From assembly GCA_027487685.1 (NCBI GenBank), contig JAIYDC010000124.1:1-49536 (forward strand): a stretch of 49,536 nt of DNA, read 5' to 3'. The position numbers and the translations under genes were made by a program. Of this stretch, positions 1-49,536 are shown piece by piece. The first letter of the stretch is position 1, and each line of letters begins with the position of its first letter. The stretch comes from Pseudomonadota bacterium (lineage in GTDB: Bacteria > Bdellovibrionota > Bacteriovoracia > Bacteriovoracales > Bacteriovoracaceae). The notes beneath the pieces are model-generated. The model was not told where the DNA came from. It ran no database searches and saw nothing but the letters and a program-made list of their open reading frames with translations.

Positions 1-452
1 CTGCACCACCGGAAGTTAAAATTGATATCGTAGGCGGCAATGTTCGGTCCAATAGCGCAAATTATGCCAAGAACATCGACTGTCAAACACTCATGCATGA
101 AGTATTGCATATTGCTGGTCTCAGTGATGAATATGAGGAAACCCTGATTGGATACCGAAACACTACTGCCCAGGAAGGAAGAACGGCCTTCGACTGCCGA
201 TCACTCGGGCCCAGGGATTCGATCATGCGTGACATGTATGCTATCGGAAACGGACAAAGCCTATATTCCGGACACATAAACATGATCATTTATCCAAATT
301 GCCCCCGGAAAAATCAGCGTTACATGTCCTGTGCAAAATTCGCTTACGAGACAAGTGCGTCTAACAGAAATACAGGTCTGGGTCTATTCGACTGTGCAAC
401 GAGAGTTCCGGATCACTGCCGGGATGAGAACTGGGTAAGGATCTCACAATAG
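1..452 (+). CDS. Secreted metzincin-like zinc metalloprotease, C-terminal part (5' truncated by window edge)
   Basis: The reading frame is open from the left edge (codons begin at base 3) to TAG at 450-452, so the N-terminus lies outside the window. Translation gives HEVLHIAGLSDEY, a HExxHxxGxxD zinc-binding motif, followed about 30 residues later by SIMRDM, which fits a Met-turn. This pairing is typical of metzincin-type endopeptidases with Asp as third zinc ligand. Six or more cysteines in the tail suggest disulfides and therefore export. The first ATG in frame (base 93) lies inside the active site, so it is not the real start. Substrate unknown; a role in degrading extracellular or prey protein is only a guess. 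Confidence 0.72.
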   Translation, partial: APPEVKIDIVGGNVRSNSANYAKNIDCQTLMHEVLHIAGLSDEYEETLIGYRNTTAQEGRTAFDCRSLGPRDSIMRDMYAIGNGQSLYSGHINMIIYPNCPRKNQRYMSCAKFAYETSASNRNTGLGLFDCATRVPDHCRDENWVRISQ

Positions 453-461
453 AAAATTATC

Positions 462-493
462 GAACGAAGTCTCGCACATTGGAGACTTCGTTC
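462..493. terminator. Bidirectional hairpin terminator between metalloprotease and ettA
   Basis: A perfect 12-bp inverted repeat, GAACGAAGTCTC (462-473) with GAGACTTCGTTC (482-493) and an 8-nt loop, lies in the 48-bp gap between two convergent genes. The upstream side ends in an A-rich stretch and the downstream side in TTCTTAGT, so it could stop transcripts from both directions. Confidence 0.75.
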
Positions 494-500
494 TTAGTCA

Positions 501-2183
501 TCAGTCGCGCTTAAGTTTTTTGTAAGTTATTCGCTGAGGAATATCGGCCTTATCCCCGAGACGCCGACGCAGATCCTCGTGGTAATCCTGGAAGTTTCCT
601 TCAAACCAGGCCACTTTCGACTCTCCTTCAAACGCCAATATATGTGTACAAATCCGATCGAGGAAGTAACGATCGTGGGAAATAACCACCGCACAGCCAG
701 CGAAATCGAGAAGCGCTCGTTCGAGTGCTTGGAGGGTGTTAACGTCTAGGTCGTTTGTCGGCTCATCGAGGAGAAGAACGTTACCTTCCTCTTTAAGCAT
801 CTTCGCCAAGTGAACTCGGTTTTTTTCTCCGCCAGAGAGTTCCTTGATTCGCTTCGACTGATCCTCACCAGAGAAGTTAAAGCGTGAGATGTACGCCCGA
901 GCGTTAACCTCACGATTTCCGAGTTTTAAAAGATCGAGGCCTGAGGCAATTTCCTGCAGGATGGTTGAGTCCGCATTCATATCCCGGGACTGGTCAATAT
1001 AAGAAAGCTTGACCGTATCGCCTACCTTAAAGGTCCCAGCATCCGGTTCAATCTGGCCGGTGATCATTTTAAAAAGAGTCGTCTTACCCGCACCGTTGGG
1101 ACCAATAATTCCCACGATTCCGCCGGGTGGAAGCTTAAATGACAGATTTTCGTAGAGGATTTTGTCGCCGAAAGCTTTTGAAATACCATTGGCCTCAATA
1201 ACGATGTCACCGAGGCGAGGTCCTGGAGGAATGAACAGATCATTCGTCTCGTTACGCTTCTCTTTGGATTCTGAGAGCATTTTATCATAGTTTGTAATCC
1301 GCGCCTTGGACTTGGCCTGCCGTGCCTTCGGAGATGAGCGAATCCATTCAAGCTCTTCCTGCATCTTCTTTTGACGTTGAGACTCCTGCTTCTCTTCTAC
1401 GGCGAGACGGTTTGTCTTTTGCTCAAGCCAGCTAGAGTAATTGCCTTCCCAAGGAATGCCGTGGCCACGGTCAAGTTCGAGAATCCAACCAGCGACATGG
1501 TCGAGGAAGTAGCGATCGTGAGTGATGGCGATAACCGTACCTTTGTAGGCCTGAAGGTGTCGCTCGAGCCACAGGACGGTTTCGGCATCAAGATGGTTGG
1601 TAGGCTCATCAAGAAGAAGTACATCAGGTTCAGACAGGAGGAGACGGCAAAGGGCTACCCGGCGCTTTTCACCGCCCGAAAGTACGCCGCACTTCTGATC
1701 CGAAGGAGGACAGCGAAGAGCTTCCATGGCCAGCTCGAGTCGGGATTCGAGGTCCCAGATATTCTGAGCATCCATCTTGTCCTGAAGAGAAGATTGTTCA
1801 TCGAGAAGTTTATTCATCTCATCTTCGCTCATCTCATCGCCGAGTTTCATGTTAACATCTTCATAGCGCTGGGCGATTGCAACGAGTTCAGAAAGACCTT
1901 CCTGAACAACTTCCTTGACCGTTTTCTCCGGGTCCAGCTTAGGATCCTGCTCGAGGTGCCCGAAACTCACCCCCTTGGATGAATTGACATCGCCAAGGTA
2001 GTCCTTGTCCACACCTGCGATAATCTTTAAGAGTGAAGATTTACCGGAACCGTTCAGACCAAGGACACCGATCTTCGCACCATAGAAAAATGAAAGTGAA
2101 ATATCTCGAAGAACCTGCTTCTTCGGAGGGTAGACTTTCCCGACCTTATGCATAGAGAAGATAATCTTGTGGCCACCGGACAT
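501..2183 (-). CDS. ettA: Energy-dependent translational throttle protein EttA (ABC-F ATPase)
   Basis: A 560-residue ABC-F protein, close to the usual 555. It binds the ribosomal E site and gates the first elongation step according to ATP/ADP ratio (family knowledge). Two ABC modules are visible: Walker A GLNGSGKSS (42-50), signature LSGGEKRRV (168-176), Walker B LLLDEPTNHLD (189-199); then GPNGAGKTT (361-369), LSGGEKNRV and LLLDEPTNDLD. The MHKVGKVYPPKKQVL start, the acidic arm insertion in domain 1 (about 95-138) and the RITYKKL end are EttA-specific. No membrane segments. ATG at 2183 follows AAGGAAT, a good ribosome site. The preceding gene on the same strand ends 45 bp away, so they may be cotranscribed. 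Confidence 0.95.
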   Translation of the reverse strand: MSGGHKIIFSMHKVGKVYPPKKQVLRDISLSFFYGAKIGVLGLNGSGKSSLLKIIAGVDKDYLGDVNSSKGVSFGHLEQDPKLDPEKTVKEVVQEGLSELVAIAQRYEDVNMKLGDEMSEDEMNKLLDEQSSLQDKMDAQNIWDLESRLELAMEALRCPPSDQKCGVLSGGEKRRVALCRLLLSEPDVLLLDEPTNHLDAETVLWLERHLQAYKGTVIAITHDRYFLDHVAGWILELDRGHGIPWEGNYSSWLEQKTNRLAVEEKQESQRQKKMQEELEWIRSSPKARQAKSKARITNYDKMLSESKEKRNETNDLFIPPGPRLGDIVIEANGISKAFGDKILYENLSFKLPPGGIVGIIGPNGAGKTTLFKMITGQIEPDAGTFKVGDTVKLSYIDQSRDMNADSTILQEIASGLDLLKLGNREVNARAYISRFNFSGEDQSKRIKELSGGEKNRVHLAKMLKEEGNVLLLDEPTNDLDVNTLQALERALLDFAGCAVVISHDRYFLDRICTHILAFEGESKVAWFEGNFQDYHEDLRRRLGDKADIPQRITYKKLKRD

Positions 2184-2228
2184 GAGGATTCCTTTTTGAA
2201 TTTTAGAAATTATTTTTTAGCATATCCG

Positions 2229-3098
2229 CTACATCAAGGCCATCAGATCGCGGAGGAGACAAAAGATAAAGGCAAGGTAAGACGGCAAAAAAAACAACCC
2301 CAGGAGGCCAAGTTTTATCACCATGAGTCGTTTTGAGAAAAGTTCAAAGTGCCAGGATTCAGTGAAGCGAAGCTCCTCCATCAGGTACTTTACGTCGTCA
2401 TCATAACTTATACCCAGTTTGAGGGTCTTCTGGCAGGTATCGCGCAGTTTTTCAGCGATCACCTCCAGCTTTGGGGCCCTTACCTCTTTGAGTTTTTCAA
2501 CCTCTGCCAACGCCATGATATCAGCTCGAGCGATCGGAAGCCGCGAAAGAGACTTCAGGACGAAAAGCATCTTCCAAAGAACACCGATATCTTCGAAGTA
2601 CCTCTGCCTTAGCCAGCGCATGGTAATAGGAAGAAGACTCAGCCCTAATAGCTGCCATAATAAAATAAGACCTAGGTGGAGGATGGGCACAGGGATTTCG
2701 ACAAGCTTTAGAGCAACGACAATAAACGCCCAAGTGAGACCCATAAAGAGTACCACCTGTAGGTAGATACCAGTGGCCGTCTCTCGAAGCTTTCGCTCGA
2801 ATTGTTGGTCCCTTTGAAGGCCTTCCCGTAAGAAGAGTAGAGAGTCCTGGTACTGACCTCCCATGCGGCGGGCCATCTGAAGGAGCAACTCGACAATTTC
2901 GCTGTAATACTTATAGCGCGGTAGATTGACTTGAGATCCTAAATCGGGCCGATTCCCCCAATGAAAACGCTTCAACCATTCCTCCAGCTGGGCAGCGGGA
3001 TCAGGTCGGATTATCAGACCTTTAGGAACTAAACCATAAGGCCGCTCGACCCAATAAATTAAGGCTCCGATGAGGATGAAGTACAAAAAGTAGGACAT
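2229..3098 (-). CDS. Membrane protein resembling TadC/GspF-type secretion platform proteins
   Basis: A 289-residue protein with one N-terminal membrane segment (about 1-17), a hydrophilic stretch, two hydrophobic segments near 110-160 and a hydrophobic C-terminal segment (about 262-284). The region LLLQMARRMGGQYQDSLLFL resembles the start of the T2SF fold found in TadB, TadC and GspF, and the helical cytosolic domain followed by a C-terminal transmembrane helix matches that layout. No pilin, ATPase or secretin gene lies nearby, so assignment to a pilus or secretion system is unproven. It sits just upstream of ettA on the same strand. It could equally be an unrelated inner-membrane protein. 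Confidence 0.5.
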   Translation of the reverse strand: MSYFLYFILIGALIYWVERPYGLVPKGLIIRPDPAAQLEEWLKRFHWGNRPDLGSQVNLPRYKYYSEIVELLLQMARRMGGQYQDSLLFLREGLQRDQQFERKLRETATGIYLQVVLFMGLTWAFIVVALKLVEIPVPILHLGLILLWQLLGLSLLPITMRWLRQRYFEDIGVLWKMLFVLKSLSRLPIARADIMALAEVEKLKEVRAPKLEVIAEKLRDTCQKTLKLGISYDDDVKYLMEELRFTESWHFELFSKRLMVIKLGLLGLFFLPSYLAFIFCLLRDLMALM

Positions 3099-3139
3099 GG
3101 TAATAGGCTTCCCTTTTTTTCATCTGGTATCACGTTTCA

Positions 3140-3167
3140 TTGACAGCGCGCAAAGCGTTGGCATAAT
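3140..3167 (+). promoter_or_regulatory. Sigma-70-like promoter for the 3177-7197 operon, likely leaderless
   Basis: TTGACA (3140-3145), 16-bp spacer, CATAAT (3162-3167). Only 9 nt separate the -10 box from ATG at 3177 and there is no Shine-Dalgarno sequence, so the mRNA probably starts at or within a few bases of the start codon. Confidence 0.65.
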
Positions 3168-3176
3168 TTGGACTGC

Positions 3177-3479
3177 ATGAATTCACTCCTGAAAGATGGC
3201 CCTATTGAGGAAGCTTTTTCCCAAAACACGTTCCTTGCAGCGTTCGAAATAAAGCTCTCTCAGGTGAGCGATTTAGAGGATGCTGAAAGGCTCATGAAAA
3301 AGCTTCAATTCCTCGGACTTAATTTTGATCCCTTCCAAGATGATCCTGGAAGTGAGTGCGTCAACATCCTGAATCAGCTAGGCCTACAGGGCCTGACGTT
3401 CAATCCGTATGAGGCGACAAACATCATCCTTCGCCTCTTGGATATCACTGAAGAAAGATTGAAAAACCTTAAGCAATAA
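3177..3479 (+). CDS. Small uncharacterised acidic protein, first gene of rRNA methyltransferase/ABC operon
   Basis: About 100 residues with no signal peptide or membrane segment, predicted helical. Two similar stretches occur: the first around QFLGLNFDPFQDDPGSECVN and the second around GLQGLTFNPYEATNIIL (both carry GL-F-P followed by a helix), suggesting an internal duplication. I do not recognise a family. ATG at 3177 is preferred to TTG at 3168 because the latter overlaps the end of the -10 box. The next gene starts 16 bp downstream, so it is the promoter-proximal member of a five-gene operon. Confidence 0.6.
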   Translation: MNSLLKDGPIEEAFSQNTFLAAFEIKLSQVSDLEDAERLMKKLQFLGLNFDPFQDDPGSECVNILNQLGLQGLTFNPYEATNIILRLLDITEERLKNLKQ

Positions 3480-3495
3480 CTCTCGCGGAAGACAA

Positions 3496-4707
3496 ATGGA
3501 CAAAATCCCTGAATGCTTGATCCATCCGGTATCAATAAAGCTTTTGCGCCAGGGACACCCCTGGATCACAGCGGATACCTTCTCTAGCCGCTTTCCTCGC
3601 CAGTCAGAGTTTGTGATTGCCACTGATGAGAGGAAGCGGCCGATGGCACTTCTCATGCACGATCCCTACCATAAGAACATCAAGGCAAGAGTCTGGAGCA
3701 CAAAGTTACCCTTCGACCGTGAAGCACAGCACTTCACGGTAAGCATCCAAGCCCGACTCGATCTTGCCTTCGAAAAGCGCATCCAGGCAAAGGAACTACG
3801 CGAGCGGGAGAACTACTATCTTGCGTTCGGTGAGGCGGACCAGCTTCCGGGCCTTTTTATCCTCCGACTCCGGGATCGGATTCTTATTCAGTTTTATACG
3901 AGTTTATGGGTTCGCTACAAATCGATCATTGTGACCACGATTCAGGAAGTATTCCCGGAGATCAAAGATGAGAATTTTTGGTTTCAGCTCCGAGGTGAAA
4001 CCAAAGAGCTTCAAAAGTTGCCTCAAAATGCACTTGACCAAAACCGGCGGGATGAATTTCACCTGGAAGAGTTTGGAGTTCAGTACCTTATTCGCCTCGG
4101 CTCAACCTATGACCAAGGACTGTACACAGACATGAGTTCAGTTCGCCATGCGCTGGGTAAGCTCGTCACCCCTGGCATGAAAGTCCTAAATCTTTATAGC
4201 TACACCGGAGCTTTCTCTCTCTGGGCCTTGAAACAGGGAGCAGGCCGAGTCGTTTCAGTGGATCTTTCGCCGAAGTACATTGAATGGCTTCAAAACAATC
4301 TGGCGTTAAATCCCGTGCTCGACCATACTAGGCATGAGGCGATAGTGAAGAGTACGGATCAAGCGCTCGCGGATCTGCGCGGTCAGAAAGAAATCTTTGA
4401 TCTCATAATATGCGACCCCCCATCATCTTCATCGGACGGATCGAAAAGAACTTCTGCTATCAAGGCTTACCGTGAGCTTTTAATCAAGATGGATCCACTA
4501 CTTGTGAAAGGAGCAAAATGCGTGCTCTTCCTGAATACACATCAGGTGACACAGGAGAAGTTTGATAAAACACTTAAAGAGTATCTCACAGAGCTAAAGC
4601 TAGATTACAAGCTCTCAACCCGGCTTCAACTTGGGGAGGATTGCCCAACGCTCAAGGGATTCCCCGAAGGTAACTACCTTAAGGGTGTCGTTCTGGAGAA
4701 ACAATGA
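3496..4707 (+). CDS. Class I SAM-dependent rRNA methyltransferase of the RlmI/RlmK (PUA-containing) family
   Basis: A 403-residue protein. The N-terminal about 70 residues (IHPVSIKLLRQGHPWI) have the PUA-domain pattern of RlmI. The middle contains DQGLYTDM (207-213 region), which is typical of the RlmI/YccW group, followed by SAM-binding motif I LNLYSYTGAFSLWA (about 231-244), an acidic motif II SVDLSP, and motif IV CDPPS (306-310). RlmI makes m5C1962 in 23S rRNA in E. coli; the exact target here cannot be read from sequence. The gene overlaps the downstream ABC ATPase by ATGA, indicating translational coupling to an apparently unrelated transporter. Confidence 0.85.
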   Translation: MDKIPECLIHPVSIKLLRQGHPWITADTFSSRFPRQSEFVIATDERKRPMALLMHDPYHKNIKARVWSTKLPFDREAQHFTVSIQARLDLAFEKRIQAKELRERENYYLAFGEADQLPGLFILRLRDRILIQFYTSLWVRYKSIIVTTIQEVFPEIKDENFWFQLRGETKELQKLPQNALDQNRRDEFHLEEFGVQYLIRLGSTYDQGLYTDMSSVRHALGKLVTPGMKVLNLYSYTGAFSLWALKQGAGRVVSVDLSPKYIEWLQNNLALNPVLDHTRHEAIVKSTDQALADLRGQKEIFDLIICDPPSSSSDGSKRTSAIKAYRELLIKMDPLLVKGAKCVLFLNTHQVTQEKFDKTLKEYLTELKLDYKLSTRLQLGEDCPTLKGFPEGNYLKGVVLEKQ

Positions 4708-5627
4708 TTGCCGTCAAGGGACTTAGGAAGACATTCACTACGCATATTAAAGAACCGGGACTTGCTGGCTCCCTAAGGGCCCTTGTAAAGCGTGAAACCG
4801 TAACTAAGGAAGCGCTTAAGTCTGTGGACCTTGAAATTCAGCAGGGTGAGATCATCGGTCTCATCGGTGCAAATGGCGCAGGGAAGACAACGCTCGTAAA
4901 AATTCTTGCTGGAATCGTTCATCCAACGGCCGGTGAGGCGACGGTGCTAGGGTTCAAGCCTTGGGAGCGTAACAACGAATACCGCCGACAGATGTGCTTA
5001 ATCATGGGTCAGAAAGCACAGGTCTGGTGGGACCTTCCTGCCCTCGACAGCTTTCTTTTGCTCAAGGAAATCTACCAGATCGACGATCGCCTCTACCGAG
5101 AGAACGTAGAGTTTCTGGCAGAGACTCTCATGGTCAAGGATCATCTTAAAACCCAGGTCCGAAAGCTCTCCCTCGGAGAACGGATGAAGGTAGAGCTTAT
5201 GGCCGCTCTCCTGCATCGGCCACGAGTGATCTTTCTGGACGAACCGACCATCGGCCTTGACCTCTCAGCGCAAAAAGCAGTCCGTGAATTTCTCAAGAGC
5301 TATCAGCGGGAATTTAGGCCTGTAACGATTCTTACTTCTCACTATATGGAAGACATTAAGGAACTCTGCCCTCGAATTGTGATCATGAAAGAAGGTTCCT
5401 TTGTCTACGACGGTCCCTTAGCAGAGGTCCAGCGCATGCTAGGTGATGAGAAGTGTCTGAGTGTCACTACGCGAGAGCGCACATTTAAGTTCACTATTGC
5501 CCGGACAGAACTCGCGGCCAGGACCGCCGAGATCTTTGCCCAAAACGATGTCCTCGATTTAAATATCCAAGACCCATCAATTGAGGACGTTATTGAGTCT
5601 ATCATGAAGAACGGTACAGCGCTGTGA
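4704..5627 (+). CDS. ABC-2 type exporter ATP-binding subunit
   Basis: A 307-residue ATPase. Walker A is GANGAGKTT (55-63), followed by a Q-loop-like MGQKAQVWWDL, signature LSLGERMKVELM (a variant of LSGGQ), Walker B VIFLDEPTIGLD and an H-loop LTSHYMED. The long N-terminal segment with a conserved VKRE insertion and the C-terminal about 70-residue extension are typical of the subgroup paired with DUF990-like ABC-2 permeases. It begins with an ATGA overlap and ends with a GTGA overlap with its permease. Cargo unknown. Confidence 0.9.
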   Translation: MIAVKGLRKTFTTHIKEPGLAGSLRALVKRETVTKEALKSVDLEIQQGEIIGLIGANGAGKTTLVKILAGIVHPTAGEATVLGFKPWERNNEYRRQMCLIMGQKAQVWWDLPALDSFLLLKEIYQIDDRLYRENVEFLAETLMVKDHLKTQVRKLSLGERMKVELMAALLHRPRVIFLDEPTIGLDLSAQKAVREFLKSYQREFRPVTILTSHYMEDIKELCPRIVIMKEGSFVYDGPLAEVQRMLGDEKCLSVTTRERTFKFTIARTELAARTAEIFAQNDVLDLNIQDPSIEDVIESIMKNGTAL

Positions 5628-6412
5628 ACTGGTGGCGCCACATTGCTGCGGCAGAACTCAGGAAAATCCTCGCCTTCCGCTCAGACTTTTGGGTAACGTT
5701 CATTGGACAAGCACTGGTACAGCTTCTGATAGCGCGGGCCCTGTGGCAGAGCATCTTTGCCGGGAGTGAAGCTGAGGTCATGAATGGCTTTACGCTGGAA
5801 ATGATGACTCTCTATTACCTCATCGTCCCGATAGGTCAGAAGATGCTAACCGGTGAAAACGTAGGTTTCCTTTCGCGAGAGATTTACGACGGAACTTTTA
5901 GCCGCTACCTCATCTACCCACTTTCCTTTTTCCAATACAAGGCGATTACCTACCTCACTCATAGCGCATTCTATGGGCTCCAGCTGATACTGATTTTTAC
6001 GGCGTATAACTTCTTCGTAAAGACCGCAGGATTTTCGACCCTCTTACCTGGAACTCTCCTCTTCCTTATGGCCGCGTTCGCCTACATGAGTATTGCGATG
6101 ATCGTCGAACTCCTGTCCCTGTGGGCGGAGAATATCTGGTCCCTCATGGTTTTGGTTCGCTTCTTCTGCCTGTTCTTTGGTGGAGGATACCTACCCCTGA
6201 CATTTTTCCCGGAAGAGCTCCAAAGAGTACTGGTCTACACGCCGTTCCCCTACCTTGTGAGCCTTCCCGTCCGGACTACTATGGGGTTGGCGCCGCCCAA
6301 TGAAATTGTCCATGGTGCCCTAGTTCTTGTGGCGTGGGCGATTGTCTTCTATTTCATAGCCCACCTTATTTGGCGGCGAGGACAGTATAAGTACAACGGA
6401 GTCGGCATCTGA
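5624..6412 (+). CDS. ABC-2 type transporter permease, first subunit
   Basis: A 262-residue inner-membrane protein with about six hydrophobic segments and the N-terminal amphipathic AAAELRKILAFRSDFW typical of ABC-2 permeases of the DUF990 type. The start is GTG at 5624, overlapping the ATPase stop as GTGA. It would pair with the following permease as a heterodimer on the 307-residue ATPase. Substrate not inferable. Confidence 0.85.
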   Translation: MNWWRHIAAAELRKILAFRSDFWVTFIGQALVQLLIARALWQSIFAGSEAEVMNGFTLEMMTLYYLIVPIGQKMLTGENVGFLSREIYDGTFSRYLIYPLSFFQYKAITYLTHSAFYGLQLILIFTAYNFFVKTAGFSTLLPGTLLFLMAAFAYMSIAMIVELLSLWAENIWSLMVLVRFFCLFFGGGYLPLTFFPEELQRVLVYTPFPYLVSLPVRTTMGLAPPNEIVHGALVLVAWAIVFYFIAHLIWRRGQYKYNGVGI

Positions 6413-7197
6413 AGCGTTACATTAGGCTCTACCTCTACTTCTTGCGGTTTTCATTCTCTAAAGCAATGGAGTTCCGCCTCGACTTCACATTTCGCATCGT
6501 CATGGATCTCATCTACTACGCCGTCAACATCGCCTTCTTTAAGGTTCTCTTTCTTCATACAGAACTCATCGGCGGCTGGACGTCGGAACAAATGATGGTG
6601 TTTGTTGCTTCTTATCTTCTGGTTGATGCTGTTAACATGACGGTTTTCTCAACGAACATGTGGTGGCTTCCCTTTTATATCAATCGAGGTGAACTCGACT
6701 ATTATCTGACCCGTCCTGTTTCACCGCTATTCTTCCTCTCACTTAGAGAGTTTGCTGCGAACTCTTTCGTCAATCTTCTTGTCGCCATGGGTATCTTCAT
6801 TTATGCCATCGCTAATTTCTCGGGGCCATGGGGCCTCGCTAACCTTGCTGGTTTGATCCTACTCCTCATAAATGGAGTCCTCATCTATTACTGCATTCAA
6901 ATGCTTATGATAATCCCCGTCTTCTGGACGCAGAGTGCACGTGGCTTCGTTGATCTCTTCTACACGGTGGGTATTGCAATGGAGCGGCCTGATCGGATTT
7001 ACCGTGGCTGGCTTAGGATTTTCTTCACGGTGATAATGCCTTTCGCTCTTATTGCGTCCTATCCGTCGCGGGTTTTCATCGAAGGATTCGACCGGGAAGT
7101 ATTACTTCACCTAACGACAGTCAGCTCTGGATTATGGTTTGTTATGCTAGGCATTTGGAAGCGTGGTCTTCGGAATTACGCCAGTGCGAGCTCTTAG
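6409..7197 (+). CDS. ABC-2 type transporter permease, second subunit (probable CTG start)
   Basis: A polytopic protein with about six membrane segments, homologous in layout to the previous permease. The obvious start is TTG at 6442, but the frame is open upstream through KRYIRLYLYFLRF, exactly the basic-aromatic N-terminus expected for this family. The only start-like codon that restores it is CTG at 6409, which overlaps the upstream stop as CTGA, mirroring the ATGA and GTGA junctions earlier in the operon. I therefore prefer 6409 (262 residues); 6442 would give 251. Its TAG shares bases with the convergent Mpo1-like stop. Confidence 0.8.
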   Translation: MKRYIRLYLYFLRFSFSKAMEFRLDFTFRIVMDLIYYAVNIAFFKVLFLHTELIGGWTSEQMMVFVASYLLVDAVNMTVFSTNMWWLPFYINRGELDYYLTRPVSPLFFLSLREFAANSFVNLLVAMGIFIYAIANFSGPWGLANLAGLILLLINGVLIYYCIQMLMIIPVFWTQSARGFVDLFYTVGIAMERPDRIYRGWLRIFFTVIMPFALIASYPSRVFIEGFDREVLLHLTTVSSGLWFVMLGIWKRGLRNYASASS

Positions 7198-7496
7198 AAC
7201 GCTCTCACTTTACCAGTAAGAATGTCCCAGAACATGCGAAAGTCTCCGATGAGGCTATAAAACGGATGCTTAAAAGTTGCAGGCCGATTCTTTTCATACA
7301 TAAAATGACCGAGCCAGGCGAAGCCGTAGCCGACGACTGGAAGAAGTAAAAGTGTCAGCAAATTTCCGGTAAAGAAGAAGAGAAGCATCAGAGAAATCAC
7401 TCCACAGGTCCCTACGAAATGAAGCTTGCGGCACGTCGAGTTTGAGTGCTCCTGTAGGTAATAGGGATAGAAGTCTCTAAAGCTTTTAAATTCCAT
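7194..7496 (-). CDS. Mpo1-like (DUF962, YGL010w-type) membrane dioxygenase family protein
   Basis: About 100 residues. Family hallmarks are visible: FKSFRDFYPYYLQEH at the N-terminus, RKLHFVGT, then WLGHFMYEKNRPATF and KHPFYSLIGDF, with the conserved histidines that in yeast Mpo1 bind Fe(II) for alpha-oxidation of 2-hydroxy fatty acids. Two hydrophobic helices lie between them. ATG at 7496 has GAGGAG nine bases upstream and gives the family-typical start; an in-frame ATG at 7526 is possible but adds ten unusual residues. Bacterial members are mostly uncharacterised, so the reaction is by homology only. Confidence 0.88.
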   Translation of the reverse strand: MEFKSFRDFYPYYLQEHSNSTCRKLHFVGTCGVISLMLLFFFTGNLLTLLLLPVVGYGFAWLGHFMYEKNRPATFKHPFYSLIGDFRMFWDILTGKVRAF

Positions 7497-7607
7497 TCCT
7501 CGCAGCTCCTCGTGGTAATTAATCATAAGGCCTAACAGAGTGATTTCTCAAGAATTTTTATTTTTTAAGTTTTACCCGAGCAATCCGATAAGGATTGCGA
7601 GGTTCAT

Positions 7608-8420
7608 TTGAAGCATATAATTGGTCTAGTACTTACTTTACTTTCTTCGCTCTGCTTTGGTGAAGACTGTGTATCGTGTCCTCCCGGCCCAACCGTGACA
7701 AGGCCGAATGGCCCCACATGGCCAGTCGAGTTCACGCGGATCCGTCGGATAAACCTCGAGCGCAATCCTAATGCCACTTTTTGTCGAAGGCCGGTCGAAA
7801 TGGTTGATACGATCGTGATCCACCACTCCGAAACCCCGTCCACACACACAACAGAACGTATCAATGACTTCCATCTCTCGCGGGGAACAGCGGCGGATCC
7901 TTGGCTCATGATCGCTTACTCCTACGCGATCAATAGTCCCTATCCTGGGACGTCTACTCCGCAATCCTTAGTGACTGAGGGGCGACCTCTCGAGATTGTC
8001 GGTTCTCATGCAGGGACTGGGATTCTAGTTCCGATGAACCGCGATCAACAGCGACTGTGGAACCAGGGCAGGATTGTCTGTGGACGAGAAGGCGGACCCT
8101 TCAGGGTCGATCCGTCACATATTAGTGGAGATCGGATCAAGGCAAATTTTACGACAATCGGGATTGTCGTGATCGGGAACTATTCCCCATTTTCGAGGTC
8201 CAATCCTAATGGCTTTTCTCCCAGATCTCCGAGAAATCCTACCCGAGAAACACAAGACCTTCTAGCGAGGCTCTCCTGTCAGTTACAGAAAAAATACCCT
8301 GGAATCCGAAACATAAAGTGGCACAGCTTCTATCACCCGACGAGCTGCCCAGGAACTATCATAAACTACCTCGGACAGATTAAGGCCTTAGCAAGGAATT
8401 ACGGATGCACGTTCAACTAA
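7608..8420 (+). CDS. Exported N-acetylmuramoyl-L-alanine amidase (Amidase_2, PGRP-like)
   Basis: A 270-residue protein with signal peptide (about 1-18, cleaved after CFG). The Amidase_2 fold is shown by TIVIHHSETP (zinc His72 or 73), GSHAG, and KWHSFYHPTSCPG with His239, His243 and Cys247 in the typical HxxxxCPG zinc region. It should cleave the amide between MurNAc and L-Ala in the periplasm or in foreign walls. The start is TTG at 7608 with GCGAGG six bases upstream. About 40 residues rich in proline follow the signal peptide. The downstream gene overlaps its 3' end by 16 bases. Confidence 0.88.
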   Translation: MKHIIGLVLTLLSSLCFGEDCVSCPPGPTVTRPNGPTWPVEFTRIRRINLERNPNATFCRRPVEMVDTIVIHHSETPSTHTTERINDFHLSRGTAADPWLMIAYSYAINSPYPGTSTPQSLVTEGRPLEIVGSHAGTGILVPMNRDQQRLWNQGRIVCGREGGPFRVDPSHISGDRIKANFTTIGIVVIGNYSPFSRSNPNGFSPRSPRNPTRETQDLLARLSCQLQKKYPGIRNIKWHSFYHPTSCPGTIINYLGQIKALARNYGCTFN

Positions 8421-8803
8421 CTCTTCTGATGGTCCTTATGGGGATGACCTCTGCCATCGCGGCAGATGAGAAAAGCATGACTGAGCTTTTTCATAAGTAC
8501 GACATGATCATGGATCAGAAAAAAGTTGAGTTTATTGACGAGGTCTTCTCAGGCCGATTCCTCCGAGAGAGCGGAGGAAAGAAACAGTTGGTGGAAAAGA
8601 TCAATGAACTTGCTCCCATGGCCCCTAAGTCAGGGCCAGAGATAAGCTGGAGGAAGGGTCTTAAGGGAGAGGTCTACTTTGCCCGTTTTCGTGAGAGAGC
8701 TCATATAAAATCTAAGACTACTGAGAATGAGGGATCCGAGTTCATCGTTATAAAAGAAAACGGAAAACTTAAAATAGATGGGACAATCAGCGATGGTGAT
8801 TAA
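8405..8803 (+). CDS. Small exported protein, possible NTF2/SnoaL-like fold
   Basis: 132 residues with a signal peptide ending near SAIAA. The mature part (ELFHKYDMIMDQKKVEFIDE, then a helix and a beta-rich C-terminal half ending KIDGTISDGD) has the helix-then-sheet order of SnoaL-like proteins, but there is no diagnostic motif, so this is tentative. It overlaps the amidase gene by 16 bases and the next lipoprotein gene by 11 bases, so all three are translationally coupled. Confidence 0.7.
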   Translation: MHVQLTLLMVLMGMTSAIAADEKSMTELFHKYDMIMDQKKVEFIDEVFSGRFLRESGGKKQLVEKINELAPMAPKSGPEISWRKGLKGEVYFARFRERAHIKSKTTENEGSEFIVIKENGKLKIDGTISDGD

Positions 8804-9107
8804 ACTTCTGACCCTTAGCTTCGTCTTCATGACGGGCTGTGGAAACAACATCCAACTTAAAAGTAATAAACTCGAAAACATGAACGCTGCTCGATCGGCT
8901 GCGAACTATGAGAAGACCGGTACACTTAATCGGGGGAACCAGAGTACCGTCATGGCCCAGGGGCAAACTTATACGGTTAGTCCCTACAGCTCAAAGCAAG
9001 CGACGGAATTTATATCTGCCCTTCCGGTAAATACACAGGTACCCATCATTTATACCGGTGGTACTCAGGGAACAACAATCGTGTTAGAGAGCGTTCGAAG
9101 GCAATAA
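8793..9107 (+). CDS. Small lipoprotein, last gene of amidase operon
   Basis: About 104 residues from ATG 8793. MVIKLLTLSFVFMTGC is a lipoprotein signal with Cys16 as lipidation site. The mature part is polar and ends with a hydrophobic beta-like segment VPIIYTGGTQGTTIVLESV. No family recognised. An upstream in-frame ATG (8778) would place charged residues before the signal; the later start is preferred because it gives a clean lipoprotein signal. A strong hairpin follows immediately. Confidence 0.7.
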   Translation: MVIKLLTLSFVFMTGCGNNIQLKSNKLENMNAARSAANYEKTGTLNRGNQSTVMAQGQTYTVSPYSSKQATEFISALPVNTQVPIIYTGGTQGTTIVLESVRRQ

Positions 9108-9109
9108 GA

Positions 9110-9129
9110 CGGGCCTCAAAAGAGGCCCG
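9110..9129. terminator. Bidirectional hairpin terminator
   Basis: CGGGCCTC (9110-9117), loop AAAA, GAGGCCCG (9122-9129), lying between convergent genes. On the minus strand it is followed by TCTTATT. Confidence 0.8.
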
Positions 9130-9141
9130 CCAAACTGATCA

Positions 9142-10245
9142 TTAATTCCGGATAGCTTCAGTAGCAATAGAGTCGGAGAGGGCCGTGCTGTAGAACAGGC
9201 TATTCACCTTATTGAGACGAGCGCGGACATAAAAACGTTTCCCCTTAACCAGCTGTGACGTAGGAAATATCTTTGAGATGCTTGTATTATTCTGAACGAC
9301 TTCTTTCACAGGACCTGCAACGATCTCAGAGCAGTTTCCAAAGAAGCCTTGGCGGCAAAGCTCATAAGTGACTTCGATCTGAGCATCCTTATCCTCGACT
9401 GAGTACTTTGAAGGGATCACGAGATTCCAGGCAAAGTTGCCGGCCGTGTCCTTAGTAAGGGCCGTTGTGACCTCGTTGAGTGGGAGGGCGCGCTTGATCC
9501 GCTTACCCTCGACTTCGAGGACCGTGCCGTTGCGGTAGATTGTAGCGGAATATTCGTTGTTCCCAGTGGCGGAAAAACGAACGTCTGCTGCTTCGATCCC
9601 TACGTTGACAGTCAGAGTATCAGTCTCAAACGACTGAAGGACCTGGTTCTTAATATCGATTACGATGTTACGACGGACATAGTGAGAAAGAGTTTTAAAC
9701 TCCTGCAACGTAACCTGGTTACAAACCGACTCGACGGTACGGCAGCTTCTCTCCGAACCATAACCGAGGCTGATCATGTTGTCGTATCCGTATACTTCGA
9801 GCACCTGGCCAGCGAACTTATAGTTAAGGCCTCGCGCCCCGAGCTGCGTCTCGATCAAGCGGATAGTACGCCCAAAATCAGACCAACTATTCGGCTTTGA
9901 CGTTAAGAGGTTAAACTGCACGATCTTCTCAGCGATCGAGGGACCTATACCCTTGATGGCGCGGGCAAGAGCCGCGGACTTTTCCGCCTGCTTAACGTTG
10001 TAAAAATTATGCCAGTTGCCGGTCGAGCCATCGCCCGATTCGGAAGAACACTGAGGGACTCGGCAAACAACCTGTTCTACCACAAACCGATCTTCTACCC
10101 GGTAGAGAGGGACCGAGAAAGTGGACTCAAGCGAGGTCGTGTCTTGCTTGATGGAGAAGGTCTTTGATGCGCGACCGATCTCCAAGCGCTGGGCGAAAGC
10201 ATCGAGAGAGATCATGGCGACAACGATGAAGAGAAGATTTTTCAT
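9142..10245 (-). CDS. Exported protein with helix-hairpin-helix-like module and beta-rich C-terminal domain
   Basis: 367 residues, signal peptide about 1-19 (DAFAQ). Residues about 97-110 read IKGIGPSIAEKIV, a textbook helix-hairpin-helix (GIGP plus following helix) of the ComEA/HhH type. It is followed by PNSWSDF, a helix and NMISLGYGSERSCRTVESV. The same module pattern, without the GIGP turn, occurs twice in the neighbouring exported protein at 10403-11920. The C-terminal about 180 residues are beta-rich and could be Ig-like domains. Four cysteines in pairs suggest disulfides. ATG 10245 follows AGGAGTGAACC. Function unknown; DNA binding outside the cytoplasm is possible but not shown. Confidence 0.8.
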   Translation of the reverse strand: MKNLLFIVVAMISLDAFAQRLEIGRASKTFSIKQDTTSLESTFSVPLYRVEDRFVVEQVVCRVPQCSSESGDGSTGNWHNFYNVKQAEKSAALARAIKGIGPSIAEKIVQFNLLTSKPNSWSDFGRTIRLIETQLGARGLNYKFAGQVLEVYGYDNMISLGYGSERSCRTVESVCNQVTLQEFKTLSHYVRRNIVIDIKNQVLQSFETDTLTVNVGIEAADVRFSATGNNEYSATIYRNGTVLEVEGKRIKRALPLNEVTTALTKDTAGNFAWNLVIPSKYSVEDKDAQIEVTYELCRQGFFGNCSEIVAGPVKEVVQNNTSISKIFPTSQLVKGKRFYVRARLNKVNSLFYSTALSDSIATEAIRN

Positions 10246-10352
10246 GGTTCACTCCTGTGAAGGTTTAGAGGTTGCCCTTCATAGCACATTCTTTAAATAG
10301 CGGTGTCAGAGAGTGTAAGAGTCGGTTGTTTTTATAGGGTTGCCAAGAAAGA

Positions 10353-10375
10353 CCCGGGATGTGGTAAATCCCAGG
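10353..10375 (-). terminator. Hairpin downstream of the 10403-11920 gene
   Basis: CCCGGGAT (10353-10360) pairs with ATCCCAGG (10368-10375) with one G-T pair and a 7-nt loop, located between two same-strand genes. The downstream minus strand is only moderately T-rich, so termination may be partial. Confidence 0.5.
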
Positions 10376-10402
10376 CCATCGCTCTATAGATTCGTTTTAA
10401 AA

Positions 10403-11920
10403 CTAAAGGCCGTTAAATTCTAGGACTTTCGACCAGCGATTATTGAAAAAAACAGATCCTAGAACCTGAACCGAGACATCCAGACGAATCTTCCGGTCTG
10501 GGTTTCTCAAAGAGATCTGAGAAGCGAACTCTCCCATGTCTCCGTTATTCAACTCGAAAACCTTAGATCCCAGGAATCTATCAGGCCATGAACTGATCTC
10601 TTCGTAGATATCAACATTGACGAGAACACGACCTCCAACCATGGGACTGAAATCTTTGTTTTGAAGCACGACATTGATGAGTTTTCCGTTCCTTTTTATT
10701 CCGGCACCAATGTTGTTCCGTGGAGTGACTTGATTACGGGTACCGGCAACTTTAAATTTTACGAGTCCATTCTCGTCTGAATAGTTCGAAGTCAGGTAAG
10801 AATTAAAGCGAGTCGTGGAATTCAGGGCCACCTGGGAAAGTCCATCAAAGGTAACATTGTATTCTTCACGTTCTCCGTTCAGGAGAGGGGCCTTAGAGAT
10901 TTCGATTTCAAAGTTCTTTAAAACATTCTGGAAGAAGTCCTGAACCACACGTTTTTCCAGGACATTCACCATGCGAGTACGAACGACATTTTTACAGATT
11001 TCAGCACTCTGTTCGAAACCTAGGGCCATCCTATTCTCTGTTTCATTATCAGTGAGAACTGCTGCAAATTCGGTCTCAGGAATAGCGCCAGCAGCAAGGG
11101 ATGCCTTCATGAGAAGAAGGAATTGATCCCAGCTAACAGGGATTCCGTTAGAAGACGCGAAGTCGATAAATGAGACGCTAAGTTTTTGTGAGGTCGACTC
11201 ACTTACACCTATTAAAGTGTTGCGGATCAAATCAGAGCGAACTTTAATGGAAAGCTGAAGGTTGAAGAATCTCTGAAGTTTCCCATTCCCCTTCCCTTCA
11301 GAAATTGTGGTCCCGTCCATCGGTCTGAAACCAAGGGCCTTTTTGTTATTCTCCAGATTGACAGTAGTAATCTGGTCCAGCACAGATTGTGGAAGATCAC
11401 CGCCAGTGACCATCGATGAGAGCATATTCGAAAAACTATCCCAAGATTTAGGGATTCCGGAAATCGAAGCTTGGCGACCAAGGGACACAACGATTTGGCG
11501 CGAGAAACTCAGGCGTTCAGCACTCGGTGCCTCATTGAAAAAAGCAACATTTTTTGCAAATACTTCTGCTCTAGAAAGAAGGGGAAGGTTCATATCAAAA
11601 AGAGAGCGGAGAATCTCATTTCCGCGTCCCAAAGCGTCACCCAGAGGTACAGGCTCACAGACGGTTTCTTCAAAGGTAAATTCCTTAGCAAGACAAAAAG
11701 TCTCACGATAGTTCTTAAAAGTTTTGGCCGAAATCTCGCCCTTTAAGAATCCATCTGCTGGAGCAGTTAAATTTCCTTCGCGAAAAAAGTCTTTTTTAAC
11801 CTCTTCCCCGCTCAAACGGATTAACTCCCGTGCAAGGACTTGGCCTGGGATTGGACACTGATTTTCCTGGGCCGTCGCGCCTAGAGAAATCAATAGGAAC
11901 AAAAAAGGAATGAGGTTCAT
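10403..11920 (-). CDS. Exported protein with two internal copies of the SWDxF/HhH-like module
   Basis: 505 residues, signal peptide about 1-17 (GATAQ). Residues 131-199 and 240-302 are a degenerate tandem duplication: each has a Ser/Ala-rich helix, then G-I-P-x-S-W-D-x-F (155-163 and 259-267), another helix and an Asn-rich turn ending in A-L-G-F. The neighbour at 9142-10245 has one further copy. After the second copy comes ICKNVVRT, matching SCRTVESV of the neighbour, then a beta-rich C-terminal domain. ATG 11920 has AAGGAGA upstream and an AT-rich TATATT element. I recognise no named family; the pair look like paralogues. Confidence 0.8.
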   Translation of the reverse strand: MNLIPFLFLLISLGATAQENQCPIPGQVLARELIRLSGEEVKKDFFREGNLTAPADGFLKGEISAKTFKNYRETFCLAKEFTFEETVCEPVPLGDALGRGNEILRSLFDMNLPLLSRAEVFAKNVAFFNEAPSAERLSFSRQIVVSLGRQASISGIPKSWDSFSNMLSSMVTGGDLPQSVLDQITTVNLENNKKALGFRPMDGTTISEGKGNGKLQRFFNLQLSIKVRSDLIRNTLIGVSESTSQKLSVSFIDFASSNGIPVSWDQFLLLMKASLAAGAIPETEFAAVLTDNETENRMALGFEQSAEICKNVVRTRMVNVLEKRVVQDFFQNVLKNFEIEISKAPLLNGEREEYNVTFDGLSQVALNSTTRFNSYLTSNYSDENGLVKFKVAGTRNQVTPRNNIGAGIKRNGKLINVVLQNKDFSPMVGGRVLVNVDIYEEISSWPDRFLGSKVFELNNGDMGEFASQISLRNPDRKIRLDVSVQVLGSVFFNNRWSKVLEFNGL

Positions 11921-12058
11921 AGGTCTCCTTGATTAAACTGACGGTGAATATAAAAACACCATTCGGAAGCAAAAGTGTATCGATTTCATAGGCCATGGAT
12001 CCCTGCTAGAGTGTTAGGAAAATTCCCTGTCGGTATATCAGGCATATGCAGATGATTT

Positions 12059-12095
12059 TTAAGAGAAAACCCCATCAAGGGGGTCTTTCTCTTAA
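12059..12095 (-). terminator. Terminator of the nuoBCDI operon
   Basis: TTAAGAGAAA (12059-12068) pairs with TTTCTCTTAA (12086-12095), with an inner CCCC/GGGG extension around a short loop. It lies 39 bp beyond the nuoI stop on the minus strand. Confidence 0.8.
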
Positions 12096-12133
12096 AAAGG
12101 AAATTAAATCAGGGGCTCATTTTTGAATGAGCT

Positions 12134-12643
12134 CTAAGCTTTAACGATTCGATCTCTCCACGCAATAACGTCGGCCGCGAGGTAGTCGTACTTCATCCCA
12201 TCAATGGTGTACTGGGAAAACTCATAATCATGAGAATGAGTGAGGCATTCCGTAGGACAAACAGTCGTGCAAAGACCACAATAACAACAAAGGGCGGTAT
12301 CAATCGTAAACTGAGTCAGCTTTAAGCGGATCGCCTGACCATTCGAAGTTTTCTTAATCTCTGTGCCCTCTGGAAGCTTTTCCGAGGCGATGTAGATGCA
12401 ATCAACCGGGCAGGCCATTGCGCACTGGGTGCAGCTGATACAGTTTTGAGCATCGTTGAATAAACGCATGCGCGCCCGCTCCGGAAGGACTTCACGCACC
12501 TCCGGGTATTCGATGGAGACGGGTTTCACGGCCCAGACGTAGCGGAAGGTAATCCACATGCCCTTTACAGTCGTCGAAATCCCGTTGAAGAGACCACGGA
12601 AATACTCTTTGAAAGAATTTGTGTCTTGAACGGCAGTACTCAT
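12134..12643 (-). CDS. nuoI: NADH-quinone oxidoreductase subunit I (two 4Fe-4S clusters)
   Basis: 169 residues. Two ferredoxin motifs are complete, CISCTQCAMACP and CCYCGLCTTVCP, which carry clusters N6a and N6b of Complex I between the peripheral arm and the quinone site. The N-terminal region (GMWITFRYVWAVKPVSIEYP) is the amphipathic membrane-contacting part typical of NuoI. It starts with an ATGA overlap with nuoD. Confidence 0.95.
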   Translation of the reverse strand: MSTAVQDTNSFKEYFRGLFNGISTTVKGMWITFRYVWAVKPVSIEYPEVREVLPERARMRLFNDAQNCISCTQCAMACPVDCIYIASEKLPEGTEIKKTSNGQAIRLKLTQFTIDTALCCYCGLCTTVCPTECLTHSHDYEFSQYTIDGMKYDYLAADVIAWRDRIVKA

Positions 12644-13815
12644 CGGTCCACCTCTCCTAGTACGATGTCGATTGACCCCACAGTCGCAACGAAGTCAGCA
12701 ATCATCTGACCTGGAGCAACCCGAGGAAGCATTGAAACGTGCGTAAAGCACGGAGATTTAACTTTTAAGCGGTAAGGTTGTTTGGCATCGCCCTCTGAAA
12801 CGAGGTGGAAAGCAAGTTCTCCTCTAGGACACTCGTGGCGAAGATAAATCTCTCCCTTCGGAAGCTTTATGATCTTCGGTACTTTGCCCATCACTGGACC
12901 TGGCTCGAGCTTAGTCAGAACCTGCCGGATGATTTTTATGGATTCCACAACTTCGCGCATGCGCACGTAGTATCGGTTCCAGCAGTCACCGACTTGACCA
13001 AGTTCACCCGTTCCTACCGGGACATCAAAATCGAATTCTGGATAAAGAGAGTAAGGTACGTTCTTCCGGAGGTCCCAGTTCAGGCCTGAGCCACGTAGGA
13101 CAGGACCAGAAGCCCCATAGTCAAGGCAGTCCTGGAGTGAATAGACACCAACGTTGGCCGTACGCTGGACGAAGATCTTATTCAGGGAAACAAGCTCGTG
13201 GTACTTCTTAGCTTCTTCTTCCATGGTGTCACAGAAAGTTGAGACTCGGCTGAGCTGCTCAGTAGTCCAGTCGTTCCAAACGCCACCGACCCAGATGTAA
13301 TTGTATAGAAGCCTGGCACCGGAAACTTCCTCAAAGAGGCGCAGGATCTTCTCGCGTTCTTCGAAAGCATAAAGGAAGGGACTGAACGCACCCAAATCAA
13401 GAGCGTAAGTTCCGAAGGCCATAAGGTGGGATCCAATCCGCTGGAGTTCGGCAGTAAGGATACGCAAGAGCTCGGCGCGACGAGGGACTTCAGTTCCCAG
13501 CATCTTTTCCACCGCGGCCACATAGGTCCATTCCATGCTCATGGAAGCAAGATAATCCAGTCGATCAACGAACGGAATCACTCCCCGAAAATCAAGATTC
13601 TCAGAGTGCTTTTCCATGCACCGGTGAAGGTAGCCTAGGTGTGGGATAGCGTGGGCGACAATTTCCGAATCCGTCCAGATCTCGATCCGTAGAACACCGT
13701 GGGTCGCAGGATGCTGTGGCCCCATGTTCAAAGTTAAGAGCTCTGACTTGAGCTGTTCGGTTTCAATATTGATGGTTGGCTTTTCCGGTTCGCCGATATC
13801 CCAACGAGTTTGCAT
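12640..13815 (-). CDS. nuoD: NADH-quinone oxidoreductase subunit D (49-kDa)
   Basis: 391 residues, the usual length for stand-alone NuoD. NMGPQHPATHGVLR near residue 30 and the C-terminal CPRGELAFHLVSEG and DIVLGEVDR are hallmarks of the 49-kDa quinone-site subunit. Not fused to NuoC as it is in E. coli. Fourteen bases separate it from nuoC. Confidence 0.96.
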   Translation of the reverse strand: MQTRWDIGEPEKPTINIETEQLKSELLTLNMGPQHPATHGVLRIEIWTDSEIVAHAIPHLGYLHRCMEKHSENLDFRGVIPFVDRLDYLASMSMEWTYVAAVEKMLGTEVPRRAELLRILTAELQRIGSHLMAFGTYALDLGAFSPFLYAFEEREKILRLFEEVSGARLLYNYIWVGGVWNDWTTEQLSRVSTFCDTMEEEAKKYHELVSLNKIFVQRTANVGVYSLQDCLDYGASGPVLRGSGLNWDLRKNVPYSLYPEFDFDVPVGTGELGQVGDCWNRYYVRMREVVESIKIIRQVLTKLEPGPVMGKVPKIIKLPKGEIYLRHECPRGELAFHLVSEGDAKQPYRLKVKSPCFTHVSMLPRVAPGQMIADFVATVGSIDIVLGEVDR

Positions 13816-13829
13816 ATGTGTCTACCCTC

Positions 13830-14414
13830 TTATTGAGCTTTTGCTTGTTGCGCTTTTTTGATCATGTCCTGACGGACAATAAATTCGCGGTCATCGAAGT
13901 TCATCTTGCTGTCCGGGTAAACGGCCATACCGTTGTAGTCCTTCTGGGCCACGTAGTCCTTCCGAAGTGGCCACCCTTGCCAGTCATCTGGACAGAGGAT
14001 CCGCCTGAGGTCTGGGTGGTTATTGAAACGGATTCCGAACATGTCATAGACCTCGCGCTCCTGAAAGTTTGCCGCGGCGAAGAGCCTTACAATCGAATCG
14101 AGTGCAGGGGAGACACGATCCGTGAGCTGAACTTTTAGGATCAAGTCTCGGGGAGAAGCAGGATCGTAGTGAGTCAGCATGTAGCAGACTTCCATGTGGT
14201 CTAGGTAGTCGACTCCGCTAATGACATGAAGAGAGTTAAAAGGCAGCTCGCTGTTGGTCTTTAAAAATTCAACCACGCTAAAAATCTTAGAGGCTTCGAC
14301 AGTGACGCTTCCGTCGAGCTTTTTGGTATCCTCAGGAAGGAAGGCCACAGCGTTCGCACCGGCAACGTGCCGATTAATCAGTTCAGCGACTTTTATCACA
14401 TCAATGTTAAGCAT
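13830..14414 (-). CDS. nuoC: NADH-quinone oxidoreductase subunit C (30-kDa)
   Basis: 194 residues. The family block [20 protein letters not shown] followed by [12 protein letters not shown] is present. The C-terminal about 35 residues ([18 protein letters not shown]) end in a basic, Gln-rich tail. The start overlaps the nuoB end by 8 bases. Confidence 0.95.
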
Positions 14415-14889
14415 GCTTTACCCACTTGTTGCGAAGGAGACGTTCGTTGGCAATCTTCTTTTGAAGAGTCATGACACCCTCAATCAGGGCCTCAGGCCGA
14501 GGAGGACATCCTGGAACATAGACGTCAACAGGAACAACCTCATTAACGCCCTTGAGAACATGGTAGCCATGTTGCCAATAAGGTCCACCCTTGTTTGCGC
14601 AAGAGCCCATGGAGATAACATACTTAGGCTCGGCCATTTGCTCGTAAAGAACCTTTACCCGCGACGCCATTTTAAGAGTAACCGTACCAGCGACGATCAT
14701 GAGATCCGCCCGACGTGGTGTCGCCATAAAAGCTCCGCATCCGAAACGCTCTAAATCGTACTTTGAAGCACCGGTGGCCATCATTTCAATCGCGCAGCAA
14801 GCGAGACCAAAAGTCATCGGCCAGAGTGAATTTTTTCGGCCCCAGTTCAAAAAGTCGTCAAGGGTCGTAAGGACAACACCATCTTGCAT
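14407..14889 (-). CDS. nuoB: NADH-quinone oxidoreductase subunit B (cluster N2)
   Basis: 160 residues. The four N2 ligands are visible: Cys31-Cys32 in GLACCAIEM, Cys97 in MGSCA and Cys128 in PGCPPRPE. This subunit passes electrons to quinone together with NuoD. It is the first gene of a nuoBCDI operon; no nuoA lies upstream, where a minus-strand promoter is visible instead. Confidence 0.96.
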
Positions 14890-14927
14890 GGAGAAACTCC
14901 GGTTCAGTGAAAAAGAAATATCACCTA

Positions 14928-14956
14928 TTTGTACCTTCAGCCGGATTTTTCGTCAA
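14928..14956 (-). promoter_or_regulatory. Promoter of nuoBCDI
   Basis: On the minus strand TTGACG (14951-14956), a 17-bp spacer and TACAAA (14928-14933). The predicted start of transcription leaves about 30 nt of leader before nuoB, which carries GGAG as ribosome site. Confidence 0.6.
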
Positions 14957-15031
14957 TGAAACGGATGGGATTTCGAAGAATTAGCGGGGTGATTTGAGAG
15001 ACAAACCAACTTTGTCTAAGGAAGATAGCTT

Positions 15032-15952
15032 TTACTTTTGGGCGCAGCGAGAGGAGTAGCTTTGCAGGAACTTGTTTTGCCCTTTATCCTCCGAGGCCGG
15101 GCCTCGTTTAGGGCCTTGCTGCATGTAGGCGAGGCGCTTCCTGTCATTCTCACATACTTTATTAATAACTAGGTCGTATTCCATGAGTGCGGCTATCGGG
15201 TATGGCACTCCGTAAGCCGAGGAAATAAAATTTATTTTCTCGGCTTTAATATCGGTAAATGCCCCGGCCATTTCGCGTTTTTGCAACTGTGTGCGAAACC
15301 CTTCATAGTATGAACCTATGTGATAAAAAAGCTCAACTGCTCGGTTGTAAGAAAGCTCCCCTGAGCCATCTTCGATTTTCTGGCAATTAGAGCGACTCCG
15401 AACATTCTGCGAGAAAAGTTCTCGAAGGACGCGGCACTCGGTTAAGAAGGCCTGGACCTCCCCACCTCCACCTTCAATCGTGGACTTGATAAAGTCCCTG
15501 GCATTAAAGGATTCTGAATAAGGGTTAAAACTCTCGCGGTACACATAGTGAGTAAGTTCATGGGCGAGGTCGAGGATAGCGTCGTCCCAGGCAAGGCCGC
15601 GATTGATGTAAACAACCGAGCGAGATTCATAAATCACGTGCTCCGGAGAATGAGGCGAGAATTTCCTCACCAAAGTGGTATCGGTGAGTGATCCCTCGCC
15701 CACCTTTATAACGTCCTCCAAAAGAAGACCCGACCGAGAGGCCTTATGTTGGGCCTCTTTTATAAGTTTCTCTCCACTCGCTGATCGGCCTAGGAGTTCG
15801 AGAAGTTTCTTCATGTTCAGCTCGGGCGACGATGTATAGTCCATCCATGTTCGCGAGGCGCTCATCGACCCCTCAACGTGAATAGTCTTCTCAACCAAAG
15901 CGTGCGTGGCGAGTGGAATGGTGACGAAGAAAAAAGTAAGAAACGTCTTCAT
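15032..15952 (-). CDS. Exported gluzincin-like zinc metalloprotease
   Basis: 306 residues, signal peptide about 1-18. LAHELTHYVYRES carries the HExxH zinc motif; STIEGGGGEVQAF about 25 residues later has a glutamate (GGGE) suited as third ligand, as in gluzincins. Several cysteines in the C-terminal half. It follows the lipoprotein cluster on the same strand with only 49 bp between; that gap contains a hairpin covering the ribosome site. Substrate unknown. Confidence 0.72.
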   Translation of the reverse strand: MKTFLTFFFVTIPLATHALVEKTIHVEGSMSASRTWMDYTSSPELNMKKLLELLGRSASGEKLIKEAQHKASRSGLLLEDVIKVGEGSLTDTTLVRKFSPHSPEHVIYESRSVVYINRGLAWDDAILDLAHELTHYVYRESFNPYSESFNARDFIKSTIEGGGGEVQAFLTECRVLRELFSQNVRSRSNCQKIEDGSGELSYNRAVELFYHIGSYYEGFRTQLQKREMAGAFTDIKAEKINFISSAYGVPYPIAALMEYDLVINKVCENDRKRLAYMQQGPKRGPASEDKGQNKFLQSYSSRCAQK

Positions 15953-15953
15953 T

Positions 15954-15973
15954 ACCCTGCTCTTCGGCAGGGT
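15954..15973 (-). promoter_or_regulatory. Hairpin occluding the ribosome-binding site of the 15032-15952 gene
   Basis: ACCCTGC (15954-15960) pairs with GCAGGGT (15967-15973) around a 6-nt CUUCGG-like loop. On the minus strand the only Shine-Dalgarno-like AGGG lies in the stem nearest the ATG, which starts one base away. It could be a short terminator/attenuator after the lipoprotein operon, a translational brake, or both. Confidence 0.5.
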
Positions 15974-16001
15974 CAGTGAGAACTCGAGTCAAAATTGCGA
16001 T

Positions 16002-17654
16002 TTAATCCCAGAGGCGGAAAGTGAAGATAGTCTTACCTGAGTCTTTCACTTCAAAGGCACCAAGAATCCGAGAAGGAGCGTCCGGCCCCTTGTCTCCAGA
16101 GTAGGTCCCAAGTCCGACCTGATACTTACCCGGCGCTAATTTTACCTCGGACATTCGAAGGGCCTGGGGCAGGGTTGTCCAATGACGTGTATCTGCCTTC
16201 TCAAGAGCGGCGATCCCTTTCGAAGCGCCAACGTAAGTTGCCATGGCGGCCGACTTTGCAAAAAAATCCCCGCCTTGCCCACTCGCGGCATTAACCGAGC
16301 GGTAGACTTTATAGGCCGCCGCGATTGCAAGCAGGTGCCTGAGAGCAACACGAGTCCCAGTCTTAACATAACGTGCAACGACATCCTCCTCGAGGACAAC
16401 TCGTGCGAGGTCTCCATTTTCGGATACGATCGGTAGCGGTTTACGCTCAACGACGCCACCCTTGCTATCTAGAACGAAAAGCTCCCGCCGCTGAACCAAT
16501 GGCACCTCCTCGATCATAGGGAGCTCGAACTCGACCGCCGCTTCTTGAACTGCGAGACGGGTGACACTATGAGCGAAAACAAAGCTTCCGGGGTCTGCGC
16601 TTCTTTCTGGAACCATACCAAGTTTGTTCATAGCAAATGCCGTGACGACTTCAGTTCCTACAGTCGCAATAAACGCCTTGAGGCCCGGGTTCTCGACGGC
16701 GCTGATGGCACCTTTGATCCCAAAGTTAAAGGGCTTACCAACCTTCTGGGGAATCAGCCCCTCCTCGACCACCAGGACGACGTTCCCAGGGCCCCCACGA
16801 ACGCGCTTTAAGACCTCGGCTCCAGGGGCCAGGGCCTTGGCCTGTACATCAAATTCACCACCTCGAATCTCTTTTGTAAGGGTAAGGATTTTGTAATGGA
16901 GGAAGTCCTTTAAATCATTGTTAAGGGCCGTAGGGGTGTAGAGTTTTTCGGTGGGCTTACCGTCGCGCTCGAAGGCCCGAATATAATCGGTATTAGAACG
17001 ATTGAAGACCGAGAAGATCCCACCTTGTGTGGCCAGGACCTGAAGCGCATCCTTGTAGAGTTGGAGCGCGATCTGGAGATCAGTTCTAATTCCGCTCGCC
17101 TCGTGAATCTGGCCGCCAAAGACCTTAAGCAAAAGATCCGTCGAGTAAAGAGTGCTGGCCGAGGCCCCGCGCTGAAGCTCTGTAAAGTAAGTGTCCCAGG
17201 CCAGGATCGTTGCCCGTGCCCCTTGCAGATCCAGCTTATTCCCACGCTTTTGGTAACGAGAATAAAGGCTTTGGGAGAGGTAGTAATGGGCGTATGAGCG
17301 CTCATAACTGGCACCGTAAAACTCGTCCGATGAGTCGTTAATAAGGAGACTTGCGGCCTTGCTCCCAAGCTTCGTAGTGAAGAGGCGATCAATTAACTCC
17401 AGTGAGGCCTGGAAGTGCATGATGGCCTTGTCCTCGTTTCCAATCGCATGGGCGACTGTGCCTGCTTCGAGATGCCAAAGGAGTTCACTCTTCTTGGCCC
17501 CTTTAAGGTCGGAGGCTTCTAGAAGAGCAGACGCTTTCGAATAATCCTGTAAAGCGTATGCTTCCCGGTACTCCTTCATCTGGTCCTTCATCCGGGAAGA
17601 GCATGCCCCCAGGATAAGGAGAAAGAGGACCGGGAGGACGGAGTGCCTTACCAT
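16002..17654 (-). CDS. COG3014-family TPR-like lipoprotein
   Basis: 550 residues, lipoprotein signal with Cys18 (LILGAC). The N-terminal half is helical with TPR-like pairs (AYALQDYSKASALLEAS, AIGNEDKAIMHFQASLELI); the C-terminal half includes the conserved block AALNNDLKDFLHYK and NVVLVVEEGLIPQK, and ends in a beta-rich domain. This matches the COG3014 lipoproteins that are habitually encoded beside LpoB-like and LPP20-like lipoproteins. It overlaps lpoB by 7 bases. Probable envelope location; molecular role unknown. Confidence 0.82.
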   Translation of the reverse strand: MVRHSVLPVLFLLILGACSSRMKDQMKEYREAYALQDYSKASALLEASDLKGAKKSELLWHLEAGTVAHAIGNEDKAIMHFQASLELIDRLFTTKLGSKAASLLINDSSDEFYGASYERSYAHYYLSQSLYSRYQKRGNKLDLQGARATILAWDTYFTELQRGASASTLYSTDLLLKVFGGQIHEASGIRTDLQIALQLYKDALQVLATQGGIFSVFNRSNTDYIRAFERDGKPTEKLYTPTALNNDLKDFLHYKILTLTKEIRGGEFDVQAKALAPGAEVLKRVRGGPGNVVLVVEEGLIPQKVGKPFNFGIKGAISAVENPGLKAFIATVGTEVVTAFAMNKLGMVPERSADPGSFVFAHSVTRLAVQEAAVEFELPMIEEVPLVQRRELFVLDSKGGVVERKPLPIVSENGDLARVVLEEDVVARYVKTGTRVALRHLLAIAAAYKVYRSVNAASGQGGDFFAKSAAMATYVGASKGIAALEKADTRHWTTLPQALRMSEVKLAPGKYQVGLGTYSGDKGPDAPSRILGAFEVKDSGKTIFTFRLWD

Positions 17655-18253
17655 CCGACCTTAGATTTTTCCGAGTACTTAAAGACCTTCGTACGTGTGC
17701 GGAGAACCTCCGTCGCCTTCTCGATATCTGTCATCCGCATATTAACGGAATACTCTTTAATCGTTTTGCCGTCGCGCTTCTCCGGCTTCATGTAGACGTT
17801 ACCGAAGATCATGATGTCGGCACCGGTTTGCTTGCCAATTTTCTTGGCAGTCGCAGGATCAACCATACCATCATTCTGGTAAGTGACTTCCTTTAAGATT
17901 GTCTCCCTGGCCTGGTTGTCGACGAGTTCGAATTCGCCGGACATAGAAAGCTCATTCAGGAGTTCGTCGTTTAAGTCTCCGATTGGGAAATACGCCTCAG
18001 AAGTCTGGTTCTGAACGTCGGCCACAAACACTTTCGGAGTCCCGAAACGCGCCTTCATTTTAGTAAAACCTGGGTGCGCCTTCATCTGCTTAATAACATC
18101 AGCAATCGCCTGCGAGGTGTCCGCACTCATCCAATTGTCAGTAATCGCAAGTCCCTTTTCGTCGGAAGTATTCGCATCGACGCGTTCAGCTTTAAAGCTT
18201 CCACAAGACGAGGCTAGAAGAGAAAGGGCCAGAACTGGGGCAATAAATTTCAT
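17648..18253 (-). CDS. LpoB-like penicillin-binding protein activator lipoprotein (COG3417)
   Basis: 201 residues, lipoprotein signal with Cys17 (LLASSC). The globular domain contains the family landmarks ISDN-like ITDNWMSADTSQAIAD, PKVFVADVQNQTSE, FELVDNQARETILKE, and GADIMIFGNV followed by the long SVNMRMTDIEKATEV strand. In enterobacteria LpoB stimulates PBP1b from the outer membrane; homologues in COG3014/LPP20 clusters are less studied, so I do not use the gene name. Confidence 0.85.
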   Translation of the reverse strand: MKFIAPVLALSLLASSCGSFKAERVDANTSDEKGLAITDNWMSADTSQAIADVIKQMKAHPGFTKMKARFGTPKVFVADVQNQTSEAYFPIGDLNDELLNELSMSGEFELVDNQARETILKEVTYQNDGMVDPATAKKIGKQTGADIMIFGNVYMKPEKRDGKTIKEYSVNMRMTDIEKATEVLRTRTKVFKYSEKSKVGW

Positions 18254-18265
18254 GAGTGTCTCCTA

Positions 18266-18946
18266 TTAAACTTCACCGTGACGGGCCTTCACGAAGTCCT
18301 CATCCAGGTTCTGTAGTGCCTTTTTAACATTTTCCTTAACTTCCGGATCGGCTTTTTCAACCAGGTCCTCGGAAGCCTTTTCAATGGCCGTCTTGAGTCG
18401 ATCAGTTTCCATGCGAATAAGTGCTGCACAAGTAAAGCCGAAGTAGTCCTTCTTGGCACCGAGGCTTTTTTGATAGCTGCGCTTCTCCCAGTAAGTTTTG
18501 ATGACTCCGGCGCCGTGGACCAGGGATTGGATCCGCTCAGACAATGTGTTTGAAACATAGTCGCGCATCGCTTGAGTCTTAGGATTATTCGCATCGATCG
18601 CGGCGGAGCCTTCGGTCGACTCAGCCAGAGACTTCTGAATAAAAGTTGTAATTTCAGCAGCAATTACACTCCGGGCGTTGGCCTGAGCAAGGTTACAAGC
18701 GATTTCGCGGTTAACTTTAGGCTCTGTTTCGAAGGAGAAGAAGCGGAACTTCTTCGTATCCATGCTTTCTTGTGTTGCCCAACCCTCGGCGTCTTCGATC
18801 CAGCCAGGCCGAACACCATTTGTGGCCGATTCCTTTACCACATAATCCCGAGAGATGGTTTCTGAGTAATCAACTTCCTTAATCTTTTTCTTGGATGAGC
18901 ACGCGCCGGAAAGAGCGAGGATCGCGAAGAAAGTTAGTAGTTTCAT
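18266..18946 (-). CDS. LPP20-family-like lipoprotein
   Basis: 226 residues, lipoprotein signal with Cys16 (LSGACSS). Mature region contains RPGWIED, then EIACNLAQANARSVIAAEIT, the pattern of an LPP20 domain (aromatic residue, then a helix of Ala-rich turn-over residues), and a Glu/Lys-rich C-terminal coiled-coil tail. Twelve bases upstream of the LpoB-like gene, sixteen downstream of another LPP20-like gene. Confidence 0.72.
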   Translation of the reverse strand: MKLLTFFAILALSGACSSKKKIKEVDYSETISRDYVVKESATNGVRPGWIEDAEGWATQESMDTKKFRFFSFETEPKVNREIACNLAQANARSVIAAEITTFIQKSLAESTEGSAAIDANNPKTQAMRDYVSNTLSERIQSLVHGAGVIKTYWEKRSYQKSLGAKKDYFGFTCAALIRMETDRLKTAIEKASEDLVEKADPEVKENVKKALQNLDEDFVKARHGEV

Positions 18947-18962
18947 AGTGGACTCCTTTTCA

Positions 18963-19919
18963 TTAGTCGAGGTCGAGATCTGCTAAGTGTTGTTCAATGT
19001 ATTCAGTGAAGTAGTGTCGGACCTTCAGAAGTGCATCTGATTGGCTCCGGCCAGTAACGGTTTCCGAGACTGCCAGGACCTTGCGCTTCTCTCCCCGCTC
19101 GAAGCTCGTCATATTCAGCGTGAAGGTGTACTTCTCAAAGCCTGAGACGTTGAGATATTCCTTGATCGACTCAACATTCACAGAGACGGCTTTATTTGAG
19201 TCACCTTTGACGAGGCGAAAGCCTGACTCTGTAAGTAGCTCTCGAAGTTTTTCCGTAAGCCACTCCGGAGCTTGTCCTATCCGCAAAGCGAGCGCCTCAT
19301 CGCGGGACTTTGACTGCCGCCACTCTGTCAGCTCCTTCCAGCTCACGGGAGCAATCCTCGGAGTCCCTGCTACTATAGAATAGCGCTCGTTGAGTTTATC
19401 GCGTTCCAGGTAAAGGCGCGTGATGCGGCGAAGGTTTGTTCGATTCCGCCGCTGCCAAAGAACACTGAGCTCATCATCGAGCTTTTTGAGTCGGCCACCT
19501 ATAAGGTCACTCGCCTTTCCACGGTCTAAAGAGGCCAGGGAGTAGGAAAGACCTTTCTCGCGGTAGTGCTTCTTAACTTCGACAGTCTCGAGGACTTGGT
19601 CTACGGATTCTTTCAGCGAACGTCGGACCTCTTCCCGAACAGCACCTTGCCAAGGAAAGGACTGAGTCATTGTACTTTCAGCAGTCAGTTCGGAAGCGAC
19701 GTGCACCTCGAAAATACTCGCAAGATTCTTGCGTGCTTCGGCGTCGGCCTGGCCGAGGGTACGGGCCTCACCTGTGGCGCAGAGTTCACGCTCCTGCGAA
19801 CACTCGTCATAGGGGGAGTAGAGCCATGCTGGTGCCTTCTTCAATTCGTCCGTAGGCGTGGGCTTTGGACTCATAAGAGAGCATCCGCTCAAAATGAGGA
19901 GTAGGAAAAGTTTATTCAT
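18963..19919 (-). CDS. LPP20-family lipoprotein, first gene of lipoprotein operon
   Basis: 318 residues, lipoprotein signal with Cys13 (LILSGC). The LPP20 block is APAWLYSP ... LCATGEARTLGQADAEARKN, followed by LASIFEVHVASEL. A basic coiled-coil region (about 150-180) and a beta-rich C-terminal part follow. It starts a four-gene operon, LPP20-like, LPP20-like, LpoB-like, COG3014. There is no ribosome site and a -10 box lies 8 nt from ATG. Confidence 0.82.
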   Translation of the reverse strand: MNKLFLLLILSGCSLMSPKPTPTDELKKAPAWLYSPYDECSQERELCATGEARTLGQADAEARKNLASIFEVHVASELTAESTMTQSFPWQGAVREEVRRSLKESVDQVLETVEVKKHYREKGLSYSLASLDRGKASDLIGGRLKKLDDELSVLWQRRNRTNLRRITRLYLERDKLNERYSIVAGTPRIAPVSWKELTEWRQSKSRDEALALRIGQAPEWLTEKLRELLTESGFRLVKGDSNKAVSVNVESIKEYLNVSGFEKYTFTLNMTSFERGEKRKVLAVSETVTGRSQSDALLKVRHYFTEYIEQHLADLDLD

Positions 19920-19927
19920 TCGCGAAA

Positions 19928-19956
19928 ATTGTGACCCTCCCCCATGTCAAAGTCAA
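19928..19956 (-). promoter_or_regulatory. Promoter of the lipoprotein operon, likely leaderless
   Basis: Minus strand TTGACT (19951-19956), 17-bp spacer, CACAAT (19928-19933), then 8 nt to ATG at 19919 with no Shine-Dalgarno sequence. Confidence 0.6.
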
Positions 19957-20069
19957 CGAGACTTTAACAAAGCTTTTGACACGTATTGTCTCGATTGACT
20001 TAGGAAAGGGCGGGTCTTAGCCTCAGGCAACTGACACCGGGTTGTTTCTGATTAAATACGGAGGCTTCT

Positions 20070-20717
20070 ATGGAACTCAAGTTACCTCAATTGCCCTATC
20101 CTAAAAATGCGTTCGTGCCCTACATTTCCTCTGAGACTATGGAATTCCATTATGAGAAACACCACCAGGCCTATCTGACAAAATTTAATGAGCTCATACG
20201 GGGAACCCCTTTTGAGGAGATGAGTCTTATAGATATCATTCTTTGCTCTTCCGGGCCCCTTTTCCACAACCCCGCCCAACATTGGAACCACACCTTTTTC
20301 TGGGATTGTCTCAGACCGGCAGGTGGTTCTGCCCCCTCGCAAAAAATTGTCGACCTCCTGAGTGAAAGTTTTGGAGGCGTAGAGGAGTTTAAAGTCAAGT
20401 TCACCCAAGCAGCGTTGGCAAACTTCGGATCCGGTTGGACCTGGCTGGTTCATAATGAGGACGGATCACTGGAAATCATGAATACTGCAAACGCCGACAG
20501 CCCACTACGGCACGAAAAATACCCGCTATTAACCCTCGACGTTTGGGAACACGCCTACTACATCGACTATCGGAACTCACGCCAGGATTTCATAGACGCC
20601 TTTTGGCACCTTGCTAATTGGGAATTCGCTGAGGCGAACCATTCAATGAACAAATCGCAATGGGCCGGGCCCCCAAGTGAGGCCAAACGGCCGCCGAGTA
20701 GTCGACTTCCTCACTAA
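20070..20717 (+). CDS. sodB: Iron superoxide dismutase
   Basis: 215 residues. Metal ligands His27 (FHYEKHH), His74 (AQHWNHTFFW), Asp157 and His161 (DVWEHAYYIDYRN) are all in place. The Gln in PAQHWNH and Ala rather than Gln in TANADSPL favour iron over manganese. No signal peptide, so cytoplasmic. CGGAGG precedes ATG 20070. The C-terminal about 15 residues (GPPSEAKRPPSSRLPH) are a proline-rich extension not usual for the family. Confidence 0.92.
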   Translation: MELKLPQLPYPKNAFVPYISSETMEFHYEKHHQAYLTKFNELIRGTPFEEMSLIDIILCSSGPLFHNPAQHWNHTFFWDCLRPAGGSAPSQKIVDLLSESFGGVEEFKVKFTQAALANFGSGWTWLVHNEDGSLEIMNTANADSPLRHEKYPLLTLDVWEHAYYIDYRNSRQDFIDAFWHLANWEFAEANHSMNKSQWAGPPSEAKRPPSSRLPH

Positions 20718-20746
20718 AGTTTAACTTTCGTAGGCTCTGGGGCCCT

Positions 20747-20754
20747 GCTATACT
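20747..20754 (+). promoter_or_regulatory. Extended -10 promoter of the PhoB/PhoR-type pair, near-leaderless
   Basis: TGCTATACT (extended -10, TATACT at 20749-20754) with no good -35 box; ATG is at 20764, 9 nt later. GGAG at 20757-20760 is only 3 nt from ATG, too close for normal use. Confidence 0.5.
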
Positions 20755-20763
20755 CCGGAGCAT

Positions 20764-21462
20764 ATGAAAAATTCGACTATTGTCGTCATAGAAGACGAAC
20801 AGGACATTCGGGATCTGATTAGTTTTCAACTTAAGTCCGAGGGCCATGAGGTGATCGCTGCGGAGTCCGTGGATAAGGCAGTATCAGCGGTTGAGCGGGC
20901 CCAGGATATTGATCTCTTTATCATCGACTGGATGCTGCCAGGTGTGATGAGTGGACTTGAGTTCACTAAGAAACTCCGGGCGCAGAAAAAGTACGCCGAA
21001 ACTCCGATCGTCATGATCACCGCTCTAACGCAGCCCGACAATATCGTCGCGGCCCTAGACGCGGGGGCGGATGATTACATCACTAAACCCTTTGACCTTA
21101 ATGTGCTTCAGGCCCGGGTTCGGGTCCAGCTCCGAAACGTTGACCGAATTGAAAAATCACCGGACGACATCCTTGACTTCGGACTCATGAAAATCGAAGT
21201 CAGTAAGTGTCGCGTGCTGGTTGAGCGGATCGAAGTCTCTCTGACCTCGACCGAATTCAAGATTCTTTCAATGCTTGCTAGTAAGCCTGGCCATGTATTT
21301 ACGAGGGAGCAATTCATCAACAATATACAAGGCGAAAACATCTTTGTAACAGGTCGTACAATCGATACCCACATCGCGGGACTTCGAAAGAAGCTCGGAG
21401 ATGCCGCGAACATGATCGAGACGATCCGAGGGATCGGTTACCGCTTCAAAGATGTCATCTAG
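20764..21462 (+). CDS. OmpR/PhoB-family response regulator
   Basis: 232 residues. Receiver domain: acidic pair Glu10-Asp11, phospho-acceptor Asp55 (IIDWMLPG), Thr86 and Lys108 (ITKPF). C-terminal winged helix with SLTSTEFKILSMLASKPGHV and TIDTHIAGLRKKLG, then ETIRGIGYRF. It overlaps the sensor kinase by 11 bases. Close resemblance to PhoB, but no phosphate genes are near, so the stimulus is not assigned. Confidence 0.93.
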   Translation: MKNSTIVVIEDEQDIRDLISFQLKSEGHEVIAAESVDKAVSAVERAQDIDLFIIDWMLPGVMSGLEFTKKLRAQKKYAETPIVMITALTQPDNIVAALDAGADDYITKPFDLNVLQARVRVQLRNVDRIEKSPDDILDFGLMKIEVSKCRVLVERIEVSLTSTEFKILSMLASKPGHVFTREQFINNIQGENIFVTGRTIDTHIAGLRKKLGDAANMIETIRGIGYRFKDVI

Positions 21463-23215
21463 TAGCGCCTACCCCTGGTTCTTTTTTTACCGGATTGCAC
21501 GACTCACCCTGGTAGTCTTTCTCCCGACAATTTTCCTCATTTTGTTCCTCTACCGCTCTTCCTACCGGGCCGGGCTGATAGAGCAAAACACTCACCAGCT
21601 CAATGAGGAACTCAAGCTCCTTGAACATACTCTCCGCCAGGCACGCCTGGACTGGGAAGACTGGTGCCATAAACTCCCAGGTCATAGAAACGTTCACTAT
21701 TCACTTCTTCAAACGGATGGTGTCATTCTGTGCGATAGCTTGGACCAAGGCCGCCAGGGCAAGCACATCGAAGTGATGGACGAGGTGACCGAGGCAGTTC
21801 GAACAACATTCGCATTCCGCCTAGGAAAGAGTCCGGACTTCGGGAGCGAAGCGATCTTTGCTGCCCGCTGGCTCGGGGGGGATCGCGTAATCCGAAAGGT
21901 TATCCCGGTTTTCTCTTTACGAGATAACATGGAACGCTTCGACCGGGTGCTTTTCCTAAGGATCGTGCCTTTTGCCTTTGCGAGCTATCTCTTTTTTATC
22001 TTCCTATTCTACCGGGCAACCAAACCCCTCGGCACTATCCTCACCAAGGTCGAGAAATTCAAGGACGACATTCCATTTAACCGCAACCTGACTCTCTTTT
22101 ACGAGCGCGACGAGTGGGGCCCGATTGAGGAAGCGCTGAACAAAGCAGATCTGAGACTGCAGCGCCAGATCTTAGAGGTTCAGACAGAAAACGAGAAGAA
22201 CACCGCCATCCTCGAGTCGATTAATGACGACATCATCGCTGTCGATCGCTATGAGACAGTCCTATTCTACAATACAAAATTCCGTAATGACTTCATGATC
22301 CGCCGTGAAGGAAACGAGATCATCAAGAAGGTCTGGCATGTTTTCTCGGATGAAGTTCTGGCGGTTTTTCGAGAGGTCCTTAAGGCCGGCGAACCGCGGT
22401 CGCTAAAATCCATGACCTTCCCACAGAGCACACACCCCTTAAGGCTCTATGACCTCACGATTACTCCCCTAAAATCCTCCAACGGCGTCGTGAGCGGGGC
22501 CCTCGGCGTTTTCTACGACGTTACGGAGTTCAAGCTCACCGAACAGATGCGCGTTGACTTCGTCGCAAACGTCTCTCATGAAATCCGGACCCCGTTGACT
22601 TCGATCAAAGGCTTCACCCAGATCCTACAGGCACAAACGATAAAGATCGATCCTAGTCTTTATCCATTTCTGGACAAAATTGTCGCCAACACCGAGCGCA
22701 TGATTTCTCTTTTTAATGACCTCTTGAGTCTCTCCGTGATTGAATCGAAGAACTCTCTGACTTCAGAAGAAGTTCCTCTCGAAGAGATCGTCGAGGCCGT
22801 CGCTGACAATATCGCCGCGAGCTACCCATCAAAGCGCATTTCTGTTAGACCCGATTTGAGAATGCCAATCGTACGTGGGGACTACCGCCTTATAGAACAA
22901 GTGATCCTGAACCTCTGTGACAACGCCTGCAAGTATTCCGGTGAAGCCGTTGTGATTGACATCACAAGCTATGAGGAGGGCAACAAGGCTTACCTTATGA
23001 TCCGCGATGATGGGCCTGGTATAGCCAAGGAGCATCTGCCAAGGATCTTCGAGCGCTTCTATCGGGTAGATGCTTCCCGAGAGAGCCTGCGAGGCACAGG
23101 CCTCGGACTTTCTATCGTCAAGCAGATCGTCTCCAAACACCGGGGCAGGATTTGGGCCGAGAGTGATGGTCTAGGCAAAGGCACCACCTTCGTTATTGAG
23201 CTTCCGCTAGAATAG
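21452..23215 (+). CDS. PhoR-like sensor histidine kinase
   Basis: 587 residues. Membrane helices about 17-34 and 168-187 enclose a periplasmic sensor of about 130 residues; then a linker, PAS domain (about 250-360), HisKA with phospho-accepting His376 (VSHEIRTPL), N box ILNLCDNACKYS, G1 IRDDGPGIA, F box IFERFYRVD, and G2 GTGLGLSIVKQI. Partner of the overlapping response regulator. Its last 9 bases overlap the convergent TPR/barrel gene. Confidence 0.92.
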   Translation: MSSSSAYPWFFFYRIARLTLVVFLPTIFLILFLYRSSYRAGLIEQNTHQLNEELKLLEHTLRQARLDWEDWCHKLPGHRNVHYSLLQTDGVILCDSLDQGRQGKHIEVMDEVTEAVRTTFAFRLGKSPDFGSEAIFAARWLGGDRVIRKVIPVFSLRDNMERFDRVLFLRIVPFAFASYLFFIFLFYRATKPLGTILTKVEKFKDDIPFNRNLTLFYERDEWGPIEEALNKADLRLQRQILEVQTENEKNTAILESINDDIIAVDRYETVLFYNTKFRNDFMIRREGNEIIKKVWHVFSDEVLAVFREVLKAGEPRSLKSMTFPQSTHPLRLYDLTITPLKSSNGVVSGALGVFYDVTEFKLTEQMRVDFVANVSHEIRTPLTSIKGFTQILQAQTIKIDPSLYPFLDKIVANTERMISLFNDLLSLSVIESKNSLTSEEVPLEEIVEAVADNIAASYPSKRISVRPDLRMPIVRGDYRLIEQVILNLCDNACKYSGEAVVIDITSYEEGNKAYLMIRDDGPGIAKEHLPRIFERFYRVDASRESLRGTGLGLSIVKQIVSKHRGRIWAESDGLGKGTTFVIELPLE

Positions 23216-24826
23216 GTACTCAAATTCCAGGGCATAAATAGATTTCGTAAATGCGAAGTTATTTTTATCTTTCGAATTATTCTTCTGGTACTCGTACTTA
23301 AGATTGCTTCTCCAGCGCTGGGCGAAGGTCCTCGAGAGCCGTATACTTGGGTTCAGTAAGAGTTCTCTTCCACGAACTGCTCGATTATTGATGGGATCCG
23401 TTGATGTCAGGGAGAGCGCCAAGCTTGGAGTAAACCAATCCTCAAAACGAGGCAGGATCAGATCTGTCCTGAAGGTTAAACCGTTCGTGTCGAAAGATTC
23501 ATTCTTAACTCGCATCATATCGTAACTCCCGTAGAAGAGGAGTGTGGTCAATCCAATGGACATCACTTGCTCGAAGACTAAACTCGTCGAGGTCGAGTCG
23601 GAGTCACTCAAGAAACTGTCAAGCAGCCGATAGCGAACCCGGGCGACCGATTCCCCATAGCGGAAGAAGTTGAAGCGCTCTCCTAACATGAGGGCATGGG
23701 TACGAGAGTTGAAGTCGAACTCCTCCCGCGCATTCACATCTCTTCGGGCCTCGCTATATTCGTAGTCGACAAGGAACGAGGCAGGTTTTTTTCTAAAGGA
23801 GTGCTCATAAGCGGTTCGAATGGCCGGGGCAAGGAGGTAGTTGTCGTTGCGATAGATCTCCGGGATGCGGTTAAAGTAGTGTGTTAGGTTGGCCCGAAAT
23901 TCCGGTGCGATACTAAAATAGTCTTCGACATAAAAAGTGTAACGACCTACGACATCGGTCCGAGAGTAGGATGATCCCTGTTTTGACTTCGAAATCGTCG
24001 TCTCTGCTGGGGAGAACGTCACATTCGTGTCCTGTCCAAACTCCTGAGCGAGTCGAACAAAATACGGTGGAATAAGAGCAGGCCGGCCATTTCGTAGCTG
24101 AAAGAGCACGAGGTCATATTTACGTTGTAACTTCACAATTTTCTCACGAATCACCGGCCCGAGCGGTGATTCCGGATTGAGAGCAAGAGCACGCTCGTAT
24201 TGAGGGATCACATAGGTATCTACCGCTCGGAAAGCATCGATTCGCTTCTCCACCTGCTCTAGATAAATGTCTCCAATCTGCATCTCAGCGGCCTGTATCA
24301 CCTCGAAGGCCTCGTCTTCGTCCAGCTTACCGATCGCCCTAAAGAAGGTGTAGGCCTTGTTCTTCTGTCCAAGTTCCTTGGAAATGAAGGCGATATAATA
24401 AAGCGATACACCCCGCTTAAACTTCTTCTTCAAGGATTCGCGGAACTGAATCCGTGCTTCCGCTAGCTTCTCTGCCGCAAAAAGTGCCTGACCGTATTCA
24501 TAGTTCAAATCAAGAGGCGAGTACTCATGGCTCAAGGCCTTGTCGAAATTTTCGATGGCCCCAGGATAATCCTGTGACCGGTTGTAGCAAATGCCTTTCC
24601 AGTACGCTACGAAACCGAGGAGCTGCCGGGAGACTCCTTTGCTGGCGGAGAGCTTTAGCTCTATTTCCTTAAGCTCTTCTATTGCGGTCTGGTACTTTCC
24701 CTGTGAGAAAAGCTCCACAGCCGTGGCAAAAAGATTGTTACTCTGGGCCGTTGAGAGGTCGGCCGTATCCTGGGCGCTGGCAAGAGTGCTCAATACGAGA
24801 AATAGCAACCATGCTACCGTTTTCAT
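23207..24826 (-). CDS. Exported TPR protein with C-terminal outer-membrane beta-barrel
   Basis: About 539 residues from ATG 24826 (AAGGA upstream; a TTG 18 bases earlier is less likely). Signal peptide ends at ASAQ. Residues about 25-220 are TPR-like helical pairs (FSQGKYQTAIEELKEIE, DYPGAIENFDKALSHEYS, ALFAAEKLAEARIQFRES). From about 275 the chain alternates in amphipathic strands and ends EYLF with terminal Phe, the signature of an outer-membrane barrel. It lies 31 bp behind the FecR-domain gene, a common partnership; joint surface function inferred. Confidence 0.75.
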   Translation of the reverse strand: MKTVAWLLFLVLSTLASAQDTADLSTAQSNNLFATAVELFSQGKYQTAIEELKEIELKLSASKGVSRQLLGFVAYWKGICYNRSQDYPGAIENFDKALSHEYSPLDLNYEYGQALFAAEKLAEARIQFRESLKKKFKRGVSLYYIAFISKELGQKNKAYTFFRAIGKLDEDEAFEVIQAAEMQIGDIYLEQVEKRIDAFRAVDTYVIPQYERALALNPESPLGPVIREKIVKLQRKYDLVLFQLRNGRPALIPPYFVRLAQEFGQDTNVTFSPAETTISKSKQGSSYSRTDVVGRYTFYVEDYFSIAPEFRANLTHYFNRIPEIYRNDNYLLAPAIRTAYEHSFRKKPASFLVDYEYSEARRDVNAREEFDFNSRTHALMLGERFNFFRYGESVARVRYRLLDSFLSDSDSTSTSLVFEQVMSIGLTTLLFYGSYDMMRVKNESFDTNGLTFRTDLILPRFEDWFTPSLALSLTSTDPINNRAVRGRELLLNPSIRLSRTFAQRWRSNLKYEYQKNNSKDKNNFAFTKSIYALEFEYLF

Positions 24827-24857
24827 CAGGTTCCTTGAAGGCAAGTGATATCAAGTC

Positions 24858-26189
24858 TTACTTAGTGTTTAGTATTATCGTTGTATCAGTGACTCCAGAG
24901 GCACGCGCGGGGTCGTTCACGTTGATAATTCCGCCGGTCGGTACGAATCGGTTATCGACAGCACCTGCTCCAGGAAGCGTGACGTCTCTGAGTGGCTTCG
25001 GACCAAATGTATTTGAGGGCCCGGCCCCAGGCGCAGCGGCATTCCCCATGCCTCCAGCAGACGATCCAGTCACAATAGCTGTCGCTACTACAATGGGAGG
25101 TGGTGGCGGGACTTGCTTCACAACAACTGCACCAGTAACCGAATCCGTTACGGAAACGAGGACTTTCCCGTCATTTGTGATCTCAACGTTCTTCGGAGGC
25201 ACATAGGATCCATCCGCGGATATCCGCCCGGCATCCGGAGCGGGTAGGAAAGTGTTCGTGTTGGGATCAAGGACCGCGCCAGCTCCTGGTGGAATGACTA
25301 CGCCGGATTCAATGTGAACGAAGGATCCATTGGCAGGCTTCACTAGATTTCCCTTCACATACCCTTCAGGATCCGATCCTGATGCAGTAGATGAAGCAGG
25401 CCCTGCTGGAGCGGCCTTAGCCGTGTCAGTGAGTTCATTGCTGAGAGAGTCACTGGTATTACTCACCACCTGACCGGAGAGACCTTCAGGCACCACAGAC
25501 TTCACTGCTTCTGATGGGGCATTACTGGGAGACCTGTCTGATTCCATTTCCTTGTTTTTCTCCAACTGCTCCCGCTGCTGCACGTTCAAGAGAGAGGGAA
25601 CAGTAGGCATAGGCTTATTCGCCTCCATGACAGAGAACTCACCCGGGAATATTCGGACTCCACTATCAACGATTGCCTCAAGACGCTGGGGCGACATTTC
25701 GCCCCGCTCAGAAAGCTTATTGAAGACAACCTCGCCTTCAAAAAGTACGGTGGCGGTGTTCGTTCCATTGGTCGAGATCATAAAATCCGTTCCGCGGATA
25801 CCCATCACTGCATTCTGAGTTTTGATAAAGAGCTTTGACTTATCTTTTTCCTTAATCTGTAAGTAGTCTTTTGATACTTGTGAACGGATCTTCCCTTTGA
25901 CAAGGTCGATGACTCCGGAGTCTTTTCCACTGAAGGACTCAATCTTCATTTCCGACGACGGCCCGATATTCATCTGCGACTTGTCGATGAAGATAAGCTT
26001 TACAAAACTTTTCTCAGCCGTTTTAACGACGGATCCGCTGGCCACCCAATCGTCGACTTTAAGCCTCGAGGTTTTTCCAACGTTTAAGACATCCACTTCC
26101 CCTCGGATTAGCTTAACCATCGCTACCTTCGTCTGACCGAAAGCGGATGAGGTTAGAATCACGAGAATCAGGCCAAGGAAATGTGTCAT
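24858..26189 (-). CDS. Exported FecR-domain protein with low-complexity C-terminus
   Basis: About 443 residues from ATG 26189 (GTAGGAAG upstream). Signal peptide to SSAFGQ. The FecR domain is clear: VKLIRGEVDVLN, DDWVASGSVVKTAEKSF, then IDLVKGKIRSQV and NAVMGIRGTDF. The second half is rich in Pro, Gly, Ala and Ser (a PPPPP run, GSSAGGMGNAA) and likely unstructured. No TonB-dependent receptor or sigma factor is near, so this is not a canonical iron-signalling FecR; it resembles periplasmic FecR-only proteins encoded with TPR/barrel proteins. Confidence 0.82.
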   Translation of the reverse strand: MTHFLGLILVILTSSAFGQTKVAMVKLIRGEVDVLNVGKTSRLKVDDWVASGSVVKTAEKSFVKLIFIDKSQMNIGPSSEMKIESFSGKDSGVIDLVKGKIRSQVSKDYLQIKEKDKSKLFIKTQNAVMGIRGTDFMISTNGTNTATVLFEGEVVFNKLSERGEMSPQRLEAIVDSGVRIFPGEFSVMEANKPMPTVPSLLNVQQREQLEKNKEMESDRSPSNAPSEAVKSVVPEGLSGQVVSNTSDSLSNELTDTAKAAPAGPASSTASGSDPEGYVKGNLVKPANGSFVHIESGVVIPPGAGAVLDPNTNTFLPAPDAGRISADGSYVPPKNVEITNDGKVLVSVTDSVTGAVVVKQVPPPPPIVVATAIVTGSSAGGMGNAAAPGAGPSNTFGPKPLRDVTLPGAGAVDNRFVPTGGIINVNDPARASGVTDTTIILNTK

Positions 26190-26346
26190 AGTCTTCCTAC
26201 TCAACGGAAATAAGGTCCCGTCACCCCTAATTATACCTCTCAGCAAGAAGGGGGGAAGGAAGCCAAATTTTCCACCTCCTCTCCATGGCTTAAGACTTTT
26301 TTCCTTACGGGACTCGTGATGCCCTTATTTTAAACGGCTCAAATAT

Positions 26347-26376
26347 CTGACAGTTCCTATTGCTAAACCCTATTAT
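26347..26376 (+). promoter_or_regulatory. Promoter upstream of the transglutaminase-like gene
   Basis: CTGACA (26347-26352), 18-bp spacer, TATTAT (26371-26376). The 5' leader would be about 70 nt and ends with a G-rich ribosome site (GGGGGG at about 26441-26446) before ATG 26452. The divergent FecR gene starts 262 bp away. Confidence 0.5.
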
Positions 26377-26451
26377 TTTGGACCTGTGCAGAAAAAGCTT
26401 TAAGAACGCTCTGAGTCAGGCATACAACGCACCTTCATCTTCGGGGGGTTA

Positions 26452-27528
26452 ATGAAAAAAGTTCTTTTACTTATCGCTTTTACGTGTACTCAAGCGGTCT
26501 TTGCTCAGGAACAACTCAGTGTTCTCGGCGCCTGGAAGGGATTCTCAAGTCCTGACATTTTCAATTCAGGTTTCATCCACGAGCTTTCAGCACTTCCTCT
26601 CGAGGGAGCAATCCCGGAAGGATCAACTAAGGCCTGGTCAGGAGACTATTGGGCCTCAAATAAAGGCAGCATTAACATCCGCTGGAACGCACCTCGTAAA
26701 GAGGGGTTTAACACTAAGTCACCATCCAAATCCGAAGTTGTTTCCATGACAACAGCGCAATTGGCCATGCTCTCGCCTTCAGAAAAATACGACCTCTTTC
26801 TCGGTAACTACGACTATCCCCTCAAGAAAATCGTAGACGGTTCTGCGTCCCGAACCGCCCCAGACTGGGCCGGAATTTGCCACGGCTGGGCACCAGCTTC
26901 CCTCTTCCATAACGAGCCAACCCCAAAAGTTATGACCAATCCAGATGGTATCTCGATTCCATTCGGATCTGGCGATATCAAGGCCCTTTTGAGCTTTTTT
27001 TATGCCTTTTACCACGAATCAGACACTGACCAGATGGGACTCCGCTGCTTCTTCGGTTCGTGGATGGGAGGAGCTAGAGGCTGCTCTGACGATTTGAACG
27101 CCGGTGCTTTCCATATTGTAATCACCAATAAGCTTGGTCTTGAAAAAGAGGGTTTCCTGATGGATGTTGACCGTTTCAAAGAAGTCTGGAACCAACCGGT
27201 CGTTGGCTTCAAATCTAAAGTCATTGCCTATGACTTGAAACCTCAAAGTGGGGCGGCGGAGCTTACGGTCCGCGAGATGCGGATTGCAACTGAGCTCTAC
27301 TTTGTGAACGAATCGTCTCCGACCTGGAATCCAGTGCATGGAACAAAAGACCAGATCGTTAGTAAGCGGGACCTGCAGTACCGGCTTGAACTAGATGCCG
27401 CAGGAAGAATTATAGGTGGCGAATGGGAGTCTCGTGAGAGACCAGACTTCCTCTGGAACAAACCAGCAGCTCAGGCACAGGAATTTACCGGATTGTTCAG
27501 CGCACTTCCTGTACTTCTAAACGACTAA
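26452..27528 (+). CDS. Exported transglutaminase-elicitor-like enzyme (PF16683-type)
   Basis: 358 residues with signal peptide (about 1-18, VFAQ). WAGICHGWAPAS centres on Cys143, followed by GAFHIVITNKLG (His221) and FLMDVDRF (Asp238), an order and spacing consistent with a Cys-His-Asp transglutaminase triad. The CHGWAP block is the one I associate with the Phytophthora elicitor (GP42/Pep-13) transglutaminases and their bacterial relatives. It would crosslink glutamine and lysine side chains outside the cytoplasm. Two further cysteine pairs (CFFGSWMGGARGC) suggest disulfides. Followed 11 bp later by a small partner gene. Confidence 0.75.
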   Translation: MKKVLLLIAFTCTQAVFAQEQLSVLGAWKGFSSPDIFNSGFIHELSALPLEGAIPEGSTKAWSGDYWASNKGSINIRWNAPRKEGFNTKSPSKSEVVSMTTAQLAMLSPSEKYDLFLGNYDYPLKKIVDGSASRTAPDWAGICHGWAPASLFHNEPTPKVMTNPDGISIPFGSGDIKALLSFFYAFYHESDTDQMGLRCFFGSWMGGARGCSDDLNAGAFHIVITNKLGLEKEGFLMDVDRFKEVWNQPVVGFKSKVIAYDLKPQSGAAELTVREMRIATELYFVNESSPTWNPVHGTKDQIVSKRDLQYRLELDAAGRIIGGEWESRERPDFLWNKPAAQAQEFTGLFSALPVLLND

Positions 27529-27539
27529 AGAGGACGAAG

Positions 27540-27794
27540 ATGGATAACATTCCTGAGAAACCAGCAAATGCATTTAGAATAGTCCTGAACCTCGAGTACC
27601 CTGAGTCACGCATGGATAACGTGCTCCTGGCCGCACTAAGGGGGCAAGACGAAAATCTAGAGCTTAAAAGCATTTCCCGCTCTGGTCTCAAAGACCTCTT
27701 CATGAATAAAAAAGTCATGATTAAAGGACAGAGGGCCAAGTCCAATTCAGGGCTCGCCAAGGGATCGACCTACGTAGATATTCTTGGTTTTTAA
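27540..27794 (+). CDS. Small uncharacterised cytoplasmic protein behind the transglutaminase-like gene
   Basis: 84 residues, no signal peptide or membrane helix, basic in the second half (KDLFMNKKVMIKGQRAKSN). AAAGAGGACGAAG before ATG supplies a ribosome site. The short gap suggests cotranscription with the exported transglutaminase-like enzyme; immunity, chaperone or unrelated roles cannot be separated. No family recognised. Confidence 0.65.
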   Translation: MDNIPEKPANAFRIVLNLEYPESRMDNVLLAALRGQDENLELKSISRSGLKDLFMNKKVMIKGQRAKSNSGLAKGSTYVDILGF

Positions 27795-28186
27795 GTCAGC
27801 CGACAGCTTACTGTAAGCCGATAAGCTTCAAGAAAAAATGTCTCTTCACCCTCCCCACGGAGGGTGATCTTATCACCTAAGGTCCTTGTCTCTATTCCCG
27901 TCCGGGCCTCCCGTCGTCGAAAAGCTTCGATGTTGATTTCTTCAGCTCCACGCCAACCGTCGATATGAACTGAAAGAGCGATAGAGGTAGATCTATCACC
28001 GCGGGTGTCCTCAGTGTGAAATTCTTTAAGGTAATTTGTTGTTTGCTCTATGCCGGGGGTGCTGAGTCCGACTGCTGCTACTAATTTATCGTAGTCAGCT
28101 GCCTGGGCAAGACCAAGCTGGCATTCATAGGCCGCAAACACCTTCCCCACTCCCAAAAGGCAAAGAGTGAGCAGCAACTTCTTCAT
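27791..28186 (-). CDS. Small exported protein of unknown function
   Basis: 131 residues with signal peptide ending KVFAA. Two cysteines (YECQLG near the new N-terminus and VSCRLT at the end) could form a disulfide closing a beta-sandwich-like domain. Its stop shares TTAA with the convergent 27540-27794 gene. It overlaps the upstream exported gene by 4 bases. No family recognised. Confidence 0.7.
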   Translation of the reverse strand: MKKLLLTLCLLGVGKVFAAYECQLGLAQAADYDKLVAAVGLSTPGIEQTTNYLKEFHTEDTRGDRSTSIALSVHIDGWRGAEEINIEAFRRREARTGIETRTLGDKITLRGEGEETFFLEAYRLTVSCRLT

Positions 28187-28566
28187 GAGCAGAATCCGTA
28201 GCGTTTGAGTCCTTTAACGTACTTCTGGGCCTCTTCTTTGGACTTTAGACCCCAGGCATTTAGTTTCTCATTTCCGCGAAGAAGAATTACATAGTTTGTC
28301 TGACGAAGCTTCTCGAACCGCAGGACACATTTCCGGGAAGCAATCTGTTCTTCACAAATCCCCATATCCTGAAGACTTACCATTTCCTCATAGAGTGCTT
28401 CTGGAGAACTCTCACGAAGGGGAATTTTAGAATGGATGACGTTGCCCGAGGCGAACTCCATCACTCTTATCCCCATGGTCGTGCCAGGGCGGATATCGCA
28501 AGGGCTCTCGGCATAGAGCGCTTGATTAAAACAGCATAGGAGGACAGCAAGGAATAACAATTTCAT
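28183..28566 (-). CDS. Small exported protein, sporulation-related-repeat-like end
   Basis: About 127 residues from ATG 28566 (GAAGG seven bases upstream). Signal peptide MKLLFLAVLLCCFNQALYA. The C-terminal half (NYVILLRGNEKLNAWGLKSK, then EEAQKYVKGLKRYGFCS) reads like a SPOR-type repeat: strand, helix with Glu-Glu-Ala, and a Gly-Phe/Tyr ending. Two paired cysteines in the middle. Low confidence in the SPOR comparison. Confidence 0.7.
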   Translation of the reverse strand: MKLLFLAVLLCCFNQALYAESPCDIRPGTTMGIRVMEFASGNVIHSKIPLRESSPEALYEEMVSLQDMGICEEQIASRKCVLRFEKLRQTNYVILLRGNEKLNAWGLKSKEEAQKYVKGLKRYGFCS

Positions 28567-28749
28567 ATCGAGTACCTTCTCGTGGTTCGTGCGTTGAGCT
28601 GATTTTAGATAAACCATCAAAAAGTGCCATAACTTCTGTAAATGTTTACGAAGGTGTTAAAAAATTGGACAGTTGTAAAGTTCTACTAATCCTCAACGGC
28701 CTGCTTGATAATCTAGGACTTAGGTCAGTCCTCGTGGTCCAATGGCCCT

Positions 28750-29217
28750 ATGAAAATTCACATTCAAAAGCGCCTTCATCACCGGCCCCCCTATCTTCTA
28801 ATTGATGAGGTGATGGAGGCCTCTCCTCAAGCTATTCATGTTCGTAAGATTCCCCGCGAGGAGGAGTTTTACCTCCAGGGCCACTTCCCGGGCAGCCCGA
28901 TTGTGCCGGGAGCTATCATGCAGGAGATGACGACTCAGGCGGCGGGCCTTTTAATCAGCGAATTCTATTCGCCTGTGCCGGACTATGATTCGGAGGCGAC
29001 CCCGGGCCACGCTCTTGGGGTTCTTCGCGCCGTTCATCATGCCAAATATCGAAAGTTCGCCAGACCTGGTGACATCCTCGAGATCCGTGCCGAGCTGATC
29101 TTAAACGTCGAAACATCCTTTCGGTTTCGCGCCTCGATAACCGTGGGCCTCTCGAAAATCATGTCCAATGAATTTACACTCATGAACATTACCGAAGCTC
29201 AGCTCCGAGGAGAATAA
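28750..29217 (+). CDS. FabZ-like 3-hydroxyacyl-ACP dehydratase (hotdog fold)
   Basis: 155 residues. LQGHFPGSPIVPGAIMQEM carries catalytic His45 and Glu59 as in FabZ/FabA. The start KRLHHRPPYLLIDEV and the later ARPGDILEI match. It stands alone, away from the fab genes or lipid A genes that usually surround fabZ, and it differs in the C-terminal half, so it may serve a specialised lipid or polyketide route instead of the housekeeping cycle. Confidence 0.82.
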   Translation: MKIHIQKRLHHRPPYLLIDEVMEASPQAIHVRKIPREEEFYLQGHFPGSPIVPGAIMQEMTTQAAGLLISEFYSPVPDYDSEATPGHALGVLRAVHHAKYRKFARPGDILEIRAELILNVETSFRFRASITVGLSKIMSNEFTLMNITEAQLRGE

Positions 29218-29361
29218 TAGTGCCGTACGCCCTGTGAGGGACTGTGCGCCCTGCGGGGGGCCGTTTACCTGGGGTAACAAATGGGGAAAGGTCTAGGACG
29301 AAGTTCGCTACTGCAGTGATCGGTGTCGAGGCTCCCGGATGAAGTCACCCTCGAAGCAGGA
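29218..29361. other. Intergenic stretch, no gene seen
   Basis: This 144-bp gap between the FabZ-like gene and the photolyase tail contains the inverted words CGAAGTT/AACTTCG and TCGAGG/CCTCGA that could fold on either strand. I see no tRNA, known RNA motif or open reading frame. Confidence 0.4.
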
Positions 29362-29616
29362 CTAACTTCGGTTGGTATGTTTACGTAAAATTTTTCCACT
29401 CTCTCGGACCGTCACATCAGCTGACCGAGTGCTATAGAGCAAGTCTCGCGCCCGGCGCTGAGCGCTCTCCAGATCAATGATTCTTTCGGGATATGTGACA
29501 CCCGGAACAAAACCGTAGAGCGCCGCCTCGAAGGGTGTGAGCTTCCACGGTTCGTGAACTAGGTGCGCAGGAAGGGCGGCGAGCTCGGGTAGCCACTCGC
29601 GGATAAAGCTCGCGTC
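29362..29616 (-). pseudogene. Severed C-terminal region of the photolyase gene, in frame after amber stop
   Basis: Immediately after TAG at 29617-29619 the frame continues open for 84 codons to TAG at 29362-29364. The translation FIREWLPELAALP and HLVHEPWKLTPFEAA, then PGVTYPERIIDL, is the ordinary C-terminal end of class I photolyase/cryptochromes. It belongs to the gene at 29617-30798; without the stop the protein would have 478 residues. Confidence 0.85.
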
Positions 29617-30798
29617 CTAGTCCTTTTCAATTGATTGCTTCACGGGATTGTAAATCCGGATCGTACTAACACCTGTTACCCCGGCCTGCATCTGGAACTG
29701 GGGAAAGTGAATTCCCGGATCGTAGTCGAGAAACATCCGCGCCAAGTGACGGGCACCGTCCTGCCATGGCTGCCAGAGATGATGAGTCAGAAACGAAACC
29801 ACCATCGCCCGCATCCGAAAGTTAAGGTAGCCGGTCGTGCGTACACAGCGCATACATGCGTCTACTAGTGGGTAGCCGGTTCTCCCCTGCTTCCAGGCAC
29901 GAAACAAGTCCCGGTCAAGGTCATTCCGAAGGTGATCAAATCCCCGGTTCATGTTCCTGAACTCAAGCTCCTCCTCAGTTTCAAACTTCTGGACGAAATG
30001 GCATCGCCACTGGAGCCTGGAGATGAATTGGAGAAGGTTTTTTTTCTCAGGGGCGACTTTCAAAAGAGGAAGTGCCGTTTGGTAAACCTGCCGAACCGAA
30101 AGATTACCCCAGGCGAGGTGGGCCGAAAGTCGGGAGCAGCTGTACCGGCCCTGGGCAGGGGCGGAAATGTTTTTTAAATAGTCGAAGTGCCGGTGATCAA
30201 GGAAATCATTGAGAACCTTATGCGCTAGCGCCTCACCCCCGGACTGAAAATCAGGACAGGCCGAAATGACCTCTAACGGAAGGTCTTGCGAAAGCCGAAG
30301 TACCTCGACGTCAGCGAAACGAATTTTAGAGGGATCACTGGCCGCAAATGGATAGCGCATGGTCTGCGCCCAAAGCCGCTCCCATTCTCGACGGTCCCGG
30401 AGGGCGCGGATAACCCCGTTGGATTGATATTCCTTCCACAAGACTCCTTCACGGCGGCACCAGCGCCTTACCGCCTTGTCCCGGTCATAGGTGACTTTTG
30501 TCCCCGTTTCCTCATGAGAAAAGAGGTGCTTGATCGTAAAGAAGCGCGAGATCTCTTCGAAGGCCGCTAGGACATCAATGTGCCCCCAAAGGACTGGTAC
30601 GTGCTGCCGTAAGTCCTGAAGCGACTGGTAAGCGAAGCGCCAGTGCCGTGGATCCCAATCATAGGCGGCTGCAATATCGGGTTCGAAGCAGAACAGCACG
30701 ATAACTGGCAATCGAGAGCGGCTGGCAGCCACCAGGGGAGCATGATCCCGCCAGCGGAGGTCCCGCTTGAGCCAGACAACGGAGACTTCGCTTTTCAT
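29617..30798 (-). CDS. Photolyase/cryptochrome (PhrB family), truncated by in-frame amber codon
   Basis: 393 residues to the stop. N-terminal Rossmann part (VVWLKRDLRWRDH), and FAD-binding part including LQWRCHFVQKF, GRTGYPLVDACMR, GYLNFRMRAMVVSFL, and FPQFQMQAGV. The chain stops after NPVKQSIEKD, where relatives continue with about 85 residues that contact FAD; that tail is present downstream in the same frame. A sequencing error, recent nonsense mutation or amber suppression would all fit. Start ATGA overlaps the preceding photolyase-like gene. If truncated, the product is probably inactive. Confidence 0.88.
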   Translation of the reverse strand: MKSEVSVVWLKRDLRWRDHAPLVAASRSRLPVIVLFCFEPDIAAAYDWDPRHWRFAYQSLQDLRQHVPVLWGHIDVLAAFEEISRFFTIKHLFSHEETGTKVTYDRDKAVRRWCRREGVLWKEYQSNGVIRALRDRREWERLWAQTMRYPFAASDPSKIRFADVEVLRLSQDLPLEVISACPDFQSGGEALAHKVLNDFLDHRHFDYLKNISAPAQGRYSCSRLSAHLAWGNLSVRQVYQTALPLLKVAPEKKNLLQFISRLQWRCHFVQKFETEEELEFRNMNRGFDHLRNDLDRDLFRAWKQGRTGYPLVDACMRCVRTTGYLNFRMRAMVVSFLTHHLWQPWQDGARHLARMFLDYDPGIHFPQFQMQAGVTGVSTIRIYNPVKQSIEKD

Positions 30799-32276
30799 TT
30801 GGTGACGGTAGCGATGAAGTCTGAGGCGAGGGACAAAAGTCGCTTCTTGCGGACAGAGTCCATCTTCTCGAGAGTACGAACCATCATGTTAAGCCGAGGA
30901 TTCTTTGCAAAGAACTCGGTATGATTATCAATGAAGCGCCAGAATAGTCCGTCCCAGACATCACACCAATCACCTTTTTTGTAGTCTGACATTTTCAGGA
31001 TATAGTTACTTCCGGAGATGTAGGGCTTAGTGGCAAAAATTCCGCCATCAGAAAACTGACCCATCCCGTAGACGTTAGGGCCCATCACCCAGTCAGCACT
31101 ATCTACAAAAAGCTCCATAAACCAGCGGTGCACTTCTCGCGGGTTGAGTTCAGACAAAAGCATCACATTTGAGAGGATCATGAGCCGCTCAATATGGTGA
31201 CAATAGCCGAACTCATTGGCCTTTCGGATAGCGTCGTCGACGGGGGGAAGACCTGTGGTGCCCTTATACCAGTGGTCCGTGAGTTTGCGCTCATGGCCCC
31301 AGAAGTTCCGACGATCCTCTTCTTCCGAAAAGTTCTGATAGATCCCGCGTACGAATTCCCTCCAGCCCATCACCTGACGGACAAAGCCCTCGACCGAATG
31401 GAGAGGTATCGTGGGATCCTTCTCACGCGCCGAGATGACGGTGGCGATGACTTCAGCAGGTGTTAAGAGGCCTGCATTCACGGCAGGAGAAATAATCGAA
31501 TGATAGAGGAAAGGCGCACGGGGCGTAATGGAGTCCTGGTAGGAACCAAAATCGCGGATATGGTGGTCGACGAAATGACGGAGCGAGCGCAAGGCCCCCT
31601 TTCGGTCAACTGGAAGCCAAAAATCTTTTGCTTCTCCTGGGTGATCTGGAAAACGCGCTTCTACCATGGCCGAGACTTCGTCCACATGAGCGCTAGGCGC
31701 GATCCGAGGAGGTGGTTTGTTAGTAAGTGTCTTGGGAGCTTTTTTGCGATTTTCAACGTCGAAACTCCACTGCCCCCCTTCTGGCTTCCCCTTTTCCGCC
31801 AAGAGAATCTTGAGGCGCTTACGCTCACCTTCATAGAAGGTCTTCATGAAGGGTTTAGGATGATAAAAGAGGTAATTTTTGAACTCTGTCCGAGGACAAA
31901 GGAACATGGGAGTTTCAATGACCTCGTATTCCAATCCTAAATCTGTCAGTAATGAAAAGAGTGCCGTTTCAAAAAACTTGTCCTGAATCTCCCCGATGGT
32001 GACATGCTTGACCTTCTTCTTCTTGAGAAAATGAGAAAGCCTATCAAAATACGAGAGTTCAGAGAGCTCTTCATAGTGGACGGTGTGCCCGCCGGCCCGA
32101 AGCTCGTCGGCATATGACCGCATGGCCGCAAGAAAAAAAATGAGTTTATGCTTGTGGTACTTAAAGTGCGTACACAAACCGACATCTTCGGCCATGAAGA
32201 CAAGAGTACCTGTGTAGGCCTTGTAAAAGGTTTGAGGAAACAGTTGGTCGCCAAGAACGATAAGGGCCTTAGTCAT
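30795..32276 (-). CDS. Photolyase-like protein of the PhrB 6-4/CryPro (COG3046) family
   Basis: 493 residues. MTKALIVLGDQLFP, and in the FAD domain GWREFVRGIYQNF, FGYCHHIERLMILSN, NVYGMGQFSDGGIFATKPY and MSDYKKGDWCDVWDGLFW. Agrobacterium PhrB-type members carry a 4Fe-4S cluster through four Cys, including a CxxC after MSDY; here that segment reads DYKKGDWC with a single Cys, so the cluster is probably absent. Function as 6-4 photoproduct repair is inferred from family only. The gene overlaps the downstream photolyase by 4 bases, forming a two-gene light-repair operon. No Shine-Dalgarno site before ATG. Confidence 0.88.
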   Translation of the reverse strand: MTKALIVLGDQLFPQTFYKAYTGTLVFMAEDVGLCTHFKYHKHKLIFFLAAMRSYADELRAGGHTVHYEELSELSYFDRLSHFLKKKKVKHVTIGEIQDKFFETALFSLLTDLGLEYEVIETPMFLCPRTEFKNYLFYHPKPFMKTFYEGERKRLKILLAEKGKPEGGQWSFDVENRKKAPKTLTNKPPPRIAPSAHVDEVSAMVEARFPDHPGEAKDFWLPVDRKGALRSLRHFVDHHIRDFGSYQDSITPRAPFLYHSIISPAVNAGLLTPAEVIATVISAREKDPTIPLHSVEGFVRQVMGWREFVRGIYQNFSEEEDRRNFWGHERKLTDHWYKGTTGLPPVDDAIRKANEFGYCHHIERLMILSNVMLLSELNPREVHRWFMELFVDSADWVMGPNVYGMGQFSDGGIFATKPYISGSNYILKMSDYKKGDWCDVWDGLFWRFIDNHTEFFAKNPRLNMMVRTLEKMDSVRKKRLLSLASDFIATVTK

Positions 32277-32327
32277 GGAAGGATTCTAATCTATTGATGG
32301 AGTTTTGGTTCCTGCGCAGAGAGGTGT

Positions 32328-32960
32328 CTAAGATTTTTTAAGTCGGTATTTAAGCCATGGCACCAGCATGGGAAGGAGCGAAACGAAGATGACGCCAAAA
32401 ATGACGACGGTGAAATTGCGCTTAATGACTGGAATATTCCCAAAAAAATGACCCGCAAGAATAAAGGTAAAGACCCATGCGATAGCTCCGAAAACATTAT
32501 AGGCCAGGAACTTCTTGTAGTTCATGGAGCCAATACCTGCGACAAAAGGGGCAAAAGTCCGGACGATCGGTGCAAACCGAGCGGCAACGATTGTGAATGA
32601 ACCCCATCGATCATAGAAGGCCTGAGTCTGGGTGAGATAGGCGGTGCTGAAAAAACGGCTATCTTCGCGAAAGACTCGGGGTCCGAGGTAGCGGCCTATG
32701 TGGTAGTTCACCGTGTCTCCTAGGATCCCGGCAACAGTCAGGCTCCCCAGGAGAACCCAAACGTCAAGGCCTTCTGGCAGAGCGCTAAGAGCGCCAAGTG
32801 CAAAGAGCAATGAATCTCCGGGAAGAAAAGGCGTGACGACGAGACCAGTTTCGCAAAAGATAACCATGAACATAAGGACATAGATCCACGGCCCGAAGAG
32901 TGCAATCCAGGTGACGAGGTGCTGGTCCAGGTGAAGCATAATATCGATGAACTGGGTCAT
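32328..32960 (-). CDS. DedA/YqjA-family membrane protein
   Basis: 210 residues with about five hydrophobic segments. FLPGDSLLF, GDTVNYHIGRYLG and RFAPIVRTFAPFVAG are DedA family signatures with the Glu/Arg/Asp residues needed for proton-coupled transport. DedA proteins are now linked to flipping of undecaprenyl phosphate or phospholipids. It lies 26 bp after the cytochrome c gene on the same strand. Confidence 0.92.
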   Translation of the reverse strand: MTQFIDIMLHLDQHLVTWIALFGPWIYVLMFMVIFCETGLVVTPFLPGDSLLFALGALSALPEGLDVWVLLGSLTVAGILGDTVNYHIGRYLGPRVFREDSRFFSTAYLTQTQAFYDRWGSFTIVAARFAPIVRTFAPFVAGIGSMNYKKFLAYNVFGAIAWVFTFILAGHFFGNIPVIKRNFTVVIFGVIFVSLLPMLVPWLKYRLKKS

Positions 32961-32986
32961 AGGAGTCCTGAATCAAACCGCTAAGG

Positions 32987-33373
32987 TTACTTCTTTTTTT
33001 TCACTGACTGAACGTAGGCCCAGATCACCGGAATGTCGGCCTTAAGCTTTGGAATGGCCTGCATGGCACGGCTCTTGCGTTTTGGAACGAAGCCTGCCGG
33101 AAGTGGATCAGGATACTTCCCAGTCATCACTTTTGAATACATCACGGAGAGAGGAGAATCTACCATTTCTGGCCCGATCGAGCCCTTCACATTCGGATCC
33201 TTGTTGTGGCACCGGATGCAGTTGGCGACGTAAAGAACTCTTCCCCTTTCGATGTCTTTGGCAGTCGTTGGCAGCGCCTGAACCTTCGCTGGAAGCGAAG
33301 GCTTAGTTTGAGAGAAGAGAGCAGCAGAGAAAAGTAGGGAGCCGAGAACGGCCCCCACCAAAGATCGGTTCAT
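32987..33373 (-). CDS. Exported class I cytochrome c
   Basis: 128 residues from ATG 33373, with a signal peptide to about residue 22. CIRCH (Cys52, Cys55, His56) binds heme c; methionines in SVMYSKVMTG could be the axial ligand. The start overlaps the PuuD-like gene stop as TAATG. In canonical PuuD the cytochrome domain is fused to the C-terminus; here it is a separate exported protein. Confidence 0.88.
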   Translation of the reverse strand: MNRSLVGAVLGSLLFSAALFSQTKPSLPAKVQALPTTAKDIERGRVLYVANCIRCHNKDPNVKGSIGPEMVDSPLSVMYSKVMTGKYPDPLPAGFVPKRKSRAMQAIPKLKADIPVIWAYVQSVKKKK

Positions 33374-34074
33374 TAGACCAGGGCCTCGATAAGCGCATAG
33401 AGAACTACGAGGAGACCAACTCCGCAATGGATCACTCCCTTGACGGTCGTAAGTGGGCCAAGTTTTCCCTTAATGGCATTGAACTCGAGGGCCAGGATCA
33501 AAAGAGTCACTACGCCCAGAACCAGCGCCGGGCTAAAGCCTTCTGGAATCGAAAGGCCCAGGTGTCTCGAAGCTCCCATGAAGAAGAGCATCGGGATTGA
33601 AAAAAGCACGTTGGTTCGGCTAGCAAGGAGGGCGCTTGGTGCTCTCTTAGCAGCCTCAGCGTCAACAGTCCCACCGGCAAGAGCAGCTACGCCATTTGCA
33701 ATCAACTTGCTCTGAATCGGCCAGATGATGAGCCATACGTTTAAGAACATCAGTGTTCCTAGCAGAGCACCGGTGTAGATATAGATCCCATATGGTGTTT
33801 GGAAGAAGTCGGCACGCAGTTCGTGGCCTGCGAGGGCGAGCATCAGCGCGCCGGAGATGAAAGTGAAAAGTGCGCCAAAACGGAACCACCACATGGCACG
33901 AGGAACGAGTTTAGCAAATACGTTATTCTTTACGTTTGCATCGACCTCAGGCATGAACGCGCCCTGAACGAAATTAAAGTAGTAGAGATGACCGATCCAT
34001 GCGACACCGGCGACAAAATGAATCCAGCGAAGGACCATAACAAGTCCCTCTTGGGTAAACAGAGCAACATCCAT
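33373..34074 (-). CDS. PuuD-like (Urate_ox_N, PF06181) membrane protein lacking its cytochrome domain
   Basis: 233 residues, about seven hydrophobic segments. MVLRWIHFVAGVAWIG followed by HLYYFNFVQGAF, FLNVWLIIWPIQSK, and ASRTNVLFSIPMLFFMG are the conserved PuuD blocks. PuuD in proteobacteria is proposed as a urate hydroxylase with a C-terminal cytochrome c; here the membrane part and cytochrome are separate coupled genes. No other purine-degradation genes nearby, so urate as substrate is uncertain. Upstream AT-rich promoter around 34100-34115 and AGGAG ribosome site. Confidence 0.85.
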   Translation of the reverse strand: MDVALFTQEGLVMVLRWIHFVAGVAWIGHLYYFNFVQGAFMPEVDANVKNNVFAKLVPRAMWWFRFGALFTFISGALMLALAGHELRADFFQTPYGIYIYTGALLGTLMFLNVWLIIWPIQSKLIANGVAALAGGTVDAEAAKRAPSALLASRTNVLFSIPMLFFMGASRHLGLSIPEGFSPALVLGVVTLLILALEFNAIKGKLGPLTTVKGVIHCGVGLLVVLYALIEALV

Positions 34075-34182
34075 AACAACTCCTGGTAGGGAAAAGTGTA
34101 TAATTTATAACACTTAATCTACCCTACCCTACCGAAGTAATCTAGCTCGATCTAACTAATGCGGCGCCATCACTACATCCTT

Positions 34183-34890
34183 TTAAGCGGCCAGAACCAA
34201 AAGGCATCGGCGTTTGAGATTTTCCAGGACTTCTTTTTGAAGCGGGGAGGAAAGAGAAAGACCTACACGGACATCCCCCCGTCTCAGGCAGTGCCCCCTT
34301 GGAGCGACGTAGCACACCTTGCCAAGGATGGGCGTCCTGAGTTCTCGATGGTCAACTGCGCGAAGCCAGAAGTGGTCCTGCTCTCGGAAATAACGTTTAT
34401 TTTGGGCCGAAATAATAATCCCGAATCCCAGTTCAGAGACGTCAACCACGCGAAGCTCGATCTCGTGAGTGAATTCCTTTAGGGTGCGCTCAAGCCGCTT
34501 GAGAGACAGCGATACATCAGCACTTAAGGGAAGAAGGTACCGGTCGCCCCCGGGACGCTCATCGAGGACGCGGGCGCATCCTGGATATTGGCAGCAGATT
34601 CGGTCGCCAAGGACGACGTAATCCTCAGGTGAGAGACGAAAAATGAGACTCCGATACTTGAGATGCACATAGAGACTAAGACTGGGGTCTATGATCGTCT
34701 CTTCAGGGATGCGCAAAAACATGCGCCCAGTCCCATCGTCAATTAAGACCTCACAAATAGGTGAGAGATTCCTGCTCTCCGAGGAACTACTGAAGGTCTG
34801 CCAAAGGCTACCTCCAAAAAGAGAATCTCTCTCGATGAGAGAGACCAGAATAGTTTGGGAGCTCACAGGCTTTAAATCGACAGTATCCAT
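34183..34890 (-). CDS. PilZ-like domain protein
   Basis: About 235 residues from ATG 34890 (AGGAAG five to seven bases upstream; ATG 34911 is less good). The C-terminal half has the YcgR/PilZ arrangement: a charged stretch with arginines (LDERPGGDRYLLPL) about 100 residues from the end, then VVDVSELGFGI as the DxSxxG motif. The canonical RxxxR is imperfect (RPGGDR), so c-di-GMP binding is plausible, not certain. N-terminal half would be a YcgR_N-like beta domain. Diverges from a response regulator gene 180 bp away. Confidence 0.6.
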   Translation of the reverse strand: MDTVDLKPVSSQTILVSLIERDSLFGGSLWQTFSSSSESRNLSPICEVLIDDGTGRMFLRIPEETIIDPSLSLYVHLKYRSLIFRLSPEDYVVLGDRICCQYPGCARVLDERPGGDRYLLPLSADVSLSLKRLERTLKEFTHEIELRVVDVSELGFGIIISAQNKRYFREQDHFWLRAVDHRELRTPILGKVCYVAPRGHCLRRGDVRVGLSLSSPLQKEVLENLKRRCLLVLAA

Positions 34891-35037
34891 AAACACTTCC
34901 TGTGGAATCATGGATCATTGATGGTCCTATCGACCCACTGAGGGATAAAATTAAAACGCTCCAAGTTTTAGACTTCACCTCTAGCAATTCTCTAGCTTTA
35001 TTGATCTTCGATAAACAATTATTTCCCATATTCGCGA

Positions 35038-35043
35038 TATAAT
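35038..35043 (+). promoter_or_regulatory. -10 box of the single-domain response regulator gene
   Basis: Exact TATAAT at 35038-35043 in an AT-rich divergent region; no good -35 box at the expected spacing. A transcript from about 35050 would have a 20-nt leader containing AGGAG (35059-35063). Confidence 0.5.
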
Positions 35044-35070
35044 ATATGCTTGGATTGCAGGAGAAATCGT

Positions 35071-35445
35071 ATGACAAAAAAAATTTTAATCGTTGATGAC
35101 GAATTAGAGATTCGAGACATTTTCAAGACATTTTTCGAATTAATGGGGATGACCGATCTTTATTTTGCAGCGGATGGTCTCGAGGCTTTCGTTCTATGTT
35201 CGCAGCAAAAGTTTGACCTCATCACGCTGGATCATCAGATGCCCTTCTTTACCGGTGCCTCTTTTCTTGGGGCCCTCCGATCAAAAGAGGGGATAAATCA
35301 GAAATCGCCAGTCTTTATGATCTCGGCATTTATCCCTGATATCGAAGACTCGGTGAAGGCCTTCGAGAATACGTTCTTTTTTGATAAGCCGATGAACTTC
35401 GAAAGCCTCTCTAGAAACGTGAAAATAGCTTTGAGTAAAAAATAA
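35071..35445 (+). CDS. Single-domain (CheY-like) response regulator
   Basis: About 124 residues from ATG 35071, with AGGAG eight bases upstream. Asp-Asp pair in ILIVDDE, phospho-acceptor Asp in ITLDHQMPFFTG, Ser in FMISAF, and Lys in FFDKPM; no output domain. It would transmit a signal by protein contact as CheY or Spo0F do. No kinase is adjacent. The PilZ-like gene diverges from it. Confidence 0.88.
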   Translation: MTKKILIVDDELEIRDIFKTFFELMGMTDLYFAADGLEAFVLCSQQKFDLITLDHQMPFFTGASFLGALRSKEGINQKSPVFMISAFIPDIEDSVKAFENTFFFDKPMNFESLSRNVKIALSKK

Positions 35446-35726
35446 GCTCAGGCAATAATTTGGGAAGCGCCCAACGCCTTGTGAGTACCGGGGGCACTGG
35501 GGCCAGGATCGATCAATCTCCATTCACTCCTCTTTTAACGCTCCAAAAGTAAATAGTATCCCGCGCAAACATAGTGAAAGTCTTATGGGCATCTGCAGGA
35601 ACATTTATTAACTCAAGTACAGAATAAAAGTGATTTATCCAACCTCACTTTTTTGCCCTTGCAGCGACCGATTGGTTCTTCGTTTGCACGCCTCATGAGG
35701 GAAGGTTCCAAACTGAGGAGAGAAGA
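35446..35726. other. Intergenic region, no gene seen
   Basis: 280 bp between the response regulator and the hydrolase. No open reading frame with coding character, no RNA motif I can name. Its end carries a GAGGAGAGAAG ribosome site for the hydrolase. Confidence 0.4.
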
Positions 35727-36617
35727 ATGAGCTATGTTGTAGTCGGCAAAGAGAATTCACAGGAAATACGCATCTACTTCGAGGATCACGGCAGCGGTCC
35801 TCCCCTCGTCCTCATCCATGGCTATCCTTTTTCGGGCCGGGCCTGGGAGCGGGAAGTCACAAGGCTAATAGAGGAAGGCCATCGAGTCATAACCTACGAT
35901 CGCAGGGGTTTTGGCCAGTCCGACAGAACGGGAATGGGCTATAATTTTGATACTTTCGCGAATGATCTCCATGTTCTCTTAACCGAGCTTAACCTCATGG
36001 ACGTCATCCTCATAGGTCACTCTATGGGAACCGGCGAAATTATCCGCTACCTATCCACCTATGGGACAGTCAAGATTCGCGCAGCAGTATTTATCGCACC
36101 TATTGCGCCGTTCCTCTTAAAGACTGTGGAGCACCAAGAAGGGGTTTCAGTAGAGGTTTTTGACAATTTTAAGCATGCCATCATTGAGGACAGGTATGCC
36201 TTTGTAACAGATTTTTTGAAGAACTTTTATAATACCGAACATTTTCTAGGAAAACCCTTGAGTCCGGAAAAACTCAAAGCCGATTTCTACCTCGCGGTTG
36301 CAGCGTCACCAATCGCACTTCTAAAATGCGTCGATACTTGGTGCACTGACTTCTGTGAAGATCTCGAAAAAGTCGATGTCCCATCCCTCGTCATACAGGG
36401 CGACACAGATAAAATTCTCCCCTATGAAGTTACGGGAAAGCTCCTGGCGCAAAAACTTCAGGCCCGGGAGCTCGTCATCCCAGGCGGCTCTCACGGAATA
36501 CCTTGGACTCACGCAGATGTGATCTGCAACGAGATCCTCGACTTCATCTCAGGACTGGGCCCCGTGGCGCAGCAAAGGACGCCGACTGGCGACGGCAAAA
36601 GTCTCTCCTTACAATAA
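35727..36617 (+). CDS. Alpha/beta hydrolase (non-heme haloperoxidase-like)
   Basis: 296 residues. Oxyanion region VLIHGYPFSG, nucleophile in GHSMGTGE, acid Asp in VIQGDTDKILP, His in GGSHGIPWTHAD: a full catalytic triad. The cap region (about 125-215) and DRRGFGQSDR are like bacterial non-heme chloroperoxidase/esterases. No signal peptide. True substrate unknown. A tight hairpin terminator follows. Confidence 0.88.
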   Translation: MSYVVVGKENSQEIRIYFEDHGSGPPLVLIHGYPFSGRAWEREVTRLIEEGHRVITYDRRGFGQSDRTGMGYNFDTFANDLHVLLTELNLMDVILIGHSMGTGEIIRYLSTYGTVKIRAAVFIAPIAPFLLKTVEHQEGVSVEVFDNFKHAIIEDRYAFVTDFLKNFYNTEHFLGKPLSPEKLKADFYLAVAASPIALLKCVDTWCTDFCEDLEKVDVPSLVIQGDTDKILPYEVTGKLLAQKLQARELVIPGGSHGIPWTHADVICNEILDFISGLGPVAQQRTPTGDGKSLSLQ

Positions 36618-36624
36618 CTTATCA

Positions 36625-36656
36625 AGACCTCATCAGCGATGGAGCTGATGAGGTCT
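36625..36656 (+). terminator. Hairpin terminator after the alpha/beta hydrolase gene
   Basis: Perfect 13-bp stem, AGACCTCATCAGC (36625-36637) with GCTGATGAGGTCT (36644-36656) around a 6-nt loop, followed by ACTTAAATTTTA. Confidence 0.85.
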
Positions 36657-36758
36657 ACTTAAATTTTAGACTCCCCCTAAAATTCTTACTTGCCCACCCT
36701 CCCTCCGTCGTCTACTTTACGTATCCTTAAGACCAACTCATTCCAAGATGGTAGACGA

Positions 36759-39569
36759 ATGAATAAGCTCATCTCATTACTCCTCCTCCTCTCAATTGCC
36801 GGCTGCGGTGAGCAGAAAAAATCCACACGCCGGATTCAGCTGGACAAAACTGGGGACACCCAGATCGTCCTGACCGGCGTAGAGAATGCATCTGCGGTCC
36901 ACCAAGAGGCAAAGGCCCTGGGTCTCGAGATCAGTGGTGATCATGTCATGGTGGTGAAGGGTTTAGCCGAGCAAATCGAACGCCTTGAATTCGCGGCCGG
37001 TGAAGGCTTTGCGTTCATCGAAGATGAAACCGTAGGAGTCGAGCGGCCTAGTAGCTTCTCACCCGAATCTGCAGGTCTCTACCTCGCTAAAAAAGACTTC
37101 GGTCTCCTTGAATTCTGGAAGCGATACCCCGAGGCGGATGGCAGAAACGTGACTGTAGCTGTTATCGACGACGGCATCTCTCCCCACCAGCAGGGCTTCC
37201 TTCTGACTTCCACCGGAGAACGGAAATTTTTAAAGAAAGGTTCTCAGTCGACTTTCACGACATTTGATCTCGTTGAAATCGAGGATGGGTTTGAGGCCAC
37301 CGTCGACGAGTCGCGCCCAAGCTTTGAGAAGCTAGACCTTAACGCCGACGGCTCGACCGAGGCCTGGAAAATACGCGTTCAGAAAGACCTTGAAATCGCC
37401 TGCGTGGACGTGAATAAAGACGGGACTATGGGTCAGCGTGAGTGCGCCGGAAGTTTCGGCCAGACAGGCGGCTACGTCGAGCTACGAGACTCCCGGCTGG
37501 TGTTAATGTTTGAAATCGACAAAGTCGCTAAGAAGATACAGGTCTTCCAGCCTGAACGAGGGACCGACTCTCATGGCGAGGGTGTGGCCTCTGTATTGGC
37601 AGGATTTCGAATTGGCGATCTAGCTGGCTTTAACGGCGTCGCTCCTGGTGCCAAGATCGTCGACTATGACCTCTCAGAACAGACCAATGAAGCATCCCAG
37701 CGAGAATTTACGTTGGGAACCTTCCTTCTTGCCTTAGACTGGGCAGGGAAAAACGGTGCCGAAGTTGCAAACATCAGCTACTCCCTCTTTTTTAGCTCCG
37801 CGCGCTCCCAAACTTTTATGGCGCGCGCGCTGGATGACTTAGTCAAAAAGTACAATATGGTTGTGAGCTTCTCAGCTGGTAACAATGGACCGGGCCTTGG
37901 CTCTTTAAACCGTCGAGGAATTTACCCCAACTCCGTTCTCGTGGCCGGCGCCTTCATCTCAAAGGAACTCGACGAGAGGGTTCACGGCGTAACGGGACTA
38001 CCGGATGAAGGTCGAGTGGTCTACTACTCGAGCCGAGGTCCAGGTCTTGGTATCGGACCAACAGTCATCTCTCCGCTCTCAAGCCTTACAAACTCCTCTC
38101 CCGACTCTGGTCACCGGGGTTTCAACGGAACGAGTTCGGCGGCACCGGCGCTTGCAGGGGCAGCCGCTGTCCTGATCTCTGGGATAAAGCAGGTAGGTCT
38201 CCAGGTCGACGCCGCTACCGTAGTGCATGCGCTTCGGCTCTCAGGAAAACAATTAAAGAACGAAGCTTTTATTTTTCAGGGTTACGGTCTTCCCCAGGTC
38301 GAGGTCGCCCTTGCCATCTACCGAGACCTCATAAATGGTAAGAAACCAATCGACGTTCGCGTCGCAATTGATCGAGATCAGATCGACGGCGTGGCCCAGC
38401 GGGGCATATTCATTCGCCGTTCAGAAGCATCTCCTGTCACTAGTCGCAGGATCTCACTGACTGCGGTGATGTCTGCCCTTGCCCCGGCAGGAGCGCAGGT
38501 CAACCTTCTTACCCCCGTGAAACTCAGTTACTCCGAAGGCCTCTCAGGCCCCCGAGAACTGTGGGTGTCAGTGTCTGCCAGCACAGCATTCGTTGACATA
38601 AATGTCGAACGCGCTCTTGCCAATCGCTTGGAAGCCTTTAGTGAGATTCGCATCCGTTCATCCATCGATGACTCCGTGATGGCGATTATTCCGGTGACTA
38701 TTGTCAATGATCAAAACGTCCTTACGCGGCCCGTAGCAGTTCTCAGCGCCGGACCACAGGAAGGCCTTCGAGTTCCCCTCAACGTCCCGGCGGGAGTTCG
38801 AGGGTTCCGAGTTAGAACCGAGGTCCTCGAAGGAGACGAACGGACCGTACTTCTCTCTATCTTTGAACCTAACGGCATTCGCACCGTACAGCAGCGAGTT
38901 GGTAGCGACCTCTGGGTGTCTACACCCGTGCCGGGTTTCTATCAGATAGGTTTGGCGATGGCAGGTGGAACTGAAAGAGGGATTCGCGTACAGATCTCCG
39001 TCGATACGCTTAATCTTCGACTCCGCTCTCGGGCATCTCGGGCGGATGAGCCCGTGGTTACGGTTACCAATGGAGGCCTTCCGCTCAACGCACAATTGAA
39101 GCTCACACCAGTTTCGGTGGAGGTTAACTCAATCATTGTGAGTTCAAAGGACCTTGCAACGGGAGCAAGTCTTTCAAGCGAACTTACCGAAGGAACTTAT
39201 AGTATTGACTTCCGGACGGTGAACTCGTCGGACCTGAGCTATCTTTACGCCACTTGCACCATCAGAGAGGAGGCAAGTGACGGCAAGGTCAAGCTCACAG
39301 ATGCTATGACACTTACAGTCCCAGCGAGCGGAACGAAGGCGTCCATTCGCTGCACTCCTTTCGATAAAGGGGGAGTCTTCGAAGAGGCCATCGATTGGCA
39401 GCTTCGCCTTCTTAAAGACGGCCGGGGAACCACTGAGCGATTAGACATTCAGCGGGATCAAAGTGTGTCAGTGAAATTCCCGAAGACATCACCTGGCCGC
39501 TACCGTGTTGATGTCCTTGATCCTTTCACAGCAACGGGAATAGAACTGGGAGAAGTCGAACTCGACTAA
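36759..39569 (+). CDS. Subtilase-family (S8) protease lipoprotein with long calcium-loop-like insert
   Basis: About 936 residues from ATG 36759. Lipoprotein signal MNKLISLLLLLSIAGC (Cys16). Pro-region, then Asp137 in VTVAVIDDGIS, His272 in DSHGEGVASVLAG, oxyanion Asn375 in SFSAGNNGPG and Ser459 in FNGTSSAAP. The 134-residue insert between Asp and His carries DLNADGSTE and DVNKDGTMGQRE, both DxNxDG calcium-loop patterns. After the protease core (from about residue 500) the chain is beta-rich like adhesin or Ig/P-type repeats. Likely an envelope-anchored protease, perhaps against prey or host protein. Ribosome site weak. Confidence 0.85.
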   Translation: MNKLISLLLLLSIAGCGEQKKSTRRIQLDKTGDTQIVLTGVENASAVHQEAKALGLEISGDHVMVVKGLAEQIERLEFAAGEGFAFIEDETVGVERPSSFSPESAGLYLAKKDFGLLEFWKRYPEADGRNVTVAVIDDGISPHQQGFLLTSTGERKFLKKGSQSTFTTFDLVEIEDGFEATVDESRPSFEKLDLNADGSTEAWKIRVQKDLEIACVDVNKDGTMGQRECAGSFGQTGGYVELRDSRLVLMFEIDKVAKKIQVFQPERGTDSHGEGVASVLAGFRIGDLAGFNGVAPGAKIVDYDLSEQTNEASQREFTLGTFLLALDWAGKNGAEVANISYSLFFSSARSQTFMARALDDLVKKYNMVVSFSAGNNGPGLGSLNRRGIYPNSVLVAGAFISKELDERVHGVTGLPDEGRVVYYSSRGPGLGIGPTVISPLSSLTNSSPDSGHRGFNGTSSAAPALAGAAAVLISGIKQVGLQVDAATVVHALRLSGKQLKNEAFIFQGYGLPQVEVALAIYRDLINGKKPIDVRVAIDRDQIDGVAQRGIFIRRSEASPVTSRRISLTAVMSALAPAGAQVNLLTPVKLSYSEGLSGPRELWVSVSASTAFVDINVERALANRLEAFSEIRIRSSIDDSVMAIIPVTIVNDQNVLTRPVAVLSAGPQEGLRVPLNVPAGVRGFRVRTEVLEGDERTVLLSIFEPNGIRTVQQRVGSDLWVSTPVPGFYQIGLAMAGGTERGIRVQISVDTLNLRLRSRASRADEPVVTVTNGGLPLNAQLKLTPVSVEVNSIIVSSKDLATGASLSSELTEGTYSIDFRTVNSSDLSYLYATCTIREEASDGKVKLTDAMTLTVPASGTKASIRCTPFDKGGVFEEAIDWQLRLLKDGRGTTERLDIQRDQSVSVKFPKTSPGRYRVDVLDPFTATGIELGEVELD

Positions 39570-39575
39570 TCATTG

Positions 39576-39965
39576 ATGAACCTACATCTAACAACCAGCT
39601 ACGCCTGCTTCCTTGCTCTCCTTTTTCTAGCACTGAGTGTGAAAACGATTAGGGAGCGTCGGAGGTCAAAAATCGCCATTGGCCCCGGAGAAGACCCTGT
39701 TCTCGCTCGCGCCGTTCGGGCCCACGCGAATTTTGCAGAGTATGCTCCCTTCGCCCTTCTCCTTATGGCTCTACTTGAGATGAATCAAGGCAATTCAATT
39801 GCCATTCACGCAGCGGGTTTGGCACTGAGTTTCGGCAGACTCTCCCACAGCTTCGGGATCTCCCGCACGGAAGAGGATTTCCGATTTCGGGTCGGTGGAA
39901 TGGCAGCAACGTTCATGGCCTATAGCATACTCATCATCACGAACCTCTACGTCATCCTGAGCTAG
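39576..39965 (+). CDS. MAPEG-family membrane protein
   Basis: About 129 residues with four hydrophobic segments. RAVRAHANFAEYAPFALLL is the conserved block of bacterial MAPEG/YecN proteins. ATG 39576 lies 6 bp after the subtilase stop; a TTG three bases earlier is unlikely. Possible glutathione-dependent membrane enzyme or relative; not proven. Its TAG shares CTAG with the convergent gene. Confidence 0.88.
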   Translation: MNLHLTTSYACFLALLFLALSVKTIRERRRSKIAIGPGEDPVLARAVRAHANFAEYAPFALLLMALLEMNQGNSIAIHAAGLALSFGRLSHSFGISRTEEDFRFRVGGMAATFMAYSILIITNLYVILS

Positions 39966-40933
39966 ATAAAAAGCGTAAGGGTTAAAGCAAGCTCATTAAG
40001 CAGAAAGTAATTGTAGTTTAATCCCATAATCATGTGCCGATTCAGAGAGTACTGAAGACCGAGATAGGTCGCAGATTTTTCCTTCGCCGGATCCAGTTCT
40101 CCCTCAACGAAGATGGGTTGAGCACTCGTCTCTGTGCGGGAGGCGAAGGAGAATAGCCAATCTTTATAATAAATCGAAGCCGACAGAAGAGCGATATCGG
40201 TGGGAGAGCCATAGAAATCGAGCTTGGATTTTATGACCCCGTAGTCGATAGCAAAATTACGAATCCGAGTTCCGATGGTATAGGTCGTTACAAGAAATCT
40301 CTCTGAAACGGACAAATCTCCAGAAAGTTCAGCGTAGGATAGGCCGGAGTGCGTTTCTATGGTGCGGGTCAAATCGATGAAAAAGTCATCCTGGTAAGCA
40401 GAAGCACCGAAGTGAAGAAGCCAAATTCTTCCCGAAATTCCACCGCCGTAATTGACCTTCTTCAGATCGGAGTGGCGCTTTAAGATGAGACCCCCATCGA
40501 GGCCAAAGTTTTTGTGTGAGAATAGCTTTCCAGCAAGAGCTAGAGTTAGTTTGCGATTTTTGAACTGGTGATTGTTTTCAGTGCGCTCAGCTATTGCCTC
40601 CTGAAGCTCAGGAACTCGATTGCCGAAGAAGCCGTTATCAGGCGAACCTGATATCAGCGCTCCCCCCATTTTACCAGTGCCGCTTATAAGTCCGTATAGG
40701 ACAGAGTTGTTTGCCTGGGCCAAGGCCTCAACACCTAACCCCTTATCGAAACTGGTATTGGCCGGGTTTAAATTGCTCGCCGTGGAACTCGTCGGCGCTG
40801 ACTGGAAGGCATTCCGCCGGAGCTGTTTCGTGACACCATGGCAGTTTGGCAACTGGAGAATATCGCAAAGATCACTCTTTGCGTGACTGGAAGTGGCAAA
40901 CAAAAACGATAGGATAGCAAAAACAAAATTCAT
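39962..40933 (-). CDS. Exported protein, likely outer-membrane beta-barrel
   Basis: 323 residues with signal peptide ending SSHAK. Two cysteines lie just after it (CDILQLPNC). A roughly 100-residue linker rich in Asn, Ser and Gly precedes alternating amphipathic strands (KLTLALAGKLF, SGRIWLLHFGASAYQ, WLFSFASRTE), ending LALTLTLFI. The pattern fits a small beta-barrel; no specific family. Convergent with MAPEG gene. Confidence 0.65.
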   Translation of the reverse strand: MNFVFAILSFLFATSSHAKSDLCDILQLPNCHGVTKQLRRNAFQSAPTSSTASNLNPANTSFDKGLGVEALAQANNSVLYGLISGTGKMGGALISGSPDNGFFGNRVPELQEAIAERTENNHQFKNRKLTLALAGKLFSHKNFGLDGGLILKRHSDLKKVNYGGGISGRIWLLHFGASAYQDDFFIDLTRTIETHSGLSYAELSGDLSVSERFLVTTYTIGTRIRNFAIDYGVIKSKLDFYGSPTDIALLSASIYYKDWLFSFASRTETSAQPIFVEGELDPAKEKSATYLGLQYSLNRHMIMGLNYNYFLLNELALTLTLFI

Positions 40934-41122
40934 CTCCCTATAGTATCATTTCCGTAAACCTGCTCTGGAATATTTTGTGGATTGCCTGGCGCAGCAATCC
41001 ATATCTCCCAACACCCCCTCGTCTCAAATAATTGACAGGAACACGCTCAAGTGTCGAAAGATTGATCACCCTGTAGTTCCTACCTTCTAGTTTTTCTGCT
41101 TTCTCCCACTGGCCCGAGGATT

Positions 41123-41162
41123 GCAGTAATCCAGTCAAGCATGATAAAAAAAAAAAAAAAAA
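41123..41162 (+). promoter_or_regulatory. Promoter merging into an A15 tract
   Basis: TTGCAG (41123-41128), 16-bp spacer, GATAAA (41145-41150). The last bases of the -10 box open a run of 15 A (41148-41162), ending five bases before ATG 41167. The start of transcription should fall within the A run. Confidence 0.5.
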
Positions 41163-41166
41163 GAGC

Positions 41167-42771
41167 ATGAGTACCATCAAACGATCCTTCGCACTTTTGT
41201 GCTTAACGACCGCGGCCCTTGCCCAGGCGCAATCGACTCCCATTCTGACTTTCGACCCTTCTCAGAGGAGCTCTATCGCGCCAACATGGATAGTTCCTCG
41301 ATCGGGGCAACTCGATAGTACGAACCAGCAAGCACTCGGGAACAGTAAAGTTCTCTCAGACCCGGCCAACCAGCAGCTCCTGAGCAGCGTACTTACACAA
41401 TCGGGGAAACTTCAATTCTTTAGTCCTATAGCCATGATCCTCAATAGCGTGACTGACGATAACACTCCTCTCGATGAGGATCGTTTGGAGGCCTGCTACA
41501 ATCTGCAAAAACTCGACATGAGCATGATTCGGATTCGCTTCGAGGGCTGCAAAAACGTTGATCGAAAACTCATCAATGATACGTTCATGCACTCACTTAC
41601 GGCCTGCCGAGATGTTTACCACTCAGAGGTCTACGCGCCTGGCGCCCAGAAGCGGGGTTATGTGAACCTAGCTTCACAGTCCAGCCTTCTTGGGTTGATG
41701 GAGGTGATGGCGGTGACCTTCAAGGAACTTCCACTACCAAAAACCATGTGGACTGCTCAAGACCGTAAACACTTTCGGGAACTCTTCGTAAAGATTCGGG
41801 GTGTGAAACTTGTGGAGAATATTGGAAAGCAGCTCCAGAAATTTAACAGCTTCGTAACTGCTGCGAATAAATGCCAAAGAGGTGCAATTGCCACCGAATT
41901 CGTCGCCCCCCTTCGCACAGATTACGCTGAGGCCTTGACTAGAATCCAAGAGATCGATCGAAAAGGCCGCGCTCAGGCCTTGCTAGACAAGAATGCTGTA
42001 CTTCAAAAGGGTCGCACTCGCAGCGATATGCCAAACTCAAATCTTACAGACGAAGACATCCGCTTCCTATCCGTTTGGCTTGGAGGCTTTGCCTGGAGAA
42101 ACCGCGGCGGCGGTCCGATCAAAGAGAGAGGAACGCAGAATGCACGCCTCTATCACGCCATGCTGCCACTTAGAGCGCTTGCTTATATGTCCGGTGGAGT
42201 TGGCTTTTCCGATTATGTCGGGGCCATGCAGTTCAATCGTCTCATGCGGCATGGATGGGGCAAGTCAATGGATATGGGTCTCAATTCAAATACGATTGAA
42301 GAAGACACAATAGGGATGGCAAACCGTGGTCTCTTGCAGGTAACTGACATCGCCAAAAAACTCGAGGAGAACGGATTTGACGGTTCACTGGTCCGCCTCG
42401 GTGGGGCGATGATGGGTGCATGTTACAACTATTCAGCAGAACGTTTATGGCAAGTGGTCATTCACCCGCATCCACCTCAGCCATTCCACGGCTTTCTTGA
42501 GGGTTTCACCGCCTGGGGTGAGTTATGCACAGGGATGACTATCTCTTTAGGAACAACTGAAGCCTTCCTCAAGGGGCGAACTGCAAATAGGTTATCAAAT
42601 CAGCCGACTTCAATAAATCAAACTGGACAGCAGCTTCAGGCAGTCCAACAGGTTCAAGTGAACCAAACAGTGCAGCCAGTAGAACAGACCCAGACAAATG
42701 GAATGAATTTTAGAATTCCGAGCCGACCAAGAATTCCAAAGATACCAAAAATTCCAAGATTCCTACGTTAG
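41167..42771 (+). CDS. Exported protein of unknown function with cationic proline-rich C-terminal tail
   Basis: 534 residues with signal peptide ending ALAQAQ. A helical core (about 60-470) with an ESxF-like LDEDRLEACYNLQKL and paired Cys. The last about 65 residues change character: Gln/Asn/Val-rich (TGQQLQAVQQVQVNQTVQ) and then RIPSRPRIPKIPKIPRFLR, a 19-residue tail with repeated P-x-I/K steps and net charge about +8. No family recognised. The A15 tract upstream makes expression possibly variable. Confidence 0.7.
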   Translation: MSTIKRSFALLCLTTAALAQAQSTPILTFDPSQRSSIAPTWIVPRSGQLDSTNQQALGNSKVLSDPANQQLLSSVLTQSGKLQFFSPIAMILNSVTDDNTPLDEDRLEACYNLQKLDMSMIRIRFEGCKNVDRKLINDTFMHSLTACRDVYHSEVYAPGAQKRGYVNLASQSSLLGLMEVMAVTFKELPLPKTMWTAQDRKHFRELFVKIRGVKLVENIGKQLQKFNSFVTAANKCQRGAIATEFVAPLRTDYAEALTRIQEIDRKGRAQALLDKNAVLQKGRTRSDMPNSNLTDEDIRFLSVWLGGFAWRNRGGGPIKERGTQNARLYHAMLPLRALAYMSGGVGFSDYVGAMQFNRLMRHGWGKSMDMGLNSNTIEEDTIGMANRGLLQVTDIAKKLEENGFDGSLVRLGGAMMGACYNYSAERLWQVVIHPHPPQPFHGFLEGFTAWGELCTGMTISLGTTEAFLKGRTANRLSNQPTSINQTGQQLQAVQQVQVNQTVQPVEQTQTNGMNFRIPSRPRIPKIPKIPRFLR

Positions 42772-42781
42772 TCACCAAGGG

Positions 42782-42805
42782 GGCCTCCGATTAAAACCGG
42801 GGGCC
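42782..42805 (+). terminator. Hairpin terminator
   Basis: GGCCTCCG (42782-42789) pairs with CGGGGGCC (42798-42805, one U-G pair) around an 8-nt loop; TTCTCTC follows, and a T7 run at 42821-42827. It sits after the 41167-42771 gene and also before the convergent beta-lactamase gene. Confidence 0.65.
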
Positions 42806-42835
42806 TTCTCTCAACAGAAATTTTTTTAAAAAAAT

Positions 42836-43654
42836 TCACCATAGATTTCTCTGCTTAAGAAAACCACGCGTCAGCTCCTTCGCCCGAGGCCCACCGAAGA
42901 CGCCTTCTTGAGAAATAGGTTTTAGGTCCATCAAGTTCGTGACAACGATAAACTCCTCAGAATCATTCCCAATGTGGGCAACAAACCATCCGAACTGATA
43001 GCTTCGTGCCTCATCAAAAAAATTTGATCCCGTTTTTCCACTGAGGCGTAGGCCCCTAGGTGAAGTCTCAAGGTACATCAACTCCCGTGCAATTCTCATC
43101 GATCGCTTTGAGACGGAAAGTTGATCACCCCATAGTCTTTTAAGGAACGCGAGTTGTTCATAGGCCGAAAGCTCGAGGTTCCCCGTAGGATTATTCGGAG
43201 GATGCAACCAGGCGTCTGTGAGTCCTGAGGAGACACTTGCGTTGCCGTAATGAAACGACCTGAGGTAGGCTTCGATACGTTCTTTGCCGAGTTGTGGCGT
43301 TAGCACCTGGGAGAACCAAACGACGGAGTTTTGCATCCAGCTCTGCGCATTGTGATCACGGTTCCACGACGGAAGCATCCGTTTCCTCCCGTCCCAAGAG
43401 ACAACTTGATTCTCATCCCGCAGCAAATTAGCATCGAACGCCATGACAGCGAGTGGCACCTTAAAGGTTGAACAGGCAGGAAATCGGATTCGGCAGGTCT
43501 CTCCCTGCTCTACGAGAAGCGCATCCCTTTTAAGATCGTAAAGAAGGAAACAGCCCTTTGTGTCTTTAGGAAAAACCAAGGTCGAAGACCTATTGATCGC
43601 GCAGGAGGAAGCCAAAAAAAGAGGTAGAAATGCATAAAGAAGGCGCAAATGCAT
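42836..43654 (-). CDS. Class D (OXA-type) beta-lactamase lipoprotein
   Basis: 272 residues. Catalytic motifs all present: Ser62-Thr-Phe-Lys65 (ACSTFK), Ser110-Val-Val112, Tyr136-Gly-Asn138, Trp149 (the residue that protects the carboxylated lysine in OXA enzymes), and Lys207-Thr-Gly209. Signal peptide with a lipobox (LASSC, Cys18), so probably lipid-anchored. Intact, thus likely active on penicillins, but spectrum cannot be read. It starts 11 bases after the stop of a DUF4440 remnant, with AAGGA in between. No mobile-element signs, so probably native. Confidence 0.92.
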   Translation of the reverse strand: MHLRLLYAFLPLFLASSCAINRSSTLVFPKDTKGCFLLYDLKRDALLVEQGETCRIRFPACSTFKVPLAVMAFDANLLRDENQVVSWDGRKRMLPSWNRDHNAQSWMQNSVVWFSQVLTPQLGKERIEAYLRSFHYGNASVSSGLTDAWLHPPNNPTGNLELSAYEQLAFLKRLWGDQLSVSKRSMRIARELMYLETSPRGLRLSGKTGSNFFDEARSYQFGWFVAHIGNDSEEFIVVTNLMDLKPISQEGVFGGPRAKELTRGFLKQRNLW

Positions 43655-43662
43655 GGGATCCT

Positions 43663-43875
43663 TTAGGCCGACTTAAATGTCCCTTGATGGCAATCCATTT
43701 TCCACTGACCCAAACTAAAACGCCAGATGGTTCTTCGAAGAAATTCTTGGATGGTTTCACCCCCGAGGTCATGAACAGAAGTATAGGTGACCAAAACCAC
43801 TTCTTCCGAGTGTGGGGTGGCCCTAAATTCTCGGGTTTCGATTTTTAAAGTACTATTTATTAAGGTGAAGAATTT
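43663..43875 (-). pseudogene. C-terminal remnant of a DUF4440/SnoaL-like gene
   Basis: A 70-codon open frame between TGA just above 43875 and TAA at 43663-43665, with no usable start codon. The translation contains EVVLVTYTSV, then RRTIWRFSLGQWKMDCHQGT, the characteristic end of DUF4440 proteins (valnTY... SSxW ... W...HQGT). The N-terminal half is missing and the intact neighbouring methyltransferase gene ends 28 bp upstream, so a deletion removed the start. It runs into the beta-lactamase gene in the same direction. Confidence 0.7.
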
Positions 43876-43903
43876 TCAAAAGTTGAAGTCTAGGGCCAAG
43901 AGC

Positions 43904-44698
43904 TCAGTTTTTCTTCAAAGCGATGATCCAAGTACTACCTGCAAATGAACCAAATCTCCTCTTGGACTGATAACTCTCAATTTCAAAACCGGATTCTAAT
44001 AACATTTGCCTTACATCCAGAGGATTCATAAGGAACACGGCGTCAGAATCACTGATTGCCGGCTTCTTCAAGCATGGTTTCCGGAAGACGGGCACTCGAT
44101 TTTTACTAAAAAAGAGCCTGAAAATAGTACGCATGAGATTGATGAAAAAGAAAAAGACTGATTCACAAATGGTGTCCCCAAAAGGATAACGATACCCGTC
44201 TGTACGCCTGAACCAGGGAGTCTTCCATTTGCCCAAAACCCCATAAGCAATACACTTTAAGGATGACAGAGGAGACATGAGATTAGGGCCTACGATAATA
44301 AAGCGCCCACCTGGCCTCAAAGTACGATAGACTTCGCTGATCGCCTTCGCAGGATTTTCTAAGTGCTCCATTACTTGATTTAAGCAGTAGTTACTGACGG
44401 AGTTATCAGCGGAATCGATACCGTTCAAATTAATCAGCTTCACAGGAATTTCAATTTTAAGTTCTGAAAATTTCCTTTCGGCATTGCCAGGGTATATATC
44501 AGTCGCAATGACATCAACACCTTTAAGCTTCAAAGCATAAGCAGCTAATCCAAGCCCAGAGCCAAGCTCATATACGTGGCCATTTCTTATCGCTTCTGTG
44601 ACAAATTCTGCGTATTCACTAAAACGGTCTACGTCAGCACTATTCCCAAAACCGCAGTAGCCGTTGTCGGCATAAAAGTTTTCTATTTCGGTTGGCAT
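43904..44698 (-). CDS. Class I SAM-dependent methyltransferase (Methyltransf_11-like)
   Basis: 264 residues. Motif I YELGSGLGLAAYAL, post-I ATDIYPGN, then VSNYCLNQVMEHLENP and EVYRTLRPGGRFIIVGP are typical of small-molecule or sugar/lipid methyltransferases. A hydrophobic stretch FFFFINLMRTIFRLFF near 180-195 could touch the membrane. It lies 20 bp after the DUF2157 gene on the same strand and is probably cotranscribed. Substrate unknown. Confidence 0.85.
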   Translation of the reverse strand: MPTEIENFYADNGYCGFGNSADVDRFSEYAEFVTEAIRNGHVYELGSGLGLAAYALKLKGVDVIATDIYPGNAERKFSELKIEIPVKLINLNGIDSADNSVSNYCLNQVMEHLENPAKAISEVYRTLRPGGRFIIVGPNLMSPLSSLKCIAYGVLGKWKTPWFRRTDGYRYPFGDTICESVFFFFINLMRTIFRLFFSKNRVPVFRKPCLKKPAISDSDAVFLMNPLDVRQMLLESGFEIESYQSKRRFGSFAGSTWIIALKKN

Positions 44699-44718
44699 AC
44701 AATCTTCCTATGCGTGGT

Positions 44719-45762
44719 TTAAGGCTTTTTAGGGGACAGGCCAAGATGCCAGATTTTCTCAGCACGGCTACCCAAGAACCAAAAGCTGACTCCCAGGAGT
44801 CCAAAAACGATCGCCTTATGAGTAGAATCCCAGAAATATTCCAAGAATCTTGTGTAGAGATTGATGATTAAAAAAGTTATTCCAAACCCCTTAGTCATTC
44901 CGTTATCAAATCGAAGGCCATGGAAGATTGCCGCACATGAGGCCAGCCCAAAAGATAATGACCAAAAGAAGAGATCGATTTGCCTTATTTTATCCCAAGA
45001 GGTTATGACGCCAAAATTGCCGAAGATCGACATCATCCAAAGAGAGATGAACAAGTGAAGAAGGCCCACCGCCAAGGTTGAGCGAAAGAAATAATCAAAC
45101 CAATTTTTCTTTTCGAGTAATAGGGCGATCGCAATAAGAATTCCTCCAAAGAAAGCAAATCGGAGAGGGTAATTCATCCCTAGGTAATAGATCCCTCCTC
45201 CAGACGCATACCCCGTCTGAGCTCCCATCCAACTCCCCAAGGACAACAGCGCAAACAACCAAATCAGATTAGATCTTAGTGAGAAACCAAGAATTCCGTA
45301 AACAATAAAAGAAAAGAGTAAAAGCTGAATGAAAGAACTGCTCTCCATATGGAGTACTCGGCCAAGTTGATAAATGGTGCAGGCAGTGGATACGACCCCC
45401 ACAAAAAGAATCGCCTCGTTGCTAAAAATCTTGTGGGGATGAATCGCTCGTCTTCGAATACCCACCCAGAAGATAATTCCAGAAAGTCCCGAGGAAACGA
45501 TACACTTTACAATGTACGGTGCATGAAAAATCGATTCGAAGAGTTCGATTAGAACCTCGTCCGCAAGAGCAGCACTGACTGAAGAAATGATACAAAACAG
45601 TGCAATCCAAAATGAATACTTTGCTAACCGCTTCCAATCGAAGGGGACAACTTCAATATCCTGCTGAAGAGCGCTTGCCGTCTTTTCATCCAGAAGTCCC
45701 TGGACATTCCAGTATTCAATTGCCCCTTTTAGGGCCGTGGCTTGATTTCGATTTACTTTCAT
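44719..45762 (-). CDS. DUF2157-like polytopic membrane protein
   Basis: 347 residues: an N-terminal soluble helical segment with the DUF2157 look (EYWNVQGLLDEKTASALQQD) followed by about nine hydrophobic helices. Function unknown. Its promoter leaves only 7 nt before ATG. Confidence 0.75.
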   Translation of the reverse strand: MKVNRNQATALKGAIEYWNVQGLLDEKTASALQQDIEVVPFDWKRLAKYSFWIALFCIISSVSAALADEVLIELFESIFHAPYIVKCIVSSGLSGIIFWVGIRRRAIHPHKIFSNEAILFVGVVSTACTIYQLGRVLHMESSSFIQLLLFSFIVYGILGFSLRSNLIWLFALLSLGSWMGAQTGYASGGGIYYLGMNYPLRFAFFGGILIAIALLLEKKNWFDYFFRSTLAVGLLHLFISLWMMSIFGNFGVITSWDKIRQIDLFFWSLSFGLASCAAIFHGLRFDNGMTKGFGITFLIINLYTRFLEYFWDSTHKAIVFGLLGVSFWFLGSRAEKIWHLGLSPKKP

Positions 45763-45769
45763 TTACCTA

Positions 45770-45797
45770 ATACTATCTAAAAGTTAAAGCGCGTCAA
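45770..45797 (-). promoter_or_regulatory. Promoter of the DUF2157/methyltransferase operon, likely leaderless
   Basis: Minus strand TTGACG (45792-45797), 16-bp spacer, TAGTAT (45770-45775), then 7 nt to ATG 45762; no good Shine-Dalgarno sequence. Confidence 0.55.
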
Positions 45798-45820
45798 ATA
45801 GAAGAGCGTGATATCGACCT

Positions 45821-46291
45821 TTATGTTCTCCAGTAGCCTTTCATCAATTCTGATATCCACTTGGGTTGAAAAACACTTCCTCGTGGCCCAAATTCTTCAA
45901 CCCAAGGTTTGATATCTAGCACCGGTGTTCCATCAACTGCATCCAAACCTTCAAGATAGAGACTCCCGTTTTCAACTTTTAGAATTCTGCAAATGGTTGT
46001 GCCGATTTGATTCAATCGATTTTTCCCTCTTTGCGCAAAAATCCCAACTTTTGGCCAATCAGGGTTATTTCTCGGGTGCCTTGCAGTTCTCTCTAACTTG
46101 GCCGGGTCAACCTTATCCATATAGAAAACAATCTCAGCATGTGAGAAGTCACAGAGGCCATTTAAGGCTTCAGGACTCAATTGAGACAGGTCCAGTTCAA
46201 TTCTCATCTCTTCAAAGTCCCAATTGTCGTCTTCAACTTCCGTTCGAGTTGAGCGAATTGTACCCAATGGAACCATCTCTATTTTTTTCAA
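45821..46291 (-). CDS. trmO: TrmO-like tRNA m6t6A37 methyltransferase
   Basis: About 156 residues. MVPLGTIRST at the start, HAEIVFYMDK, and RHPRNNPDWPKVGIFAQRG then KNRLNQIG are the TrmO/TsaA blocks that bind SAM in the beta-barrel fold. It methylates N6 of t6A37 in some tRNAs (family knowledge). GTG at 46300 has no workable spacing, whereas TTG at 46291 has GAGGTGAG four bases upstream, so I take the latter. Confidence 0.85.
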   Translation of the reverse strand: MKKIEMVPLGTIRSTRTEVEDDNWDFEEMRIELDLSQLSPEALNGLCDFSHAEIVFYMDKVDPAKLERTARHPRNNPDWPKVGIFAQRGKNRLNQIGTTICRILKVENGSLYLEGLDAVDGTPVLDIKPWVEEFGPRGSVFQPKWISELMKGYWRT

Positions 46292-46502
46292 GACACTCAC
46301 CTCTGCAAAAAGATTATCGATGCTAAATGAATGGTATTTCCATCGAAGAGTTCAATCAACATCCGAAATGATCTTCATACCTAACCATCATGCTCCGATA
46401 ATTGGACTAACCAACATTTAAAAGAGGCCATTGTTAAGCAGTAACATGATCCTAAACTGAAGCTCACAAGACTTGTCCGTTCAGACAGTTGAAGATTAAA
46501 AC

Positions 46503-47771
46503 ATGAATAGACGCCTGGTCAAACCTACCATCACTTCGATCCATGTCATTTTTCTTCTTGGGCTCCTGAGTTCTCTCGCCTACATGTTGACACAAAAGAT
46601 AGTCCCTGACAGTTTACAACTGCTTGAGCGAGGCTATCTCTTCACACAGAACCAACTCTTGCCGTTTGGGCCTCGGTCAACGAATACCAACTTCATTTTC
46701 GGCCCCTTCATTTCAATTTTTGTCGGGACCGCTCTGTTAGTTTACGAACATCCAATTGCCCCCTTGGTCGGGATCTTGGTTACGCACGTTGTCGGCTTCT
46801 TTCTCATCCAGAAGATAAGTTTCCTATCTTCAGTCCCTCGCTTCCTACCGCCGTTTCTCTTCTTCTACTGGCTCTCTCCCTGGCGTTCAAGCGAGGTGTT
46901 TCTCTGGAACCCAAGTTTCCTTTTTCCACTTATGATTCTGTACCTCTACGGCATCGATCTTTGCCATCGAGGGAAAAATTTTTCCGGAACACTGTTGGTC
47001 GTTCTCACCATAGTCATCACTTTTCAGATACATAATTCCTTTGTGTTCTTGCTCGTTCTAGGGGCATGGATTGTCCTTCGCTCCCGAATTTTCCCCCACC
47101 CAGGCGCCCTACTCCTTGGGTCAGTTCTCGGAACGATTATGCTCATTCCTGCTGGGAAGGTGATTTGGTTTCATCCAGAAATCCTCGAAATGAATCGAAA
47201 CTCTGCAGGACTCTTTGGGAACCTTCTCACTGGCGGGGAGGCCATCAAGGGTATCTTGTATTGGTTTCGCTATCCTTCACTCTATTTTGGCGCCACGACA
47301 TTCCAACTTCCATCAGTCAACTGGAGTGAGGCGGGAGTTTGGGCTAAAGTTTGGATCGTCGTGAAGTGGTCCATGGCCGTTCTTAGTCTCGTCTTCGTTG
47401 TATGGGCAAATCTGAGGTTTTATAGAAAAGCAAAAGGCACTTTTTTGTGGGAACTTGTAACCGGCGCCTTCGTTGCATTAGTTGCTGTCTCTGCTTTATC
47501 TCCGGTTCCGTTTAACTTCTGGCATCTTTATCTGACCTATCCTTTGACCATTATTCCGATCGCCTGGTGTATATCGCGGATCCGTTTGAAGCCTTTCGCA
47601 GTGATGAGTCTAGGAGTTTATTTTGTGATTTACGCAGGTATCACTGCTTTCAATAGCTATAAGCACGACATTACAAATTTACAGTCTGAGAGCTACGGAC
47701 GCTTGGTGACATCAAAGGGCCATCAAATAAAAGAACGTTTTTCACGCTTCACGCTAAAAATGAAAGAGTAG
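46503..47771 (+). CDS. Polytopic membrane protein, possibly GT-C-type glycosyltransferase
   Basis: 422 residues with about ten hydrophobic helices. The first loop after TM1 contains DSLQLLERGYLFTQNQLLPF, similar in position to the acidic first loop of GT-C enzymes (which use a lipid-phosphate sugar donor), but no firm motif. A short basic C-terminus. The protein stands alone; no Shine-Dalgarno is evident before ATG. Function uncertain. Confidence 0.6.
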   Translation: MNRRLVKPTITSIHVIFLLGLLSSLAYMLTQKIVPDSLQLLERGYLFTQNQLLPFGPRSTNTNFIFGPFISIFVGTALLVYEHPIAPLVGILVTHVVGFFLIQKISFLSSVPRFLPPFLFFYWLSPWRSSEVFLWNPSFLFPLMILYLYGIDLCHRGKNFSGTLLVVLTIVITFQIHNSFVFLLVLGAWIVLRSRIFPHPGALLLGSVLGTIMLIPAGKVIWFHPEILEMNRNSAGLFGNLLTGGEAIKGILYWFRYPSLYFGATTFQLPSVNWSEAGVWAKVWIVVKWSMAVLSLVFVVWANLRFYRKAKGTFLWELVTGAFVALVAVSALSPVPFNFWHLYLTYPLTIIPIAWCISRIRLKPFAVMSLGVYFVIYAGITAFNSYKHDITNLQSESYGRLVTSKGHQIKERFSRFTLKMKE

Positions 47772-47877
47772 GATCGGGTGTATAAGCCGAGATGTATAAA
47801 TCTTCGCAATGGCGTTGAATGAACGCCTATTGAAAAACTTAATGTGTTCCTGATTCAAGTCGATCAATCATGAGGAA

Positions 47878-47901
47878 ACAGGGGGAGTCTCCCCCCCCTG
47901 T
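47878..47901. terminator. Hairpin terminator between convergent genes
   Basis: ACAGGGGGA (47878-47886) pairs with the TCCCCC..CCTGT arm (to 47901) around a short loop. It lies 8 bp from the minus-strand stop at 47909 and about 107 bp from the plus-strand stop. Confidence 0.75.
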
Positions 47902-47908
47902 CAGTGCC

Positions 47909-49225
47909 TTAAGCGACTTTAAAACCAAGCGTAGCGAAATAGGTATCAACTTTATCGAAAAGAGCTACGACATCTTTACCTAGGTCCTTATTTTTCCAGT
48001 CCTGACGGTAAAAATTCTGCCATACAACAGCACGATCGTTAAGGATCATGCCAGAGTATTCAAAGTTTTTCTGGATCGTTTCTCGCTGAACAGTTGTCAG
48101 CTTATCCCATGAGCCTTTGTTTACAACCAGGCACATAGTCAAATTCTTATTCATATCAAAAACGATTTCAACGTCGAAAATAGTGTTCATGAATGATCTG
48201 TCCGTACGAACTTTGCTAAAAGATGGGGTGAAGCAGAAGCCATTACGGATAAATTTACGGTCAAAACGGTACCCCTTGTTTTCAACAGCTTTCTCCATGT
48301 TGCGAGTTACAGACTCAAGCTCAACGTTTTGAAAGAAAGTGTTAAAGGTATTGCGATATGACCAGTAGAGAGAAAGGACACCGTATTCTTTTTCAGAGAT
48401 TTTACCAGCGTAAAGAGTCGCATAGTCACGAGGATTAATATCTACCAAATACTTGTCTGCAATCTTCTCCGCTTTGTAAGACTTAAGTACAGAAAGAACT
48501 TCATAGTAATCTGAAATGAGAGTACCGCACTGATCAGCGATATTGTTTTCAATTGTGCCGAACTGATTGCCAGTTAAAAACTGATAAAAGTCTTTTAAGT
48601 AGCTCGTGATCTTCAAATTGTTATACTGAGGGCAATCTATGATGGTCGCACAAAGATTAATGATCCACTCATTACTCATGTACATCCACTGGCCATCTTT
48701 GTGAGACTGAACTTCACCGTCAAAACTTACAAATACTTTGTTTTCAAAGTAATTAAACTTGTCCGAATTAAAGTAAGTGTAGGCCTTAGTGCAAGCCACT
48801 TGATCATACCGATTATTGACGACAATCATTATTTTGCTCATCTGGTCTGTGATAACCATATCAGCACATGGAACTTCTTTTGTAATCTCACGATCAATGA
48901 AAGTGTTAGTGAAAGAAGTGTGCTGGAAATAAACAGGAGAAAGTGTTGAGTAGAACTTCAGCTCTTTAAAACCTTTGAAGTTAGCACCATAGAATCCATT
49001 TATATTAGACCAGCAATTAGTCATGAATTCTTTTACAAAAATGTCTTTCAGTCCATGGGAACCTTTCGGAGAAAGGAGCCAGCTGAATGTAAACATATTT
49101 TCAGCTTCATTAATACCAAAGTTATTCAGAAAGTTTTCGAAGTTCTGAGTAACTGTTAGGTTTCTAAAACGTGAATCTAAAACTAGCTCGTTCAGAGACT
49201 CGTAAAAGTTTGTCGTAGACGTCAT
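47909..49225 (-). CDS. PD-(D/E)XK-like (PDDEXK_4-type) protein with degenerate active site
   Basis: 438 residues. Residues about 35-68 (FTFSWLLSPKGSHGLKDIF) match the helix-loop of PDDEXK_4 proteins (lLawLLdPngsHglgdlF). Expected catalytic residues: Asp122 (ADMVI) is kept; the following E-x-K strand, normally like IIIENKI, reads IVVNNRY (Asn137-Arg139), so both Glu and Lys are lost. Gene is AT-rich and Asn/Phe/Tyr-rich compared with most of the window. ATG 49225 has AAGGAG. Probably not an active nuclease; role unknown. No phage or defence genes nearby within the window. Confidence 0.6.
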   Translation of the reverse strand: MTSTTNFYESLNELVLDSRFRNLTVTQNFENFLNNFGINEAENMFTFSWLLSPKGSHGLKDIFVKEFMTNCWSNINGFYGANFKGFKELKFYSTLSPVYFQHTSFTNTFIDREITKEVPCADMVITDQMSKIMIVVNNRYDQVACTKAYTYFNSDKFNYFENKVFVSFDGEVQSHKDGQWMYMSNEWIINLCATIIDCPQYNNLKITSYLKDFYQFLTGNQFGTIENNIADQCGTLISDYYEVLSVLKSYKAEKIADKYLVDINPRDYATLYAGKISEKEYGVLSLYWSYRNTFNTFFQNVELESVTRNMEKAVENKGYRFDRKFIRNGFCFTPSFSKVRTDRSFMNTIFDVEIVFDMNKNLTMCLVVNKGSWDKLTTVQRETIQKNFEYSGMILNDRAVVWQNFYRQDWKNKDLGKDVVALFDKVDTYFATLGFKVA

Positions 49226-49226
49226 G

Positions 49227-49243
49227 ATCTCGCTCCTTGAGAT
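49227..49243 (-). promoter_or_regulatory. Hairpin with the ribosome-binding site in its loop
   Basis: ATCTC (49227-49231) pairs with GAGAT (49239-49243), holding the minus-strand AAGGAG in the 7-nt loop just upstream of ATG 49225. The stem is short and may be weak. Confidence 0.35.
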
Positions 49244-49536
49244 TTAAATTAGCATTAGCCGTCCATTCTATTTGAAAGTTAATTTTTCGCGACAAGATAA
49301 ATCTGACAAGAGTAAAAGCTTCTAATGTGTTTATTCTATTCAAAGAACTTACATCCTTAACGGCAAAAAATTATTTTGATCGGATATTGCGGCCTTTAAA
49401 TTCATGTTTGCATCAGGGGATTGATCATGATTGGCCTAGGCTTAGCATAGTTAAGACATGGTGTGGTGCTGTCAAAATTTATGTGTAAATTCGGTTTCTG
49501 GCCCTGGCAAAGCACTCTTCCAGGTAATTGGGTAAC
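49244..49536. other. Right-edge intergenic region, no gene seen
   Basis: About 290 bp, AT-rich. I see no coding frame with a ribosome site, RNA gene or repeat. Upstream promoters of the 47909-49225 gene should lie here, but I cannot place one with confidence. Confidence 0.4.

Follow-up and report, generated by a model that had tools for sequence, protein, structure and literature searches.

What does a helix-hairpin-helix (HhH) motif do in a protein that leaves the cytoplasm? HhH motifs are familiar chiefly from DNA enzymes of the cytoplasm; among exported proteins the established case is ComEA. The question is raised by two adjacent genes of a Bdellovibrionota bacterium, encoding P0001 and P0002, on a contig of 49,536 nucleotides (the window; JAIYDC010000124.1). 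A preliminary description, made from this stretch alone, took them for a duplicated pair of exported proteins with a common HhH-like module that may bind DNA.

Locus and gene models

The two adjacent exported reading frames of that description are confirmed, both on the minus strand and both with signal-peptide-like N-termini of the ordinary type on reading of the sequence (Table 1). They are flanked by a nuoI-like gene on one side and by a short cluster of exported-protein genes on the other. The nuoI-like gene is clustered with nuoD, nuoC and nuoB-like genes (12134-14889), other complex I genes not adjoining, and the same four genes are also clustered in the sister genome G123 (L069). A row of exported proteins follows at 15032-19919, including an LpoB/CsgG-like lipoprotein (17648-18253), an LPP20-type lipoprotein (18963-19919) and three proteins without a Pfam match. 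On the far side of the pair lie an exported N-acetylmuramoyl-L-alanine amidase (Amidase_2; 7608-8420) and then two small exported proteins without a family (8405-8803 and 8778-9107), a gene order that is the same in G123.

Table 1. Features of P0001 and P0002, in positions of the window
Feature	Position	Strand	Basis
P0001, 367 aa, exported, one HhH module (canonical family member)	9142..10245	-	ORF call and profile search
P0001 signal peptide, about residues 1-18 (predicted)	10192..10245	-	Sequence reading; pLDDT <50 for residues 1-16
P0001 long beta strand 38-66, first stem arm, C61 and C66 at its end	10048..10134	-	AlphaFold model; cysteine conservation
P0001 module, residues 74-162 (WxxFY helix, HhH, KPxSW helix, N...LGY helices)	9760..10026	-	Alignment, model, conservation
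P0001 helix-hairpin-helix, residues 86-110 (LARAIKGIGPSIAEKIVQ)	9916..9990	-	Modelled helices 86-96 and 102-110; hhalign to HHH_3, HHH_5 and HHH_6
P0001 long beta strand 168-199, second stem arm, C168 and C175 at its start	9649..9744	-	AlphaFold model; cysteine conservation
P0001 C-terminal Ig/FN3-like domain, residues 251-367	9145..9495	-	VIA-align to many FN3 domains, Z about 10
P0002, 505 aa, exported, two divergent modules	10403..11920	-	ORF call and HMM/profile search
P0002 module copy 1, residues about 98-199, degenerate hairpin FNEAPSAERL	11324..11629	-	HMM domain 154-199; module profile E 9.6e-4 (genome search)
P0002 module copy 2, residues about 212-301, degenerate hairpin IGVSESTSQKL	11018..11287	-	HMM domain 216-305; helix order in model
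P0002 C-terminal beta region, homologous to the P0001 one; residues about 336-505	10406..10915	-	Profile match E 5.7e-18

A module shared by the two proteins

A module of ~90 residues occurs once in P0001 and twice in P0002, and its copies are homologous beyond chance. A module HMM made from residues 74-168 of P0001 and 16 relatives, with P0002 left out, scores P0002 at 39.3 bits (E 6.6e-11) in two domains (154-199 and 216-305), against a best score of 8.8 bits among 2000 shuffled versions of P0002. A full-length profile, also without P0002, finds copy 2 together with the C-terminal region in a genome search (E 5.7e-18, covering 10427-11209). Direct comparison of P0001 with P0002 is marginal (E 0.012), and it is the matches of the relatives' profiles to P0002 that settle the homology of the three copies. 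The shared module had been described with this copy number, which holds, and with a length of about 65 residues, which omitted the initial WxxFY helix. Its layout runs from a W..FY helix through a helix-KGIG-helix and a KPRSW..F helix to a final ..Y..(E/D)N..NLGY. In the predicted models, the five helices of P0002 copy 2 come in the order seen in P0001. The P0002 model is poor except in copy 2 and at the C-terminus, and the copy 1 region, at pLDDT <50, yields no usable model of that copy.

The hairpin of P0001 and its decay in P0002

On the basis of conservation, profile matches and a modelled helix-turn-helix, KGIGPSIAEKIV in P0001 is a genuine helix-hairpin-helix. Residues L93, G99, G101, P118, W121, F124, N156 and G161 are identical in all 27 single-module members and A105 in 26 of them. 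The HhH pattern hxxhxGhGxxxAxxhh is followed in the same 27, with hydrophobic residues at 97, 100 and 108 throughout and at 109 in most. Aligned by hhalign with HhH domains taken from the genomes of relatives, the module matches HHH_5 over 52 columns (probability 87.7, P 3e-6), HHH_6 over 34 columns that reach into the next helix (74.7, P 2.6e-5) and HHH_3 (72.5, P 3e-5); none of 200 column permutations attained the score for any of the three. The AlphaFold model predicts helices 86-96 and 102-110 round a five-residue turn at pLDDT about 84-91. The hairpin is followed in the model by a connecting helix (121-137) and then by a pair of short ones (145-151 and 153-159); a further GxG hairpin is not conserved among the 27.

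Searched against 369 genomes, the module profile matches four non-family proteins, all DnaE-like (E 9e-4 to 6e-3). Two are DNA polymerase III alpha subunits confirmed by Pfam, with the match in or at HHH_6, and the other two are alike by sequence. Apart from these, the module occurs in that search only in the architecture described below.

The textbook turn of the preliminary description is thus a feature of P0001, the only one of the two with an intact GIG; the hairpin is degenerate in both copies of P0002. Its orthologues keep YGLGTTQATRI and YGSGRPSAERL as the copy 1 hairpin. Charge differs too: the modules of P0002 have net charges of +1 and -1, whereas those of single-module members reach +4.1 on average and the P0001-type module has +4. 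Outside the module, single-module members average +0.17 per 93 aa. Basic residues recur at fixed places: position 98 is basic in 18 of the 27 single-module members, and positions 89 and 117 are K/R in 25-26 of 27.

Architecture of the family

The AlphaFold model of P0001 has a mean pLDDT of 82.6 from a 6-row alignment, structure alignments being shallow here (6-7 rows), and the placement of its domains is loose because pTM is only 0.51. The order of elements is a strand (38-66), helices 77-83, 86-96, 102-110, 121-137, 145-151 and 153-159, a second strand (168-199) and then beta structure. Since the two long strands bracket the helices in the model, the module is placed as an insertion between them, and we consider it very probable that in this exported family an HhH module is set between two long strands, with an Ig/FN3-like domain following. 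The pairing of these strands into a stem is predicted from their positions in the model. The CxxV strand noted after the module in the preliminary description is present, and it now looks like one arm of a cysteine-clamped stem that brackets the module or modules.

Cysteine co-occurrence fits three disulfides, 66-168, 61-175 and 297-305. C66 and C168 are both present in 26 of the 27 single-module members; C61 and C175 occur together in 16 and are both missing from 11, as are C297 and C305 from 9, with both present in 18. This reading is only suggestive, because on the tree the co-occurrence comes down to two and one independent changes. The inner cysteine pair of P0002-type proteins (C88 and C309 in P0002) encloses both modules.

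The beta-rich C-terminal region also recognised earlier takes an Ig/FN3-like fold in the P0001 model, a seven-strand beta sandwich aligned by VIA-align at Z 9-10 over about 100 residues with an rmsd of about 3, and that of P0002 is homologous. Foldseek and VIA results are dominated by this domain, and the lack of HhH structures among them carries no meaning. In one family member (L022, in G040) a long low-complexity insert rich in proline and lysine separates the module from the second strand.

Distribution and history

As judged by profile, P0001 and P0002 are members of one unnamed exported family, found here only in the predatory-type Bdellovibrionota. By profile search the family is present in 30 of the 369 genomes of Bdellovibrionota searched, spread over about a dozen families and usually with one member per genome. 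The P0001 query matches 24 of 291 genomes of the phylum, a few of the weakest probably by chance, and eight genomes are matched at the same genes by both the P0001 and the P0002 query. No known family was recognised by sequence for either protein in Pfam, NCBIfam or PDB; weak single matches to Neugrin (for P0002), Ig_Shg and a leucyl-tRNA ligase were discarded as chance. Also discarded were matches of the P0001 profile at E about 0.006-0.008 in proteins of 800 aa (L023-L025), of which L023 is by eye a Lon-type protease. The exported family that the preliminary description surmised exists, has relatives elsewhere in the phylum and remains unnamed. Scanning named genomes with strict patterns gave five loci, all in Bdellovibrionota, the strictness leaving room for members beyond the phylum. 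One locus, L040 (JAGTJX010000002.1), is titled Lysobacteraceae; it encodes the same protein as G044, which is placed in Bdellovibrionota, and the title is probably wrong. In another genome (G325:C332:12009-13224) a family gene is split over two frames with an X run close by, which is probably a gap in the assembly.

A lipobox is present in several relatives, nine by script and more by eye, so the members are taken to be soluble exported proteins or lipoproteins. A phage or plasmid origin was considered and rejected, there being no match in phage or plasmid collections or IMG/VR; PHROGs gave one marginal match among 21 family members. By eye from ORF starts, no operon or conserved neighbour was seen at 20 loci and the five named ones.

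The pair itself fared differently from its family. Conservation of both proteins side by side in Bdellovibrionota was looked for, and they occur together only in the window genome. The closest orthologue of P0001, in G123, occupies the corresponding site, some 140 bases from nuoI, without P0002, and the P0002-type orthologues of the congeners G193 and G309 lie in different, unrelated surroundings. On the tree the three P0002-type proteins group in a clade of their own (SH-aLRT 99), deep and far from P0001. On the evidence of the separate deep clade and the unlinked orthologue loci, a tandem duplication of P0001 and P0002 is rejected, and the duplicated pair originally described is no recent duplicate.

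Possible function

The best explanation is that this exported family holds an HhH module out on a stem; to the explanation as a whole, including the ligands and the fate of the P0002 type set out below, we assign a probability of about 0.4. Disulfides C66-C168 and C61-C175 in P0001, and C88-C309 in P0002, would clamp the stem at its ends, and the clamped stem would preserve the fold of the module at the cell surface or in the oxidising periplasm. Less certainly, the positively charged HhH of the P0001 type may hold double-stranded DNA through its GIG hairpin without sequence specificity. The P0001 type would then be an envelope or outer-membrane-anchored DNA-binding protein not tied to competence, with prey-derived, biofilm or scavenged DNA as possible ligands. 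Because the GIG hairpin is invariant and the module positively charged, such non-specific binding is plausible for the P0001 type, though we hold to it tentatively. It is less likely for P0002, whose hairpins are degenerate and uncharged. With two modules in one stem, decayed hairpins and, in P0002, no net charge, the P0002 type probably lost DNA binding and kept the fold as a spacer or a protein-binding platform. The suggestion that both proteins bind extracellular DNA or another polymer is accordingly possible for the first type and weakened for P0002.

Three other explanations bear on this proposal. HhH-like folds serve protein contacts too, and exported Ig/FN3 scaffolds are commonly adhesive. 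A helical HhH/SAM-like head on such a scaffold might thus be a protein-protein or structural module with no DNA role in either type, binding a surface protein of the prey, a partner subunit or some other protein of the envelope. The residues with the strongest conservation are core-like (W78, W121, F124, N156, L160, G161 and Y162), the lysine with which ComEA contacts DNA is absent, and the P0002 type retains the module though the hairpin is lost and, in P0002, the charge as well. What this account leaves unexplained is the GxG hairpin, the nucleic-acid signature of HhH, which all 27 single-module members keep unchanged, and the net positive module in a protein whose remainder is neutral. On balance we rate a head that binds protein as almost equal in likelihood to one that binds DNA. 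A further alternative is that the module is an unrelated helical fold in which a short glycine turn arose by convergence. In none of the members scanned does a Pfam HhH model reach the cut-off (best E 0.013), and P0001 itself gives sub-threshold HhH matches only (HHH_8 E 0.11, HHH 0.23). Convergence would nevertheless have to reproduce profile scores against three HhH families far above those of permuted columns, an HHH_6 alignment that continues past the hairpin and a modelled helix, turn and helix, and we consider it improbable.

The last alternative, that the family stands in for ComEA as a periplasmic DNA receptor in natural transformation, seems very unlikely indeed. The proteins are exported and contain an HhH, and the window genome has no separate ComEA-like protein, its only HHH_3 protein being Tex-sized (839 aa); a congener (G307:C2:138058-138719) has two adjoining HHH_3, ComEA-like proteins of 192 and 177 aa. 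A competence role is nonetheless unlikely because ComEC, a marker of transformation, passes the cut-off in 15 of 30 carriers of the family against 11 of 20 hand-picked non-carriers, which is no association, and no ComEC match was found in the window genome, nor in G123. Competence or pilus genes were not recognised beside the family genes, and at the loci inspected no neighbouring genes pointed to DNA handling. DNA binding by ComEA needs a lysine, K63 in V. cholerae (PMC3879209) and K164 in B. subtilis (PMC9747964). This lysine pair is not conserved here: the corresponding residue 104 of P0001 is S or T in 21 of 27 members and never K.

A wider reading of the stem-held module is that predatory bacteria possess a DNA-holding class of proteins, independent of competence and unlike ComEA in architecture, in which an HhH on a disulfide-clamped stem captures prey or environmental DNA in the periplasm or at the surface, the tandem branch represented by P0002 having been repurposed. 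This we regard as doubtful. If true, this exported, competence-independent HhH family, patchily distributed in Bdellovibrionota, would represent a novel type of nucleic-acid-binding protein of the envelope and would be a candidate for the handling of environmental or prey DNA. Should the family not bind DNA, it would be a clean case of the HhH fold put to another use, with hairpin decay in the P0002 branch while the fold persists.

Comparison with known systems

Among cytoplasmic HhH proteins, a close likeness is to DNA polymerase III alpha (HHH_6, PF14579), where an A(I/V)KG(I/V)G motif likewise precedes a conserved F..(S/G)F..F helix, and whose type provides the only non-family matches of the module profile. 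HHH_6 lies within a cytoplasmic polymerase as an internal domain, whereas the family module is exported, lies between cysteine-flanked strands and has a signature of its own (KPRSW, N..NLGY) without a clear second hairpin. The RuvA-type HhH (HHH_5, PF14520) gives the profile match of highest probability; unlike the family, it is cytoplasmic and tandem, with two intact hairpins. The C-terminal beta sandwich recalls exported Ig/FN3-like scaffolds such as the V. cholerae biofilm protein RbmA, a Foldseek match. That likeness is one of generic fold at 8-12% identity to proteins without an HhH module and implies no family relation. GspK was considered as another exported helical case, and a literature search yielded nothing on it.

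ComEA (HHH_3, PF12836) shares with the family both export and an HhH with a GIG hairpin (PMC3879209, PMC9747964). In ComEA two HhH motifs stand in tandem and the lysine three residues beyond the second G of GIG is essential, whereas the family has one hairpin per module, S or T at the lysine site, an Ig-like body and no link to ComEC. The comparison with ComEA drawn in the preliminary description therefore holds as a functional analogy only, since the conserved lysine is missing and the family does not track ComEC.
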